NCBI GenBank assembly: GCA_030430495.1
Contig: JAUIKM010000012.1
Coordinates: 1 to 64,000, forward strand
DNA from: a bacterium
GTDB taxonomy: Bacteria; Bacteroidota; Ignavibacteria; Kapaibacteriales; UBA7675
Length of the DNA stretch: 64,000 nt
Reading direction: 5' to 3'
Shown here: piece by piece, positions 1 through 64,000 of the stretch
How the letters are laid out: each line of letters opens with the position of its first letter
Position numbering within the stretch: the stretch's first letter is position 1
Notes under the pieces: generated by a model
The model's input: the letters and a program-made list of their open reading frames with translations, nothing else
Told to the model about the DNA's origin: nothing
The model's database searches: none
Translations under genes and position numbers: made by a program

Positions 1-92
1 AATCCCGCATGCGGTACGATCAATCGTACGGCGCAGGGGGGCTACGTCTCTAAAACACCGGTCGGGATAAATTCCTTGCTTTTTAACATACC

Positions 93-137
93 GGCGGCGG
101 GGCGGGCGATGGGGCAGGCGGGCCCCTAGATCACGCA
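93..137. repeat. GC-rich dispersed repeat, copy 1
   Basis: About 45 bp beginning GGCGGCGGGGCGGGCGATGG is nearly identical to 28035-28079. It includes the palindromic block GGGGCAGGCGGGCCCC. Both copies are intergenic. No protein or insertion-sequence hallmark is attached. Confidence 0.75.
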
Positions 138-427
138 GGGGTGTGTTCTTTTTTAACCGCATCTTCGTTTAACCGCCAAAACCGCCCGCTGACCAACATT
201 TACCGCCCGTTTGGTCGACCATACCGTAGTCCTGATTTTGTGCCGTCGCCGACATGTCATTTTCCGATATTTGCACGTTTCTGACCTTAAACGCACGGGT
301 TTTTCACATGAACGCTGCCGTTTTGCCTGTCAACGATTGTCGGGTTTGTGGCTCGCCACACGACAATTTGCGCGCACGGGCACTGAGCGGCGGACATCTT
401 CAATCGTTCGAATGTTTTGGACGGAGG

Positions 428-570
428 CTGATCGCTTTGAGGCGCGTCGCTGTGCTCCGGCCTCAGGCTCTTTGACTTTGTTGTTTGTCAACGGGATTGA
501 AGCGCAGGGGCTGTAAACCCGCTGGTTAACAAAAGGAAACAGCAAGCCGCAGGTGCGGCGAAGCGCTCTG
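428..570. repeat. 143-bp hairpin element, left copy
   Basis: This copy differs from 12896-13038 at only two positions and has the same orientation. The left arm (starting CTGATCGCTTTGAG) and the right arm (ending GGCGAAGCGCTCTG) are imperfect inverted repeats of each other, so the element could fold into a long hairpin. It belongs to a family seen at several other intergenic sites in the window. With its partner it brackets a 12.3-kb block of genes. Confidence 0.85.
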
Positions 571-756
571 GAGTTCAGCATCGGAAAAAAAATTATTAGA
601 CAGGCGTAGATCTTTTGGACCGGACAGTTTGCATTCGGCCTGCAAAGTATGGATTTGAATGGTCTTTCGATACAAGTAGGAAGTTTAGTCAGGCTGAGTG
701 AGTTGCAGGGAAAAAACGACATCTGCGTTTTAATATTGCCTGGCGAAAAAATTAAC

Positions 757-2301
757 TCACTGCGAATCGGGATCGCATCGTTTTTTTAGATGATCGCGAT
801 AGACCTCGGCCACCGGGCGCTTTTGCAGCTTGGCCTCGATCCAGCACGTAACCTCCTCCAGACCAAGAATATGTTTGCCGTTTTGTGAAGCCGTCAATGC
901 TTCGGCCTGCGTCAGTAATTTGCGCAATTTGGAGCTTCTTTGCATGTCCAGGCTGCCGGGCAAGGCACGTAGAGTGTTAAGTAGTATTTTCTCGAAATCG
1001 CCGATATCAAGATGATTTGTTAAAAATCGGCGGGAGCTGAAATAGGTCTTTTCAATATCGTCATGTTCTTCGTTCTCATAGCGAATAATCGGGCGTAACA
1101 AGTGTGCAAATCCAACAATGTCCTGGCGCACGTCCTGGTTCTTGTGACCAAGAATTTTCGTTAACCAATTGTTTGCTTCGGAGTAATTTGTAGCGATAAA
1201 TTGTAAAACAGCGAGGTTGTAATACAGTGACAGAATGCGCGCGGGGTTGAGAAGGTCTCCGTACTCCTCTATTCCCTTGAGAATCTCTGGAGTCAGTGCG
1301 AGCCCGGCATCGATCTCCGCCAGGTTAAGGTGACGCAACAGCCTGAGATGGTAAATATTCTGAAACTTTTCTGCTTCGCCGGCCCGATCGTTGGGGCGCG
1401 TCTTTTCCAGCCGGATCAGGACTTGTTGCAGCTCGGAGTACGCACAGTTTTGCAAACAAAATCCACCAAAATTGCAGAGTAAGATAATATGTGCGCGGGG
1501 TGAGTCGGCGATCTGGTGAGGGTGTTCTTCCCAGAGGTCCATGAGGCGGCGGTAGTGGACTATGGCTTCGTTTAACCTGCCCTGGAGGACTGCGTACTGC
1601 GCGCGGATTTGCAGCATCATTTTTTTCGATGCAAAACTTGTTGCACGCGTCTCCCCCTCATCCAGAATTGGTTGTATCAGGGCGGCGGCGACTTCAGTTG
1701 TTGCTGAGCCCTTGCGTGTGAATTTCGTGCGCACATGTGCGTGCAATTGGTCGTATATATCGCGGAAGAAGAAATAGTTGTCCATTTGTTTACGCACCGC
1801 TTGCGATTCACGTATTATATCGGCAATGGCGTTGGCCGAATCTGAAGGGCTTTTGCTTAGAATGGCAATCCGTTTAATATCGAGCAGTTGCTGGATTTCG
1901 TTGAACAATTCGTATTCGCGCGCCAGCGAGAGGCTGCGTTCCAGTAGCGACATGCTTTGAGTGACCAAGCCCTTGGACCGCAAAATCCGAATGGACTCTG
2001 TTTGCTGGCGGATTCTGTCACGGACTGTATCGACTTTGCGTAATTCACTTAGCGAGCGTAAGATCAGACCGTAGATACGATGTTTCTCAGAAGCAAAGTG
2101 TTCGTCGCTGTACTGCCCATTGCAGGCCATTTTTATTGCCGTTTCATCATACTCTTCTTGTTGCAACAGCAGGTCAAACAAATGCAAATACTTGCTTGTT
2201 GTTTTGTGATTTTGGCGTCCGGCAAATTTGCGGAAGTTGTTTTCTTCGCGCTTTGTAAGACTTTGAATCAGCAAGTGCAGGTCACTGGAAGGTGTTTTCA
2301 C
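757..2301 (-). CDS. helical-repeat (TPR-like) protein of unknown function
   Basis: This is a 514-residue, almost entirely helical protein with no signal peptide or membrane segment. The N-terminus reads LLIQSLTKREENNFRKFAG. That resembles the opening of a cytoplasmic TPR-like family often seen in Bacteroidota and Ignavibacteria, whose members begin with a similar LTK-basic-F pattern. Residues from about 100 onward show repeated 30-40 residue helical pairs compatible with degenerate tetratricopeptide repeats. No enzymatic motif is seen. It is divergently oriented from the small-protein/deiminase genes, with a 346-bp gap. A scaffold or regulatory role is possible but not shown. Confidence 0.8.
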   Translation of the reverse strand: MKTPSSDLHLLIQSLTKREENNFRKFAGRQNHKTTSKYLHLFDLLLQQEEYDETAIKMACNGQYSDEHFASEKHRIYGLILRSLSELRKVDTVRDRIRQQTESIRILRSKGLVTQSMSLLERSLSLAREYELFNEIQQLLDIKRIAILSKSPSDSANAIADIIRESQAVRKQMDNYFFFRDIYDQLHAHVRTKFTRKGSATTEVAAALIQPILDEGETRATSFASKKMMLQIRAQYAVLQGRLNEAIVHYRRLMDLWEEHPHQIADSPRAHIILLCNFGGFCLQNCAYSELQQVLIRLEKTRPNDRAGEAEKFQNIYHLRLLRHLNLAEIDAGLALTPEILKGIEEYGDLLNPARILSLYYNLAVLQFIATNYSEANNWLTKILGHKNQDVRQDIVGFAHLLRPIIRYENEEHDDIEKTYFSSRRFLTNHLDIGDFEKILLNTLRALPGSLDMQRSSKLRKLLTQAEALTASQNGKHILGLEEVTCWIEAKLQKRPVAEVYRDHLKKRCDPDSQ

Positions 2302-2647
2302 TGTGCAACTCCGAGAATGCTGTGTAGCATAGTTTCAAGATTACAGGGCAGTAAGCATGCAAATAAAAATCTCAAAATTGAAAAAATAGCGATGCGATGC
2401 AATATCAGCGATACACTTTAATTTTCCGCGATACTGTTGTTTCTCATTGGGTGTGTCGCGGACATCTTCCGCCGGGAGATGCCGAATTTTGCAATTTCTA
2501 ATTTTCGACCAAAAGTGCACAAGATTGCGGTAAAAGTGCCGGTATATTCGGTGCAAGATTGAGTTAGCACGGCAGCCGGGCACAGCCACAGAATCGAGTT
2601 GGACAACTGTGACCGGCGAGTAAGACCACAATAACACATCGGACCGA
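2302..2647. other. divergent intergenic region
   Basis: This AT-leaning gap between divergent genes presumably carries both promoters. I cannot pick a convincing promoter pair or operator, and the small open frames here look random. Confidence 0.4.
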
Positions 2648-3076
2648 ATGCACATGATATTCTACCCAAACGCAGAATTCCAGTTGAGTCACAATAGAAT
2701 TGTATATAACAACGGCGTGCTCATGATCGTAGATCGCTTCAGTTTTGAGGGTAAATTCAGTCATTTTCTGAGCTATGGACCAATAGGTTTGCACACTAGA
2801 GCCGGAAATATTCAGGTTGGGGGATTTGCCTTTGATCAAGTGAGCTGTACTGTCAAGGAGTTTAGCGACGACATTTCACCGATCCGTTTTAACTGGCGTG
2901 AAGGTTTCGGAAGTCATGCCGTACTACGAGAAAAATCGCCTTTTGGCTACCTGGACTATCATTTTTCCCTGGAAGGGAACTATTTGAGTCTGGAAGCCAC
3001 TGACAGCAAAACCAGAGTAACGTGGTGCAAAGTTGATGTACCGCAAGCTGTTGGAATGGCCGGAGTGTCGGCATAG
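2648..3076 (+). CDS. small protein of unknown function
   Basis: This is a 142-residue protein I do not recognise. It is rich in alternating hydrophobic and aromatic residues typical of a beta-sandwich, with no signal peptide, membrane helix or catalytic motif. A second ATG lies at 2654 and neither start has a clear ribosome-binding site. It is the first of three plus-strand genes, followed after 71 bp by another small unknown protein and then by the deiminase-like enzyme. The shared strand and close spacing suggest one transcript. Coding status rests on frame length and context. Confidence 0.6.
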   Translation: MHMIFYPNAEFQLSHNRIVYNNGVLMIVDRFSFEGKFSHFLSYGPIGLHTRAGNIQVGGFAFDQVSCTVKEFSDDISPIRFNWREGFGSHAVLREKSPFGYLDYHFSLEGNYLSLEATDSKTRVTWCKVDVPQAVGMAGVSA

Positions 3077-3147
3077 ACATACGTCAAGTGCGGCATTTGT
3101 TTAATGTGAAGTGCCGCCTGTATTCATTATCAAATTCAGGAGAGTTC

Positions 3148-3669
3148 ATGCCTGCCAATTGTTCCAGTATGAATGGCGTGCTCGAGTACGACATTTCGCA
3201 ACACACAGTCACGTTTGAAAGTGGCAAGAACCTGCAAATCAGTGATTGCGCCGGTGACACCAAGTTTGTCTGCGATGTTTCACAACACACTCTGTGTATC
3301 GAGGTAAGTGAGGTTAACGGAAACCACATGATCCGCGTTGGTCGACCGGTGGACTTGCCGATCGGCAGCCCGATATTTACAACTGTCCTGGACTTGTCGG
3401 ATGTCAGTACGGTGGTACTGTTTGAGAAACACATCCAGGAAATAGATGTAGATATGATCGGAACCCACGATTTGCGCTACGAATGTACAGATGAGGCTTT
3501 TGTAACAGCGGACAACGGTTATAAACGCTACGTCTACCGACTTTCACAATGTCGTTTGAAATTGCAGAAGGTGGGAACGAACCTGTACATCGAATGTGCA
3601 TGTGCCGACGATCCCTGCGGCAGCCAGGCGCATCCGGGCTTTCGTGTTACCACAGCTCTTAAACCCTGA
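3148..3669 (+). CDS. cysteine-containing small protein of unknown function
   Basis: This is a 173-residue protein. The start at 3148 is chosen because CAGGAGAG lies about 4-5 bases upstream; a longer frame from 3088 has no such signal. The sequence is beta-rich with at least seven cysteines, including a C-terminal cluster near CACADDPCG. It has no signal peptide. No family is recognised. The stop is 13 bases before the start of the deiminase-like gene, so the two are very likely co-transcribed. It could be a partner or substrate of that enzyme, which is inference from position only. Confidence 0.7.
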   Translation: MPANCSSMNGVLEYDISQHTVTFESGKNLQISDCAGDTKFVCDVSQHTLCIEVSEVNGNHMIRVGRPVDLPIGSPIFTTVLDLSDVSTVVLFEKHIQEIDVDMIGTHDLRYECTDEAFVTADNGYKRYVYRLSQCRLKLQKVGTNLYIECACADDPCGSQAHPGFRVTTALKP

Positions 3670-3682
3670 GTCGGCTTTAAAC

Positions 3683-5077
3683 ATGGCAAACAACGCGGCA
3701 GTGCCCGGTAGTCGGGCTTTATCGAGCATTCACGGCAAGATTGAATTGATCTTGCTGAGTTTTCCCAATCTCGCCGAAAGTCCTCTTGAAGTGCACGATC
3801 GATTCGTTGGTCTGTTCCGGGCATTGCCGCGTGATGCGAAGTTCGCCATTATCGTACAGTATCGCAACAAAGAGCGTAGCGGAAGCGCGATCACCAGATT
3901 TGCGCGCAGCGTGCGTGAACATTTTGTCGACTTGCTGTATGATGCCGACGTCCACCCGAATTACCTTGAAAGCCTGATAATTGATCCGCTGGTCGATTAC
4001 AAGGCGTTTCACCGGCGTATGAACGTCCGCGGTGTATACCATCATCGCAATTATCTGCCGTCAGAATGGACACAGGATCCTTTTGTTGTATTAAAACGCA
4101 GTCCGGACAGTTACGCGCTGCTTGAACCGCTGCAGTTTACGAATACGAATATTTATAAACTGGGCGACCAGTTGATTGCAGATTACGTCGCCGCGCAACT
4201 CGACTTTTTGGTTAAACCATTTGCATTGCAACTGGAAGGCGGGAATGTGCTGATAGGAGACCGGTTTGCGATGATCGGTTCGGAGATACTCTACAAGAAC
4301 TGGTTGTATTTCCGCGAGTCGCTCGACTTTGCACAGATAACACAATACTTTCAGTGGAACCTGGGCCTGGAGACGATCATCTGGATTGGCGCCGACGCAA
4401 AAAATCACGTCAAGTACGACGGCATGGAAAACAGCGTCAAGCTGCTGCAAAAGCTGCGGCACATTGACATGTTTATCACGCTCGGTGGTAAAACACGCGA
4501 CAACGTTAACCTGGTGTTCGTGGCTCAACTGACGCCCGAAAGCTGCATTGCGGTTGATGATAAAACGCGCGACAACTTCAACCGCTATTTTGACCGCATC
4601 GCTGAATTTCTCAATGCTTATGATGACAACCATGTGCGATTCCAGGTCGAACGTCTGCCGTTGTTGTTCTACAATGTCGGCGATCGAATCCTGATGTCGT
4701 TTAACAATTGCCTCGTTGAGGAGTACGAGGAGGGCAAGTTCGCCTATATTCCGCAGTACAAGGCGCGATCGGAGCACTTGAGCGACACATTTGAACATGT
4801 TGAGAACCTGGCGATTGAACAGTTTGAGAAGTTCGACTTTCGCGTACAATCGATACCGGGAGACTTCAGCGTCAGGGCTGGATTCAATGCCTCGGTTCAT
4901 TGCATGGCCAAAGTCCTCAAACGCAGCGACTTCGGCGAGTTGGGCCGCAGTCCACACCTCGTCAAGCCGGATCTGCTCTGGCTCGACGAGCTTTCGACCT
5001 ACGATATCGGGCGTCATGCGGCGCGCAACGTAGCGCCGTTTCTCCTGGCTGGAGACATCAGCAGTCACTTTCGCTGA
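3683..5077 (+). CDS. divergent guanidine-modifying (deiminase-like) enzyme
   Basis: This 464-residue protein appears to belong to the guanidino-group-modifying superfamily (agmatine deiminase / peptidylarginine deiminase fold). Visible signatures are WTQD (Asp132, matching the WxRD substrate-binding Asp), LEGGN (Glu185), HID (His260 and Asp262, matching the catalytic HxD), and VHCM with Cys407 as the expected nucleophile near the C-terminus. Order and spacing fit the family, whose bacterial PPAD member uses Asp130, His236, Asp238 and Cys351. Overall sequence is divergent: the Arg of WxRD is Gln and the glycines around the Cys are mostly lost. There is no signal peptide, so it acts in the cytoplasm. 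Substrate is unknown; citrullination of protein or hydrolysis of a small guanidine are both possible. Confidence 0.7.
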   Translation: MANNAAVPGSRALSSIHGKIELILLSFPNLAESPLEVHDRFVGLFRALPRDAKFAIIVQYRNKERSGSAITRFARSVREHFVDLLYDADVHPNYLESLIIDPLVDYKAFHRRMNVRGVYHHRNYLPSEWTQDPFVVLKRSPDSYALLEPLQFTNTNIYKLGDQLIADYVAAQLDFLVKPFALQLEGGNVLIGDRFAMIGSEILYKNWLYFRESLDFAQITQYFQWNLGLETIIWIGADAKNHVKYDGMENSVKLLQKLRHIDMFITLGGKTRDNVNLVFVAQLTPESCIAVDDKTRDNFNRYFDRIAEFLNAYDDNHVRFQVERLPLLFYNVGDRILMSFNNCLVEEYEEGKFAYIPQYKARSEHLSDTFEHVENLAIEQFEKFDFRVQSIPGDFSVRAGFNASVHCMAKVLKRSDFGELGRSPHLVKPDLLWLDELSTYDIGRHAARNVAPFLLAGDISSHFR

Positions 5078-5582
5078 AGGTTTAGAGGTGGATTCTAAGA
5101 TTAGGGGAAAAGTGCACAGGGTGGTGATTGGATACCGGCTAGATTGCAGCGTTAATTCGTTCCGGGATGTTTCATTCTTTCCAAAGGAGTACGTTCAGTA
5201 TCATCAGCACTGCGCCATGTTCACAATATGATCGTATGCTATCAGCGGTCAACAACTCCGGCATGCGGCGAGTCCAACTTAAATCCAGTACAATTGCTGT
5301 GCAGTATTGAGATGTCTACAAATTCATTGCCTGTCTACGTAGTAGCGGTGTTTCATGGGGCGGATGTCCTCGAATAAAGTACCGGCCGCAGCGGTAATGA
5401 GCATCGGGGTGAATGTTGCGCCAATGAGGATACTGGCAGCTACAGTTTCCGAGTGCATTGGTAAATTCGGAGCAGTTACTGGAGGCACTCCGATGCATGG
5501 AATTCAGCCCACTTTTATTTGCCGTAAATACGGATCAGCAACAAGAATAACTCTGTATTGACAAAATTACGTGGGATATGCA
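5078..5582. other. gap upstream of the WD40-caspase operon
   Basis: No gene is supported. The stretch probably contains the promoter of the caspase operon. The sequence TGTCTAC occurs twice about 20 bases apart near 5310-5340, which may be chance. No terminator hairpin is evident after the deiminase-like gene. Confidence 0.4.
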
Positions 5583-8500
5583 ATGTGTAATATACTGAGA
5601 ATTCTGATTGTCTTTGTTGTGTGGTTTGTTCCAGCCTGTGTGTGGGCAGGGAAGGTCCTGCCGGAATTGCAGGTGGGTGATACGTTGAGGTATAGGACGA
5701 CATTTGATTTCAACAGTGTATATCAAGTATCGGAAGACACTTTTCCATTTCGAGTTTGGAAACAGGTCGAATATTCGATCATCATCGCAGAACAAACAAA
5801 ACATAAATGTGTATTTGAATGGATGATCGAAAGAGATACGATTGACTTGGACAAGAGCATTGCTGATAGTATCGATAGTAAAATTGAAAACCTGAAAAGC
5901 CATTCGGGAATCCGAGCAGAACTGTCACAGGGAGAATTCAGTAGAACAAAACCAGCATTTGGGAGTTTGAGTCGTAGCCGAGATATTGCCGCAAAAAAAC
6001 CAATATTCGATGAAGCCTTGGAATCAATTCCTACTGTACAAGAATATCTTAGCGATCACTTCATTGATGAGCTGAGTAGATCCGATGTTCACAGCAAGTT
6101 GACGACAGAGCATAGGATGATTGATACCGTTCATATCGGGTATGTGCCAGGAGTATTTACCTGGACCCAGGAGTCAGGTTCATACGGCTATACAGATTTT
6201 AGAGGGTATAAATGTGCCGTGGTTTACAAGAAGCTGGACAGCGTTAGTCTAGAAGCGAAAATGACTGCGCCAAGTGCTGCCACAATTACCGGTGGTGGAG
6301 GTGCCGTTGGGTACTTGTATTTAGACTCAACTAATCTGTTTCCCATTTTTCATGAATTCAAGTCTGAGATTAATCTTCAAACAGAGTTCGGAATAAATGG
6401 TGATTTCGGCGGGTTAATTAATGAGAGCACTCTAAATAATACTGTCCGAACAGAACTCCTGGAGTTCAAACCTGCAAGTGCAGAAAAGCCAAAAAAACAG
6501 GGGAAAATCATTGTCCCTCAAGGAGACTTGATCATTCAAGGAGGTCATACCGGAGAAGTGACCGGAATCAAGTTCTTGGATGACGGATTGATTGTGTCGA
6601 TTGCAAAAGATGGGAGAGCAATTCTGTGGGATGTGAGTTCCTCAGCGAAAGTTAAAGGTCTGTCTGTTTCCACCGACGAGCTCGTAGATTTGGCCGGCTC
6701 GCGCGATCAAGAGGTTCTGTTCTTTCGAGATTCAATGGGGAAAATCTGGAAGCTTAGTATTGGCTCTCAGGGGAAGCTCCAGTGTATTGCATACTGTGAT
6801 ATTAAATCGTTGAAAGAGCAAATTTTAAGATTGCTTTCTCAATCATACTATACCTTCACAGGAAACAGACTGTTGGATGTAAAGCAGGACGGAAGTCTTG
6901 GGGTATGGCCTAACACTACTGGTCATCAAGAAATGCAAGAGCTGGGGCATCACCGATTAGTGGGAAACAGGATAGAGTTTTTTCATGAACGTGTTTATTG
7001 CTCTGAAATTTCCTCAGACGGCAGACTCATTCTAACATCAAGTGAAATGGGAGATAGTATTTGTGTCTGGAGTACTAAAACTGGAGCGCAAATAGACAAT
7101 ATTAAACTATCCGATTTGGCAGTTATGAATGCATGGCCAGATGTCGTTAAAAAACAAGAGCATGATATTTGCGCATTTTTTGGCAAGGATGACAAGAGCA
7201 TAGTCTTTTCCAGTACACATAGCAATGTTATTTGGGAGATTGGTGTTCAACAAGCCTCCAGCGGCTGTGACACACTTCTGGAGTTCGATGAGCGAGTTTT
7301 GCATTTTAGGTATTTTAACAATTATAACATGATTTTTGTGGTTCTGGAAAGTAGGTGGGAGTTTTGGGAGGGGACGCCGCTAGAGAAAGTCAAGAGTAGT
7401 CGCTATAACCGTTTTGACAAGCTTCGATCCGACGTGTCAGATTCGGGTAAACATTTTGCTGTTTGCGATGGTCAGACAATTGCCGTATCCTTATGTGATA
7501 AGGACCTGGATGTCACGACGTTCAGACCAACAACAGACGTTGGTTTGATTGTTGCCAATTTTGCCGAATTGGGAAAGGTCAAAATAGAAAATACTTCTTC
7601 ATATGGTATGCCAATATCGTATGATCTAAGTCTTGCTGATGGGAGTTTAAGAGCAGTGCCGGCCGAAGAACATGATGTGCCGAGTGGCGCTGGTTCAATG
7701 ATTAATACTTCTGTTGACGAAGACTCTCCAGTTATTGTTGATAGCTATGAATTCCGAGATTGCGTTGGGCTACAAATGGAGATTGACAGTCCCGGCTCAC
7801 CAGATGGCAGATATTATGTTGGACGAGGATGCGAGTTTCTATTCCACAACAGTGTGGATGGCGAGTTGTCCATGTGGAACACTGCAACAGGGGAGTCAAT
7901 GTGCGTTGCTTCCACCTTCGACTCAGAGTTCAATGTAATAGGGTCTTTTGGAGTCAACAAACTCTTGTTGTTTTTTCCAGATGAACAGGAGATACCCGGA
8001 CTGGTTAGTGGGAATATTGCATCCTGGCCAAATTCACAATGCCAAGTTGACTCAATGTTCTGTCTGGAGATGCTTCGCGTTAATAACTTTAGGAATCCTA
8101 ACTCGTTCAGTCCTTTTGGGAAATACTTTGCGATTGCGGACGTGGGAAGAGTCAAGCTCCTGGAATTTCATGATGACTTGAAGAGCGTTGGAAAGAAGAA
8201 AACAACACAACAAACGTATTTAGCGCATTTGGATTCAGTGTCATATGCTGCACTGGTCAGAGTGTCTCCTGATGAATGTCATCTTGCTTGTGGATTTAAG
8301 TCTGGAAACGTCTGGTTGTGGAACATTCACAAATCAGACGGTGAGTCAATCCAAAGCGAAGAAACACAGTATTACAACGCACAACTACCATTGCCATCTC
8401 AGGTAAAAAGTGAAATTGTTAGCATTAGTTTCAGTATGGACTCACGGTTTATTCTTGCTGGGAGAGCAGACGGGTCAATTACAATTTGGGACACAAAACA

Positions 8501-10013
8501 GAAAGCCGAAGTCGTGACCGTTTTTGTCAAAAACCAGCTCGACTACATCATCACCACTCCCGACGGCTACTACATGATGTCGCGCGACCGCCTCGATGGG
8601 ATTGCTTACCGCTTTGGCAATCGCGCCTACCCTTCCTATCAATTCGACGTAAAATACAACCGGCCCGATATTGTCCTGGCGCGGCTCGGTTACGCTTCCG
8701 ACGAGGATATTGCCGCCTACAAGCTGGCACATGATTTTCGTAAAACTCTTTTGGGCATTGAAACCGACGACATCGACTTCACAGGTGAAGACATTCCCAA
8801 AGTTGAGATTGTTAACAGGCAAGAGCTGCTGCAGACAAATGATCGATCGATTGAGTTGGATATCGAAGCTTCCTGTGCCGGCCAGCCCTTGGCGCGCATA
8901 CAGGTCGAGATCAACGGTGTGCCTGTAGCCCGGCCGCAAGTAAATGACATATTCCGTCGTGAGGATGGACGCTACACTTGGCGCGATAAAGTCAAAGTTG
9001 AACTCGAAGAAGGTGAAAACGAAATCCAGGTTTCGGCATTTACGGTCCAGGAGATCGAGTCATTACGGGAAATTGTACGCACGCAAAAAACCGGCGATAC
9101 TGTGCAAAGAACACTCTACATAACAACAATCGGTGTTTCACAGTATAAACATTTACCAAAAAGCAATTATCTTCGATATGCTCACGAAGATGCGCGCAGT
9201 ATCGCCGGTGCTTTTCAGAAACTACAGGGTAGAATGTTCGACACCGTCATTGTTAACACACTGATCGATACAATGGTGACGAAAGAGACAATCCAAACAG
9301 TTTGTGCAGCATTCGAACAGAGCAGTGTCAACGATTATGCAATCGTATTTCTCTCAGGTCACGGTTTGCAGGTGCCAGGCGCTCTGGAGGACTCTCTCGA
9401 TCCCTGGTATTTTGCGACCTACGATGTCGATCCTGAAAACCCGCAGGAGCGCGGTTTGTCATATCGCGAAATTGAAGACCTGTTAAGCGACATTCCGGCG
9501 CGTCGCCGTGTGATCATGATCGATGCCTGTTACTCGGGTGAGTCCATCGCCGCCCAATTGAACGGACCAGCGAGTACCGTAGAACGGGAAGACGGCCGGC
9601 AAAACAGTTTAAGCTATAAGATTCGCGACAATTCTGAAGTACTAACACCTTCAAATGCTGACGACGAGATCACAGTCGTTTCAGGCGCCGAATACGCCTA
9701 TGTCAATCGCGCCAGAATTCTGCAGGAAGAACTGTTTGTTAATCTGCGACGCGGCACCGGCGCTGTCACGATCTCCGCATCGCGCGGTGGGCAGCCGGCT
9801 CTCGAACCGACATTGCTTGGGGAGGGGGTTTTTACGCACTACGTGCTTAAATGCCTGGAGCTGAGCGAAGACTCCACCATTAAAGCCGATGGCGTCGTGC
9901 GCATTTCTGAATTGCGCGATTTTGTGCGCGAAGGTGTCGCCAAACACACCGGACAGTTCCAAACACCGACGATGCGCCGCGAAAACCCGGTTGTTGATTT
10001 TCCGATTTACTAA
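5583..10013 (+). CDS. secreted WD40-repeat caspase-like protease (C14)
   Basis: This is a 1476-residue protein with a signal peptide (MCNILRILIVFVVWF, cleaved near CVWAG). The ATG at 5583 is preferred over GTG at 5571. Residues about 25-310 form an unrecognised domain. About 325-970 carry WD40-type blades, for example HTGEVTGIKFLDDGLIVSIA and SITIWDTK. About 975-1140 form a linker seen in Bacteroidota WD40-caspases (TPDGYYMMSRD, RPDIVLARLGYAS). About 1170-1475 is a caspase-fold C14 domain with His1260 in SGHG and Cys1316 in DACYSGE, so both dyad residues are present. Codon use changes near 8510: AT-rich before, GC-rich after. It is the first gene of an operon with a second caspase 17 bases downstream. 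Target unknown. Confidence 0.9.
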   Translation: MCNILRILIVFVVWFVPACVWAGKVLPELQVGDTLRYRTTFDFNSVYQVSEDTFPFRVWKQVEYSIIIAEQTKHKCVFEWMIERDTIDLDKSIADSIDSKIENLKSHSGIRAELSQGEFSRTKPAFGSLSRSRDIAAKKPIFDEALESIPTVQEYLSDHFIDELSRSDVHSKLTTEHRMIDTVHIGYVPGVFTWTQESGSYGYTDFRGYKCAVVYKKLDSVSLEAKMTAPSAATITGGGGAVGYLYLDSTNLFPIFHEFKSEINLQTEFGINGDFGGLINESTLNNTVRTELLEFKPASAEKPKKQGKIIVPQGDLIIQGGHTGEVTGIKFLDDGLIVSIAKDGRAILWDVSSSAKVKGLSVSTDELVDLAGSRDQEVLFFRDSMGKIWKLSIGSQGKLQCIAYCDIKSLKEQILRLLSQSYYTFTGNRLLDVKQDGSLGVWPNTTGHQEMQELGHHRLVGNRIEFFHERVYCSEISSDGRLILTSSEMGDSICVWSTKTGAQIDNIKLSDLAVMNAWPDVVKKQEHDICAFFGKDDKSIVFSSTHSNVIWEIGVQQASSGCDTLLEFDERVLHFRYFNNYNMIFVVLESRWEFWEGTPLEKVKSSRYNRFDKLRSDVSDSGKHFAVCDGQTIAVSLCDKDLDVTTFRPTTDVGLIVANFAELGKVKIENTSSYGMPISYDLSLADGSLRAVPAEEHDVPSGAGSMINTSVDEDSPVIVDSYEFRDCVGLQMEIDSPGSPDGRYYVGRGCEFLFHNSVDGELSMWNTATGESMCVASTFDSEFNVIGSFGVNKLLLFFPDEQEIPGLVSGNIASWPNSQCQVDSMFCLEMLRVNNFRNPNSFSPFGKYFAIADVGRVKLLEFHDDLKSVGKKKTTQQTYLAHLDSVSYAALVRVSPDECHLACGFKSGNVWLWNIHKSDGESIQSEETQYYNAQLPLPSQVKSEIVSISFSMDSRFILAGRADGSITIWDTKQKAEVVTVFVKNQLDYIITTPDGYYMMSRDRLDGIAYRFGNRAYPSYQFDVKYNRPDIVLARLGYASDEDIAAYKLAHDFRKTLLGIETDDIDFTGEDIPKVEIVNRQELLQTNDRSIELDIEASCAGQPLARIQVEINGVPVARPQVNDIFRREDGRYTWRDKVKVELEEGENEIQVSAFTVQEIESLREIVRTQKTGDTVQRTLYITTIGVSQYKHLPKSNYLRYAHEDARSIAGAFQKLQGRMFDTVIVNTLIDTMVTKETIQTVCAAFEQSSVNDYAIVFLSGHGLQVPGALEDSLDPWYFATYDVDPENPQERGLSYREIEDLLSDIPARRRVIMIDACYSGESIAAQLNGPASTVEREDGRQNSLSYKIRDNSEVLTPSNADDEITVVSGAEYAYVNRARILQEELFVNLRRGTGAVTISASRGGQPALEPTLLGEGVFTHYVLKCLELSEDSTIKADGVVRISELRDFVREGVAKHTGQFQTPTMRRENPVVDFPIY

Positions 10014-10030
10014 AAAGGTGAAATTACAAC

Positions 10031-12193
10031 ATGTCTAAACTTATCTGTCTGTGGACAGGATGGATGTTTCTGCTCTTGATTGTCTTATGCGTTGCACCGG
10101 TCAAACACTCGCGGCTCAAATACTGCTTTGGCGGTGCGGTGGCCGCAATGCATCTGCATGCATCAACTCTTCCGACTGCCAATGCGGTTCCACTAAAACC
10201 GCAAAGAGGCAAGAAGTGTGCACTGTTGATCGCTATCTCCGACTACCAGAATTCAGCCTGGGTTGACCTCAACACAGCGAACAACGTGCGGCTCTGGAAT
10301 AAGTTGCTTAACAGCAAAAGATATGCGTTTGATGTTGTTGAATCATTTGTCGACCGTACGCAAACTCGTGAAGAATTCTTCGCGATTCTTCGCGACTTCG
10401 TTGCGAGTCACCTTGAAAGAAACGATCAGTTTCACCTGCATTTCTCGGGACATGGAAGTTCGGTTAAGGACCTGAGCGGTGAGGAGTTGGATTCCCTCGA
10501 TGAGGTTTTGGTGATGGGCGGCGCCGGTAAGGAGTTGCGCGAGAACGATTTCGTCAGCGATGATGATCTCGGCGCAATGTTGTATGAAATCCGGCGCACG
10601 CTGGGACCGAATGGTTCGCTCTATGTGACGGTCGACGCCTGTTATTCCGGTTCGATTACGCGTTCCCTGAATGACCAGGAGTTAATGAAAGCTGGAATGC
10701 AACGGGACGATTCTTATGAACTGCAATTCGAGTCTTTCAGCAACGACATCGTGAACCGTTCAGAAAGAAACACAAGCCGCGACAGGTCTGTCACGCCGGA
10801 CGAGCTCCTGGCCCCTTTTGTGATTTTTACGGCCGCATCACATGCTCAGGTAAGTCAGGAAATATCACGCCGCTACTCTGGAATGGAGGAAACAAATTCC
10901 TATGGCCCATTGACATATAGCCTGTGCAGTATCCTTGAAAGTTTAAATCGCAAAATATCTTGTCGCGAATTGCTCCGGCGCGTGCGCAGGAAATTCGCTG
11001 CAATCCGGCCGAACCAGACGCCGCAGTTGGAGGGTCATGCCGACCTGACAATTTTTGACGGCGATTTCATTCCCTCCGACTCCTACTATGTTGTTCTCGA
11101 TGAAGTCAAGGATAGACCGCTGCACTATCTCGTTGAGGGAGGAGGGATACATGGAATGGCGCAAGGGGCTTTTGTGAAAATTCAGGACTCCAGTGCTGAA
11201 ATCCGGGATAGTATTGCACACGTAACAAACGGGATGGTCGTTGAAGCGTCAACCGACAGGTGTATCATCATTACTTCAGAGCCTTTACCTGATGTTGGCA
11301 AGAAGGAATATCGGGTATTTGTGGATGTCCACTCATTCCACAATGCTCATCTCGACATTGTTAAACACAATATTCCGGCGTCAATTCGCGATGAGCTGAT
11401 TCGATCACTGCTGTTTGTGCAAACGAAAGATTCCAGCGGCCTGGGGCACAAGATTGATATCAATTGGCGCAATGACTCGCTTTACATTGTCGATCCACTT
11501 ACGTCAACAACAATTGACGTCATCGATCCTGATGATTCCGACTGGACCACACAACTAAAAGAACGACTTGTTAAAGTCCTGCGCAACAAACATTTGCTAG
11601 ATCTGGAATCTGCTGATAGAGATTTAACAATTCAGGTTGATCTTGAATTCCTGCCTGTGTCAGGTACAAGCAAATGGACTCATTCGCCGGATGAACCTGG
11701 TGCAACGTTTATTCGCGACCGTCACGGCAACTTCAGGATGCGAGGGGGCCAAAAGTATCATCTGAAAGCTGTTAATCGCGGTTCCGACAGCGCTTGGGTG
11801 CATGTTTTTCAATTGCAGGCCAACGGTGAAATGCGTTCGCTGTTTCCGGCATATTACAAACAGAGTGAACTGTTGCCCGGGCAGGACAACATGTTGCGCC
11901 CCGGACAGGAACATGTGTTTACCTATCACTCATTCGATTACCGGCGGGACGTAGAATACAGGATGCCGTTTAAACGCGGTGTTGTTAACTTGATTGTATT
12001 TGCCACGCCCAGACCTTACAACTTTTCAGCGATTTTAGGAACGAAAGAATATGATTCAAACGGTTCCGCCCCATCTGTCCATCCCCTGCTGCAAGTATTG
12101 CAACTTTTGTACAAGTCCAAAGACGCCGTCCAGAATGAATTCGACAACCGTTTCTTTGGAATGGCAAAAATTGTATCGCTTGAAATAATCTGA
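10031..12193 (+). CDS. caspase-like protease with DUF4384-type C-terminus
   Basis: This is a 720-residue protein. The ATG at 10031 has AAGGTGA about 10 bases upstream. An N-terminal hydrophobic stretch (WTGWMFLLLIVLCVAPV) acts as signal peptide or anchor. The C14 domain spans about residues 55-340: GKKCALLIAISDY opens it, His141 lies in HFSGHG and Cys204 in VDACYSG, so the dyad is intact. The region about 560-670 (MRGGQKYHLKAVNRG, LFPAYYKQSELLPG, VNLIVFATPRP) resembles DUF4384, often found beside bacterial caspases and kinases. It is probably co-transcribed with the WD40-caspase and the membrane protein that follows. One caspase could activate the other, but the sequence does not show this. 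Confidence 0.88.
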   Translation: MSKLICLWTGWMFLLLIVLCVAPVKHSRLKYCFGGAVAAMHLHASTLPTANAVPLKPQRGKKCALLIAISDYQNSAWVDLNTANNVRLWNKLLNSKRYAFDVVESFVDRTQTREEFFAILRDFVASHLERNDQFHLHFSGHGSSVKDLSGEELDSLDEVLVMGGAGKELRENDFVSDDDLGAMLYEIRRTLGPNGSLYVTVDACYSGSITRSLNDQELMKAGMQRDDSYELQFESFSNDIVNRSERNTSRDRSVTPDELLAPFVIFTAASHAQVSQEISRRYSGMEETNSYGPLTYSLCSILESLNRKISCRELLRRVRRKFAAIRPNQTPQLEGHADLTIFDGDFIPSDSYYVVLDEVKDRPLHYLVEGGGIHGMAQGAFVKIQDSSAEIRDSIAHVTNGMVVEASTDRCIIITSEPLPDVGKKEYRVFVDVHSFHNAHLDIVKHNIPASIRDELIRSLLFVQTKDSSGLGHKIDINWRNDSLYIVDPLTSTTIDVIDPDDSDWTTQLKERLVKVLRNKHLLDLESADRDLTIQVDLEFLPVSGTSKWTHSPDEPGATFIRDRHGNFRMRGGQKYHLKAVNRGSDSAWVHVFQLQANGEMRSLFPAYYKQSELLPGQDNMLRPGQEHVFTYHSFDYRRDVEYRMPFKRGVVNLIVFATPRPYNFSAILGTKEYDSNGSAPSVHPLLQVLQLLYKSKDAVQNEFDNRFFGMAKIVSLEII

Positions 12194-12220
12194 CAAATTA
12201 AACAAACCCGGGAGTACTTC

Positions 12221-12793
12221 GTGAAGTATATTGCTGCTGCCATCGTAGCCATCGCAGGTGTTTCTGTCTATTTCTATGCCAATGAACTAAATCTCGACTT
12301 CAAAAAACCCGAACTGGAATCGTTTCAGAATCGCTATTTCGAGGATCTGGTCGTTGCAGAAGCGGATGTTCACCCTCAAATCAAAGCCGCCAGAGCAAAA
12401 ATGATCGAGTGTCATGAAACATCAAACGTGTACAATTCCATTACACGATACTTGTCCATTGTGGATGTTCTATTAACGTCCTTCGTTGCCGTCGCAATTG
12501 CGGTCTACAAACCAGAGAATTCTCAAACCAGGCGTCGCGAAAACCAGGATAGCACATCGAAAAAGAAACTCTCATTTATGCGTGTTGTCTCGATTGTAGC
12601 AATCGTTGCCACGCTGATCGCCCCGATCTCACTTAAAATGGTCGAAGCTGCCAAATCACATCGTTCCGAAGCCATTATTATAACAGACATGCTGAACAAA
12701 ACCTACTCAGCACTTCATAAAGCCAAAGAAAAACAAGTGGCGTTTGAAATCATTTCCGAACTGGAATCCGCAACTGCAGATTGCGGTTGTTAG
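12221..12793 (+). CDS. small membrane protein with three predicted TM helices
   Basis: This is a 190-residue protein starting at GTG 12221, supported by GGGAG about 8 bases upstream. Hydrophobic segments lie at about residues 4-21, 79-97 and 122-141. A charged helical stretch separates the first two, a Lys/Arg-rich loop follows the second, and a helical tail ends in CGC. No family is recognised. The TM pair plus helical tail loosely recalls 2TM effector proteins, but this is weak. It is the third gene of the caspase operon, 27 bases after the second caspase, so it may be a substrate, anchor or membrane effector of the proteases (inference). The 143-bp hairpin element begins about 100 bases downstream. 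Confidence 0.72.
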   Translation: MKYIAAAIVAIAGVSVYFYANELNLDFKKPELESFQNRYFEDLVVAEADVHPQIKAARAKMIECHETSNVYNSITRYLSIVDVLLTSFVAVAIAVYKPENSQTRRRENQDSTSKKKLSFMRVVSIVAIVATLIAPISLKMVEAAKSHRSEAIIITDMLNKTYSALHKAKEKQVAFEIISELESATADCGC

Positions 12794-12895
12794 ACAGATG
12801 CAAATAGTTTGCCGTTGGTTTTGAAAGTAGTGACAACCGCTCTTCTCTGCAACATGTGGGCACCGTGGTTTTGGCATTGCTGTGCCGGGTAAACA

Positions 12896-13038
12896 CTGAT
12901 CGCTTTGAGGCGCGTCGCTGTGCTCCGGCCTCAGGCTCTTTGACTTTTTTGTTTGTCAACGGGATTGAAGCGCAGGGGTTGTAAACCCGCTGGTTAACAA
13001 AAGGAAACAGCAAGCCGCAGGTGCGGCGAAGCGCTCTG
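12896..13038. repeat. 143-bp hairpin element, right copy
   Basis: This copy is in the same orientation as 428-570 and differs at two bases (G to T in the GACTTT tract, C to T after CAGGGG). Sequence outside the 143 bp does not match between the copies. It sits between convergently transcribed genes. Confidence 0.85.
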
Positions 13039-13064
13039 AAATGTCAAGGCAGAGTTTAACATGT

Positions 13065-13096
13065 AAAAAAAACGCAGGGTCCGCTTGCGCGAACCC
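13065..13096 (-). terminator. rho-independent terminator of the 13172-16243 gene
   Basis: On the minus strand an 8-bp stem (GGGTTCGC / GCGGACCC, one mismatch) with a four-base loop is followed after TGCG by eight T residues. Confidence 0.7.
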
Positions 13097-13171
13097 CACG
13101 TTCGTCGTCTCGAGAATCAGGTTCGGCACTACCAACGCTTCACCTGATTACGAGCAAGGGCGTCGTGTTGC

Positions 13172-16100
13172 TTAACGCATAACCGTCATTTTTACGGATT
13201 GACTAACGGCATTGCCGCTGCCGAAAGGCAGAGCCTGGACGCGTACGATGTATGTGCCGTTGCCGACTGATTCGCCGAGTGTCGAGCTGATGCCCCAGTT
13301 AAACGAAAACTCACCCGGGTTAAGCGCTTTGCGGCCCAGCGTTGCGATCCGGTTGCCGGCGATGTCGTAAATGGACACGTCGAGCAATGCCGGTTTAAGT
13401 ACATCAACTGTGATTGTCGCCGCCTGGTTGACCGGATTGGGATAGACCGGATGCAGGTTAAATACGGAGTTCCGTTGAATGCGCGGGGCGTCGTCTACAC
13501 CGACGACAAGGCCGGCCGTGCTGACGTCGCGAATTGTCATTGGCGGCCAATCGCGATTGGCAAAGATGTCGACTTCCTTGATGGAAATCACGGTTTGAGT
13601 CGGGTCTTTGGGTTTAATCACGATTTTGTCCACTTCCCAGGTTGTGCCGTCGGGCAGTTCGAAATCGAAGCAGCCGGGAAGCGTGATGACGATGCACGTG
13701 CCGTTGATTTCTGCCACCGTAACCGCAGCGGATTTACAACCGGTCCAGAGGCAGCCGACCGAATCGGTTAAACAAGTGTCCATTGCTATCTGGACGCCTT
13801 CCTTGTACAGAAAAACGTTAAAAGCCGTGGACCCGATGTTCATGAAGTTGGCGGTCATCAGGTATTTACCTTCATTGAGGCGTTCAGTGCAGATATACCC
13901 GATCTCAACGTCATTTTCGCTGCCTTCCACACAGCCGATGGCGCGGAAATACATGGTTCCGCCTTCCTCCGGTTCAACCGTCATGTCGTCGAATTCCAGC
14001 GTTGCATCCGTAGGCGGTTCCGGCTGGGTAGACGGATCGTCAATGACAAAACAGCCGCCGTCCTGGAAACCGTCATTGTCGCCGAAGTTGCTGATTGTAA
14101 CAGCCGGTGCATCGGCGGTCAAACGCGCGTCACCCAGGTTGTCGACAAAGACGCCCTGCTCGGCGTACTGCACCTGGGCGTTGTTTAACACAAAACCTTC
14201 GTCGACGTCCATGACGATGATGTCGTACTCGCTGAGGAAATCGAGAACCGGTTCGTCGGGATCGTTGCGATTGGCGATTAACCAGATTTCCGTGATTTCG
14301 GCCACTTTCTGTTGAGTAACAGGGTCGGTCACACAGATTGGCGTGTAGAAAGTAAAACACAGCCAGAAAAATCCCAGACTATCACGGTCATCACAGCGGA
14401 CTTTTTTGCGGCAGACAACCAGGCCATCGGGAATCTGTAGCTGGAGATCTTCAATGATAGACATCTCTCCTTCGGCCAGGATTTCGCTCTGATCGTTGAG
14501 GAAGACATACTGTTGGCCGGTGACCTCAAGGTCAGGGTTCCAATCGGCGCGGGCCGTTCCGTTGGCGCCGTCGTCATTTATCAGAGTTCCCTGAATTACG
14601 ACCTGATTGGGGTTGTTGCGCAGCGACCCGCGTGCGAAACAATCCATACGGCCGCCGACCTGCATGTTCATGGGTTCGACGCGTGCTTCAAAACCGGTGG
14701 CGCGATCGACTTCAAAACAGACGCCAAAAGTAGGTGTGGGCGTGGCGGTCGGGGGAACGCCAACAACCGTCTCACCATTTTCGTTCTCAGAAATATCCGC
14801 ACCACCGAGCGGGACGAGCGGGAAACCACCTGCAAAGTCGCGTGCGGGCGTGTTAGGCGCGCCTGTGATCGTGAGGTCGCTCCAACCGTTGGCGGCAATG
14901 ATATCCGCCTCGCGAACATCCTGAACCGGCACGGTCGGCGCCTTGGATTTGATGACAATGCGGTCGCCGATTACAGCGTCAAAGCCCGGTATCTCAATTG
15001 TTGCGGCTGCGGCCAGCACCATTTCGATGCAGGGATTGTCGTTGCCGGGTAGTTGGATTTCGACACTTTTGCAGCCGGAACCGATTGTGCCGATCTGATC
15101 CACAAGGCCATCGGCGATTAACACCCGTTCGTTGCCCAGCCATACAACGACGCAGAATCCTTCCGCGCCGATTCCATCAAAGTTGGCATCCACATCGAAT
15201 GTGCCGTCGCCGTTGTCTGTTGAAGTCATCGAGCCGATTTCGCCGTCGGGATTGCCGTCCACACTTCCACGGCCAACAAATGTTGCAGTCGCTCCAGGTG
15301 TGCCTACTTCCATGGGGCCAAACTCCATGCCCGCGGCGGCGGCGGCATCGAACAACAGGCAGGCGCCGCCGGCTTCGCCGCCTTCCGGTAAACCGACGAT
15401 GATATTGGGTTTCTGCGGAACAAGTTTTGTGTCGCCGATATTATTGGCAAAAGGGCTGGCCTCGGCGAACTGAACTGCCGCGTCCGTCAGTCTCAAACTA
15501 CTGCGATTCTCGATCGTAAATTTGGCCGAGTTTAAACAAGTGGGCGGAATTTTGGGGCAGGCGAAGAGGCAGAACTTGTACACGCCGGTATACATGATTT
15601 CATTGATCGTTATCTGCAGCGGACTCTTGCTTTCGATGCAATTCCAGAATCCCAGCACCCCCGGAAAACCCGGTTTGGGGTCGCAGCGGAATCTGTTCAG
15701 GCAGGGCGCATTGATGCCCTGTAGCAGCAAGGCCTCGCCGATGCCTATCTTTTGCTGGCCAATGGGTTTGCAGTTGTTGTCGTAGAGGACCAGCCAGACT
15801 TCCTGCACTTCCATTTGCGCGGCCCAGGCTACCGAGTATTCAGCTTCTCCGCCCGCATCGTTGAGGCCTTCCAGCTGCATGACGGCGATGTCGATATTTT
15901 CTCCAGCGATTTCGCCGGTAGCGCAGGCGCGCATGACTTCGCCGAGTCGCAGCTCACCTTCGGGATTGATGTTAACCTCAAAACCGGTCGATTGCGGGAC
16001 GGTAAACTCTACGCCGAATTCGCCGCCAATATTACCTGTAGCTACAAGATCGCCCGTTTCGGGATCGACCTCAATAGTAGCATCGTTGTAAGGGACTGCG

Positions 16101-16243
16101 TCGAACCCCGCCCATTCAAGCTGGCCCGACGCTTGTGGCGCTGTGGCAAACAAGAGAAAACACGCCAGGGGAATCATCAGAGCTGATGCCGTGCGTGCCG
16201 AGATTTGTTTAAGGATGAAACAATGAGAAAAGTATGTCTTCAT
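13172..16243 (-). CDS. large secreted protein with internal duplication and sorting domain
   Basis: This is a 1023-residue protein. The N-terminal signal peptide has hydrophobic core SALMIPLACFLLFATAP and cleavage near ASGQ. Two related halves of about 430 residues follow (about 40-470 and 500-920). Each opens with a FExxxxTGFE-type segment, continues with a cysteine-containing region, and closes with a VGD-like or WEVDKIVIKxK strand. The halves are joined near a PPTATPTPT linker. The last about 90 residues (HPVYPNPVNQAATITVDVL ... GNGTYIVRVQA) form a FlgD-like / type IX sorting-like domain. It is probably exported to the cell surface. No enzymatic motif is seen. It is transcribed alone and followed by a good terminator. 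Confidence 0.85.
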   Translation of the reverse strand: MKTYFSHCFILKQISARTASALMIPLACFLLFATAPQASGQLEWAGFDAVPYNDATIEVDPETGDLVATGNIGGEFGVEFTVPQSTGFEVNINPEGELRLGEVMRACATGEIAGENIDIAVMQLEGLNDAGGEAEYSVAWAAQMEVQEVWLVLYDNNCKPIGQQKIGIGEALLLQGINAPCLNRFRCDPKPGFPGVLGFWNCIESKSPLQITINEIMYTGVYKFCLFACPKIPPTCLNSAKFTIENRSSLRLTDAAVQFAEASPFANNIGDTKLVPQKPNIIVGLPEGGEAGGACLLFDAAAAAGMEFGPMEVGTPGATATFVGRGSVDGNPDGEIGSMTSTDNGDGTFDVDANFDGIGAEGFCVVVWLGNERVLIADGLVDQIGTIGSGCKSVEIQLPGNDNPCIEMVLAAAATIEIPGFDAVIGDRIVIKSKAPTVPVQDVREADIIAANGWSDLTITGAPNTPARDFAGGFPLVPLGGADISENENGETVVGVPPTATPTPTFGVCFEVDRATGFEARVEPMNMQVGGRMDCFARGSLRNNPNQVVIQGTLINDDGANGTARADWNPDLEVTGQQYVFLNDQSEILAEGEMSIIEDLQLQIPDGLVVCRKKVRCDDRDSLGFFWLCFTFYTPICVTDPVTQQKVAEITEIWLIANRNDPDEPVLDFLSEYDIIVMDVDEGFVLNNAQVQYAEQGVFVDNLGDARLTADAPAVTISNFGDNDGFQDGGCFVIDDPSTQPEPPTDATLEFDDMTVEPEEGGTMYFRAIGCVEGSENDVEIGYICTERLNEGKYLMTANFMNIGSTAFNVFLYKEGVQIAMDTCLTDSVGCLWTGCKSAAVTVAEINGTCIVITLPGCFDFELPDGTTWEVDKIVIKPKDPTQTVISIKEVDIFANRDWPPMTIRDVSTAGLVVGVDDAPRIQRNSVFNLHPVYPNPVNQAATITVDVLKPALLDVSIYDIAGNRIATLGRKALNPGEFSFNWGISSTLGESVGNGTYIVRVQALPFGSGNAVSQSVKMTVMR

Positions 16244-17323
16244 GTCCGGATTCTCAGTTTGTTAGTGTGAAAAACAGAACTGACTGTAGCGCTGTGGAAC
16301 TCACAGTGCGTCAGTTGAGTGATTTAGTCAGCTGATGACGCTGAGCAGAATGATGGTTAAACAGTTATTGATTAAGATGTTTGTACAGGCCAGGCTGATT
16401 GGCAGAGTGTATTTTCAGACCGGCTCTGTAGCGCTAATGTTAAGAGTACAAGGTATTGTCGGTTCGCTGTATCAATATGTGCGGCATTCGTCCATTGTCT
16501 GACTCATGCCGACGTCACAACGGTGAACAAACAATAACCGTCGCAGACCGCTTTTACGGTCGGTGTCAGTATTGATGCGGCTTTGGTGCACAGGAAATTT
16601 AGCAGTGCTGCGTCGCATCGCCGGCGGAGTTATTCAACATGCTGCGAGAAAGTTCACCGCGCGCAGTTGAATGCCGCTGTATGTTTGATGGCGTTCCGAG
16701 AGAGTGGACCGAATTGGCGCACAACTGCGTCCCAGATAAAAGGTACTGACAGCCGCTGTTGGGGGGTGGTAGTCTGGTTGGAGCCAGAGCCGTAGCGCAA
16801 TCCGGTTAAGTAAGTCAGACAGACTGATGGTAGAGCAACTCCTGGTCAAGAGCGTGAAAAAAAACTTCTGTTGTTTAAACAGGCGTACGGAAAATTCAAG
16901 CATGCATGTGATTGAGACGACGCGTAAGTATACATCGCGCAATATCAAATGTCAAGTTTTATTATTTAGTTTGTTATAGTGTTGGGCGAAAATTTCGTTC
17001 ATTGCACATCTCGGCCAAATGCGCACCGCAATACGACTGGATTGTTGCTGCCGCCAGCTGTGCGATCGGGATTGCATTAAACTCGACTTTCTTTCTGTCC
17101 GGTCCGGACTACGTGCTCCGGCCGGGTAAAAAAACGGCGTTTTTCGCGGCAATGACAGCGATTTGTCCGCCGCCTTTTCCGTACAGATTTTTTGTTGTGC
17201 TGGGATTATGCAGGTACCTGACTATTTTAACCGTAGTTGATTTCAGCGAGTGTAGTGCGATGTAGCAACGGTACCGTCAATACGGAAAGTGTTTCGGCAG
17301 TTTTATTGAAGAGGGGGGAGTGT
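16244..17323. other. 1.1-kb gene-poor divergent region
   Basis: This lies between the divergent secreted-protein and HxlR genes. Short open frames exist but none resembles a protein. It contains GTTAAAC and GTTTAAAC words and a palindrome near 17268. No RNA gene is recognised. It may be decayed sequence. Confidence 0.4.
17268..17277. promoter_or_regulatory. palindrome ACGGTACCGT upstream of the HxlR gene
   Basis: This perfect 10-bp palindrome ends 46 bases before the HxlR start codon, a position that would suit autoregulation. It is a single site without a second copy found, so this is only a candidate. Confidence 0.3.
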
Positions 17324-17668
17324 ATGCCTGAATTTATGGAAGGCGACAGGCTGTTTTACAATCCGGTTGAATTTGCCATGAGCAGGATCGGCGGCACCTG
17401 GAAGATGCCGATCCTGTGGCGACTGAAAGACCGCGTAATGCGTTTCAGCGAGCTGAAGCGCTCCATGCCTAAAATCACTGACAAAATGTTGACGACGCAG
17501 CTGCGCGAACTGGAGAAGTTCGGCTTTATCTCCCGCAAAGTCTACCCGGTGGTACCACCCAGGGTAGAGTACAGTTTGACGGATCACGGCCGCCGGGCGA
17601 TTCCCATCATCGAAAGCATTCGCGAATACGGTCTGGAATTGATGCGTCACGAAGGATTAAGCGAGTGA
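17324..17668 (+). CDS. HxlR-family transcriptional regulator
   Basis: This is a 114-residue winged-helix DNA-binding protein. The ATG at 17324 follows a strong GGGGGGAG site; a longer frame upstream lacks one. Family hallmarks are visible in order: FAMSRIGGTWKMPILWRL (first helix), MRFSELKRSMPKITDKML (recognition helix region, ending in the typical K-MLT-QLREL segment), and PRVEYSLTDHGR (wing). HxlR proteins usually act as homodimers sensing electrophiles, oxidants or aromatic compounds. No conserved N-terminal Cys is seen here, so the signal is unknown. It is isolated, with no obvious target gene adjacent. Confidence 0.92.
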   Translation: MPEFMEGDRLFYNPVEFAMSRIGGTWKMPILWRLKDRVMRFSELKRSMPKITDKMLTTQLRELEKFGFISRKVYPVVPPRVEYSLTDHGRRAIPIIESIREYGLELMRHEGLSE

Positions 17669-17935
17669 TTGCAGGTGGAATTCGCGTGTCAGCCGCTACA
17701 CTCTGCGTTACTCATTTCCGATTGGCCGCGATTATTTTCTCCTGTTGCGCCACCTTATTTTAGCGCTTGGGCGAACTGTTGTAAATTGGGCATCTCTGCG
17801 GCATGCCTTGATTTGCGTCCCTGATCTGCGTGGTGGCACACGAACCGGGGAATCGCATGGCATCGTCTGCTCCGTGCATCAGTCGTCAACGGAGCTATTT
17901 CCAGCCCAAACTCCAACCTACCCGATACTCCGGCT

Positions 17936-20900
17936 ATGAAATCTCGTCGTTTGATTACCAGTTTCGACCTGCTGCGCCGTTTGCGCAAGGACGCCCGTCG
18001 CCTGCAGCGTTTTTCCACTTACACCGACAGCTCCACGCGCCGCAAGACAGCATTTTTGCGCCGCCGCCTGGAAAAGCTGATCCGGATCCTGAATCCGCTT
18101 GCCAATCCCCGGCTGGCGCTCAGACTGGCTGCGATTGCTTTCGGCGGTCTGGCGGCTGGAAACCTGCAAGCACAGGTCCCGCTCCTGCTGAGCGTGACGC
18201 CGACGGCAAACGACGTCAATGCGGCGACCAGCGCGAATATCACTGCGACGTTTGACACGGCGATGGATACAGGGACGTTGACCGCGGGGAACATCCGGAT
18301 TTTTGGCTCGCAAACGGGTTTTCTGAGCGACGACGGCGTGTACAGCGGGATAACGACCGCAATATTTAATCCGGATAATAATTTCAAGCCCGGCGAAAAA
18401 GTGTCGGTGTCCATTACGACCGGCGTTGAGTCCACCAACGGCACGGCTCTGTCGACTTCGCATGTGTTTCAATTCATTACTGCCGTGGAATTTGGCTCCG
18501 GCATATTTGCCAATCGCGCACTAAGCGGGACCGCTGGCGGCAATGCGGCTACGATCGGCGATTTTGACGGCGACGGCAGTCTCGACGTCGTCGTTGTTCG
18601 CGAAAGCGCCTCCTCGTTGATATGGCTGAACAATGGCGACGGAACCTTTTCCGAGACGTCGTTCGGCAGCACAAACAACAGCCGCGATGTTGTCAGCGGC
18701 GATCTGGACGGCGACGGCGATCTGGACGTGGTGGTCGTCAACTACAATCAGGCCAACGAAGTCTGGCTGAACAACGGCGACGGCACGTTCACGAGCAGCG
18801 CTTTTGGTTCGGGCCGCTCCAACGGCGTTGATATCGGCGACATGGACGGCGACGGCGACCTCGACATCGTGCAGGTTACCAGTCGAGAGCAGGACGAAGT
18901 CTGGTTCAACAACGGCGACGCGACTTTCTCCGTTCAGACATTCGGCACCGCCACGGCATCGGCCGGCGCTGTTTTCACCTTGCATTCAATGGACACGGGC
19001 ATCGGCGATCTGGACAACGACGGCGATCTTGACGTCATCGTCACGAAGATCATGGCCTTCAACAGCTACCGCCAGGACATCTGGCTGAACGACGGGACCG
19101 GGACTCTCAGCCCGCAGACGTTCGCTTCCAGCGCCAGTCTGACGCACATCAAACTTGCCGATCTTGACGGCGATGGCGACCTGGATTTCATTCACACCTC
19201 CGGCGGAACTCCGACGATCTATCAGAACAACGGCGATGCGACCTTTGCCTCGCAGTCGCTCGCCTTGTTCGATATTCGTGAAGTGTCGCTGGGAGACATT
19301 GACGGCGACGGCGACCTCGACATGGCGTCTGCCGGCGGAATCAACGGTGACGTGCTGTTGCGCAACAACGGCAGCCTGAACATCATCGCCGACAACATAG
19401 GCGATGACACCGGCTTGGCGCTGCTCTCTGCGATCGGTGATTTTGACAACGACGGCGACCTTGACGTTTTGTTCGTCAATCAGATTTCATCGCCGACCTT
19501 GTGGATCAACGATCCGCCGGCGACCGTTGTCGATCTGTCTCCCGACAAAAATGCAGTAGCAGCCGGGCGCGCCACGGACGTGCGCATCGCATTCCTACAG
19601 ACAATGCAGACCAGCACGCTGACCATCAATGCGGCGCCGACGCACGCCAACATTGTTGTTTACGGCTCGCAAACCGGGCACCTGGGCACGAGCGCTACGT
19701 TGTCCTTTGAGGATGACGACGAAATCGCGGTCATCACGCCGGCGTCCGACTTCAAGCCGGGCGAGCTGGTCTCAGTGACCGTCACAGGTGCGTCCAAGTA
19801 TGACGGCCGCGATCCGAAGGAACTCGAAAAAGCGCTGGTCTACAGTTTTATTGTGGGCGCGGACGGCGGCACGGGCGTGTTCAGCAGCAGCGGTTTTGGA
19901 ACGGGCGAAAGCACGAATATTGAATTCGGCGATCTTGACGGCGACGGCGATCTGGACGCCATCGTTACGAACTACTATACGCCGAATGAAATCTGGTTAA
20001 ACAACGGCGACGCAAGTTTTGCGACTTCGACCCTGGGTACGAAGTTCAGCTCCGACGTCGCGCTGGGCGACCTTGACGGCGACGGCGACCTGGATGCCGT
20101 TATCAGCGCGTACTTTGCTTATCCGCAGGAAATCTGGTTAAACAACGGCGACGGTACTTTCAGCAGTTCGACCTTCGGCAGCGGCAGCAGCCGCGATGTT
20201 GCGCTGGGGGATTTGGACGGTGACGGCGACCTCGACGCGGTGATCGCCAATTACTACGACGAAGCCGAGCACATCTGGTTTAACAACGGCGACGGCACGT
20301 TTACTTCGACATCGCTCGGCGCGGGCGACAGCAAAGGCGTCGCCATCGGCGATCTTGACGGCGACTGTGACCTCGACGTCGTCATCACGAATATCGGCGG
20401 AGCCGACAACATCTGGTTAAACAACGGCGGCGGACAGTTTGTCACGAGCAGCTTCGGCGCGGGCGACGGACAGGCTGTTGCACTTGGCGACCTCGACGGC
20501 GATGGCGACCTGGATGCGTTTATCGCGCGCTCCAACACCGGCAACGACATCTGGAAAAACAACGGCGACGGCAGCTTCAGCCTTGGTTCGCTCGGCAATG
20601 CGGTCGACCACGATGTTGCTTTGGGCGATCTTGACGGCGACGGCGACCTGGACGCGGTTTCGGCTGTTAACGGCGGCGCGCAAAGAATCTGGACCAACAA
20701 CGGCGACGCGACGTTTACGGAGCGCAGCTTCGGCACGGGCGACAGCCGCGGACTGGCCATCGGCGATCTTGACGGCGACGGCGACCTGGACGTAGCGGTC
20801 ATGAACTACGTGACCAACGACCGCGAAATCTGGATCAACTCCGGAACGCCGCGCGTCACCAGCGTCGTTCCCTCGACCAATGCAAACTCCGTGTTGCAGG

Positions 20901-23900
20901 ACGCCGACATCCAGATCAACTTTAACGCGCAGATGGCCGCGACCACCCTGACCACTTCTGTTAACATTGCAGACGCAAACTTTATCGTGCACGGTATGCA
21001 GACCGGCCACATGTCCAGCAATGCGGTCGTGACGGTCACCAACAGCAATATGCGCGCCATCATTAATCCGGCGCTTGACTACCACGCCGGTGAACTGATA
21101 ATGGTAACCGTTACGAACGCGGCGGTGAGCAACGGTCTGAAGATTGAACGTCCGGTTGTGTTCAGTTTCACCGCGCAGGCCACGACGGGCAGCGGAACGT
21201 TTGTCTCGACCAGTATCGGCGGCGGCAATTCGCGAGCGGCAGCCATCGGCGATCTTGACGGCGACGGCGATCTGGACGCGATTATCGGTCGCTATTCAAA
21301 CAGTTCTCAGATTCACATAAACAACGGCAACGGCACCTTTTCGGTTTCGGGCTTCGGATCGGTCGGGCTACACCTGGACGCCGCCCTGGGCGATCTCAAC
21401 GGCGACGGTGCACTGGATGCGGTGCTTGTCAACGGTCCGTCGCGTCAGAATGAGATTTGGTTAAACAATGGTGACGGGACCTTCAGTTCCTCGACCTTCG
21501 GCACGGACGACGGCTTTGCCGTGGATTTAGGCGATCTTGACGGCGATGGCGACCTCGATGCAATCGTCGTTACCGACGGTGCTTTTGACCGACGCTGGAT
21601 CAACAACGGCGACGGGTCTTTTGTGAGTTTGCAGCCGGGATCGGGAGTCAACGGCACCAGAGATCAGGTTGCCGTCGCCATCGGCGATCTGGACAACGAT
21701 GGCGATCTGGATGCGGTGACCGCTGCGGATAACAACCGCGGCGCAACAATCTTCCGCAACAACGGCGATGGAACATTTACACAGAGTATTGAAACGGGCT
21801 TTACGGCCAAAGGCGTTGCTCTTGGCGACCTTGACGGCGACGGCTGGCTCGACGCCGTCTGGGCGATTTCCGGGGATGTTGACCGGCTGCGCTTAAACAA
21901 CGGCTCGGGTTCGCTCACCGGCGAGGTCGAGGAATTCGGCGATAGCTCTTCCAGTTCCAGCGTTGCGCTTGGCGATCTGGACGGCGACGGCGACCTGGAT
22001 ATGATGTTTGCTAAGGACAGCGGCGGACATCACGTCTTTTTTAACAATGGCGATGCGACGTTTATAAGCTCCAGTTTTGCCGGTACTCCATCCTTGCGAA
22101 TGGCGATCGGCGATCTTGACAACGACGACGATCTGGACTTCATTTCGGGCAACGGCTCAACAGGCCGATTGTATCTGAACCAACCGCCTTCGCCGCCGCC
22201 GCCGCCGGTGTTTTATCCGCGCGTCACAACGCTCTCGCCCACAACCAATGCCAATGCCGCGCCGGTCGACAGCGATATTGAGATTTCGTTCAGCACAAGC
22301 ATGAACGTGTCCAGTCTCAGTTCGACGAATATTAACATTTTTGGAAACTTCAGTGGTTACCTCTCGACGAGCGGTGTGCTGAGCAGCACGAACCCGCGCG
22401 TGTTTAATCCGGACGCCGACTTCCTGCCGGGCGAACTTATCTCCGTCACGGTGACCGGCGCCCAGAGCCAGGCCGGTGTGACGGCGTCGACGGCGACCGT
22501 CTACAGCTTCCGCGCCGAGGTGACCAACGGCAATGCAACCTTCGAGACTTCACATTTCGATTTTGGATTTTACTCCGGTCTCGACCTGGGCGATCTGGAC
22601 GGCGACGGCGATCTGGATGCAATTGTCGCACACGGCGCATTCGGCGGTCAACGCCTGTGGTTAAACAACGGCGACGGCAGTTTTGCGACAAGCAGCCAGG
22701 GCGACGGACGCGGAACCGGCGTGGCCATGGGCGATCTGGACAACGACGGCGACCTCGACGCCATGGTCTCTCGCGCAGGTTACGCCGAGGAAGTCTGGTT
22801 AAACAACGGTGACGGCAGCTTCGGCACCGCCACGGCCGGCAATTCCAACGGCAACAGCCGCGGCCTCGACCTGGGCGATCTGGACGGCGACGGCGATCTC
22901 GATGCGATTGTCGCCAACGAGAGCGGTCAGGCCCAGGCCATCATGTTAAACAATGGCGATGCGACCTTTGATGTATTTACGATCGGCGGCTCACGCGGCC
23001 GCGACGTGGCGCTGGGCGATCTTGACGGCGACGGTGATCTCGACGCGATTGTAGCAGGATACTATTCTTCCAGCGAACTGATGCTGAACAACGGCGACGG
23101 CTCATTCGCCGTCAGCAGTTTCGGCATTACCCGCATTCAACGCACGGCGGTCGACGTTGGCGATCTGGACGGCGACGGCGATCTGGACGTTGTCATGTCC
23201 GCCTACGACGACGCACATGAAATCTGGTTTAACGACGGAACAGGCGTGTTAACAAGTTCGTCCTTTGCCTCCTGGGTTTCGCAGGACGTACAACTGGGCG
23301 ACCTTGACGGTGACGGCGACCTTGACGCATTTTTTGCGGCGAACGGGGAACTGACTGAAGCCTCCGAGGAAGGCGGCGGCGGTGACGGGCGTCTGCCTGC
23401 CGCTCTGCCCGGCACAACGACGCACAAGGAGGAAATGATCTGGCTTAACAACGGCGACGGCAGTTTTGTCTCTTTTGTCGTCGGCGTGGGTGAAAGCAGC
23501 GCCGCCTCGCTGGGCGATCTGGACGGTGATGGCGATCTGGACGCATTGGTGGTTAACGACGAGGGCGGCGGCGCTCCGGCACAGCTGTGGCTAAACGGCG
23601 CACCGGTGCAGCTCTTGTCGGTAGCGCCTGAACAACACAATAACAATGTCGACAAAGACGCCGACATCGACCTGGTGTTTAACACGGCGATCAATCCAAC
23701 GACGCTGAGCGGATCGTCCAACACCAATTCCGCGGGCATCAGTGTGTTTGGCTCGCAGACGGGCAACCTGGCGCCGGCGGCGACCATCGAGTTTACTTCG
23801 AGCACAAACGCAACGATCAACCCCGCCGCGGACTTTAAGGCCGGAGAAAAGGTCTCCGTGACGGTCTCAAAACCGGAAGCGTTTACGGGCGAGACCGTCG

Positions 23901-26900
23901 CCAATTCGCGCGTGCAGGAGTTTCGCGCCAAAGTGTCGCGCGGTGTGGCCATCTTTGAATCGGTTTCCGCGACAGGCGCCGGCGTCGGCATCAGCGACCA
24001 GGATGCCGGCGATGTGAACGGCGACGGTTTTGTCGACCTCGTCTACGCCCTGACGGGCTCGCGCCTGGAAGTGCTGACAAACAATGCCGACGGCGAAATC
24101 GGTTTTGCAGACAGCTCGACCGGTTTCTCATCCGGTGCGATCTGGATCAAACTGGGCGACCTTGACGGCGACGGCGATCTGGACGTCTTCAGCAACGGTG
24201 CGGGCGAGCAGGCGGTTCTGTTTAACGACGGCGCCGGCAATTTCTCGTTGAGCAGCGTCGCCAACATCGCCTCACTCACCACGATCGAACTGGGTGATAT
24301 TGACGCGGACGGCGACCTCGACGCCATTCTGGCCGGCTACGACAGCTACGGTGTTCTGTTTAATGACGGCACAGGCGGTTTCAGCGGCAATTCCTTCAGC
24401 AGCCCCGTGCAATCGCAGGAAGTGGTACTCGGCGATCTTGACAACGACGGCGACCTCGACATTCTGGTCGTCGGTTATTACGACAACAATCGCGTGCTTC
24501 TGAACAATGGCGACGGCACGTTTACAGCCGGATCAAATGCCGGCAACGGCGTCAGTTACAGCGCCGCGCTGGGCGACCTTGACGATGACGGCGATCTTGA
24601 CGCCGTTATCGCCAACACCGTCGGGGCACACACGCTGCTGAACAACCAGGGCAACGCTACATTCACAACTCAATCGCTTCCGGCGGCCACCAGCTCCAAA
24701 GCAGTTGTTGAACTGGGCGATATGGACGGCGACGGCGACCTTGACATCGTCATGGTCTACGACGACGAGCCGACGGAATTCTGTCGCAACCTGGGCGGCT
24801 TTAACTTTGCTCGCGAGCAGCTTGCCGCCGGTGACGCGGCATCAATGAACATCGCCGATTTTGACAACGACGACGACCTGGATATTGCCGAGAGCTCGGC
24901 CGCACTTAAACGGGTCTGGGAAAACGTCGACGCGCCGATCGTCACCGCGCTCGATCCGAATTGTATTATCGAAACGACGGCCAACCTGTCGATTACCGTC
25001 ACGGGCGAAAACTTTGTCGAGACACAAGCAACAATAACGATATTAAACGGCGACGGCAGCGACTCCGGTACGACTCTGTCGCTTTCGCTGCTTTCCGGCG
25101 CAACGTCCAACCAATTCCAGACAGTCATACCGTCCGGTTATGTTTCGACGGCGGGTACGCTGACATTGACCATTACCGGCCGTGAAAACCGCACGACGAC
25201 AACAACCTTGACAGTTCATCCGCTGATCGACATTGTCGGCAATATCTGCAACTTCAACGGCATCGACGAAACTTATACCGTCGCGCCGGCAGATGTGAAT
25301 GCCGCGCACGCCTGGAGCGTGACGAACGGTGAGATTGTCGGAAGTTCAAGCGGCAGTCAGGTCCTGGTTAACTGGGACGACGGTGCGGCCGGCACGCTGA
25401 CACTGCTGCGGACTTACGCAAGCGGCTGTACGACGGCGACGGCATTTTCGGTCAGCCCGGTCGGCATTCCGACGGTCGAAGACCTGGCATTTACGGCGGT
25501 CAACGAGCCGGTTACAATTGCGGTTCTGTTTAATGATGCGAGCGGCCTGAGTTTGTTAAGTGTTTCGACACCGGACAATGGTTCGGCCGTGACAAGCGGC
25601 AATGCGGTTGTGTATACGCCGGACAACGGATTCGTCGGCTTCGATAGTTTTACCTACACGGTCGAAAACAGCGAAGGATGCAGCGTCACCGGAGCTGTCA
25701 CGACGGTGGTCGGACTCGGCACAAAATACACGCACAACCTCGTCTGGCTGGAACGCGAGAAAGATCGCGTCGGCGGTGTGCGTGGACTGAACCGCGCCGT
25801 CGATGTGGCGGTCAGTCCCGACGGTAAACACCTGTATGCGTCCGGCCGCAGTGATCACAGTATTGCACTGTTTAACATCGATGCGACAAGCGGTACAATC
25901 GAGTACGTTAAACGCGTCCGCAATGGTCGCAACGGCGTCACCCGCATGCGTTATCCCGAGTCCCTGCTTATCAGTCCCGACGGCGATAATCTCTACGTCC
26001 TGTCGTACGGCGACAACGCCGTTGTGGTTTTTGATCGCAACGCCGCCACGGGCGACCTGAGTTACGTTGAGAACAAACGCAACGGGACGTCGGACGCCGG
26101 TGGAACAATCAGTCGCATGAAAGGTCCGCGCAGCCTCGCGCTCAGCGACGACCAGGAAAATCTGTATGTGGCCGGTCAGAGCAACAATGGCCTCGTGGTG
26201 TTCGAGCGCAGTACAACCAGCGGCACGCTGACATTTATGGAGTCGTTTAAAGACGGTGTCGACGGCGTCGACGGCCTGCGCGAAATTCTGGACGTGCAGG
26301 TGAGTCCCGACGATGCGCATGTTTATGCGGCCGGTTTCGGCGAAGATGAGATTGCCATCTTCGAACGTTCATCAACCAACGGCAGTTTAACGTTTCTGGA
26401 GCGCGTGCGCGACGGTGTCGACGGCGTAGACGGACTGGAGAATGTCGCCGGGCTGGCTTTAAGTCCCGACGGCAACAACCTGTACGCCGTTTCAAACGGC
26501 GGCGATGCGCTCGTGACGTTTGAGCGTTCCAGCACCAACGGCTCGCTCAGTTTTGTTGAACTTGAGCGCGACGGCAGCGGCGGTGTCAACGGACTTAACG
26601 GCGCCCGCGACGTGATTCTGGATTCCCAGGGGCGCGAGTTGTACGTCAGCGGCTCGAACGACGACGCCATTGCAGGTTTTGCGCGCAGTGCTACCGGAGA
26701 GGTTTGTTTTAACGGTGCATCGGTGGACGGCGTCGACGGTGTCGACGGAATTGACAGGGTGCGCGGATTGGCGCTCTCGCCCGACGGATCCTACATCTAC
26801 GGCGCTGGTTACGGCGAGAATTCGGTGGCGGCTTTTCGTCGCAACTATCATCCATTTGCGTTTGAAGACACCGGACTTAACGTTCCGGCCAACTCGTCGC

Positions 26901-27460
26901 TGACGATCAGCGTGTTGACAAACGATGTTGATCCTGACGGCGATGTTCTGACGATTAGCTCCAAAACCAACGGCTCACTTGGGACCGTATCGATAGTCAA
27001 CAGTTCAACAAAACTCGAATACAACTCGGGCAGTTCAAGCGGCAACGACACGTTTACCTACACAATCAGCGACGGCAACGGCGGCAGTTCAACGGCCAGC
27101 GTCAGCATCCTGGTGCTGAGCAGCGGACGCCGGGACGGGGTGGACGAGCCAGGTGTTAATGCTGATATTCCGGCGGCAGACGTGCGCGTCTCTCCAAATC
27201 CGACGGCCGGCGCTGCGACGGTGAGTTTTCATGTTAACAAACGCAGTCGCGTTACTGCTCGCATTGCGGCGCTGACGGGGCACGAACTGTGGAAAGCACA
27301 ACTGGGCGACTTGAACGCGGGTATGCATGCCTTTATCTGGCAGGGCCAGGACCTTGCCGGACAAAAGTTGCCCAGCGGCGTTTACTACCTGGAGCTGACT
27401 CTCGACGACGGCAGCGGCAATGTGCAGCGACTCAACACGGAAGTCGTGATCAAACGTTAA
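17936..27460 (+). CDS. giant FG-GAP/VCBS, Ig-like and beta-propeller surface protein
   Basis: This is a 3174-residue protein. A long basic N-terminus (residues 1-55) precedes a signal-like segment (LALRLAAIAFGGLAAGNLQAQ, end near 80). Five Ig-like (Big_5 type) domains start near residues 82, 527, 971, 1427 and 1890. Each is followed by a block of FG-GAP/VCBS repeats with the Ca-binding pattern GDLDGDGDLD and WLNNGDGTF. Then come a TIG-like domain (about 2334), a PKD-like domain (2430), a cadherin-like domain (2512), a lactonase-type propeller with DGVDGVDGL repeats (2600-2973), another cadherin-like domain (2975), and a type IX-like sorting domain (3082-3174, SPNPTAGAATVSF). It is probably a secreted calcium-binding adhesin. 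Many Leu-Asn pairs use TTA-AAC although CTG dominates elsewhere. A terminator follows. Confidence 0.93.
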   Translation: MKSRRLITSFDLLRRLRKDARRLQRFSTYTDSSTRRKTAFLRRRLEKLIRILNPLANPRLALRLAAIAFGGLAAGNLQAQVPLLLSVTPTANDVNAATSANITATFDTAMDTGTLTAGNIRIFGSQTGFLSDDGVYSGITTAIFNPDNNFKPGEKVSVSITTGVESTNGTALSTSHVFQFITAVEFGSGIFANRALSGTAGGNAATIGDFDGDGSLDVVVVRESASSLIWLNNGDGTFSETSFGSTNNSRDVVSGDLDGDGDLDVVVVNYNQANEVWLNNGDGTFTSSAFGSGRSNGVDIGDMDGDGDLDIVQVTSREQDEVWFNNGDATFSVQTFGTATASAGAVFTLHSMDTGIGDLDNDGDLDVIVTKIMAFNSYRQDIWLNDGTGTLSPQTFASSASLTHIKLADLDGDGDLDFIHTSGGTPTIYQNNGDATFASQSLALFDIREVSLGDIDGDGDLDMASAGGINGDVLLRNNGSLNIIADNIGDDTGLALLSAIGDFDNDGDLDVLFVNQISSPTLWINDPPATVVDLSPDKNAVAAGRATDVRIAFLQTMQTSTLTINAAPTHANIVVYGSQTGHLGTSATLSFEDDDEIAVITPASDFKPGELVSVTVTGASKYDGRDPKELEKALVYSFIVGADGGTGVFSSSGFGTGESTNIEFGDLDGDGDLDAIVTNYYTPNEIWLNNGDASFATSTLGTKFSSDVALGDLDGDGDLDAVISAYFAYPQEIWLNNGDGTFSSSTFGSGSSRDVALGDLDGDGDLDAVIANYYDEAEHIWFNNGDGTFTSTSLGAGDSKGVAIGDLDGDCDLDVVITNIGGADNIWLNNGGGQFVTSSFGAGDGQAVALGDLDGDGDLDAFIARSNTGNDIWKNNGDGSFSLGSLGNAVDHDVALGDLDGDGDLDAVSAVNGGAQRIWTNNGDATFTERSFGTGDSRGLAIGDLDGDGDLDVAVMNYVTNDREIWINSGTPRVTSVVPSTNANSVLQDADIQINFNAQMAATTLTTSVNIADANFIVHGMQTGHMSSNAVVTVTNSNMRAIINPALDYHAGELIMVTVTNAAVSNGLKIERPVVFSFTAQATTGSGTFVSTSIGGGNSRAAAIGDLDGDGDLDAIIGRYSNSSQIHINNGNGTFSVSGFGSVGLHLDAALGDLNGDGALDAVLVNGPSRQNEIWLNNGDGTFSSSTFGTDDGFAVDLGDLDGDGDLDAIVVTDGAFDRRWINNGDGSFVSLQPGSGVNGTRDQVAVAIGDLDNDGDLDAVTAADNNRGATIFRNNGDGTFTQSIETGFTAKGVALGDLDGDGWLDAVWAISGDVDRLRLNNGSGSLTGEVEEFGDSSSSSSVALGDLDGDGDLDMMFAKDSGGHHVFFNNGDATFISSSFAGTPSLRMAIGDLDNDDDLDFISGNGSTGRLYLNQPPSPPPPPVFYPRVTTLSPTTNANAAPVDSDIEISFSTSMNVSSLSSTNINIFGNFSGYLSTSGVLSSTNPRVFNPDADFLPGELISVTVTGAQSQAGVTASTATVYSFRAEVTNGNATFETSHFDFGFYSGLDLGDLDGDGDLDAIVAHGAFGGQRLWLNNGDGSFATSSQGDGRGTGVAMGDLDNDGDLDAMVSRAGYAEEVWLNNGDGSFGTATAGNSNGNSRGLDLGDLDGDGDLDAIVANESGQAQAIMLNNGDATFDVFTIGGSRGRDVALGDLDGDGDLDAIVAGYYSSSELMLNNGDGSFAVSSFGITRIQRTAVDVGDLDGDGDLDVVMSAYDDAHEIWFNDGTGVLTSSSFASWVSQDVQLGDLDGDGDLDAFFAANGELTEASEEGGGGDGRLPAALPGTTTHKEEMIWLNNGDGSFVSFVVGVGESSAASLGDLDGDGDLDALVVNDEGGGAPAQLWLNGAPVQLLSVAPEQHNNNVDKDADIDLVFNTAINPTTLSGSSNTNSAGISVFGSQTGNLAPAATIEFTSSTNATINPAADFKAGEKVSVTVSKPEAFTGETVANSRVQEFRAKVSRGVAIFESVSATGAGVGISDQDAGDVNGDGFVDLVYALTGSRLEVLTNNADGEIGFADSSTGFSSGAIWIKLGDLDGDGDLDVFSNGAGEQAVLFNDGAGNFSLSSVANIASLTTIELGDIDADGDLDAILAGYDSYGVLFNDGTGGFSGNSFSSPVQSQEVVLGDLDNDGDLDILVVGYYDNNRVLLNNGDGTFTAGSNAGNGVSYSAALGDLDDDGDLDAVIANTVGAHTLLNNQGNATFTTQSLPAATSSKAVVELGDMDGDGDLDIVMVYDDEPTEFCRNLGGFNFAREQLAAGDAASMNIADFDNDDDLDIAESSAALKRVWENVDAPIVTALDPNCIIETTANLSITVTGENFVETQATITILNGDGSDSGTTLSLSLLSGATSNQFQTVIPSGYVSTAGTLTLTITGRENRTTTTTLTVHPLIDIVGNICNFNGIDETYTVAPADVNAAHAWSVTNGEIVGSSSGSQVLVNWDDGAAGTLTLLRTYASGCTTATAFSVSPVGIPTVEDLAFTAVNEPVTIAVLFNDASGLSLLSVSTPDNGSAVTSGNAVVYTPDNGFVGFDSFTYTVENSEGCSVTGAVTTVVGLGTKYTHNLVWLEREKDRVGGVRGLNRAVDVAVSPDGKHLYASGRSDHSIALFNIDATSGTIEYVKRVRNGRNGVTRMRYPESLLISPDGDNLYVLSYGDNAVVVFDRNAATGDLSYVENKRNGTSDAGGTISRMKGPRSLALSDDQENLYVAGQSNNGLVVFERSTTSGTLTFMESFKDGVDGVDGLREILDVQVSPDDAHVYAAGFGEDEIAIFERSSTNGSLTFLERVRDGVDGVDGLENVAGLALSPDGNNLYAVSNGGDALVTFERSSTNGSLSFVELERDGSGGVNGLNGARDVILDSQGRELYVSGSNDDAIAGFARSATGEVCFNGASVDGVDGVDGIDRVRGLALSPDGSYIYGAGYGENSVAAFRRNYHPFAFEDTGLNVPANSSLTISVLTNDVDPDGDVLTISSKTNGSLGTVSIVNSSTKLEYNSGSSSGNDTFTYTISDGNGGSSTASVSILVLSSGRRDGVDEPGVNADIPAADVRVSPNPTAGAATVSFHVNKRSRVTARIAALTGHELWKAQLGDLNAGMHAFIWQGQDLAGQKLPSGVYYLELTLDDGSGNVQRLNTEVVIKR

Positions 27461-27488
27461 TTGCGTTCCGATTGCATGTTTAATAATG

Positions 27489-27514
27489 ACGGGCGTGGAG
27501 TTTTCCATGCCCGT
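27489..27514 (+). terminator. terminator after the giant surface-protein gene
   Basis: An 11-bp stem ACGGGCGTGGA / TCCATGCCCGT with one G-T pair, a GTTT loop and a following T-rich tail (TGTTGTTT) lies 29 bases past the stop. Confidence 0.75.
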
Positions 27515-27569
27515 TGTTGTTTAATGCCGGAGCTGCCGGGTGTGACCAGGAAAAAGACATGATTGCAGC

Positions 27570-27610
27570 GCCGTTCCGGCTCGCTTTTTGATCTTGTTTG
27601 TCACCGGGGC
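27570..27610 (-). repeat. partial copy of the dispersed hairpin family
   Basis: Read on the minus strand it contains GGTGACAAACAAGA followed by AAAAAGCGAGCCG, closely matching the 62679-62730 copy. The GGCGAAGCGCTC end is degraded. Confidence 0.55.
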
Positions 27611-28034
27611 AGAAGGCGGATGGTTCTCATTCAACTGATTGAATCCATGCGCCTGAGTATGGAGCTTGAAGTTGGACTTTCAGCTTCAAGACAATTCGCC
27701 GTAGTCCTGACTCAATTCTCTGGTCATGATGTCTGTCCGGACGCGAGTTCCAGGCAGCTATGCACGGACCTCGCCGGTCTCAGACGCGCATATTCCCACA
27801 TCACAGAGCTTGAATTTGGTTCCGTTCAACAGCGAATTCTGCCCGCTTATATGCGTTCAGAGCTACGTTCAGTTTTTTAAGCGAGGATAATTTGTGGTTT
27901 TGGCGTAGACTGGCACCTGACACGGAGCGCCGCATGCAACGCGCCGTGGATTGCCGGACTGACGTTTGCCTCGAAAAAACTGCACTGGTTGCAGGGTGGG
28001 AGGAGTGCGTCTGGACGTGGTGGAGACTCGCGGT

Positions 28035-28079
28035 GGCGGCGGGGCGGGCGATGGGGCAGGCGGGCCCCTTGATCTCGCA
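28035..28079. repeat. GC-rich dispersed repeat, copy 2
   Basis: It matches 93-137 over about 45 bp with differences only at the right end (TTGATCTCGC versus TAGATCACGC). Confidence 0.75.
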
Positions 28080-28481
28080 AAGCCGCGCCCAAAATTTAGA
28101 GATCGTCCGCTTAATACCCAATCCATCCCGTTTACCGGTCCAGACCTCGCGTTCAGCAGGGTATCGTTGACAAAGCAGAATAAAGGCCGGATGTTTTTTC
28201 CACAATGTACAAAGTGGCCCTCGGAGCTGCCGTGCGGTAGCTCAGGTCCCGCAACCGGCACGCATGTTACTGTTCTTCCGACTGTTTGGAGCCCGGATCA
28301 TGGAAACAGAGACCGGCACAAGGACCTGTATGCGCCACTCGCAATGACGAACAAAAGAGGCATTTTAAAGAGGGCCCGCAGGGCAACCGATCTGAAATTA
28401 TATGTCGCTAAATGGTGGAAAAGCGGCGAAACCAGATGAAAAACGGCGATTGTCAAGAAAATGCTTGCACAGGAAAACTGG

Positions 28482-28500
28482 TGTAACCAAGTTTGTTACA
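28482..28500. promoter_or_regulatory. candidate Rrf2 operator, site 1
   Basis: A perfect inverted repeat TGTAAC-N7-GTTACA ends 17 bases before the Rrf2 start codon. The same arms and spacing recur at 29025 and 29165 upstream of the exporter operon. Its position suggests autorepression by blocking transcription or initiation. Confidence 0.6.
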
Positions 28501-28517
28501 GTCAAGAAGGAATTGGA

Positions 28518-28979
28518 ATGAACAAGAGTAGTCGTTTTGCCGTGGCCGTGCATATTATGTCGGGGCTGGCGCTGGGGCAGATTACCGGAACGGAGGAGTG
28601 CGTGACTTCGTCAAAACTGGCGAACAGCGTAAACACAAATCCGGTGGTGGTGCGCCGTATTCTGGGCGTGATGCGCAATGCAGGGCTGGTGACGTCCATT
28701 AAGGGCGCCGACGGTGGTTCAACCTTGAGCCGACCGCCGGAACAGATAACGCTGCTGGACATTTACCGCGCGGTTGAGACCGGACAATTGTTTCATTTCC
28801 ACTATGCCAAACCTAATGCCGACTGTCCAATCGGATGCTGCATTCTCGAAATAATGCAGCGCGTTGTCGACAAAGCAGACGATGCTGTGAGTTCGGTCCT
28901 GGCAAATTACACCTTGCGTGATATTGCCGAGGAACTGAGAGAACGCGGTCGCAGGCGTTGGGCATTCCTGAACAATTAA
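28518..28979 (+). CDS. Rrf2-family transcriptional regulator
   Basis: This is a 153-residue regulator. The ATG at 28518 follows AAGGA by about 8 bases. The N-terminal winged helix (SSRFAVAVHIMSGLAL; SSKLANSVNTNPVVVRRIL; GLVTSIKGADGGSTLSRP) is typical of Rrf2, and a dimerisation helix follows. The cysteine cluster ADCPIGCCI sits where Fe-S members (IscR, NsrR) and YwnA-like members carry their sensor segment. Three Cys within six residues is a different arrangement from the classical 2Fe-2S ligands. It probably controls itself and the exporter operon 375 bp downstream, because TGTAAC-N7-GTTRCA sites occur before both. Redox or electrophile sensing is likely but inferred. Confidence 0.93.
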   Translation: MNKSSRFAVAVHIMSGLALGQITGTEECVTSSKLANSVNTNPVVVRRILGVMRNAGLVTSIKGADGGSTLSRPPEQITLLDIYRAVETGQLFHFHYAKPNADCPIGCCILEIMQRVVDKADDAVSSVLANYTLRDIAEELRERGRRRWAFLNN

Positions 28980-28982
28980 ACT

Positions 28983-29011
28983 CCGCCTTGTTCGTGAACA
29001 GCGGGATTTTT
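28983..29011 (+). terminator. likely terminator of the Rrf2 gene
   Basis: CCGC and GTTC pair with GAAC and GCGG across a small internal loop, followed by a five-T run at 29007. The stem is modest. Confidence 0.5.
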
Positions 29012-29024
29012 ATTTGCACCTAAA

Positions 29025-29043
29025 TGTAACCATGTGGGTTGCA
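29025..29043. promoter_or_regulatory. candidate Rrf2 operator, site 2
   Basis: TGTAAC-N7-GTTGCA is present. The arms extend to nine bases (AAATGTAAC / GTTGCATTT) with one mismatch. Confidence 0.55.
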
Positions 29044-29164
29044 TTTAAACAGTACGACGGCTGCACAGCCTGCTGTACTGCGGAACGAAGAGTCAGCAAC
29101 TGTAACAGCTTTACTGACAGTTAAATACACATAACACTGTGTGAGGCGTTCCTGGGCGTGTAAT

Positions 29165-29183
29165 TGTAACCGATGTAGTTGCA
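29165..29183. promoter_or_regulatory. candidate Rrf2 operator, site 3
   Basis: TGTAAC-N7-GTTGCA matches site 2 in arms and spacing and lies 171 bases before the exporter start codon. Confidence 0.55.
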
Positions 29184-29265
29184 GTTATTGCCATGGGATT
29201 ACATTGTCCATTCGGAACGAACAGCACAGTGTTTCAGCAGGGGACAACAGTCCGGACAACCGTCT

Positions 29266-29280
29266 ATGTTTAATTAACAT
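29266..29280. promoter_or_regulatory. symmetric element ATGTT-N5-AACAT
   Basis: Perfect five-base arms flank an AT-only spacer, 73 bases before the exporter start. The TTAACAT end is shared with a perfect palindrome at 39458-39471. It may be a promoter-proximal operator or simply an AT-rich promoter. Confidence 0.3.
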
Positions 29281-29353
29281 AACGGCGGCGGCCCCCGGTT
29301 AATCTGATACAACAACATTCTAACCGTTTAACGATCATCTGCGGAGACAGCTG

Positions 29354-31729
29354 ATGAAACAGCCTGGAAAATTTGACAAGTTTATGCGGAGCTACGGCGA
29401 ATGGGTAATTCGGCAGCGTTGGTCGATCGTCGTCGTCGGAACTCTACTGGCAGCCGGCATTGCAATCGGTGCGGGCAATCTGTGGTTCGATACGGACTAC
29501 CGCGCGTTTTTCAGCAAGGAGAATCCACAGCTACAGTCTTTTGAGGCGATGCAGAATATCTATACCAAAAACGACAACATCCTGGTTGTCCTGGCGCCTG
29601 AAGACGGGGATGTGTTTACAGCGCGCAACCTGGCGGCAATCGAAAATTTAACGGAAAAGGCATGGAAAGTTCCCTATGCGATTCGCGTTGACGCCATAAG
29701 CAATTTCCAGCATACAATTGCCGAGGGCGACGACCTGCTGGTGGCTGATCTCGTGGAAGATGCCGCGTCGCTCAGTCCCGCCGAAATAGAAGCGCGTCGC
29801 GCCGTTGCTCTGCAGGAACCGGCCTTGTTTAAGCGGCTGATCAACGTCGACAGCGATGTGAGCGGAATTAACATCACCTTGCAGTTGCCGGGGGAATCGA
29901 TGATGGAGGTGCCGGACGCCGCGGCCTATGCGCGCGGTCTGGCGGCGTCATTTGAACAGGAGTATCCCGGCATTAAAACCTACCTGACCGGTACGGTGAT
30001 GTTAAACAATGCCTTTTCCGAGGCCGGGCAGAGCGACATGATGACGCTCGTGCCGCTGATGTATCTGTTGATTTTTGTTGTTATGGCCTTTCTGCTGCGT
30101 TCGGTCAGCGGTAGCATTGCAACCTTCAGCGTCATTACGTTTGCAACGATCATTGCGATGGGGTTTGCGGGTTGGTTCGGCGTTGGACTGACACCTCCCT
30201 CGGCCAACGCAACAACAATGATCATGACAATTGCGATAGCGGATTGTGTTCACATTCTGCTGAGCATACTGCGGGAAATTCGCTTGGGCAGATCCAGGCA
30301 CGAAGCGATCATCGAAAGTTTGCGCGTTAATATGTCGCCGGTGTTTTTAACCAGTCTTACGACGGCAATCGGTTTCCTGAGCATGAACTTCAGCGATGCG
30401 CCGCCCTTCCATCATCTCGGCAACATTACGGCGGCGGGTGTGCTGGCGGCCTGGATATATTCTGTGTTGTTCCTGCCGGCACTGATGGCCATTCTGCCGG
30501 TGCGGGTTAAACACCGCGAAGAGCGTCGCAGCGGTTTTATCGACAAGCTGGCTGAATTTGTCATCGGCCGCCGCAAAGTCCTGCTGTGGGGGTCAGTGGT
30601 TGTTGTAGTCGGACTGACGGCCATGATCTCCCTCAACGAAATGAACGATCAGTTTGTCGACTACTTCGACAAGAGTATTCAGTTCAGAACGGACAGCGAT
30701 TTTGCCGCGGATAATCTGACGGGAATCTACCAGGTGGAGTTTTCGCTGGAGTCGGGCGAGAGCGGCGGTATCAGCAATCCGGAGTACCTTCAGACGGTGG
30801 AGGATTTCACGGAGTGGTACCGCTTACAGCCCAATGTCGTCCATGTGTCATCTTTTACCGAGGTGATGAAACGGGTTAACAAAAGTATGCACGGCGACCT
30901 GCCCGCATACTACCGCATTCCGGATGATCGCGAACTTGCGGCGCAATTTCTGCTGCTGTACGAACTGTCGCTGCCGTACGGCCTTGATCTTAACAATCAG
31001 ATTAACATCGACAAGTCGGCGACGCGTTTTACCGTGACGCTTGACGATGTCAGTTCGCGTGAAATTCGCGAGGCGGCTTCGATTGGCGAGGAATGGTTGC
31101 GGAATAATGCGCCGCGGACGATGCACGCTACGGCGGCGAGTTCGGCGGTAATGTTTGCCTACATTTCAGAGCGAAATATCGAGGGCATGCTGGTCGGTAC
31201 GACCGCCGCGTTGGTATTGATATCATTCTGTTTGTTTATTGCTCTGCGGAGCGGCAAATACGGGCTGATAAGTTTAATTCCCAATCTGGTTCCCGCCGCG
31301 CTGGCCTTCGGCGTATGGGGATTGCTTGTCGGACAGGTTAACCTGGGCCTGGCAATTGTCACCGGTATGACGCTTGGCATAGTTGTTGACGATACCGTGC
31401 ACTTTCTGAGCAAGTACATTCGCGCCCGGCGCGAACAGGGACTCAACGCAGAAGATGCTGTGCGCTACGCTTTTTCGACCGTCGGTATGGCGCTGATTGT
31501 TACCTCGGTGGTTTTGAGCATCGGCTTCGGGATTCTGGCTTTCTCGGCTTTTGACCTGAACGGCAGCATGGGCAAACTGACGGCAATTACAATCATGATT
31601 GCACTGGTGGCGGACTTCCTGCTGTTGCCGCCGCTGTTAATCACGATTGACGGCAGGAAGGAAAGGAGCGCCGACGGCGCTGATATTGAATCGCTGCTTC
31701 AGACGAGCTCACAGCGCAGCAGTGCCTGA
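29354..31729 (+). CDS. MMPL/RND-family exporter (HAE3-like)
   Basis: This is a 791-residue inner-membrane transporter with the two-fold RND layout. A first TM helix (IVVVGTLLAAGIAIGAG) is followed by a periplasmic domain with the family marker FDTDYRAFFSKENPQL. A first bundle of five helices follows (about 225-400, including MYLLIFVVMAFLLRSV). The second half repeats this, with a TM near 410-430, a large loop, and a final bundle about 605-770 that includes GMTLGIVVDDTVHFLSKY. That Asp-Asp segment is where related exporters carry proton-relay acids. Genes for a LolA-like protein and a DUF1302-like barrel follow, an association typical of lipid or hopanoid-type export. It is probably controlled by the upstream Rrf2 regulator. 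Confidence 0.92.
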   Translation: MKQPGKFDKFMRSYGEWVIRQRWSIVVVGTLLAAGIAIGAGNLWFDTDYRAFFSKENPQLQSFEAMQNIYTKNDNILVVLAPEDGDVFTARNLAAIENLTEKAWKVPYAIRVDAISNFQHTIAEGDDLLVADLVEDAASLSPAEIEARRAVALQEPALFKRLINVDSDVSGINITLQLPGESMMEVPDAAAYARGLAASFEQEYPGIKTYLTGTVMLNNAFSEAGQSDMMTLVPLMYLLIFVVMAFLLRSVSGSIATFSVITFATIIAMGFAGWFGVGLTPPSANATTMIMTIAIADCVHILLSILREIRLGRSRHEAIIESLRVNMSPVFLTSLTTAIGFLSMNFSDAPPFHHLGNITAAGVLAAWIYSVLFLPALMAILPVRVKHREERRSGFIDKLAEFVIGRRKVLLWGSVVVVVGLTAMISLNEMNDQFVDYFDKSIQFRTDSDFAADNLTGIYQVEFSLESGESGGISNPEYLQTVEDFTEWYRLQPNVVHVSSFTEVMKRVNKSMHGDLPAYYRIPDDRELAAQFLLLYELSLPYGLDLNNQINIDKSATRFTVTLDDVSSREIREAASIGEEWLRNNAPRTMHATAASSAVMFAYISERNIEGMLVGTTAALVLISFCLFIALRSGKYGLISLIPNLVPAALAFGVWGLLVGQVNLGLAIVTGMTLGIVVDDTVHFLSKYIRARREQGLNAEDAVRYAFSTVGMALIVTSVVLSIGFGILAFSAFDLNGSMGKLTAITIMIALVADFLLLPPLLITIDGRKERSADGADIESLLQTSSQRSSA

Positions 31730-31738
31730 GGCGTGCAG

Positions 31739-31815
31739 CCCAAACACAACCCAAACACAACCCAAACACAACCCAAACACAACCCAAACACAACCCAAAC
31801 ACAACCCAAAACACA
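31739..31815. repeat. 11-bp tandem repeat (CCCAAACACAA) before the LolA-like gene
   Basis: Six perfect copies (31739-31804) are followed by one imperfect copy, starting ten bases after the exporter stop and ending about 40 bases before the next start codon. The unit is not a multiple of three and is close to one DNA helical turn. The RNA would be unstructured (A and C only). Confidence 0.9.
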
Positions 31816-31852
31816 GTCCAAAACAATTCCTCACAGATATCTGGAACAACAC

Positions 31853-32662
31853 ATGTTAAGCGTGAATTCTCTCAGGTCTTTCCTGACAACAAGTGTAACA
31901 ATGGCCGGCGCATTGCTGCTGCTTGCTCCACTGACGGCGGCATCACCGCAGGAAGACGGTCTTTCAATCGCACGTGAAGTTGATCGGCGCGACTCCGGCT
32001 TCAGCGACTTCACCGCGGAATTGCGGATGATTCTGCGCAATCGTCATGGCGAACAGAGCGAGCGCAGTCTGCGCAGCAGCACGCTGGAAGTGGACAGTGA
32101 CGGAGACAAGTCACTGGTGATTTTTGATCGCCCCAACGACGTGAAAGGAACGGCATTTCTGACGTACAGCCACAAAACGGGGCCGGACGATCAGTGGCTT
32201 TACTTGCCGGCGCTTAAACGCGTCAAGCGCATCGCATCCAACAACAAGTCCGGTCCCTTCATGGGCAGTGAGTTTGCCTATGAGGATATCTCCTCACAGG
32301 AGGTGGAAAAATACACCTATAAGTTCATCCGCTCGGAAAAGTTGAACAACATGGACTGTTTTGTCGTCGAGCGTTATCCGGTCGATCCAAAGTCGGGATA
32401 CACGCGCCAGCTCACCTGGATTGACAAACAGAACTACCTGTACCAAAAGATTGACTTTTACGACCGCAAGGACGAACTGCTGAAAACGCTGACCTATTTT
32501 AACTACAAACAGTACGGCGGCAAATACTGGCGTTCCGAAGAGATGACGATGGTGAACCATCAGACGGGAAAAAGCACGACGCTCCAGTGGCGGAACTACA
32601 AGTTCGGCAATGAGTTAAGCGACAGGGATTTTGACCAGAATAGTCTGAAACGCGCACGATAG
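31853..32662 (+). CDS. LolA-like outer-membrane lipoprotein-sorting protein
   Basis: This is a 269-residue secreted protein. The ATG at 31853 is chosen because a signal peptide follows (SFLTTSVTMAGALLLLAPLTAAS); an upstream extension would only translate the 11-bp repeat. The body matches the LolA-like family annotated as outer membrane lipoprotein-sorting protein, with SDFTAELRMILRNRHGE near the start, LVIFDRPNDVKGTAFLTYSH, QWLYLPALKRVKRIASNNK and FMGSEFAYEDI. Such proteins are periplasmic and are usually encoded beside MMPL exporters, where they are thought to carry hydrophobic cargo. It is followed by a terminator, so the downstream barrel gene may have its own promoter. Confidence 0.9.
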   Translation: MLSVNSLRSFLTTSVTMAGALLLLAPLTAASPQEDGLSIAREVDRRDSGFSDFTAELRMILRNRHGEQSERSLRSSTLEVDSDGDKSLVIFDRPNDVKGTAFLTYSHKTGPDDQWLYLPALKRVKRIASNNKSGPFMGSEFAYEDISSQEVEKYTYKFIRSEKLNNMDCFVVERYPVDPKSGYTRQLTWIDKQNYLYQKIDFYDRKDELLKTLTYFNYKQYGGKYWRSEEMTMVNHQTGKSTTLQWRNYKFGNELSDRDFDQNSLKRAR

Positions 32663-32686
32663 GGTGAACTGCCGTGGAGCATCGCA

Positions 32687-32715
32687 GGGCCTCCCTGTGA
32701 GGGGAGGTCCTTTTG
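32687..32715 (+). terminator. terminator after the LolA-like gene
   Basis: A 9-bp stem GGGCCTCCC / GGGAGGTCC with one G-T pair and a six-base loop is followed by TTTTGTG. Confidence 0.7.
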
Positions 32716-32752
32716 TGCATTTGTAAAATGTTAAACGACTGTGCACGACAAC

Positions 32753-33958
32753 ATGAAATACTTCAACTTTATTCTGTCCGTTTGTCTTATGACGGTGTTG
32801 ACCTTTAACAGTGCAACATCGCTTGACCTTGGTTTTTCAGGCTCCGTTGCACTGGAGTCGCGCTATTTCCCGGAGTCGGCGCTGCACGACGAACAATTTG
32901 GTCACGAGAATTTTTCGGCTGTGTTGCAGCCGGAGCTGTTTTACGAATGGGACCGCGGTTACCAGCGCGTTGTTTTTACGCCCTTTTTGCGCTGGGATCA
33001 GCACGACGATGAACGCACGCACTGGGATGTGCGCGAGTTGTACTGGGAAATGGTTCAGGACGACTACGAGTTGCGATTTGGTGCGCGGCAGGTGTTCTGG
33101 GGCGTCGCTGAATCACAGCATCTGGTGGACATTGTTAATCAGACGGATCAGATTGAAAGCATCGACGGCGAGGACAAACTGGGCCAGCCGATGCTCCAGT
33201 TGACGCTGGTGCAGGACTGGGGAACGATCAACGGCTTTCTCTTGAGTGGGTTCCGTGAACGCAATTTCGCTGGTGGCGAGGGGCGCCTGCGCGCGCCACT
33301 GCCCGTATTGTCGAAGCGCGCCATGTACGAGTCGTCTGCGGAGGAATGGCATCTCGACTGGGCGTTGCGCTGGTCGCATTACTTCGACGTGTTTGACGTC
33401 GGCATCTCACACTTTAACGGAACGAGCCGCGAACCGCTGTTGCAACTCGGCGCGGACGCCGCGGGCAATCCCGTCCTGACACCGATGTATCCGCTGATTA
33501 ATCAGACCGGACTGGACGCACAGGCGACGATCGGCGGCTGGCTGTTCAAGCTGGAGGCGATCACGCGCGGCGGTCAGGGTGAGCGCTACTACGCGGGCGT
33601 CGGCGGATTTGAGTACACATTCGGCGATGTAGGGCGCAGCGGCATCGACATTGGCGTGCTGGCGGAATACAGTTACGATGATCGCGGCGACGCGGCGACG
33701 CAGCCCTTTGACGATGACTTTTTTGTGGGCTCGCGGCTGGCGTTCAACGATGTGCAGAGTACGGATCTGCTGGCGGGCGTGTTTCTGGATCGCGACTCGG
33801 GCGCGGGTGCGGCACGCCTGGAGGGCAGTCGCCGCATCGGCAGCACATTTAAACTGAATGTGGAGCTGAACGCCTATTTCAATGCACCGGAGACGGACCC
33901 GTTCTTCGCTCTGCGCCGCGACTCCTACCTCCAGGTGGAGCTTGCGCGCTATTTTTAA
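32753..33958 (+). CDS. DUF1302-like outer-membrane beta-barrel protein
   Basis: This is a 401-residue protein starting at ATG 32753, with a signal peptide (FILSVCLMTVLTFNSATS). The mature part consists of alternating amphipathic strands with many aromatic residues and ends in YLQVELARYF, a typical barrel terminus with C-terminal Phe. The segment LRFGARQVFWGVAESQHLVD resembles DUF1302-like porins, which carry a conserved W-G stretch after the first strands. DUF1302 genes commonly accompany MMPL and LolA-like genes, so it is probably the outer-membrane part of that export or lipid-handling set. The barrel call is strong; the DUF assignment is moderate. Confidence 0.82.
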   Translation: MKYFNFILSVCLMTVLTFNSATSLDLGFSGSVALESRYFPESALHDEQFGHENFSAVLQPELFYEWDRGYQRVVFTPFLRWDQHDDERTHWDVRELYWEMVQDDYELRFGARQVFWGVAESQHLVDIVNQTDQIESIDGEDKLGQPMLQLTLVQDWGTINGFLLSGFRERNFAGGEGRLRAPLPVLSKRAMYESSAEEWHLDWALRWSHYFDVFDVGISHFNGTSREPLLQLGADAAGNPVLTPMYPLINQTGLDAQATIGGWLFKLEAITRGGQGERYYAGVGGFEYTFGDVGRSGIDIGVLAEYSYDDRGDAATQPFDDDFFVGSRLAFNDVQSTDLLAGVFLDRDSGAGAARLEGSRRIGSTFKLNVELNAYFNAPETDPFFALRRDSYLQVELARYF

Positions 33959-34030
33959 CGATTTTGGCCGTGCGTCCGAGTTTTATAGTTTTCCCGATGC
34001 AAACTGTATAACTCTCGCTTGGGAGGAAGT

Positions 34031-34945
34031 ATGTCCCTCGGAAAGTTGGCTGTACTTGTCGTTTTTGGATTTGTGGGCGCAGTTGCGGCGCAAGCGCATC
34101 CCGCCTGGGGAATCGCGGTTGACCGCAGCGGAAACATCTACTTTGCCGACATTGGCAGGGAGGGGCGCGGCGCAGTCTGGCGCATAGATAACAAGGGTCG
34201 CCTGCAAGCGCTGTTTACGGATTTTCATGCGCACAGTGTCAACGTGGATGATGCCGGCAATGTTCTTGCCGCTCACGGAGAAGGGCGACATCTCTTGTTG
34301 AAGCTCGGGCAGGATGGCGAAGTTGACACACTTGCAGAGACAGGCGATTACCGCGAGTTTAACGGGGGCAATTGCTGTGTGCGGGGCGACGGCACGGTGT
34401 TTTTTTATGCCGCACACCACGTTTGGAGACTGGACACCAGCGGCGTCAGGCAAATGTACAACTCGTACTACTCGGGCTGGACGCAGACCTTGTATGCTGC
34501 GCGCAATGGCGACGTGCTGATTCCGGATATTGGCGACAGCAGCGGTCGCGTCATCAGACTGCGTCCCGACGGGAGTCATGTTCAGGTTGCCGAGGGCTTG
34601 ATTTCGACGCGCGGAACACCGGACTACGACCGGCACGGCGACGTGCTCTTCGGCATCAGCGAGGATACACTGGGCAATGTTTACGTCTGCGAGGCGGCGG
34701 GCCGGCGCATCGTCAGAATCAGACCGGACGGCAGACAGAGCGAATTTTATTCGAGCGAAGCAGGGCGGCTGCCGACGGGGCTGACGTTCAGCGACGGCTC
34801 GGCATATATTCTGGAATACGGTGTACGGGCCGGGACCGGACCGCAAATTGTGCGCCTTGCCGCAGATGGCGAAAAGCGGATATTGTTTAACTACGACAAC
34901 TATCAGGGTGAAATTCAGTACGGCCCGCACGCGCGGCCGCGCTGA
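34031..34945 (+). CDS. secreted NHL/SMP-30-like beta-propeller
   Basis: This is a 304-residue protein. The ATG at 34031 sits just after GGGAGGA. A signal peptide (LAVLVVFGFVGAVAAQA) precedes about six blades with the pattern G(I/L)AVDRSGNIYFAD, SVNVDDAGNVLAAH, LYAARNGDVLIPD and DTLGNVYVCEAAGRRIVRI. These are NHL/SMP-30 type repeats. Metal-binding residues of gluconolactonases were not identified with confidence, so activity is unknown. It lies 72 bases after the barrel gene and may be cotranscribed. A bidirectional terminator follows at 35176. Confidence 0.85.
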   Translation: MSLGKLAVLVVFGFVGAVAAQAHPAWGIAVDRSGNIYFADIGREGRGAVWRIDNKGRLQALFTDFHAHSVNVDDAGNVLAAHGEGRHLLLKLGQDGEVDTLAETGDYREFNGGNCCVRGDGTVFFYAAHHVWRLDTSGVRQMYNSYYSGWTQTLYAARNGDVLIPDIGDSSGRVIRLRPDGSHVQVAEGLISTRGTPDYDRHGDVLFGISEDTLGNVYVCEAAGRRIVRIRPDGRQSEFYSSEAGRLPTGLTFSDGSAYILEYGVRAGTGPQIVRLAADGEKRILFNYDNYQGEIQYGPHARPR

Positions 34946-35088
34946 ACTACGCGCGCTTCAGGTGATCGTTTATTGCGCGCTCCGATGACGGTCGTGCACA
35001 GAAGCGCCGGTGACCGACCTGTCAACCACAAGTCTGCCGTCCTGGTGTCGGGTGATGTTGCACGCGCGGCCTGGTGTCTGTTCACCTG

Positions 35089-35149
35089 ATGACGAACAAG
35101 AGGGAAAAACAAGCCTCGCGCCGATGAGGCGGAGGCGAAGTGCTCTGCC
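35089..35149 (+). repeat. copy of the dispersed hairpin family
   Basis: GATGACGAACAAGAGGGAAA and CAAGCCTCGCG are followed by GGAGGCGAAGTGCTCT, matching the right arm of the 143-bp element. Confidence 0.65.
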
Positions 35150-35175
35150 AGGTCAGGAACCAGCAATTACAACAA

Positions 35176-35210
35176 GGGGAAGTTCGCTGAATACACATGC
35201 GAACTTCCCC
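35176..35210. terminator. bidirectional terminator between convergent genes
   Basis: A perfect 12-bp stem GGGGAAGTTCGC / GCGAACTTCCCC with an 11-base loop has T-rich sequence on both outer sides. It lies between the NHL gene and the DUF3160 gene. Confidence 0.8.
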
Positions 35211-35234
35211 GTTTGTTCTGTTTTAATGTTTGTG

Positions 35235-37820
35235 TTAACGTTGCAGGTGCAGCGTGCCGCTCAGAATCTGGGCGCCGATATTAAGGCGGTAAATGTATGC
35301 GCCGGAAGGCATGAGTTCGCCCTTCGAATTGCGTCCGTCCCAGCGCAGCGACGATGTGCCGGTGGGGACAATGCCGTTAAACAGTTCGGTGCAAAGCCGG
35401 CCTTGCAGCGTGTAGATCGCAACACGTCCCGGTTGAGCGCCCGAAGTCGACGGAAGATTAAACCTGATGGTCGTCGACTCGCTGAAGGGATTGGGAGCGG
35501 TTGCAATGTCTATGTCCGCCGTTAAATCGCCGACGCCGGTGCTTGTTTGCTCTTCCATCGGCAGTAAACATCCGTTTGAGTTCTGTTTAACTCCGCCGCG
35601 ATCGGCCAGATAACACTGCGTGTAGTCCGGACGTGCGGGAATTGTGCCGTCTTCGAATTTCTCGATCCACTCTTCATCGGTTATGCGCGTGTAATTAAGC
35701 GTCGTTTCCTCGAAGTAGCTGAACACCGGTCCAACGTAGGCCGTCGGTTGTCCGTCGCAATCGTCCACCAGGATCAGAGCCAGGTTGACCGGGCCCGTGC
35801 CGATGTGCAGCACCTGTGATTCCTGGGTGTCGGTGTGAATATCGGCTATCAGATATTCCGGTGGGTATTCCGTGTTGGTCATTTCTTCCACTTTGTTAAA
35901 GAATAGTTCGGGATACCACCCATCGTATGTAATTGTGTTGAAGTTGATGGCGCAGTTGTGTTCAATATTCTGACGAAGTGTCTTCTGCAGAAATGTACTC
36001 TCGCCGCTTGTGAGCGCTTCGCCGTTTAACTCTTTTTCAGCAATTGTACTCAGCGTGCGCACGGTGGCGGCAAAGTTTTCGTAGTAGTCCACCAGTTTAA
36101 GTCGAATTCCATCGTCAAGTGCGGGCAGCGTGTTATAACGCGCTGCAATGTTTGTACAGGCTTCGGCGATGGACGAATAAAACTGCGGACGGGGTTCCAC
36201 ATATGCGTCGGGGAATTCACAGACGTAGACTCCGTAACTGGGCTTGGCGTAGAGAATATTGTCGTGTCGCAATTGAGCCCAGGAGGCCAACTGCGTCGTC
36301 ATGCTTTTCTGCCACCACGCGGCCGTCTGCATGAAACGCGGAAGGTTGTCGCGTTCCTCACGTGCCGGCGGGTTTAATTGCCGAATGGCGTTTAACCAGC
36401 CGTTGTAGGTCGATGATTGCCAGTGTTCCGGACTGGTCTGATCAATCAGAAAGCGCAGGGCGCCGAGATTGTCGGCGTATTTGTAGCCGTTTAACTCATC
36501 TGTTAACAGAAGGGCCGAGGCGTTGTTGCCCAGCGCGAACAACACGTCCTGTGAATGCGGCAGCAGTCGTTTAATATCAGTGCCTTTGTAGTGGATCCGG
36601 TCAAACGTGACGTTCATCGTGATGTAAGAGTCAATGATAAAACGCTGACCGAGTGCAAGCGCTTCAAGCGGCGGATCCGTGGTTTTGCCGTCATTTGCTC
36701 CCTTGAGAATGCGCGATACGATGAATTGTTCACGGCCATTGTTTTTGAGATAGCTGTGCAGCTCATCGGCTTTGGCGGGGTTCGCAAGATCGGCGATTGA
36801 ATTAACATCTATCGCATCAAGAGCAGCACTGACATCCGCCAGCGTAATGTTGTCCTGTTCGCCGATGAAAGCCTGCAGCGCAGCGTCGATCGTGTTTAAG
36901 TGCACGCCTGCGCCGTCGGATTCTGCGGCAAAGGCCAGTACCGCGGCGGCTACGGCATTGCGTACCTGGTCTTCTTTTGTAGGCGTGCAACGGGGCTGGG
37001 ATACACTTGAATGTCGAATTATCAGTCCGATGCGCCCAAGCCACATGACGGACCGGAAGTACTCGGACAGATGGTTCTTAACGTAGTGGCCGCGCACTTT
37101 AAACTGACTGAAATCTATATTGCGATCACAGTTGTCGCTGTACAGTGGATAAGACGTCGGCTCCTCGGCCATGACCAATTCGATCAATTCTGTTCGCCTG
37201 GCGTCATTCTCCTGAAAGTACAATGTTAACGGTTCGTACTTGTAGTGCTTCAAAAGGGCGGACGCTACGGCCAGGTGCAGTTCGGCGTCCATCAGGCCGT
37301 CGTGCATCACGGAATTGTCGGCGAATTGTTCGGCCATGTTAACAACCTGTGCATGCGATTTGGCAAGGTACGCGGCCACTTCATCCTGAAAAACATTGCG
37401 CTCCAGAAAAACGAGAATGTCCTGATAGGACTGGTGGAAAGCGTCGAGGATCATGTCGCTGCTGATGTAGAGCGGCATGTCTTTGTGGTATATCTGCGCC
37501 AGCATGTTGCGGAAATTGGTGGTGGAGTAGCGCTCCGTCACCATGAATCCGTTCGTCTCGGCCAGGTCGATCTCGTCCGGCGTCAACTCGAACAATTGTT
37601 TGATGTCGGCTGCGTAGCGCGCTTCGGAGAAATCAAAGTGCGCGCCGTCGATGAACTTGCCGGCGGGGTAGAGGGCCGTCAGTTCTTCCGGAGACATGTC
37701 TTCGTGAGCGTCCAGAAATTCCTGGTAGGCCTCCAGATCAAAGCCAAAGGCGGGCGAGGCATGTACAATAGTTGCCGTCGTCAACGCAATCAATAGAATG
37801 CGCAGTAAAGAAGCGTTCAT
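35235..37820 (-). CDS. DUF3160-domain secreted protein with sorting domain
   Basis: This is an 861-residue protein. The start has GGAGG about 7 bases upstream and a signal peptide (LRILLIALTTATIVHASPA). The central part fits DUF3160: YHKDMPLYISSDMILDAFHQ, MQTAAWWQKSMTTQLASWAQ, and the following region on aligned helices (ILYAKPSYGVYVC). The last about 90 residues (TAPNPFSESTTIRFNLP ... SGAYIYRLNIG) are a type IX-like sorting domain, so it is probably surface-anchored or released. DUF3160 function is unknown. Scattered cysteines could form disulfides. It is a single-gene unit ending at a strong terminator. Confidence 0.88.
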   Translation of the reverse strand: MNASLLRILLIALTTATIVHASPAFGFDLEAYQEFLDAHEDMSPEELTALYPAGKFIDGAHFDFSEARYAADIKQLFELTPDEIDLAETNGFMVTERYSTTNFRNMLAQIYHKDMPLYISSDMILDAFHQSYQDILVFLERNVFQDEVAAYLAKSHAQVVNMAEQFADNSVMHDGLMDAELHLAVASALLKHYKYEPLTLYFQENDARRTELIELVMAEEPTSYPLYSDNCDRNIDFSQFKVRGHYVKNHLSEYFRSVMWLGRIGLIIRHSSVSQPRCTPTKEDQVRNAVAAAVLAFAAESDGAGVHLNTIDAALQAFIGEQDNITLADVSAALDAIDVNSIADLANPAKADELHSYLKNNGREQFIVSRILKGANDGKTTDPPLEALALGQRFIIDSYITMNVTFDRIHYKGTDIKRLLPHSQDVLFALGNNASALLLTDELNGYKYADNLGALRFLIDQTSPEHWQSSTYNGWLNAIRQLNPPAREERDNLPRFMQTAAWWQKSMTTQLASWAQLRHDNILYAKPSYGVYVCEFPDAYVEPRPQFYSSIAEACTNIAARYNTLPALDDGIRLKLVDYYENFAATVRTLSTIAEKELNGEALTSGESTFLQKTLRQNIEHNCAINFNTITYDGWYPELFFNKVEEMTNTEYPPEYLIADIHTDTQESQVLHIGTGPVNLALILVDDCDGQPTAYVGPVFSYFEETTLNYTRITDEEWIEKFEDGTIPARPDYTQCYLADRGGVKQNSNGCLLPMEEQTSTGVGDLTADIDIATAPNPFSESTTIRFNLPSTSGAQPGRVAIYTLQGRLCTELFNGIVPTGTSSLRWDGRNSKGELMPSGAYIYRLNIGAQILSGTLHLQR

Positions 37821-39626
37821 ATAATTCCTCCAGTAGTGCCGCCGGATAATACAGTGCGGGCGTCGGCGTACAATTAAGTGGGCTATGGGGCGCTCGGGGA
37901 GAACAGACCGGGAAACACGCGTACCTGCGCGGGGTTACAGCGGTAGCCTGCCCTCATGCTGTTGTCCGCATCGGGCTGCCCCTGGTCCGCGCTGTGATAC
38001 AAAGTATGGTAAAACCATCGGGTGATTTTTTTCCTTCTGTTCCCTGGAGAAAACTTCGGCAATGAAGGCCGGCGACTTGTAGCGCCTGTGCTGCGGAAAT
38101 TGTTATTTGGTCTCCTTATCGAAGAGAGGATTCTTAAAAAAATCAAAGGCGGTGAAAAAAATACTTGCGTTAAACCTCGCCATTTTATAGGTTCCAGCTG
38201 ACTTTCAGCAATGAGAGTTCACATTTCAGCCACAATCTGCAAACAGGCAATAATCTACTACAACACACTTTGTCTGTTTAATGCAATCACAGCCCGATTG
38301 TGTGGCGTTTAACAGTTTTGCTGAGTATCACGTCTGACGTGTAGCGTGGATGTCGTATAGGCGTCCGCTCTGGTTGATACCGTCGGGATGTATCCCAATC
38401 TTTGCGCATCTCCCCCCAGCGCTTTTATGCGGTAAGTCCTGCCGCATAGTATTTCACACATGAGTCACCTGTGGTACAATCTGTGAAATTTCTATCGAAG
38501 TTGATTTTGTCTTGGATTCACGAATTGCGGTGCCGTACTCGGGAGTTATCCTTCCGAATTTTCCCGGTAATGTCGATGCAACGCAGGGGCACATCCACTT
38601 TGCCCCATGATGAGTTGAGCGTGGAATAGCGTGGGGGAGTGTGTTGTAGTCGCCCGCGTCTGTTCCGTCTGCTTCAGTTACAGCCCTGGTGACATTTCGT
38701 TGGCAGGGCTGTCTCTAATATTTAACAAAACTGTCGCCGATGTGCACGCGTCGGCGTACATTGGGTGGTGTTTTACATTGAGGTGCAGTATGACTCGTCC
38801 ACAGACATAAGCTTGATCGGCTTGATCGCTTTATGCCTACGGCATAGCTCCGAAAACTCTTTTTATTTGGCTCCGAGACGTCAACCTCAGGTCGGACAGT
38901 TGTCTTGCGGCGGCGTCAGTAGCAGCCCAGCACTCCACTTTGATTTGCACCATTGTAAAGGTGTAGGACAGGGGCGGGTGCAGGGGTGGTGCGAAAATGA
39001 CGCGCTTTATTGCGGCCGTCCTGTGCGGAGGACGAATTTGTGGGACTCCGCCGGCTGTTGGTCCAAAAGAGCAGCAATACATCCAAAAAAATAATATTAA
39101 ACAGAATGTCATAAATAGCTTGCATTGAGAATCGCAGGAATGTATATTGGCTTCGTTGCAAAAGCGTACACATATATACCGCAACGAGTGACGCTTCTCC
39201 CAAACTGCAACATCCGTACAAACCATGCAGCAAATGCCACAGCCCGGCATTCCACTATTAACAATTTCGAATCACAATTGTCGAACGACGATATTGTCGA
39301 GTCTGCCGCATTCGCCTGCTTTTTTCGGTGAATGACTGAGTTCAGGCTACGGCCCACTTTCGTTACTTTCGAATCCGCTCAAACCTTGCCGGACCAGGAA
39401 TCTACTGCCAGGATTGACTAAGAGACCGGTTGTTCGGGCGGAAAACCCAACATAGCAATTAACATGTTAATATCTGGTCGTGCCTGAAACATGACAGGCT
39501 GGTTTTCACTGCCGATCAGCCACAACCCACAGCCCATGCGGGACAACCGCATTAATTATTAATATCCAACTATTCTTTCGTTTTGTTGGGGAAATATCCC
39601 CATGTTTACAATGGAGTTTTACTGTT
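37821..39626. other. 1.8-kb gene-poor region
   Basis: No protein-like frame stands out. A 9-bp hairpin (ACAGCCCTG / CAGGGCTGT) lies at 38681-38713 and a perfect palindrome at 39458-39471. Open frames near 38765-39330 overlap on both strands and are cysteine-rich in an unstructured way, suggesting chance. No RNA gene was recognised, though one is not excluded. Confidence 0.4.
39458..39471. promoter_or_regulatory. perfect palindrome ATTAACATGTTAAT
   Basis: This 14-bp perfect palindrome lies 156 bases before the small secreted-protein gene. It shares TTAACAT with the element at 29266-29280. It is a candidate operator. Confidence 0.35.
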
Positions 39627-40151
39627 ATGCGTAAGCTGAATCTTGCCATGCTGACGTGCCTCACGGCCGTCTTTGCACTTTCTTTTGCTACCATGCAAGC
39701 CCAAAACAACTGCAACGGTTCCGTTGCAGCAACGATTAGCGTTGATGGCATTCCTGTTCAAACGAATCGCATTGCGAACGTTGATTATTCTGATCTCAGC
39801 GGCGGCGCCACGGAGCGTGTTTCGCAGATTAACGACCTGTCAATCGTCGGCGACGATTTTGACTTTATCTCTGAGGCCAGCCCGGAGAACAAATTTGTCG
39901 CTACGCGTGGTCAGGGTGCTTTATTCTTCCCGGCGGATCTGGATGGTTATGTGACGGGCAGCATCAACCACGCCGGTGCTGTCTATCAGATGCAGGCTCC
40001 CAGAATGCCGGTTCGCGCCGTTGCTCAAATCGAAAGCTGGCCGCCGGCCGACGTAGTGCTGCAGTCGACGGAAGACACGGTTTTTGAGAACGAGTTTGGC
40101 GAAACGCTCACAGTCTTGGCAGGTGCTGAGTTCAAGATGAAGCGTCAATAA
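39627..40151 (+). CDS. small secreted protein of unknown function
   Basis: This is a 174-residue protein with a clear signal peptide (LAMLTCLTAVFALSFATMQAQ); GGAG lies about 10 bases before the ATG. The mature part is acidic and beta-rich, with one early cysteine and no recognised domain. The C-terminal segment ENEFGETLTVLAGAEFKMKR does not look like a sorting domain. It is monocistronic, followed by a strong terminator. It is probably periplasmic or extracellular. Confidence 0.8.
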   Translation: MRKLNLAMLTCLTAVFALSFATMQAQNNCNGSVAATISVDGIPVQTNRIANVDYSDLSGGATERVSQINDLSIVGDDFDFISEASPENKFVATRGQGALFFPADLDGYVTGSINHAGAVYQMQAPRMPVRAVAQIESWPPADVVLQSTEDTVFENEFGETLTVLAGAEFKMKRQ

Positions 40152-40209
40152 GAGACACTATACTGCCTGGGTGACAGCTGTTTAACAAACCAGCCTATAG
40201 ACTCGGGCT

Positions 40210-40251
40210 GCGAACCACGCCTCACGTTGCGGTAGGCGTGGTTCGCTTTTT
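40210..40251 (+). terminator. terminator of the small secreted-protein gene
   Basis: A perfect 13-bp stem GCGAACCACGCCT / AGGCGTGGTTCGC with an 11-base loop is followed by TTTTTG. Confidence 0.9.
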
Positions 40252-40775
40252 GTTTAAATGGGAAGGGCGACGGGCGAGCATGGGCCGGGGGGCCGACAAG
40301 CGTCCCTGCGACAAATGGCGCTTCCAGTTGTAGCAGGTCGTTTTACAGATGCCGCGTTTTCGCCTGATCGTTTCGAACGAGGCGCCGCTACGCTCGCGGC
40401 GTTGATTTGCCGCACCGGGCACCGGGAGTTCTTCCTTGGCACTGTAGCGACGGTGTTTTACGATCCGTAGATGTTTTTTTATATCTCGATATTTTCGGCG
40501 CAGATCCTGGCAATCGCCGACTTCATCCGCTCCAGCCCGGCCCTGGGCGCCTGTTTCTCCGGATCCTCGCGTTTGGGTGTGGTCGTGGTCCGCGGGCGGC
40601 TGAGTGCCGCGGACTTTGTTTGTTTTTCACAGGCATAGATTTACCGGTGGGCGATCATGAGTCGCCGGCAGACTTCGCAGACGCTGTGACCGCTTTGGCG
40701 TATTTGCTCGATGATTCTCAGCTTGTTCTCGGCGCTCCACCTGAGCCGGACGGTTTTCTGTTGGGGTTCGATCAA
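40225..40775 (-). pseudogene. decayed IS3-like transposase (orfA plus orfB fragment)
   Basis: On the minus strand, TTG at 40775 opens a 44-codon frame with RLRWSAENKLRIIEQIRQSG and HSVCEVCRRLMIAHR. This is the helix-turn-helix start of an IS3-type OrfA, stopped by TAA at 40641. Downstream, a different stretch encodes GLERMKSAIARICAENIEI, like the OrfA leucine-zipper end. At about 40420-40225 comes FETIRRKRGICKTTCYNWKR, resembling the start of OrfB. Stops and frame changes separate the parts, and the catalytic DDE domain is absent. No terminal inverted repeats were identified. Confidence 0.65.
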
Positions 40776-41071
40776 GGTTCAACTCCGTGTTTGTCATAAC
40801 ACTACTTCATTGGTGAAAAGTTTAAAAGAGCCGAATTCTCATCTGCTATTTGCGCCGGGACTTTAAATCAAGATGGGGAAAACAGTCGATACCATGTACT
40901 ACCTGAATGATGACTTCAGCGACGAGAATATCCACTTTAAAGCGGCGCTGAAACGCTCTCGAATTAACAATGGACAAATAACAAGTGGAATCGCGATAGT
41001 ACGACAGCAGATCAGGTGCTATGAAGTTTATGACTGGTAACTGCGTTTCCCGACTGCAAGTTTCTACTTCG

Positions 41072-41229
41072 TTGACAAGCAAAAAGAAAAAGCAAGCCAT
41101 GCATCGCAGGGCGAAGTGCTCAGTCAATCAGCATGAAGTTCACAGACGAAGTGCTCAGTCAATCAGCATGAAGTTCACAGGCGAAGCGCTCAGTCAATCA
41201 GCATGAAGTGCACAGGCAAAGCGCTCAGT
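41072..41229 (+). repeat. hairpin-family copy with 35-bp tandem expansion
   Basis: GTTGACAAGCAAAAAGAAAA and GCAAGCC lead into GGCGAAGTGCTC, the family right arm. The end then repeats: GAAG(T/C)GCTCAGTC starts at 41113, 41148 and 41183, with a variant (AAAGCGCTCAGTC) at 41218, giving an exact 35-bp period with few substitutions. Confidence 0.85.
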
Positions 41230-41289
41230 CGCAATGCGGCTGGAAGTATGCAGCCAAAGTCCCACAAGCCCGGCGCGCCAAAACAAAAA

Positions 41290-41317
41290 GCCCTCCGCGA
41301 CACACATCGCGAAGGGC
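41290..41317 (-). terminator. terminator of the OmpA/PD40 gene
   Basis: Read on the minus strand, an 11-bp stem (GCCCTTCGCGA / TCGCGGAGGGC, one mismatch) is followed by TTTTTGTTTT. Confidence 0.8.
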
Positions 41318-41358
41318 CTGATTTTGCAGCCTGTTAAACAAGTGTACGTCTCGGTCGT

Positions 41359-42945
41359 TTACCCGCCCGCCTGTCCATTGTATACCAGGAAGATCTCCAC
41401 GCGGCGGTTGGCCTTGCGCGACTCCGGATCTTCACCCGGGTTGGCCGGTTCGCTCTCGCCCAGACCGCGGACCGTTAAACGGCGGTAGTCGACTCCAAGC
41501 GACTCCAGTTGACGAGCCACCGCCTTGGCGCGGCGCATCGAAAGACGCAGGTTGTCTTTCTCCGACCCCTGGTCGTCGGCATGGCCGACAATCTCAACCT
41601 TGGGGCCGTCCTTGCTCAAAGCCGGCACCACCGCTTTGCGCAGCTGAATGCGCGCGTCGTCGCCGACAATCGTGTCGTTGGTGTTAAAATACACGATCGA
41701 CAAAACTTCCTGCGACGCTTTGTTGTGTTTGAAGAAAAAGTCGTGCTTCAGTTTAAGCATGTCTTTTTCCGTGCGCAGGTCGATGGACGTGTATTCGGGC
41801 GGATAACCCGGCGCCGTCGCTTCAATAAGATATTCGCGGCCCATCGTGAGCGTCATGCCGTATTTGCCGTCGGGCAGCGTGCTGTAGCTGTGTCCCGCCA
41901 GCGCGGGTTTGCCGTCGGGATTAACCGCATAGGCACGCACGCGCGGCTCCCAGGTCGGCTCGGCGTCGTCCGCGTTGAGTTTGCCGGAGAGATAGGCGTA
42001 GGGCTCCGGACGCCACTCCGGCGGCAGCACCGTTTTGTATACGCCCGTCTCGGTGATGCCTTCCTTTGAAGAAACGTAATAGAGCGTCTTTCCGTCGAGG
42101 GAAAGCCAGGGCGAAATGTCTTCGCCTTCCGTGTTGATCGGCAGTCCCAGGTTGACCGGTTCAGACCATTTCTGCCAGCTGTCGTCCAGGCGTCGCGTCA
42201 TGTAAATGTCGGCGTTGCCGTAGCCGTTGCTCGCTTCGTGTTTGGTAAAATAGAGCGTTTTGGTGTCGGCCGCCAGGTGCGGATAGGCGTCAAAGTTGTC
42301 GCCGTTGATCACGTCGCCCAGATTGATCGGCGTTTCCCAGGTGCCGGGGTATTCCTCCGACATCTTCGTCATGTAGAGGTCGAGCTCGCCGTGCGAATCC
42401 GGCCCCATGATCGACAGGGTCATCGTCAGGCCGTTGCCGGCGATCGAGGCCATGTAGGTCGGGCCGTTGTTGATGTAGTTTTTGATGTAGATCTGCTCGG
42501 GCGTGGTCCAGCGGATTCCGTCCCAGCGCGTGATCGAGTAACCCTCGGCTTTGCGATATCCGCGTTTGTTGTAGTTGCCGGCCACCAGAACCGTATTGCC
42601 GTCGGCCGAACAGGCAAACGCCACGTCCGTCGACCAGGTGTTGACCGGCGGACCGATATTTTTGCCGGCTTTCCAATTGCCGTCGGCATCGCGCTCAAAA
42701 CGCCAGATGTCGTCTTCATCTTCCATGCCGCCCACGTTGTCTTCGAAGTACTTGATCGTCGTGTAGGCAATCGTTTCGTCGAAGTTGAGAATGGGCAGCA
42801 AGGTCGCTTCGTAGAGCGACAGTTCGGGGATGTAGGTTTTAACGAGGACGTCGTCTTCGCCGGAGGGGCTGTCCTGGGCATGCGCTTGTATGCCGCAGAG
42901 GAGGGCCGCCGCGAGGAAGACCTTGATTAATGCTTGGAACTTCAT
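41359..42945 (-). CDS. OmpA-family protein with PD40 propeller
   Basis: This is a 528-residue protein with a signal peptide (IKVFLAAALLCGIQAHAQ). Residues about 80-320 carry PD40/WD40-like blades (VAFACSADGNTVLVAG, DAYPHLAADTKTLYFTK, DISPWLSLDGKTLYYVSSK). A carboxypeptidase-regulatory-like segment follows at about 330-400. An OmpA peptidoglycan-binding domain occupies about 410-520: VEIVGHADDQGSEKDNLRLS, RRAKAVARQL and RKANRRVEI. The usual GHTD is GHAD here. It probably tethers the outer membrane to peptidoglycan. In Bacteroidota relatives such PD40-OmpA proteins are often linked to gliding or type IX secretion, which fits the sorting-domain proteins nearby but is inference. Confidence 0.92.
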   Translation of the reverse strand: MKFQALIKVFLAAALLCGIQAHAQDSPSGEDDVLVKTYIPELSLYEATLLPILNFDETIAYTTIKYFEDNVGGMEDEDDIWRFERDADGNWKAGKNIGPPVNTWSTDVAFACSADGNTVLVAGNYNKRGYRKAEGYSITRWDGIRWTTPEQIYIKNYINNGPTYMASIAGNGLTMTLSIMGPDSHGELDLYMTKMSEEYPGTWETPINLGDVINGDNFDAYPHLAADTKTLYFTKHEASNGYGNADIYMTRRLDDSWQKWSEPVNLGLPINTEGEDISPWLSLDGKTLYYVSSKEGITETGVYKTVLPPEWRPEPYAYLSGKLNADDAEPTWEPRVRAYAVNPDGKPALAGHSYSTLPDGKYGMTLTMGREYLIEATAPGYPPEYTSIDLRTEKDMLKLKHDFFFKHNKASQEVLSIVYFNTNDTIVGDDARIQLRKAVVPALSKDGPKVEIVGHADDQGSEKDNLRLSMRRAKAVARQLESLGVDYRRLTVRGLGESEPANPGEDPESRKANRRVEIFLVYNGQAGG

Positions 42946-43213
42946 ACGTCGTACAGGATTGATTCAAAGTGCGGGAACAGGAAACACGCCCTTCCGGACG
43001 TAACAAAACGTGCAGCTTGCACAGACGCAGCGTTTTTGGAAAAATTATCGACACCCGCAGACCGTTGACGTCGCCGGGTGCAAAGCAGGCCGTCGGCGGA
43101 AGGGGGACGAATCGATGAGTGCACGGCTTCCGGGCTTTCGGTGAATGAGCAATTTGTCGTAGCTTTGTCCCGATTCGCATGGATCAATTTCTTCTCAGTA
43201 CGGGCGATCTTCC

Positions 43214-44662
43214 GTGATTCAGGTATTTTTTGTTCTTGTTTTTTGCGTCTGGACGATCGGCGTGTTCCAATGGACCAGCATCGGTTCGTACGGCGTCACG
43301 TCGCTGGACCTCGTGCAGGGATTCCTGTACACGTACATGCTGAAATACCTGCTGTGGGACGGGCGCAGTCTGCGTTTTGCGCCCAATCTGCTGACGCTCT
43401 GCCTGCTTCTGCTTTTGCCCGTCGTGCTGCTCTCGGCCATTCAGCCCGTTTTTGCGGGCGACGGCTACATCCAGTTTATCAAAACCTTCAGTCATTGGAT
43501 TTTTGTCTGGCTTTTTGCGGTGATCTGCGCCGGCATCGATGACAAACGCAGTCTGATGACCAATGCCGTGCGTGCCTACATGTTGTGGGGGCTGCCGGTG
43601 GCGCTCTTCGGCGTTTATCAGGTGATTGCCCGCGCCTTTGATCTGCCGCTGGCCTGGCTGGACGTCACCAACGTCTCGGTCTATTATGCGCGCGGCGGCG
43701 ATGCGGAGTACGGCTGGTCGGGCCAGCTTGCGCTGCAGTTCGAAAACTTCTTCCGCGCCACGTCCATTTTCTCCGAGCCCTCCGTCCTGGCCACTTACAT
43801 GACGATCTGCCTGATGTACCTGTTGGTACCGGCGTTGCAGGGCCGGCCGATGTTTTTCAAGTCAAAACTGCTCAACTGGTCGCTGGCGGTGGCGTACTCC
43901 GGCGCGTTGCTCATGACCTTCTCGCTGTCGGGATTTGCCGGCGTGGCCATGCTGGTCGTGGCGTTATTGTTGTTCGAGCGCGGCAAAAGAAGATTCAGAC
44001 TTTTCCTGGCGATAGGTGTATTCGCGGCGCTGCTTCTCGTCATGGACGCCGTGTTGCAGCCGATCACTCAGGTGAGCGTGCTGGAGCTGTTCGGCCAGCG
44101 CATCGGCGGGATCATCGGCGCGTCGCCGCATCCCTACACGGAGGGCATATCCGGCGAGTCCGTCGGCTCGCGGACGCTCTCGATGCTGACGGGATTCGAA
44201 ATCTGGATGCAGTATCCGCTGACCGGCGTCGGCATCGGCCTGTTTTCAACAGCCGAACCGGCGCGACTCAATGATGTCTTGTTTTCGGACTCGACTTTCT
44301 TTTCCGTGTTGGGCGAGCTGGGCAGCTTCGGCATCCTTGTCTTGATGGGATTGATGCTCAGCGCTTTCCTGGCGGTGATACACTGGAACAAACGCAGCGC
44401 GCAGTTCTCGGTTGATACCTATCGTCTGCTGGGCGTGATGCCGTATTTTCTTTTGCTGAACCTGGTACACGGTCTCGTCAGCAACTCCTTTGTGATGGCG
44501 CCGTTGTGGATCAGTCTCGGCCTCGTGGTTTTCACGGTCAATGCGGCCTGGCGCGAAGCCGGGCGGCCGCAGGTCTGCCTGGTCTTTGTCGAAAGGCCGT
44601 GGCGCGATCGGCTGGCGGCGTACGTGGAGCAGCGCCGCGCAGCGCATCGGGAATCCACTTAA
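43214..44662 (+). CDS. O-antigen ligase/polymerase-like membrane protein
   Basis: This is a 482-residue polytopic inner-membrane protein with about 10-12 hydrophobic helices, starting at GTG 43214. The large periplasmic loop and the motif YPLTGVGIGLFS (about residue 335) are characteristic of the Wzy_C / O-antigen ligase family. The family either ligates O-antigen to lipid A-core or polymerises repeat units; the sequence does not separate the two. A glycosyltransferase gene follows 49 bases later, so both probably act in surface polysaccharide synthesis. No ribosome-binding site is obvious, and an internal start is possible. Confidence 0.85.
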   Translation: MIQVFFVLVFCVWTIGVFQWTSIGSYGVTSLDLVQGFLYTYMLKYLLWDGRSLRFAPNLLTLCLLLLLPVVLLSAIQPVFAGDGYIQFIKTFSHWIFVWLFAVICAGIDDKRSLMTNAVRAYMLWGLPVALFGVYQVIARAFDLPLAWLDVTNVSVYYARGGDAEYGWSGQLALQFENFFRATSIFSEPSVLATYMTICLMYLLVPALQGRPMFFKSKLLNWSLAVAYSGALLMTFSLSGFAGVAMLVVALLLFERGKRRFRLFLAIGVFAALLLVMDAVLQPITQVSVLELFGQRIGGIIGASPHPYTEGISGESVGSRTLSMLTGFEIWMQYPLTGVGIGLFSTAEPARLNDVLFSDSTFFSVLGELGSFGILVLMGLMLSAFLAVIHWNKRSAQFSVDTYRLLGVMPYFLLLNLVHGLVSNSFVMAPLWISLGLVVFTVNAAWREAGRPQVCLVFVERPWRDRLAAYVEQRRAAHREST

Positions 44663-44711
44663 ATTCAGTTTTGTGATCAATGCAGGGTGCATCGTCCCTT
44701 CCCGCCGCAGC

Positions 44712-45920
44712 ATGAACATTCTCCAGATCGTCCCGCAGTTTCCCTGGCCGACAACCGACGGCGGTAAAATCGGCATCGCCTCGATCAGCCGCGAATACAG
44801 CCGTGCCGGGCATCGACTGCACATGTTTGCGATTGTCAACGAAGACATTTCCGCCAGTCGCCGCGCCGCCGCGCTGGAACACTGCGATTCGCTGGAGATT
44901 GTTCGCGCCGACACGCGCAACTCGCCTGTCAACATTGCGGCATCGCTCTTTTCGTCTCTGCCGCTCTTTGTCTGGAAGTTTCAGCGCGAACACGTCCGCC
45001 GGGCGCTGCTTGCCTGTGCACGTCGTCAGCATATCGACGTCATTCACGCCGATCACAGCTCCACCGCGCTGTTGGCGCTCGAACTGGCGGCGGAACTGGA
45101 TGTTCCCGCGGGCCTGCGCATGCACAATGTCGAATTCGTTATCTGGCAGCGCTACGCCGAGCGTTTTGCCGCCTGGCGGCCGGAGCGCTGGTATCTGCAG
45201 TTGCAGGCGCGTCGTTTGCAGCTGCTGGAAGCCGACGTCTTTGGCCGCATGGACGTCAATTTTGCGATTACCGAGCAGGATCTGGCGCGCGCGCGCGCGA
45301 TGGCGCCCGAAGGCAGTTACGTTCTTGCGCCCGCCGGCGTCGATCTGGCCGAGTGGAACCCGGATTCCTCCGTCGCGCGCAATCCGTACTCTTGTGTTCT
45401 GGCCACGACATTTTCCTGGGTGCACAACGTTGAGGCCGCGCGCTGGCTGATTGACGAGGTGATGCCCTTGGTGCGCAAGGCCGTTCCGCAGGCGCACCTG
45501 ACTTTGATCGGCAAAAATCCACCGGAGCAGTTTCTGCGTCGCGCCGGCGAGCACCTGACAGTGACGGGATTTGTGGATCGTGTTCAGCCCTGGCTGGAGC
45601 GTGCCGCGGTCTGTTGTGCGCCCCTGTTTGTAGGCGGCGGCATTCGCATCAAGATTCTCGAGGCCATGGCCATGCGTCTGCCCGTGGTTGCGACAGCTAT
45701 TTCAGCCGAGGGCATTCACGCGACGGAGGACAGCGGCCTGTTCCGGGCCGAGTCGGCGGCCGACTTTGCCGACGCAATTGTGGCTCTGTTGCGCGTGCCC
45801 GACTTCCGCGTACAATCAGGCGCCGCCGCGCGCGAGTTTGTTGCGCGCGAGTTTAGCTGGGCGGCGAATGTGGGCAAAATGCAGGACGCCTTTGCGCGAC
45901 TGCTCGCGGATTCGGACTGA
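44712..45920 (+). CDS. GT4-type glycosyltransferase
   Basis: This is a 402-residue cytoplasmic GT-B enzyme starting at ATG 44712 (MNILQIVPQFPWPTTDGGK). The N-terminal Rossmann domain includes the acceptor-side G-G-K loop. The C-terminal domain has the GT4 donor-site pattern: CVLATTFSWVHNVEAARWLI, HLTLIGKNPP, VTGFVDRVQPWLERAAVCCA and PLFVGGGIRIKILEAMAMRL, with the E-x7-E-like region (KILEAMAM) that binds the nucleotide sugar. The style fits the sugar transferases that add hexoses during surface polysaccharide assembly. It sits directly after the O-antigen ligase-like gene. Confidence 0.9.
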   Translation: MNILQIVPQFPWPTTDGGKIGIASISREYSRAGHRLHMFAIVNEDISASRRAAALEHCDSLEIVRADTRNSPVNIAASLFSSLPLFVWKFQREHVRRALLACARRQHIDVIHADHSSTALLALELAAELDVPAGLRMHNVEFVIWQRYAERFAAWRPERWYLQLQARRLQLLEADVFGRMDVNFAITEQDLARARAMAPEGSYVLAPAGVDLAEWNPDSSVARNPYSCVLATTFSWVHNVEAARWLIDEVMPLVRKAVPQAHLTLIGKNPPEQFLRRAGEHLTVTGFVDRVQPWLERAAVCCAPLFVGGGIRIKILEAMAMRLPVVATAISAEGIHATEDSGLFRAESAADFADAIVALLRVPDFRVQSGAAAREFVAREFSWAANVGKMQDAFARLLADSD

Positions 45921-46342
45921 TGCCGCGCCGCGTTTTTGGTTCCGGCGGCGCGTTCACCTGCGTTTTTGGCTACGGTCAGCGCCGAAACCCGCCCGCTTGG
46001 TCATTTCCATTTGTTTAACAGAGTAGGCGGATGCATGTTGTGTTTGTCGAAGCAACCGGAGGCTTCGGCCGCGCCGCGCCGGGGAATCCCGTTAGGAAGG
46101 GATGCGTACCCTGAAAAATTTCAGCCGAATGAATCGGCGGCCTGGCTGTGCCCGGGAGAGAAAGAATTTTGAAAAAATTGGCAAGGTGGTGGCGGGGTAG
46201 GGGGACCCAGTGGGTCCCGGAATCTGCGCCGCGCAAATCTCAAAGTCTTTAAACTTCTCCGGCAAACTCAATGCCGGAAAATCGCCAACGTAAGCCCGAC
46301 GCGCCCCCTCGAACCCGTTTGTTTAATTATTGTCGCGCCCAC
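45921..46342. other. intergenic region with paired repeat, copy 1
   Basis: It holds a GC-rich hairpin (CGCGCCGC / GCGGCGCG, 45924-45952) that may end the glycosyltransferase transcript. A roughly 175-bp degenerate repeat at 46033-46212 is shared with 62851-63018. No gene is seen. Confidence 0.45.
46033..46212. repeat. degenerate dispersed repeat (pair with 62851-63018)
   Basis: The left end GCATGTTGTGTTTGTCGAAG matches 62851 at 24 of 30 positions up to CCGGAGG. The right end AAGGTGGTGGCGGGGT and GGACCC matches the other copy's CAGGTGGTGGAGGGGT and GGACCC. The middle is diverged. Confidence 0.55.
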
Positions 46343-46675
46343 ATGTTAAACCTCCTCTTCGTCTGCAGCCGCAACAAACTCCGCAGCCCCACCGCCGAAA
46401 CCGTCTTTGGCCGCTACAGTACCGTCCACGCCATCTCCTGCGGCATCGACCTCAACTCCCCCACGCCGCTCTCCGGCGACCTGGTCGAATGGGCCGACGT
46501 CATTTTTGTTATGGAAGACATCCACCGTAAAAAAGTCAGTAAAAAATACCGCGCACTCCTGCGCGACAAACGCCTCATCTGTCTGGGCATTCCCGACGAC
46601 TACGACTACATGCAGCCCGAACTCATCGACATGCTCGAACGCCGCGTGCGCCGCAGTATCGATTTACCCGATTGA
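46343..46675 (+). CDS. short low-molecular-weight protein tyrosine phosphatase-like protein
   Basis: This is a 110-residue protein starting at ATG 46343. The phosphate-binding loop is intact: VCSRNKLRSPTAE gives Cys8-x5-Arg14-Ser15. It is shorter than the usual 140-160 residues, and the general-acid loop is not the standard DPY but lies near IPDDYDYMQPE, where Asp could serve. The body (SGDLVEWADVIFVMEDIHRK) fits the fold. Such short forms exist as a separate branch of the family. Neighbouring polysaccharide genes suggest a Wzb-like regulatory role, but no tyrosine kinase is in the window. Confidence 0.85.
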   Translation: MLNLLFVCSRNKLRSPTAETVFGRYSTVHAISCGIDLNSPTPLSGDLVEWADVIFVMEDIHRKKVSKKYRALLRDKRLICLGIPDDYDYMQPELIDMLERRVRRSIDLPD

Positions 46676-46682
46676 CGAACTT

Positions 46683-46700
46683 AAACAGGTCGCCTGTTTT
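46683..46700 (+). terminator. short terminator after the phosphatase gene
   Basis: A 7-bp stem AAACAGG / CCTGTTT with a TCG loop ends in a T run. Confidence 0.5.
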
Positions 46701-46727
46701 GCCTTGACATATTCTGTTTCTGAGAAG

Positions 46728-46928
46728 ATCGCTTTGAGCCCTTGCTCGCGCTGCGGTCTCAGGCTCTTTTGAATTGTTTGTTAATCACCGAACGCAAAGT
46801 CTCAAGACATTGAGTTTGTGTGAAACACACGTGTTTAACAGTTCTGAACCCGCCTCAAGTCCGCCACCCGGTGACAAACAAAAGAATACACAAGCCGCCG
46901 AACCAGTGAGGAGGCGAAGTGTCAGAGC
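46728..46928. repeat. diverged full-length copy of the hairpin family
   Basis: The left arm GATCGCTTTGAG and TCAGGCTCTTTTGAATTGTT resembles the left arm of the 143-bp element. The right arm GGTGACAAACAAAAGAATAC and ACAAGCCGCCG then GGAGGCGAAGTG resembles its right arm. The centre is about 60 bases longer. It lies between convergent genes. Confidence 0.7.
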
Positions 46929-46948
46929 ATCGTACCTGAGAATAAAAG

Positions 46949-48607
46949 TTAACCGCCCGCCGGACCAGGGTTGCCGTAAGTGAAGTTGGCCAGCGCCTCG
47001 CCGATGGAGTTTTCCAGTTTTTTGAAGCTGGATACGGAATAGCCGTTAAACATGATCGCAAATGTCAATAACTCGCCGTCGCGCGTAGTGACGTACCCCG
47101 CCAGGCCGCTGGCGTTGCGCAACGTGCCAGTCTTGGCGCACAAATTGTCTTCCGCCGCCGTGCCGCGCATGCGTCCTTTTAACGTGCCGTCGACGCCCGC
47201 AATTGACAGTGAATTGTAGTAGGCCTGTCCGAAAGGTTGGTCGTAAGCGTTGCCCAGAATGTCTACCAGCGCCTGCGGTGAAAGCAGGTTGCGCCGCGAA
47301 AGCCCCGAACCGTCGTTGATTAAACAATTGTCAAAACGGATATGCTCGTCGTCCATCGTGCCCGTGGTTAAAATGCGGGCTTCCTTGCTCGTGCTGCCGC
47401 CGCGCGGCGCTGAATACGAGCCGATCAACTTAAACAGATTCTCGGCAAAAAAATTGTTGCTGTTTTTGTTCGTGACCATGACGATGTCGCGCAGGCTGCG
47501 GAACGCCGAGGTGAGCGGCATCGAAATGATCGGAGGAGACTGCACGTCAAAACCGCCGCCGATTTTAACGCCGCCCGCCTGCAGCCGACTGTGGAGCAGG
47601 GCCGCGGCGATCATGGGCGGATTTTTGGATTCAAATTTGTACGCGTAGCTGCGTCCCGGTTTAAGATATCCCCCGACCGTGAAATGTTGAATGCCGTTCG
47701 AGTCCACCAGCGAACTGGTGAATTTGACGCTGCGGCTGTAGTAACGGCCGTTGCGCGATTTTGCGTTCACCGTAAACGACACCGCGTCGGAGACCGGAAT
47801 CGTCTGGACCTGCAGCGGTAAACCGGGTCGCGACGGGGCCGTTACCCGCACGGTAATTTCGTTGTGGTTGATCGTAATGCCGGCCACCGGCGGCAAAGCC
47901 TGTACAATGTCGCGATCGCCGCTGTAGTGCAGCCGATTGTACACCGTGTCGAAAATTTCACCCGTGGCGTAAATATTGCCGCTGATGGAATCGATGCCGA
48001 GGCCGCGAATTTTGTCCGCCAGCAATTCAAAGTCGGCCGTATTGAGCAGCGGGTCGCCGCCGCCCGTCAGGTAGAGGTTGCCGTCCAGAAGGCCGTTGCG
48101 AATTTCGGGGGCGTCGGTAGAGATTGAAGTGGCCAGCGCATGTTCCGCCGAGTGCAGGTAGAGCGCCATATAGGTCGTCACCAGTTTGGTCGTCGAAGCA
48201 GGCGTGAAAACGTCGTCGGAGTTTTTGCTGTACAGAATTTTATCGCTCTGATGCGATTGCACCAGAACGCCGTACTTGTTGCGGCGCGCGTAGCGGCTGC
48301 TGAGAATGCGGTTGAGTTTATTGCTCAGATCGGCGATGGCGTCGGCCGAGTCCTTTGGCGTCAGCTCCGGCAGTGGCGTCACCGTGTCGGGCAGGAACAG
48401 AGCCACACTGTCCTGCGGCGCAAGGGTATCGATCGGCGGTGGATTGCGCTGAATAAGCGAGTCGAGCATCGTCGGCAGCTCGAGCGAGTCGCCCGGCGCG
48501 CCCTCGGGAATGTCGAAGGCTTCGCTGAAATCCTGGTTGTATGCCGGTGCCGCAAAGGGCGCCACGGCGAGCAGAACCAACAGGCAAGCCCAGCCGAGGA
48601 CTCTCAT
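46949..48607 (-). CDS. dacB: D-alanyl-D-alanine carboxypeptidase/endopeptidase (PBP4, S13)
   Basis: This is about 552 residues when started at 48607, where a signal peptide begins (MRVLGWACLLVLLAVAPFAA); an open frame reaches 48700. The three penicillin-binding motifs are present: SxxK in TPASTTKL, SxN in NKNSNNFF, and KTG in CAKTGTLRNASG. It trims or cleaves peptidoglycan peptides in the periplasm. An acidic, proline-rich stretch of about 80 residues precedes the catalytic domain, making it longer than E. coli PBP4. It is the last gene of the minus-strand run beginning with phoH, 144 bases after miaA with this start (51 bases with the longer one). Confidence 0.9.
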   Translation of the reverse strand: MRVLGWACLLVLLAVAPFAAPAYNQDFSEAFDIPEGAPGDSLELPTMLDSLIQRNPPPIDTLAPQDSVALFLPDTVTPLPELTPKDSADAIADLSNKLNRILSSRYARRNKYGVLVQSHQSDKILYSKNSDDVFTPASTTKLVTTYMALYLHSAEHALATSISTDAPEIRNGLLDGNLYLTGGGDPLLNTADFELLADKIRGLGIDSISGNIYATGEIFDTVYNRLHYSGDRDIVQALPPVAGITINHNEITVRVTAPSRPGLPLQVQTIPVSDAVSFTVNAKSRNGRYYSRSVKFTSSLVDSNGIQHFTVGGYLKPGRSYAYKFESKNPPMIAAALLHSRLQAGGVKIGGGFDVQSPPIISMPLTSAFRSLRDIVMVTNKNSNNFFAENLFKLIGSYSAPRGGSTSKEARILTTGTMDDEHIRFDNCLINDGSGLSRRNLLSPQALVDILGNAYDQPFGQAYYNSLSIAGVDGTLKGRMRGTAAEDNLCAKTGTLRNASGLAGYVTTRDGELLTFAIMFNGYSVSSFKKLENSIGEALANFTYGNPGPAGG

Positions 48608-48751
48608 CACCGGCAGCGTACCGCCGGCGATACTTTGTACAACAATGCTGCCGCGCAAACGAGCCATTGTGCCAATCCGCGTTGAAAATTCAGAACTCAT
48701 TGGAAGTGCCGTCCAATTTGTGCTCGGACGGCGGGGGCGTAACAGGGCGAA

Positions 48752-49756
48752 TCATCGGGAATCGCCTGTATTCGGGCTGCTGCTGCGCCGAATATAGTCG
48801 TAGGCGATTGAATTCGCAATTTCTTGCACCGTCCCGCTCAGCATCGTACGCGGCCAGGCGTGCCGGAACCAGGTCAGCTGGCGTTTGGCGTAGTTGCGCG
48901 TTTTGCGGGCCGTCAGCTCCAGCGCCTCGTCGCGGTCGATTTCGCCGCGCAGCAGCGCAAAGACTTCCTTGTAGCCGACCGTGTTGAGCGCGTTGGCCGC
49001 CGGGTCGTAACCCATGGTCAGCAGCGCTTCACATTCTTCCACCAGTCCGGCGGTGAACATGGCTTGCGCGCGTTCGTTGATGCGCCGGTAGAGTTCGTCG
49101 CGCTGCAGATCGATCTGATAAAATTCACAGTGAAAGTCCGGTTCCCGCGCATCGGCCCTGCGCGCCTCCGTCAGCGGCCTTCCGTTGATGCGGTAGAATT
49201 CCAGCGCCCGCAGGATGCGCCGCGGGTTGCGGTCGGTATATTTTTCAGCCGCCGCCGGGTCGCTGCGCTGCAGCTCGGCGTAGAGTTTGTCAATGCCTTC
49301 GCTGTGGAGCGTTGCCGTCAGTTCCTCACGCACGGCTTTCAGGCCTTTCGCATCTGCATCCGATTCGTCAAACAAGCCGAGGCAGGCGGCGCGGATGTAC
49401 AGGCCGGAACCGCCGACGATGACCGGGATGCGCCCTTTTTCCAGAGCTGATTTTATGCTTGCCGGCGCGTCGGAAGCGAACATGCCCGCGCTGTAGTCTT
49501 CATCCGGATTGCGAATATCGATGCAGGCGTGCGGGTGGCGCGCAAGTTCGTCCGCGTCGGGTTTGGCGGTGCCGATATTCATGTGGCGGTAGATCTGACG
49601 CGAATCGGCTGAAATCAGGTCGACGGGCAGCAGGTCCGCCAGAGCGCAGGCCACGGCGGTTTTACCCGAGGCGGTCGGGCCCTGGATGACAATGACGCTG
49701 CCGTCCGCCTGTGCGGCGTGGGAGCGGTCCGTCCGGTGTTTAAGTGATTCCTGCAA
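48752..49756 (-). CDS. miaA: tRNA dimethylallyltransferase MiaA
   Basis: This 334-residue enzyme transfers a dimethylallyl group to N6 of A37 in tRNAs reading UNN codons. Diagnostic segments are the P-loop VIVIQGPTASGKTAVACALA, then DLISADSRQIYRHMNIGTAK, the conserved VIVGGSGLYIRA, and near the end NTVGYKEVFALLRGEI and RNYAKRQLTWFRH. Length and order are standard. It lies 21 bases after pcm and 51 bases or more before the PBP4 gene, so it belongs to the same transcript. Confidence 0.97.
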   Translation of the reverse strand: MQESLKHRTDRSHAAQADGSVIVIQGPTASGKTAVACALADLLPVDLISADSRQIYRHMNIGTAKPDADELARHPHACIDIRNPDEDYSAGMFASDAPASIKSALEKGRIPVIVGGSGLYIRAACLGLFDESDADAKGLKAVREELTATLHSEGIDKLYAELQRSDPAAAEKYTDRNPRRILRALEFYRINGRPLTEARRADAREPDFHCEFYQIDLQRDELYRRINERAQAMFTAGLVEECEALLTMGYDPAANALNTVGYKEVFALLRGEIDRDEALELTARKTRNYAKRQLTWFRHAWPRTMLSGTVQEIANSIAYDYIRRSSSPNTGDSR

Positions 49757-49777
49757 TTTGCTGCGCGCCGCCTGTAT

Positions 49778-50437
49778 TTAACCCTGCCATCCCTGGCGGC
49801 CGATCAGCGGTACAAAGCGAAACTCGTGAAATTCTTCGCCGCTCAGATTGCCGTCCGCGTCGCGAGTGATCCGGTAGAGTGTCTGGTCCTGTTTGTCGCC
49901 CACGGGGATGACGAGCCGCCCGCCCGCGGCAAGTTGATCCGTCAAGGCCTTGGGCACGTCCGGCGCGCCGGCTGTGACAATGATTCCATCGTAGGGAGCG
50001 TAGCCGCTCCAGCCGATTGTACCGTCGCCGCAGTGACAGGCGATGTCCATGCCCAGCCGTTCGAACGTCGCCTCGGCATGCCTGTGCAACTCGTTGTGCC
50101 GCTCAATGGTAAACACGCGCACACCCATGTTAAACAGCACCGCGGCCTGATAGCCGCTGCCGGTGCCGATCTCCAGCACGCGGTCGCCCGGCGTCGGGTT
50201 TAACAGCTGTGTCATGAACGCCACCGTGTAGGGCTGCGAAATAGTCTGGCGACAGTCGATGGGCAAAGCCGAGTTTTCGTAGGCGCGCGCGCCGAAAGCC
50301 TCTGAAACAAAAGCCTCGCGCGGCACGCTGCCGATGGCCGCCAGCACCGCGTCGTTTTCAATGCCCTGCTGCCTCAGTTCCCGCAGCAATTCCGCGCGTG
50401 CAAGTTCCGTGCGGTTGTAATGCGATTGTGTCTTCAT
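49778..50437 (-). CDS. pcm: protein-L-isoaspartate O-methyltransferase
   Basis: This is a 219-residue cytoplasmic SAM-dependent repair enzyme that methylates isoaspartyl residues in damaged proteins. It shows the family pattern VLAAIGSVPREAFV, then QTISQPYTVAFMTQLL, the SAM-binding motif VLEIGTGSGYQAAVLFNMG, and YDGIIVTAGAPDVPKAL, ending with GGRLVIPVG. Length is typical. It sits between the diadenylate cyclase and miaA genes in the minus-strand run. Confidence 0.96.
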   Translation of the reverse strand: MKTQSHYNRTELARAELLRELRQQGIENDAVLAAIGSVPREAFVSEAFGARAYENSALPIDCRQTISQPYTVAFMTQLLNPTPGDRVLEIGTGSGYQAAVLFNMGVRVFTIERHNELHRHAEATFERLGMDIACHCGDGTIGWSGYAPYDGIIVTAGAPDVPKALTDQLAAGGRLVIPVGDKQDQTLYRITRDADGNLSGEEFHEFRFVPLIGRQGWQG

Positions 50438-50533
50438 ATTCCCTTAATGCCGGTTTGCACGCTGATTTTTTTGTTTAACAGGCGTGTTGCAATTTGTTCG
50501 GACCAATGTTTGTCGTTGTGTTGACGGAGAGAA

Positions 50534-51349
50534 TCAACTGCTGCCGAAGGAAAACAATTGGCGTTCGCGCTGCGGGTTTTCCAGCGTCAGGCTCTCGCGC
50601 AGCCGCTCTTCCAGCTGGTCCAGCGTCAAGCCGCGGATCAGGCGTCCTTCCTCCGCCACAGAGATAAAACCCGACTCCTCGGAAACGACCAGCGCCAGGA
50701 CGTCGGCCTGCTCGGAGATGCCAAGCGCCGCGCGGTGGCGCGTGCCCAGATTCTGGTTTTCCAGTCTGGTTGTCAAACTGAGCGGCAGAATACATCCCGC
50801 CGCCTGCACCTGGCCGTTCTGCACGATCACCGCGCCGTCGTGCAGCGGCGATTTGACGTTGAAAATCGAGATCAACAATTCCTTTGTCAGCTGTCCCTGA
50901 ATCGTCACGCCCGTGTCGGTTGAAATTGCCACGTTGCGGTCGCGCGAAAACACGATCAGCGCGCCCGTGTGTTTTTCGGACATTTCGCGGACGGCGTCCA
51001 GCACCTCGTCAATCGTCTCGGTGATATCGGTCTTGGCAAAAAAGTTAAACAGGGGAGCGCGCAGCAGCGGAATCAACAGCCGCCGAATCTCAGGCTGAAA
51101 GAGAATGATAAAGGTGATCAGCCAGATGTCCGACAGCGACCCCAACAGCCAGTTTAAAGCGCGTATGTCGAAGGCCGTCGTGAACAGGTAGAGGCCCAAT
51201 ACCACCAGGATGCCGGCAATCACCTGAAACGTCACGGTGTTGCGCAGCGACTGGTAGAGGCGATAGAATATGGCGGTGACGATGGCTATGTCGACAACGT
51301 CGAGCAGCGTCACATCCACAAAACCTATGCTGAATAGTTCCTGGCTCAT
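50534..51349 (-). CDS. cdaA: CdaA-type diadenylate cyclase
   Basis: This 271-residue enzyme makes cyclic di-AMP from two ATP. The N-terminus has three hydrophobic helices (VDIAIVTAIFYRLYQSL; VIAGILVVLGLYLF; NWLLGSLSDIWLITFIILFQ). The DAC domain follows with the catalytic signatures SPLHDGAVIVQNGQVQAAG and LGTRHRAALGISEQ (DGA and RHR). This is the membrane CdaA class rather than DisA. No ybbR-type partner gene is adjacent in this window; instead it lies 42 bases after phoH. Confidence 0.95.
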   Translation of the reverse strand: MSQELFSIGFVDVTLLDVVDIAIVTAIFYRLYQSLRNTVTFQVIAGILVVLGLYLFTTAFDIRALNWLLGSLSDIWLITFIILFQPEIRRLLIPLLRAPLFNFFAKTDITETIDEVLDAVREMSEKHTGALIVFSRDRNVAISTDTGVTIQGQLTKELLISIFNVKSPLHDGAVIVQNGQVQAAGCILPLSLTTRLENQNLGTRHRAALGISEQADVLALVVSEESGFISVAEEGRLIRGLTLDQLEERLRESLTLENPQRERQLFSFGSS

Positions 51350-51391
51350 ACCTGTTCTGCTGACTGCCCTTCGACCGGCGTCCGCCGCCTG

Positions 51392-52474
51392 TTACCGAGC
51401 GGCCGGGACCTGTCCGTCTTCCGTCTGCCCGTCTTCCGCTTTGTCCGCGGAAGACGCATGTGTGTATCTGGCGCGGCGTTCGCCGGCGTGCTCTTCCGCT
51501 TCGAGTTCGTTGTCGTGGTCTTCATACGCCTTGATGATGTCCGCCACCAGGCGATGGCGCACGACGTCGCCGCGGTTAAAATAGACAAATTCTATGCCCT
51601 GAACATCTTTCAGCACGTCCTGCACGTCGACCAGGCCGGACATAGAGCGCGAGGGCAGGTCGATCTGCGTGATGTCGCCCGTGATAATCGTTTTGGAGTT
51701 GCGGCCCAGACGCGTCAGGAACATTTTCATCTGTGTGACGGTCGTGTTCTGCGCCTCGTCCAGCACGATGAACGCGCCGTTGAAGGTGCGGCCGCGCATG
51801 TAGGCGAGCGGTATGACCTCGACGATGCGTTTTTCCAGCAAACTGCGCAGTTTTTCCGCGCCGAGCATGTCGGCCAGGGCGTCGAAAATCGGACGCAGAT
51901 ATGGATCGACTTTTTCCTGGAAGTCGCCGGGCAGAAATCCCAGTGACTCGCCGGCTTCGACGGCCGGCCGCGAGACCAGTACGCGGGAGACGTCGCCGCG
52001 TTTGAGCGCCGCCAACGCCAGAGCCACCGCCAGGTAGGTCTTACCCGTACCTGCCGGGCCGATCGCAAAGACGACGTCGTTTTCGCGGACGCGGCGCACG
52101 TAGTCCAGCTGCGTCGGAGTGCGCGTGTTGATGTCTTCCTTAACGCCGCGGTACACCAGTTTTTCGTTGCCGCCGCCTTTGGCGGGATTGCGCCGCTCGG
52201 GCACGCCGCCGACCAGGTCGATGACTGTGAGCACGTCCTCCTGGCTGAGTTCACCGGTGCGGTTGACAATGTACTGCAACTCTTTGATCACCGTTTCAAC
52301 GCGCTTGATGTCTTCCGGCCGGCCGCGAACGATCGCCCACTCCCCGCGCACGGTTATCGAAGCTTCAAAGCGTTTTTCGATCAGATTCAGGTTTGTGTCG
52401 TTGTAGCCCAGGAGCAGCAGTCGGTCGGATGCCTCGAGGCTGATTCTTTTTTCTTCCAACTCCATACGTTCCAT
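51392..52474 (-). CDS. PhoH family ATPase (PhoL-like)
   Basis: This is a 360-residue protein with an N-terminal KH-like region (about 20-90). The PhoH P-loop ATPase domain follows, with Walker A AIGPAGTGKTYLAVALAL, then SRPAVEAGESLGFLPGDFQE (hallmark of the family), Walker B NGAFIVLDEAQNTTVTQMKM, and TRLGRNSKTIITGDITQIDL. The C-terminal about 35 residues are charged and variable. The family is an RNA-associated ATPase usually next to ybeY; here the next gene is cdaA, and ybeY is not seen in the window. Confidence 0.95.
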   Translation of the reverse strand: MERMELEEKRISLEASDRLLLLGYNDTNLNLIEKRFEASITVRGEWAIVRGRPEDIKRVETVIKELQYIVNRTGELSQEDVLTVIDLVGGVPERRNPAKGGGNEKLVYRGVKEDINTRTPTQLDYVRRVRENDVVFAIGPAGTGKTYLAVALALAALKRGDVSRVLVSRPAVEAGESLGFLPGDFQEKVDPYLRPIFDALADMLGAEKLRSLLEKRIVEVIPLAYMRGRTFNGAFIVLDEAQNTTVTQMKMFLTRLGRNSKTIITGDITQIDLPSRSMSGLVDVQDVLKDVQGIEFVYFNRGDVVRHRLVADIIKAYEDHDNELEAEEHAGERRARYTHASSADKAEDGQTEDGQVPAAR

Positions 52475-52564
52475 GTTTTCCGGTTGATAGCCGGCAGCCC
52501 GTTTAGATGACGCTGCCGCGAGGAGAGCAGTCAGTGTCGCGCGTCTGGTAAAAATACAACAAAT

Positions 52565-52603
52565 AAAAAAGTCCCGCCGCCAAACGGCGCGCGGGACTTT
52601 TGA
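52565..52603 (-). terminator. terminator of the LysM gene
   Basis: Read on the minus strand, AAAAGTCCCGCG pairs with GCGGGACTTTTTT across a GC-rich loop region, giving a stem with a T tail. It separates the LysM gene from phoH. Confidence 0.8.
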
Positions 52604-52627
52604 ATGGTTCCGTGATTCCGTTGTGCA

Positions 52628-53428
52628 TCAATTGCCGGAGCCGTTGCCTGCGTCCGAGGAAGCGTCGCCGGTCGTACCGGCAGCGGCTTCGCGTTTCTGA
52701 CGCCAGTAGCGACGTTCGGCTTTCTGCTCGTCGCTCGTTTTCGGGCCTTTCGGCGGAATCTGCAGGACCTGGCCCGGGAAGATAATGTCCGGATTGCGAA
52801 CCTGGTCCGTGTTTGCCTGCCAGATCTTCGGCCACATGAAAGCGTCGGCGTAAATATCGTTTTTAGCAGCGATATTCCACAGACAGTCGCGATCTTTGGC
52901 CCAGGTGCCGACCGTGTAGGTCGTAATTTTCTTCTCGCGGTACAGTCCTTTGATGTCGCGGCCCAGTTGAACCATGCGATCGTAGAACTGCGGCATCACC
53001 GAGATTTTGTTTTTCCGGAGCTCTTTGTACTGGCGGTCCAGTTCCTCGACTTCAGCGCGGCGGTCGGCCAGCTCGTCGTTGGACAGGCGCTTCATTTCGC
53101 GCACTTTGCCCTCAAGAACACCCAGTTTCTGAGCAAATGCATCGATATCGGCTTGTGTGGCGCCGACCAGCGCGTAGAGCGCTTCGTTACATTTTTTGAG
53201 TTCTTCGTTGAGGCGATCCAGTTCCGCGCGGGCCTTGGTAATGTCGCCGTCAACCTCGTTGAGGCGCTTTTCCAGATCCGCAACTTTTTCCTTCAGTTGG
53301 GAAATGCGGATGGCAGCGTGCTCTTCCGTCAGTTTTTCATCAGGCGTCTGAGGATTGTACTGCTGCGCCAGAACCGGAACCGCGAGGACCGTCAGAGCCA
53401 GGACCAGTAGGAGAAATGTACGTTTCAT
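52628..53428 (-). CDS. secreted coiled-coil LysM protein
   Basis: This is a 266-residue protein when started at 53428, where a signal peptide begins (MKRTFLLLVLALTVLAVPVL); 26 upstream in-frame residues to 53506 are hydrophilic and probably untranslated. Residues about 25-150 form a long coiled coil (KEKVADLEKRLNEVDGDITK and onward). A LysM-like domain follows at about 180-235: YTVGTWAKDRDCLWNIAAKN and WQANTDQVRNPDIIFPGQVL. The C-terminal tail is basic then Gly/Ser-rich. It is probably periplasmic and peptidoglycan-bound. A small coiled-coil lipoprotein gene lies just upstream. Confidence 0.9.
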   Translation of the reverse strand: MKRTFLLLVLALTVLAVPVLAQQYNPQTPDEKLTEEHAAIRISQLKEKVADLEKRLNEVDGDITKARAELDRLNEELKKCNEALYALVGATQADIDAFAQKLGVLEGKVREMKRLSNDELADRRAEVEELDRQYKELRKNKISVMPQFYDRMVQLGRDIKGLYREKKITTYTVGTWAKDRDCLWNIAAKNDIYADAFMWPKIWQANTDQVRNPDIIFPGQVLQIPPKGPKTSDEQKAERRYWRQKREAAAGTTGDASSDAGNGSGN

Positions 53429-53560
53429 TCCGTGCACTTTGATGCTTGTTGATTGGGGTAATGTGTTCATAGTTTTGTCCAGGAATTTGTCGGGAGGCAA
53501 ATCCATTGCCGACCGGTTATGAGCGTGGGGACTCCAGTGGTCGGCATTTGGCCTGGTGAA

Positions 53561-53845
53561 TTAGTCGGGCCAGACGTTCGGCCAGTTCGCCAGTTTTCCC
53601 TCAATGAAGGCTTTCACTTCCTGGCATTTGTCCAGTTCGCGTTGACGCGCCTTCACTTCGGTTTGCAATCCGGCCAGGTCGGCCTCGCGCTTGCGGATCG
53701 TCTCTTCCAGTTGTACCTGGCGCTGACGCAGCTCGCGGATCTCTTGCAATTGTTCCGGCGTAATCATTGAAGTGCAGGAAAACATCGCCAATGAAGACAG
53801 ACCAATCAGGCCGCTCACGAGCAATGCTTTAAAATTTTGTCGCAT
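53561..53845 (-). CDS. small coiled-coil lipoprotein
   Basis: This is a 94-residue protein preceded by GGAGG. The signal peptide ends in a lipobox (LAMFSC, Cys24), so it is lipidated. The mature part is one coiled coil (LQEIRELRQRQVQLEETIRK and following) with a short tail. It is upstream of the LysM coiled-coil protein in the same orientation, 132 bases apart. The two may interact at the envelope, which is inference from shared architecture and position. Confidence 0.85.
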   Translation of the reverse strand: MRQNFKALLVSGLIGLSSLAMFSCTSMITPEQLQEIRELRQRQVQLEETIRKREADLAGLQTEVKARQRELDKCQEVKAFIEGKLANWPNVWPD

Positions 53846-54220
53846 GCATCCTCCACAGTCACAGTAGCTTACAGTTGTATTCAGATTCGTAAAAGGACAT
53901 TCGCCTGAGAATTACACAAATTAGTGCTTTTCTGGCGATTAATCCATAAAAAGTATGCATTAATGAAAAAATGCACCATTGAAGATTTTGCCAACGCGCC
54001 GCCAATCTCGCGCTAACGATGCCGTCTCCGGCGTCGCGCTCTGTCCGGCACTACAGCTGAGCCGCCCGGAAGTTTGTCAATGCGTTTGCAGTAATCGATT
54101 TCAACAGCGTATTTTGCGCCGGCACGTAACAGCAAAAGCCTTTCGCGTATATTTTTTAGTCGAAATTGCGGCTTTTTGCTAATTTTCGCCGTAAATCTTC
54201 CTTCTAAAGCTACGCGAACC
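53846..54220. other. divergent promoter region
   Basis: This is an AT-rich gap between the lipoprotein and response-regulator genes. Both promoters must lie here, but no specific element could be assigned with confidence. Confidence 0.4.
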
Positions 54221-55582
54221 ATGCGAAACCAGATCAGCATCATCGACGATGATGCCCACATGTTGCGATATCTCGGTAAGGTCCTTTCAACCTCCGGTGC
54301 CGATGTTCTCCTGTACAATTCTCCCCAGCGCTTCCTGGCTTCCTTTGAAGTGTCCGGGCCGGACGTCATTGTCCTCGACCTTTTGATGCCTGAAATGAGC
54401 GGTATCGACGTGCTCCAGTTCGTCCGCAAGCGGCGCCAGCACATCCCCGTTATCATGCTCACGACCGAGGCAAAAATTGAGACGGCCGTGCGCGCCATGA
54501 AAGCCGGTGTTGACGATTATATCACAAAGCCGATCGACAAGGACGAATTTGTCCTGCGCGTCCGCCGAGCTCTCGAAGTCGGCGCGCTGCGTTCCTCCGC
54601 CAAATCCGAACTTCTGGCCAAACGCGATCGTTTCTCCGTTACCAGTATCGTGGGCGAGAGCAAACACGCCCGCAAACTGCGCGAAGAAGCAGTCAAAGCC
54701 ATTTCCGCTCCGGCCCGTCCCATCTGGATTCTCGGCGAATACGGTGCGGGCAAACGCCACCTGGCCCGCGTGATTCACTACGGCAGTGCGGCCATCGGCG
54801 GACTGCTGGCCACATATCGCGCCAATCAGATCGAACCGGACGAACAGCGCGCCTTTTTTCTGGGTCAGATGAACCGCCCGTCCGACGGCGGCACGCCCGT
54901 TCGTCAGCGCGGCGTGCTCGAACAGGCCGACGGCGGAACCGTTATTATTGAGCATCCCGAAAAACTCGAGCCGAGCGTGTTGCGCGCTTTTTACGACGCC
55001 GGTTCCGGGCACGGCATTCGCCCCGTTGGTTCGAACGAAGATATTCCCGTCAACGTCCGCGTCATCTTTGTTTCCGATGTGGCGGATATCGAAGCACTGA
55101 CCGAAAAACACAACATTGACCCCGATCTCCTGCGCGACATTGGCGACTCCGTCATCCAGGTGCCTTCGCTTGCCAAACGCCCGGAAGACATTCCCGACCT
55201 GACGCATTTTTACCTGGAAGAAAATTCCATGCGCCGCATGCGCAATTTCTCTGTGGACGAAGAGGCTATGGCACGCCTGGTTTCTTATGCCTGGCCGCAC
55301 AATATTTCCGAACTGCACAACGCGCTGGACCGCGCCATGCTCGACGCCGTCAAAGACGTTATTACACTGCGCAATCTCACGCTCGGCACTGCGGGCTGGT
55401 CTTCCGGCCAAACGGGTACGGTCTTTTCCATTCCACAGGGACTTTCGATCAAGGACTTGCAGGGCGAATACGTCCGCCAGACACTCGAATTCTTCCAGAG
55501 CAACCTGGAAAAAACCGCCGCCTCGCTGAGTATCAGCCGCAAAACTCTGTGGGAAATTCGCAAGAAATTTGACTTGCCCTGA
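54221..55582 (+). CDS. NtrC-like response regulator with degenerate AAA+ domain
   Basis: This is a 453-residue protein starting at ATG 54221. The receiver domain (1-120) has the acidic pocket IIDDD, phospho-acceptor Asp53 in VLDLLMPEMSG and Lys103 in ITKPID. The central region (about 145-385) aligns with sigma-54 activators: LGEYGAGKRHLARVIH for Walker A, LEQADGGTVIIEHPEKLEPS for Walker B, and YAWPHNISELHNALDRAM at the R-finger end. However, the GAFTGA loop is missing (QMNRPSDGG in its place), and the Walker B Asp-Glu is Glu-His. A Fis-type HTH ends the protein (TAASLSISRKTLWEIRKKF). It is probably a DNA-binding regulator that no longer drives sigma-54 polymerase. Confidence 0.9.
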   Translation: MRNQISIIDDDAHMLRYLGKVLSTSGADVLLYNSPQRFLASFEVSGPDVIVLDLLMPEMSGIDVLQFVRKRRQHIPVIMLTTEAKIETAVRAMKAGVDDYITKPIDKDEFVLRVRRALEVGALRSSAKSELLAKRDRFSVTSIVGESKHARKLREEAVKAISAPARPIWILGEYGAGKRHLARVIHYGSAAIGGLLATYRANQIEPDEQRAFFLGQMNRPSDGGTPVRQRGVLEQADGGTVIIEHPEKLEPSVLRAFYDAGSGHGIRPVGSNEDIPVNVRVIFVSDVADIEALTEKHNIDPDLLRDIGDSVIQVPSLAKRPEDIPDLTHFYLEENSMRRMRNFSVDEEAMARLVSYAWPHNISELHNALDRAMLDAVKDVITLRNLTLGTAGWSSGQTGTVFSIPQGLSIKDLQGEYVRQTLEFFQSNLEKTAASLSISRKTLWEIRKKFDLP

Positions 55583-55732
55583 CAAATGCCGCTCTTGTTT
55601 GTCATCGCGTGATGAGCCGCGGGCCCACAGCTTGCGCCAAAAAATTGTAATTTTGCAAAGTGAAGTTTCAGCCTTAGCAACGCAGTCGCGCCTGCCGGTG
55701 CGGCTGTTCGTGTTCTTGGAGTGCAGGAGTCT

Positions 55733-58462
<2,730 letters not shown>

Positions 58463-58615
58463 TTATCCGGCATTCTGAATCCGGCAAAACAAAATGTATA
58501 TTAGGCGGTTTGGCGCCTCAACACGCCCTGGTGTGTCCGCGGGCTGCAACTGCATTGAATGTGTGTTAATGGGCGCTGTTTTCTGAAGGCCCGATCGACA
58601 AAACGCTGCGGCAGT

Positions 58616-59791
58616 ATGGCATCTTTGTCTGTTTGTGTACTGGTCAAAAACGAAGCCGATTCGCTCCCCGGATTGCTTGAGAACGTGCGCGATCTGGCGG
58701 ATGAAATCGTGGTGCTCGACACGGGTTCCACGGACGACAGCGCACACGTGGCCAAAGCAGCCGGTGCGCGCGTGGAGTCGACAAACTGGACCGACGACTT
58801 TGGTGCGGCGCGCAACACGCTGCTGGAACACGCCACAAAAGACTGGGTTCTGATGCTGGACGCGGATGAACGCGTCGCCGCCGGATCAAAGGACAAAATC
58901 CGCAGCGCAATGAAAGGGTCGCACCTGGCCTATAGCTGCACCGTCATGAACCTGCTGCCGCAGGAGGTGGTGGTGCCGCTGTTGCCGCTGCCGTCGACGC
59001 GCCTGCTTCGACGCGATGATCGACTGCGCTACAAGGGCCGCGTGCACGAATCGATTCACGATGCTTTGCGCCGCACGACGCGCTCGCCCGAATCTTCCGA
59101 CATCGAAATTCTGCACCACGGATTTGAAAGTGCGGATCGCATGCGCCACGTGCGCAACCGCCGCCTGTTTGAATCCGAGCTCAACAACGACCCGACCGAA
59201 GCCTGGATCCGCACCCACCTGGCGCTGAACCACTACTACGCCGGCGACTACGAGCGCGCCAACGAAAATTTCCGCATTGCGCTGTCGTCGCAGACCAACG
59301 ATCTGCCGGGGACGGCCCGTTCCATGTTGCTGGCGCTGCAGGCCGACGTCCACCGTCGCGAGGGCGAGAAACTGCGGCAATCGCGTTCGCTGGCTATCAA
59401 AGCGACGCAAATGGGCGGCAACATTTTTGCCGAGTATCTGCTGGCGGTGCTGGACCAGATGGAGGATCACCCTGACGGCGCACTTAAACGCTACCGCGAA
59501 ATTGACGCCGCTTCGATTGATCGTCGTTTTTACCGTGTTAAACGCGGCGCATTATACGCCGAGATCGCCAAGGTTCTGCTTAAACAGGGCAAGATTGACG
59601 AGGCGATTGAGTACTGCGAACTGGCGCGCGAAGAACCTTCCTATGACGCCATGTTTATCGGCGGTTATTTATACGAGCAGAAGCGCAATTACTCACGCGC
59701 TCTGGAGTTTTACGAGATCGCCAAACCGCTTGCCGCCGGCACGCAGGATATAGTGCGCCGCATTGCCGCCTGCCGTCAGGCGCTGGCCTGA
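58616..59791 (+). CDS. family 2 glycosyltransferase with TPR domain
   Basis: This is a 391-residue cytoplasmic protein starting at ATG 58616. The GT2 catalytic domain (1-200) begins LSVCVLVKNEADSLPGLLEN, continues IVVLDTGSTDDSAHVAK, and has the metal-binding DWVLMLDADERV. KGRVHESIHDALRR lies in the acceptor-side region. Residues about 205-390 are TPR-like repeats (AWIRTHLALNHYYAGDYERA; KVLLKQGKIDEAIEYCELAR; NYSRALEFYEIAKPLA). GT2-TPR fusions are common in Bacteroidota relatives and Firmicutes, with unknown acceptors. It is a single gene 153 bases after valS. Confidence 0.9.
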   Translation: MASLSVCVLVKNEADSLPGLLENVRDLADEIVVLDTGSTDDSAHVAKAAGARVESTNWTDDFGAARNTLLEHATKDWVLMLDADERVAAGSKDKIRSAMKGSHLAYSCTVMNLLPQEVVVPLLPLPSTRLLRRDDRLRYKGRVHESIHDALRRTTRSPESSDIEILHHGFESADRMRHVRNRRLFESELNNDPTEAWIRTHLALNHYYAGDYERANENFRIALSSQTNDLPGTARSMLLALQADVHRREGEKLRQSRSLAIKATQMGGNIFAEYLLAVLDQMEDHPDGALKRYREIDAASIDRRFYRVKRGALYAEIAKVLLKQGKIDEAIEYCELAREEPSYDAMFIGGYLYEQKRNYSRALEFYEIAKPLAAGTQDIVRRIAACRQALA

Positions 59792-59819
59792 TGTTTAACT
59801 ATGTTCGGTGCTTGTTCCC

Positions 59820-59970
59820 GCTTTGAGTCCAGCGACTCTCTTTTGGTTTGTAGTTTAATGCTGGATTCTCACTCTCTGGTTGTTTTGTTTAACACGAACT
59901 TGCGGATCAAGAGCGCTTCGCCTTCTCACTGATGTTCGCCGGCTTGCTTTTTTCTTTTTGTTTGTCAGCG
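59820..59970 (-). repeat. inverse-orientation copy of the hairpin family
   Basis: GAGCGCTTCGCC then GCCGGCTTGCTTTTTTCTTT and TTGTTTGTCA is the reverse complement of the family right arm. A GCTTTGAG-type left arm occurs at about 59820. Confidence 0.65.
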
Positions 59971-60290
59971 CGTTGGAAGTGCCGCGAGTTAAGTACGTTA
60001 AGTGCGTCGGAGTCTTCGGTACAGGAGCGTTTTAATGTCGGCGCTCTCCCTTTCTGCCGTGTGAGAGTTTTTCAGCACTGTTGGGAACGTGCAGATTCCC
60101 CGAACGTGCGAGTTTCCGCTTGCTGCGAGCGCGTGTGTTGTCAGCGAGAATTCAGGAAAGCGCAGCGCGCCAAACACCGGTCGGCGCGCCGAGATGTGCG
60201 ACAGTTGTTGCGTTTTCAGGTTCCGATTGCTTCGTCGCCGGGATCTGCCGTGTCGTCGGAGCTATAATTCCGTGCAGCGAGCGACGCGTA

Positions 60291-60630
60291 TTTCGCCCAC
60301 GGGCTGCACCTGCCGAGTCCGTTGCCGGGAGCGCTGCCGCTCACCGCGCCATGGTCTTTTCCCGTTCAGCGTCGAAAATACGAGGTTAACGCAGGAACTG
60401 CTCGATGTCCGCCTTTCGCCCACGGGCTGCATCTGCCGAGCCCGTTGCCGGGAGCGCTGCCGCTCACCGCGCCATGGTCATTTCCCGTTCAGCGTCGAAA
60501 ATACGAGGTTAACGCAGGAACTGCTCAATGTCCGCCTTTCGCCCACGGGCTGCATCTGCCGAGCCCGTTGCCGGGAGCGCTGCCGCTCACCGCGCCATGG
60601 TCATTTCCCGTTCAGCGTCGAAAATACAAC
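60291..60630. repeat. 123-bp tandem repeat, about 2.8 copies
   Basis: Copies begin TTTCGCCCACGGGCTGC at 60291, 60414 and 60537, an exact 123-bp period. Copies differ at few positions (ACCTGCCGAGTC versus ATCTGCCGAGCC). The third stops at about AAAATAC near 60628. Confidence 0.9.
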
Positions 60631-61163
60631 GTTTAACCACGTGCTGCGCGACGTTGAGTCGAAAGCGCTGGATTTGCGGGGCCAAAAAGTGCATGTTGTT
60701 GTCGGAAACGGGCGAAGCATGCGGACGCGTTTTCGGGAAGAATTTCATCATACAGCCTTGCACCGGTCAGTGGGTTAAAGGTTGGGCAGTTCGGCGGGAG
60801 CCGGACGGCCTGACTGTACCGTTGGTGGTGGCACCACGGAACCTGGTGGTTTGGAGGCGGGGGAGGGCCCATTGATCTTCAGAGAAAACCGTTAAACCCA
60901 ATCTCACGCCCACTCACCCCACCAAAACACCCGCTCAATCTTTTTGCCTTGTTTAAGTCGTTTTTTCCGCTCCAACCATCGACAATGGCAAAAATGCAAA
61001 TGTCCTCCAAGCAGTTGAAAACAGCGCAAACGTCCGAGGAGCCCGGCTCACATTACTCCGTCTGTTCGCCGCTCCCGCCGCCACGTCAATACATCCTTCA
61101 GTCAATCGTTTACGTCGCCGACTGAACAAGCGATTGTCCCATGTTGATCTGGTGTAGCTTCCC

Positions 61164-62366
61164 ATGAATGAAGTTTTTATCGTTGAACCCCTGCGCACGC
61201 CCGTCGGTCGTTATGGCGGCTCCCTGGCTTCCGTCCGCCCCGACGACATGGCCGCTCACGTGATCAAAAATCTGGTCGAACGCACCGGCATGCCCGGCGG
61301 CGAAATCGACGACGTTATTCTGGGTTGCGCCAATCAGGCCGGTGAGGACAACCGCAATATTGCGCGAATGGCCGCTCTGCTGGCCGGTTTGCCGCAGTCC
61401 GTGCCGGGCGTGACCGTCAATCGTCTGTGTTCTTCTTCGCTGGAAGCCGTCATCCAGGCGGCGCGCGCAATTCGCGCCGGCGAAGGCGAGGTCTTTGTCG
61501 CCGGCGGCGTGGAGTCCATGTCCCGTGCACCGTACTCGATTCCTAAAAATGCCACCGGCAAGACGCTCTTCGGCAATCTCACGGCTTATGATACGGCGCT
61601 CGGCTGGCGTTATCCCAATCCCGCCATGAAGGAAATGTTCCCGCTCGAAGCCATGGGCGAAACGGCCGAAAATGTGGCCGAGCGTTGGGCTATCTCCCGC
61701 GAGGCGCAGGACGAGTTTGCCCTGGCGTCGCACCAGAAAGCCGTCGCGGCGCAGCAGGCCGGCGTGTTTAACGATGAGATCGTTCCCGTTGTAATCCCCC
61801 AGCGCAAGGGCGATCCGATTGTCGTTGACCGCGACGAGCAGCCGCGGTCCGACACTTCGCTGGAAAAACTCGCAAAACTGCGTCCGGCGTTTCGCAAGGA
61901 CGGGAGCGTGACGGCCGGCAATGCTTCCAGCCTCAACGACGGCGCCGCGGCAATGCTGGTCGTCAGCCGTCGTGCACTTGAGGAGTTTAACCTCACGCCG
62001 GTGGCGCGTTATGTTTCGTCCGGCGCTGTCGGCGTCGATCCGCGTATTATGGGCATTGGTCCTGTTACCGCTACGCAGTTGGCGCTTCAGCGCGCGGGAC
62101 TCAAGGTGGCCGATTTGCAGCGCATGGAGCTTAACGAAGCCTTTGCGGCTCAGTCGCTGGCCTGCATCAATCAGCTTGGTATCGACCCTTCACTTGTTAA
62201 CATTTACGGCGGCGCCATTGCGATCGGGCATCCCCTGGGGATGAGCGGCGGTCGTCTTGTCGGCACACTCACGCGCTCAATGCAACGCGATGGTCTGCGC
62301 TATGCGGCGGCGGCCTTGTGCATCGGAGTCGGTCAGGGGCTGGCGGCTGTTTTTGAAGGAGTGTGA
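61164..62366 (+). CDS. acetyl-CoA C-acyltransferase (thiolase, PcaF/FadA-like)
   Basis: This 400-residue thiolase cleaves 3-oxoacyl-CoA (or the reverse). Catalytic residues are visible: the nucleophilic Cys in [14 protein letters not shown] (about residue 91), His in [17 protein letters not shown] (about 356), and the C-terminal Cys in CIGVGQG (about 386). The CIGVGQG form and overall length are close to 3-oxoadipyl-CoA thiolases, but no other beta-ketoadipate or beta-oxidation genes are nearby, so substrate chain length is uncertain. It is monocistronic, followed by a good terminator. Confidence 0.95.
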
Positions 62367-62403
62367 AGCACTTTCGGTTAACAGAGTCTGTTTAACTATT
62401 TCT

Positions 62404-62436
62404 GGCCGGCGGAAAAACTTCCGTCGGCCTTTGTTG
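62404..62436 (+). terminator. terminator of the thiolase gene
   Basis: An 11-bp stem GGCCGGCGGAA / TTCCGTCGGCC with one G-T pair and an AAAC loop is followed by TTTGTTGTTTT. Confidence 0.85.
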
Positions 62437-62678
62437 TTTTGCGGGCTTTTTGGACAGCGTGCCGATCGATTTCTGCTGTTTAACATTTTCCGTTCATCCT
62501 GAGCAGCCTCGCTCACTTCGTTCACGGTCTGTCTGACTATTTTGTTAGTTGTGCAGCCTGAATCTCTGTTGTTGCCATGCGGTCCCTGATCCAGGAGCGC
62601 AAAATCTCGGGTACCGTCCCGTGCCGCGGAGACTCGCGGATTCCATTTCTTGACCCGCTGAATTTCAACCCGCGATTC

Positions 62679-62730
62679 GGTGACAAACAAGAGGAAAAAG
62701 CAAGCCGCGTCATCGTGGCGAAGCGCTCAG
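62679..62730 (+). repeat. copy of the dispersed hairpin family (right arm)
   Basis: CGGTGACAAACAAGAGGAAA and AAGCAAGCCGCG then GTGGCGAAGCGCTC matches the right arm of the 143-bp element closely. Confidence 0.75.
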
Positions 62731-62850
62731 GCAGTCAGATCAAATCCAGCGCTACGAGGAAATTCGCCCGGTTATACACAGAAAACCGCCCGTTCATGAC
62801 AGTATCCTGCCCGATCAAACTTTTCCGATTGACCGGCTTCATTGGCTGTT

Positions 62851-63018
62851 GCATGTTGCAGTTGTCGAAACCTCCGGAGGGTGCGACCGCGACGTATTTA
62901 TCGCCGACATGGGCGAGCCTGATCAAAAAATTCCGCAAATTTTGGGGACTGGGTGAAGTGCGCCCGAATGCTGCAAAAAAGCGAAAATTTGGACAGGTGG
63001 TGGAGGGGTGACGGACCC
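62851..63018. repeat. degenerate dispersed repeat (pair with 46033-46212)
   Basis: Similar ends (GCATGTTGCAGTTGTCGAAA at the left, GGTGGTGGAGGGGT and GGACCC at the right) flank a diverged centre. It is in the same orientation as the other copy. Confidence 0.55.
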
Positions 63019-63516
63019 TTTTTTGTGTTGGTCCAAAATCCGTCCTGACACAAAACACATGGGACTTCAAGTGTTGACATCCATCCACCGAGCCCCGGAG
63101 TTTGTCGCAAATCAACTGGCCCGGTGATTTGAAATCACCGCACAATTCCAGACATCCGCAGCCCGCCAAAATGCCTTGAATGTGGCGCGAATCAATAAGT
63201 CCGTGAAAATGCAGGCCGCCCATAACTCCTGAATTATCTGGATTGAGATAAACCGTTTTGCCACGGGAATTCTGCTGGAAGTCGGCGTCGGGCCGGCAAT
63301 CGACAGAGTAAATAAGAGCCGCAGATTCATGACAATGAGATCGCACAAGCGTCCAATTGTCGAGCTCCAGGCACCGCGATTCGCCTGCCACAGACACTGC
63401 GCCGGATACCTGTGCGGCTCCCCCGACTTGGTTTTTATGCCTGTTTCGGCAATATTCGCGACGATAGCTCGCTGCCCAAGCGGCAAAATCTACGTCAACC
63501 GTGGATACGGTAATAT

Positions 63517-64000
63517 ATGAGTGCCCCCCTTTGTTTCTCCGGATTCCGCGCCAAATGCTGCGGACTGATCCTGTTATTTCTGCTGGTTCCCCACGTCCTG
63601 TCGGCCGCCGTTGAGTTTGCTGACCCGGCGCGGAGCAAAGAGTTCCGCGGCATCATCAAAGACTATTCCAGGTCGTGGCAGCTCTACGAATCCATGGCGC
63701 CCAAGACGCTGGCGGGACTGGTGGGCGAGTACGTCCTTCTGCGCGACGACGACAGCCTGACCGTGCAAATCGATACGCTCTGGTTCCGGAATGCCGGCCA
63801 GGAAATTGTGGCCCGCTACGTCGTCGGCGGGGAAACGACGCAACGATTTGCACTCGTGAAAAATCGTGGGCGCGGGCTGAAAATCACCCTGGACGCCAAA
63901 GTAGAAGCGCCGCCGGCAGCCGCTCCGGATGTGCAAAGCGAGCCCTCCCCGGCCGCAGTCGAGTCCGTCCCGGAAAGCGATGTTGATGCGGCATTTGAGC
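63517..64000 (+). CDS. secreted protein, partial at the window edge
   Basis: An open frame starts at ATG 63517 and runs to the window end (161 residues seen). A signal peptide (CCGLILLFLLVPHVLSAA) is clear. The following segment has mixed helix and strand (EFRGIIKDYSRSWQLYESMA; LRDDDSLTVQIDTLWFRNAG) and then an Ala/Pro/Glu-rich linker (EAPPAAAPDVQSEPSPAAVE). No domain is recognised in this part. It could be an envelope protein whose main domain lies beyond the window. Confidence 0.8.
   Translation, partial: MSAPLCFSGFRAKCCGLILLFLLVPHVLSAAVEFADPARSKEFRGIIKDYSRSWQLYESMAPKTLAGLVGEYVLLRDDDSLTVQIDTLWFRNAGQEIVARYVVGGETTQRFALVKNRGRGLKITLDAKVEAPPAAAPDVQSEPSPAAVESVPESDVDAAFE

Follow-up and report, generated by a model that had tools for sequence, protein, structure and literature searches.

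At one locus of a Kapaibacteriales genome (Bacteroidota, class Ignavibacteria; GCA_030430495.1), a gene for an Rrf2-type regulator lies upstream of a gene for an MMPL exporter and similar inverted repeats precede both, which raises the question of whether the regulator controls itself and the exporter, and to what signal it might respond. The window analysed was a stretch of 64,000 nucleotides (contig JAUIKM010000012.1, positions 1 to 64,000, forward strand). The first-pass annotation had reported three TGTAAC-N7-GTTRCA sites here, and all three were recovered as exact matches (O1, O2 and O4 below). It had also described a half-site at 29101; the location was correct, but both core half-sites were found at 29101-29119, with one mismatch (O3). 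The features of the locus are as follows.

approx. 28466..28494, + strand: putative rrf2 promoter TTGCAC-N17-CAAGTT, with its -10 within the operator spacer
28482..28500, no strand: operator O1, TGTAACCAAGTTTGTTACA, exact TGTAAC-N7-GTTRCA match; perfect core TGTAA-N9-TTACA; rrf2 ATG 17 bp downstream; kept in all orthologues
28518..28979, + strand: Rrf2-family regulator of the YwnA/SifR/HypR branch, 153 aa (Pfam PF02082, 1.9e-32)
29025..29043, no strand: operator O2, TGTAACCATGTGGGTTGCA, exact TGTAAC-N7-GTTRCA match; one mismatch to the core TGTAA-N9-TTACA
29101..29119, no strand: operator-like O3, TGTAACAGCTTTACTGACA; one mismatch to the same core
29165..29183, no strand: operator O4, TGTAACCGATGTAGTTGCA, exact TGTAAC-N7-GTTRCA match; one mismatch to the same core
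29354..31729, + strand: MMPL/HAE3-type RND transporter, 791 aa (Pfam PF03176, 2.2e-35)
31853..32662, + strand: periplasmic LolA_like protein, 269 aa from Met 31853 (PF17131; weaker DUF1329 match)
32753..33958, + strand: predicted outer-membrane beta-barrel, 401 aa, kept in the operon; no match to a Pfam family

The regulator and its own operator

The 153-aa protein scored 112.6 bits against PF02082 (cut-off 30), which places it in the Rrf2 family. Its nearest solved relatives were 1ylf (2.6e-26) and 1xd7, which is YwnA (7e-23); CymR followed at 4.7e-9, and CymR, RsrR and IscR were all far behind the first two. The AlphaFold model (pLDDT 85) showed an Rrf2 fold with 1ylf as the top Foldseek match and further matches to 1xd7, RsrR and CymR, and the recognition-helix segment of the helix-turn-helix, SVNTNPVVVRR, was identical in YwnA 1xd7. 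The start codon at 28518 agrees with the orthologues. A start at 28461, which would give a product of 172 aa and place O1 within the gene, was rejected, since the orthologous genes start at the site equivalent to 28518.

Three cysteines of the regulator, at positions 103, 107 and 108, are clustered. Cys103 sits in the context FHFHYAKPNADCPIG and precedes the long dimerisation helix, which begins at residue 106 in the AlphaFold model. It was present in 32 of 34 YwnA-type sequences and invariant in 10 aligned relatives; Cys28, Cys107 and Cys108 were not conserved among relatives. In HYAKPNADC, Cys103 fits the SifR-type pattern of a cysteine capping the N-terminus of alpha5 in an HxxPNPxC motif, in a relaxed form with PNA for PNP. 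In SifR, an Rrf2 monothiol quinone sensor of Streptococcus pneumoniae, Cys102 reacts with quinones and SifR then leaves the DNA (PMC9218516). The two proteins share the Rrf2 fold and a single conserved cysteine after a PN motif, and Cys103 is placed before the dimerisation helix as is Cys102 of SifR (PMC9218516).

Two characterised members of the family use a pair of cysteines instead. HypR of Staphylococcus aureus, which has the same operator core as the regulator studied here, uses Cys33-Cys99, and SaiR of Bacillus anthracis, an Rrf2 dithiol sensor, uses a C-X7-C pair. A HypR-type switch would form an inter-subunit disulfide in response to hypochlorite or related oxidants, rather than sense electrophiles through one thiol. 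HypR (NF041852) was the best named NCBIfam subfamily model for the regulator, although its 51.8 bits fell below the equivalog cut-off of 180, and the present genome shares Cys28 with the class genome G002, while G231 has an offset cysteine. However, no conserved second cysteine of the HypR type was found among the orthologues; Cys28 is absent in G391 and G401, and neither keeps a second conserved cysteine, yet both carry the same operon and operator. A dithiol switch is thus unlikely, and the monothiol reading is preferred.

The site at rrf2 was compared with the published operator. HypR of S. aureus and SifR of S. pneumoniae both bind the core TGTAA-N9-TTACA (PMC9218516); TGTAAC-N7-GTTACA describes this 19-bp element too and fixes one further base pair in each arm. 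The likeness to SifR and to YwnA of Bacillus subtilis covers this 19-bp operator and, for YwnA, the recognition-helix segment (PMC9218516). O1 is the only one of the four sites with a perfect core, and this own-gene operator, together with YwnA-type closest characterised relatives, places the regulator in the YwnA/SifR/HypR branch. Among 34 YwnA-type Rrf2 genes sampled from the phylum and class, 29 had the exact core at most 60 bp upstream of the start codon and 32 had a core with at most one mismatch. No core site was found upstream of more distant Rrf2 genes (0/27), even over 450 bp scanned. Relatives in Paenibacillus and Bacillus have TGTAACTATAATGCTTACA upstream, one mismatch from the core. 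Judged by its sequence, the operator at rrf2 is the known operator of this branch. A different Rrf2 subfamily, whose genes start MSASTKL (L022, L026, L048), has a repeat of its own about 30 bp upstream, TGTtACA-N5-TGTaACA, of which TGTTACAGGACCTGTAACA is an example; it is not the YwnA-type core.

The operator also overlaps a putative promoter. In a pattern spotted after viewing the alignment, a -35-like TTG stood 16 or 17 bp before the operator at 6/6 class loci, against 0.2 expected from shuffling, and the hexamer 16-17 bp past it, the candidate -10, therefore falls in the operator spacer. The elements were TTGACA-N16-TATAAT in G391, TTGACA-N16-TATTAT in G231, TTGACA-N17-TATGTT in G401, TTGGAA-N17-TATATT in G362 and TTGCGC-N17-TATGTT in G002; the rrf2 promoter of the present genome is a weak match, with a weak -10, CAAGTT. 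At 13 of 23 loci from other classes of the phylum (0.5 expected), TAnnTTTG lay directly before the operator or overlapped it, a sequence that resembles the Bacteroidota -7 element. This geometry indicates a probable autorepression by promoter occlusion.

The exporter operon and the sites before it

The closest model to the MMPL protein was TIGR00921 (HAE3), at 171.5 bits and under the cut-off of 351.9. The LolA_like orthologues occupy the same operon position, and the beta-barrel protein gave an AlphaFold model (pLDDT 68) with about 18 or more strands and Foldseek matches to porins. The three proteins together probably form an inner-to-outer-membrane exporter for hydrophobic or amphiphilic compounds. 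A known system that the exporter resembles is AmeABCD of Castellaniella defragrans, in which an HAE3 transporter, a LolA-superfamily protein and an outer-membrane protein give monoterpene tolerance (PMC6394551). The likeness lies in the architecture: each operon combines an RND protein of the HAE3 type (about 790 aa) with periplasmic and outer-membrane partners, the periplasmic one from the LolA superfamily (PMC6394551). Unlike AmeABCD, the present locus showed no AmeC homologue, its LolA_like protein belongs to PF17131 with a weak DUF1329 match, and its barrel lacks a DUF1302 match. There is a weak hint that the substrate of the pump is hydrophobic or amphiphilic and possibly electrophilic.

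The stretch that separates the MMPL stop from the LolA_like start contains eight 11-bp tandem units, CCCAAACACAA, at 31739-31826, and the LolA_like frame is open through this array from an alternative GTG at 31733. Upstream of the locus, positions 17936-27460 of the window encode a 3174-residue protein with many LGDLDGDGDLDA-type repeats and a C-terminal tail resembling FlgD/sorting domains.

The gene order Rrf2-MMPL-LolA_like-beta-barrel was also found in the class genomes G002, G231 and G401, and in G391 the same order extends to LolA_like, where the contig ends. Among 391 class genomes, six encode a YwnA-type Rrf2 (E up to 1e-12) and five encode a close MMPL (E up to 1e-90); the five are within the six and the two genes are adjacent in them. 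In G002, whose Rrf2 is 64% identical, rrf2 is preceded by one perfect core site and MMPL by two sites. G401 carries a single site at each of the two positions, upstream of rrf2 and in the gap, and in both G231 and G391 a single perfect site stands upstream of rrf2. Across these four relatives the operator arms are kept and the spacers changed, as would be expected of protein-binding sites, and the possibility that the motif would not be conserved at orthologous loci, raised in the first-pass annotation, was not borne out.

No site was found in the gaps before MMPL in G231 and G391 (<90 bp), and control there would therefore rest on the rrf2 operator and co-transcription. Close MMPL relatives in G687 and G497 stand beside TetR or HxlR regulators, not Rrf2: a TetR-type regulator next to the MMPL gene in G687 (L123 3385-3966), and an HxlR-type regulator with an N-terminal cysteine near it in G497 (L124 4168-4590). 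This suggests regulator exchange at one exporter type; the exporter is therefore not tied to Rrf2, which is one of several regulators linked to it. G231 (L090 12362-13045, - strand) and G391 (L092 3064-3726, - strand) encode, no more than a few kb from the operon, NAD(P)-binding proteins with a GATGMVGEG motif; these may be quinone reductases like YwnB.

In the present genome the Rrf2-MMPL gap is 374 bp long. A first-order Markov model predicted 5e-5 to 4e-4 exact sites in it and two were observed. With at most one mismatch to the published core, the gap holds three sites (29025, 29101, 29165); among 20,000 dinucleotide shuffles of the gap, none gave three core sites and 11 gave two. Two findings speak against control of the exporter through the gap: none of O2, O3 and O4 matches the core perfectly (one mismatch in each), and no convincing promoter was seen near them; a consensus promoter scan of the + strand of the gap returned nothing. 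These facts, and the absence of gap sites in G231 and G391, would fit a reading in which O1 is the sole functional site, with O2, O3 and O4 as decoys or relics and with MMPL expression either independent or due to read-through. Against this, three near-perfect sites within 374 bp were never matched by shuffling, and gap sites recur independently, two in the 283-bp gap of G002 (equalled by 2/20,000 shuffles) and one in G401. Decoy sites are therefore improbable, and we retain the reading in which the gap sites are operators of the exporter operon.

The DNA at about 28982-29005 can form a hairpin with a T-rich stretch behind it, but its folding was only slightly better than that of shuffles (z -1.1), and an intrinsic terminator between rrf2 and MMPL is therefore not claimed. 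A 20-base imperfect inverted repeat, AACACTGTGTGAGGCGTTCC (29133-29152) and GGAACGAACAGCACAGTGTT (29214-29233), lies on either side of O4. An Rfam search of the window returned no known RNA element.

The signal and the extent of the regulon

The likeness to SifR points, with moderate confidence, to a thiol-reactive electrophile or oxidant acting at Cys103 as the signal. A quite different signal, iron or nitric oxide, would apply if the regulator were an Fe-S cluster sensor of the IscR/NsrR/RirA type instead of a monothiol protein. Weak matches to the RirA, IscR and NsrR models and the cluster of Cys103, Cys107 and Cys108 would agree with such a sensor, but the model scores (30-47 bits) were far under the cut-offs of 182-208, the best solved relatives are YwnA-type, the IscR pattern C-X5-C-X5-C (quoted in PMC9218516) is absent, and Cys107 and Cys108 are missing in G002 and most relatives, leaving Cys103 as the one general cysteine. 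An Fe-S sensor is accordingly very improbable, and a monothiol sensor at Cys103 remains the preferred reading.

The whole genome (5,595,130 bases, 80 contigs) was searched for TGTAAC-N7-GTTRCA. The result showed three exact matches, all at the rrf2-MMPL locus; frequent occurrence in coding sequence, which the first-pass annotation had named as a possible objection, was thus not seen. Sixteen further matches with one mismatch occur elsewhere, 13 of them within open frames of at least 160 aa; the three exceptions are L005, with no frame over it, L009, with an 82-aa frame, and L019, with a 62-aa frame. No second target is proposed, because there is no other exact site and the one-mismatch sites lie nearly all within open frames. 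A match to the core at 40329 is no more than chance would give, since simple counting predicts about two such matches per 64 kb.

That the four sites are merely chance inverted repeats has a negligible probability: the core is short and several class genomes have 17-31 core matches each, mostly unrelated, but the genome-wide count of exact matches, the shuffles, the conservation in orthologues and the clade-wide occurrence rule it out, in agreement with the original judgement that the sites are unlikely to be due to chance.

A model for the locus and its relation to known systems

Taken as a whole, it is very likely that a monothiol redox- or electrophile-responsive Rrf2 repressor controls itself and a hydrophobic-compound exporter. 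In this model the 153-residue protein, a member of the YwnA/SifR/HypR branch, would act as a homodimeric winged-helix repressor, which in its reduced form would bind the 19-bp TGTAAC-N7-GTTRCA palindromes. At O1 it would cover the -10 of its own promoter and cause autorepression, and at O2, O3 and O4 it would repress the MMPL-LolA_like-beta-barrel operon. Once Cys103 is modified, by an oxidant or by an electrophile such as a quinone, the repressor would leave the DNA and the pump would be induced. Support at the level of sequence covers the sites, their rarity and conservation, the clade-wide motif, the promoter geometry, the gene families and the gene order, and argues strongly that the protein binds the sites and represses. 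The autoregulation and exporter control proposed in the first-pass annotation are likewise made probable by the orthologue sites, the match to the published SifR/HypR operator and the predicted promoter coverage; what goes beyond it is the assignment of the regulator to a subfamily, thiol modification as the likely signal, a fourth site, and the overlap of operator and promoter.

The regulator, the operator and the exporter architecture are each of a known kind, and the target operon appears to be new. The targets of SifR are a catechol dioxygenase, quinone and ferric reductases, and iron uptake (PMC9218516), whereas here an MMPL-LolA_like-barrel exporter is the proposed target, and the genome is that of a bacterium with an outer membrane. 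The SifR cluster has been described from Firmicutes and a few Actinobacteria (PMC9218516), and in the open-licence literature no paper was found containing both Rrf2 and MMPL. We tentatively propose, at slightly less than even confidence, that outside Gram-positives an HAE3-type transenvelope exporter has come under the control of a SifR/YwnA-type monothiol electrophile sensor, giving electrophile-inducible efflux of reactive hydrophobic compounds, with operator multiplication within one family (one in G231 and G391, four here).

An operator and sensor type known from Gram-positives are hereby extended to a phylum with outer membranes. The link to an uncharacterised HAE3/LolA_like/barrel exporter offers a lead on the inducer, and perhaps the cargo, of a poorly understood transporter type, and the clade-wide operator (29/34) can be used to predict YwnA-type Rrf2 regulons across the phylum.
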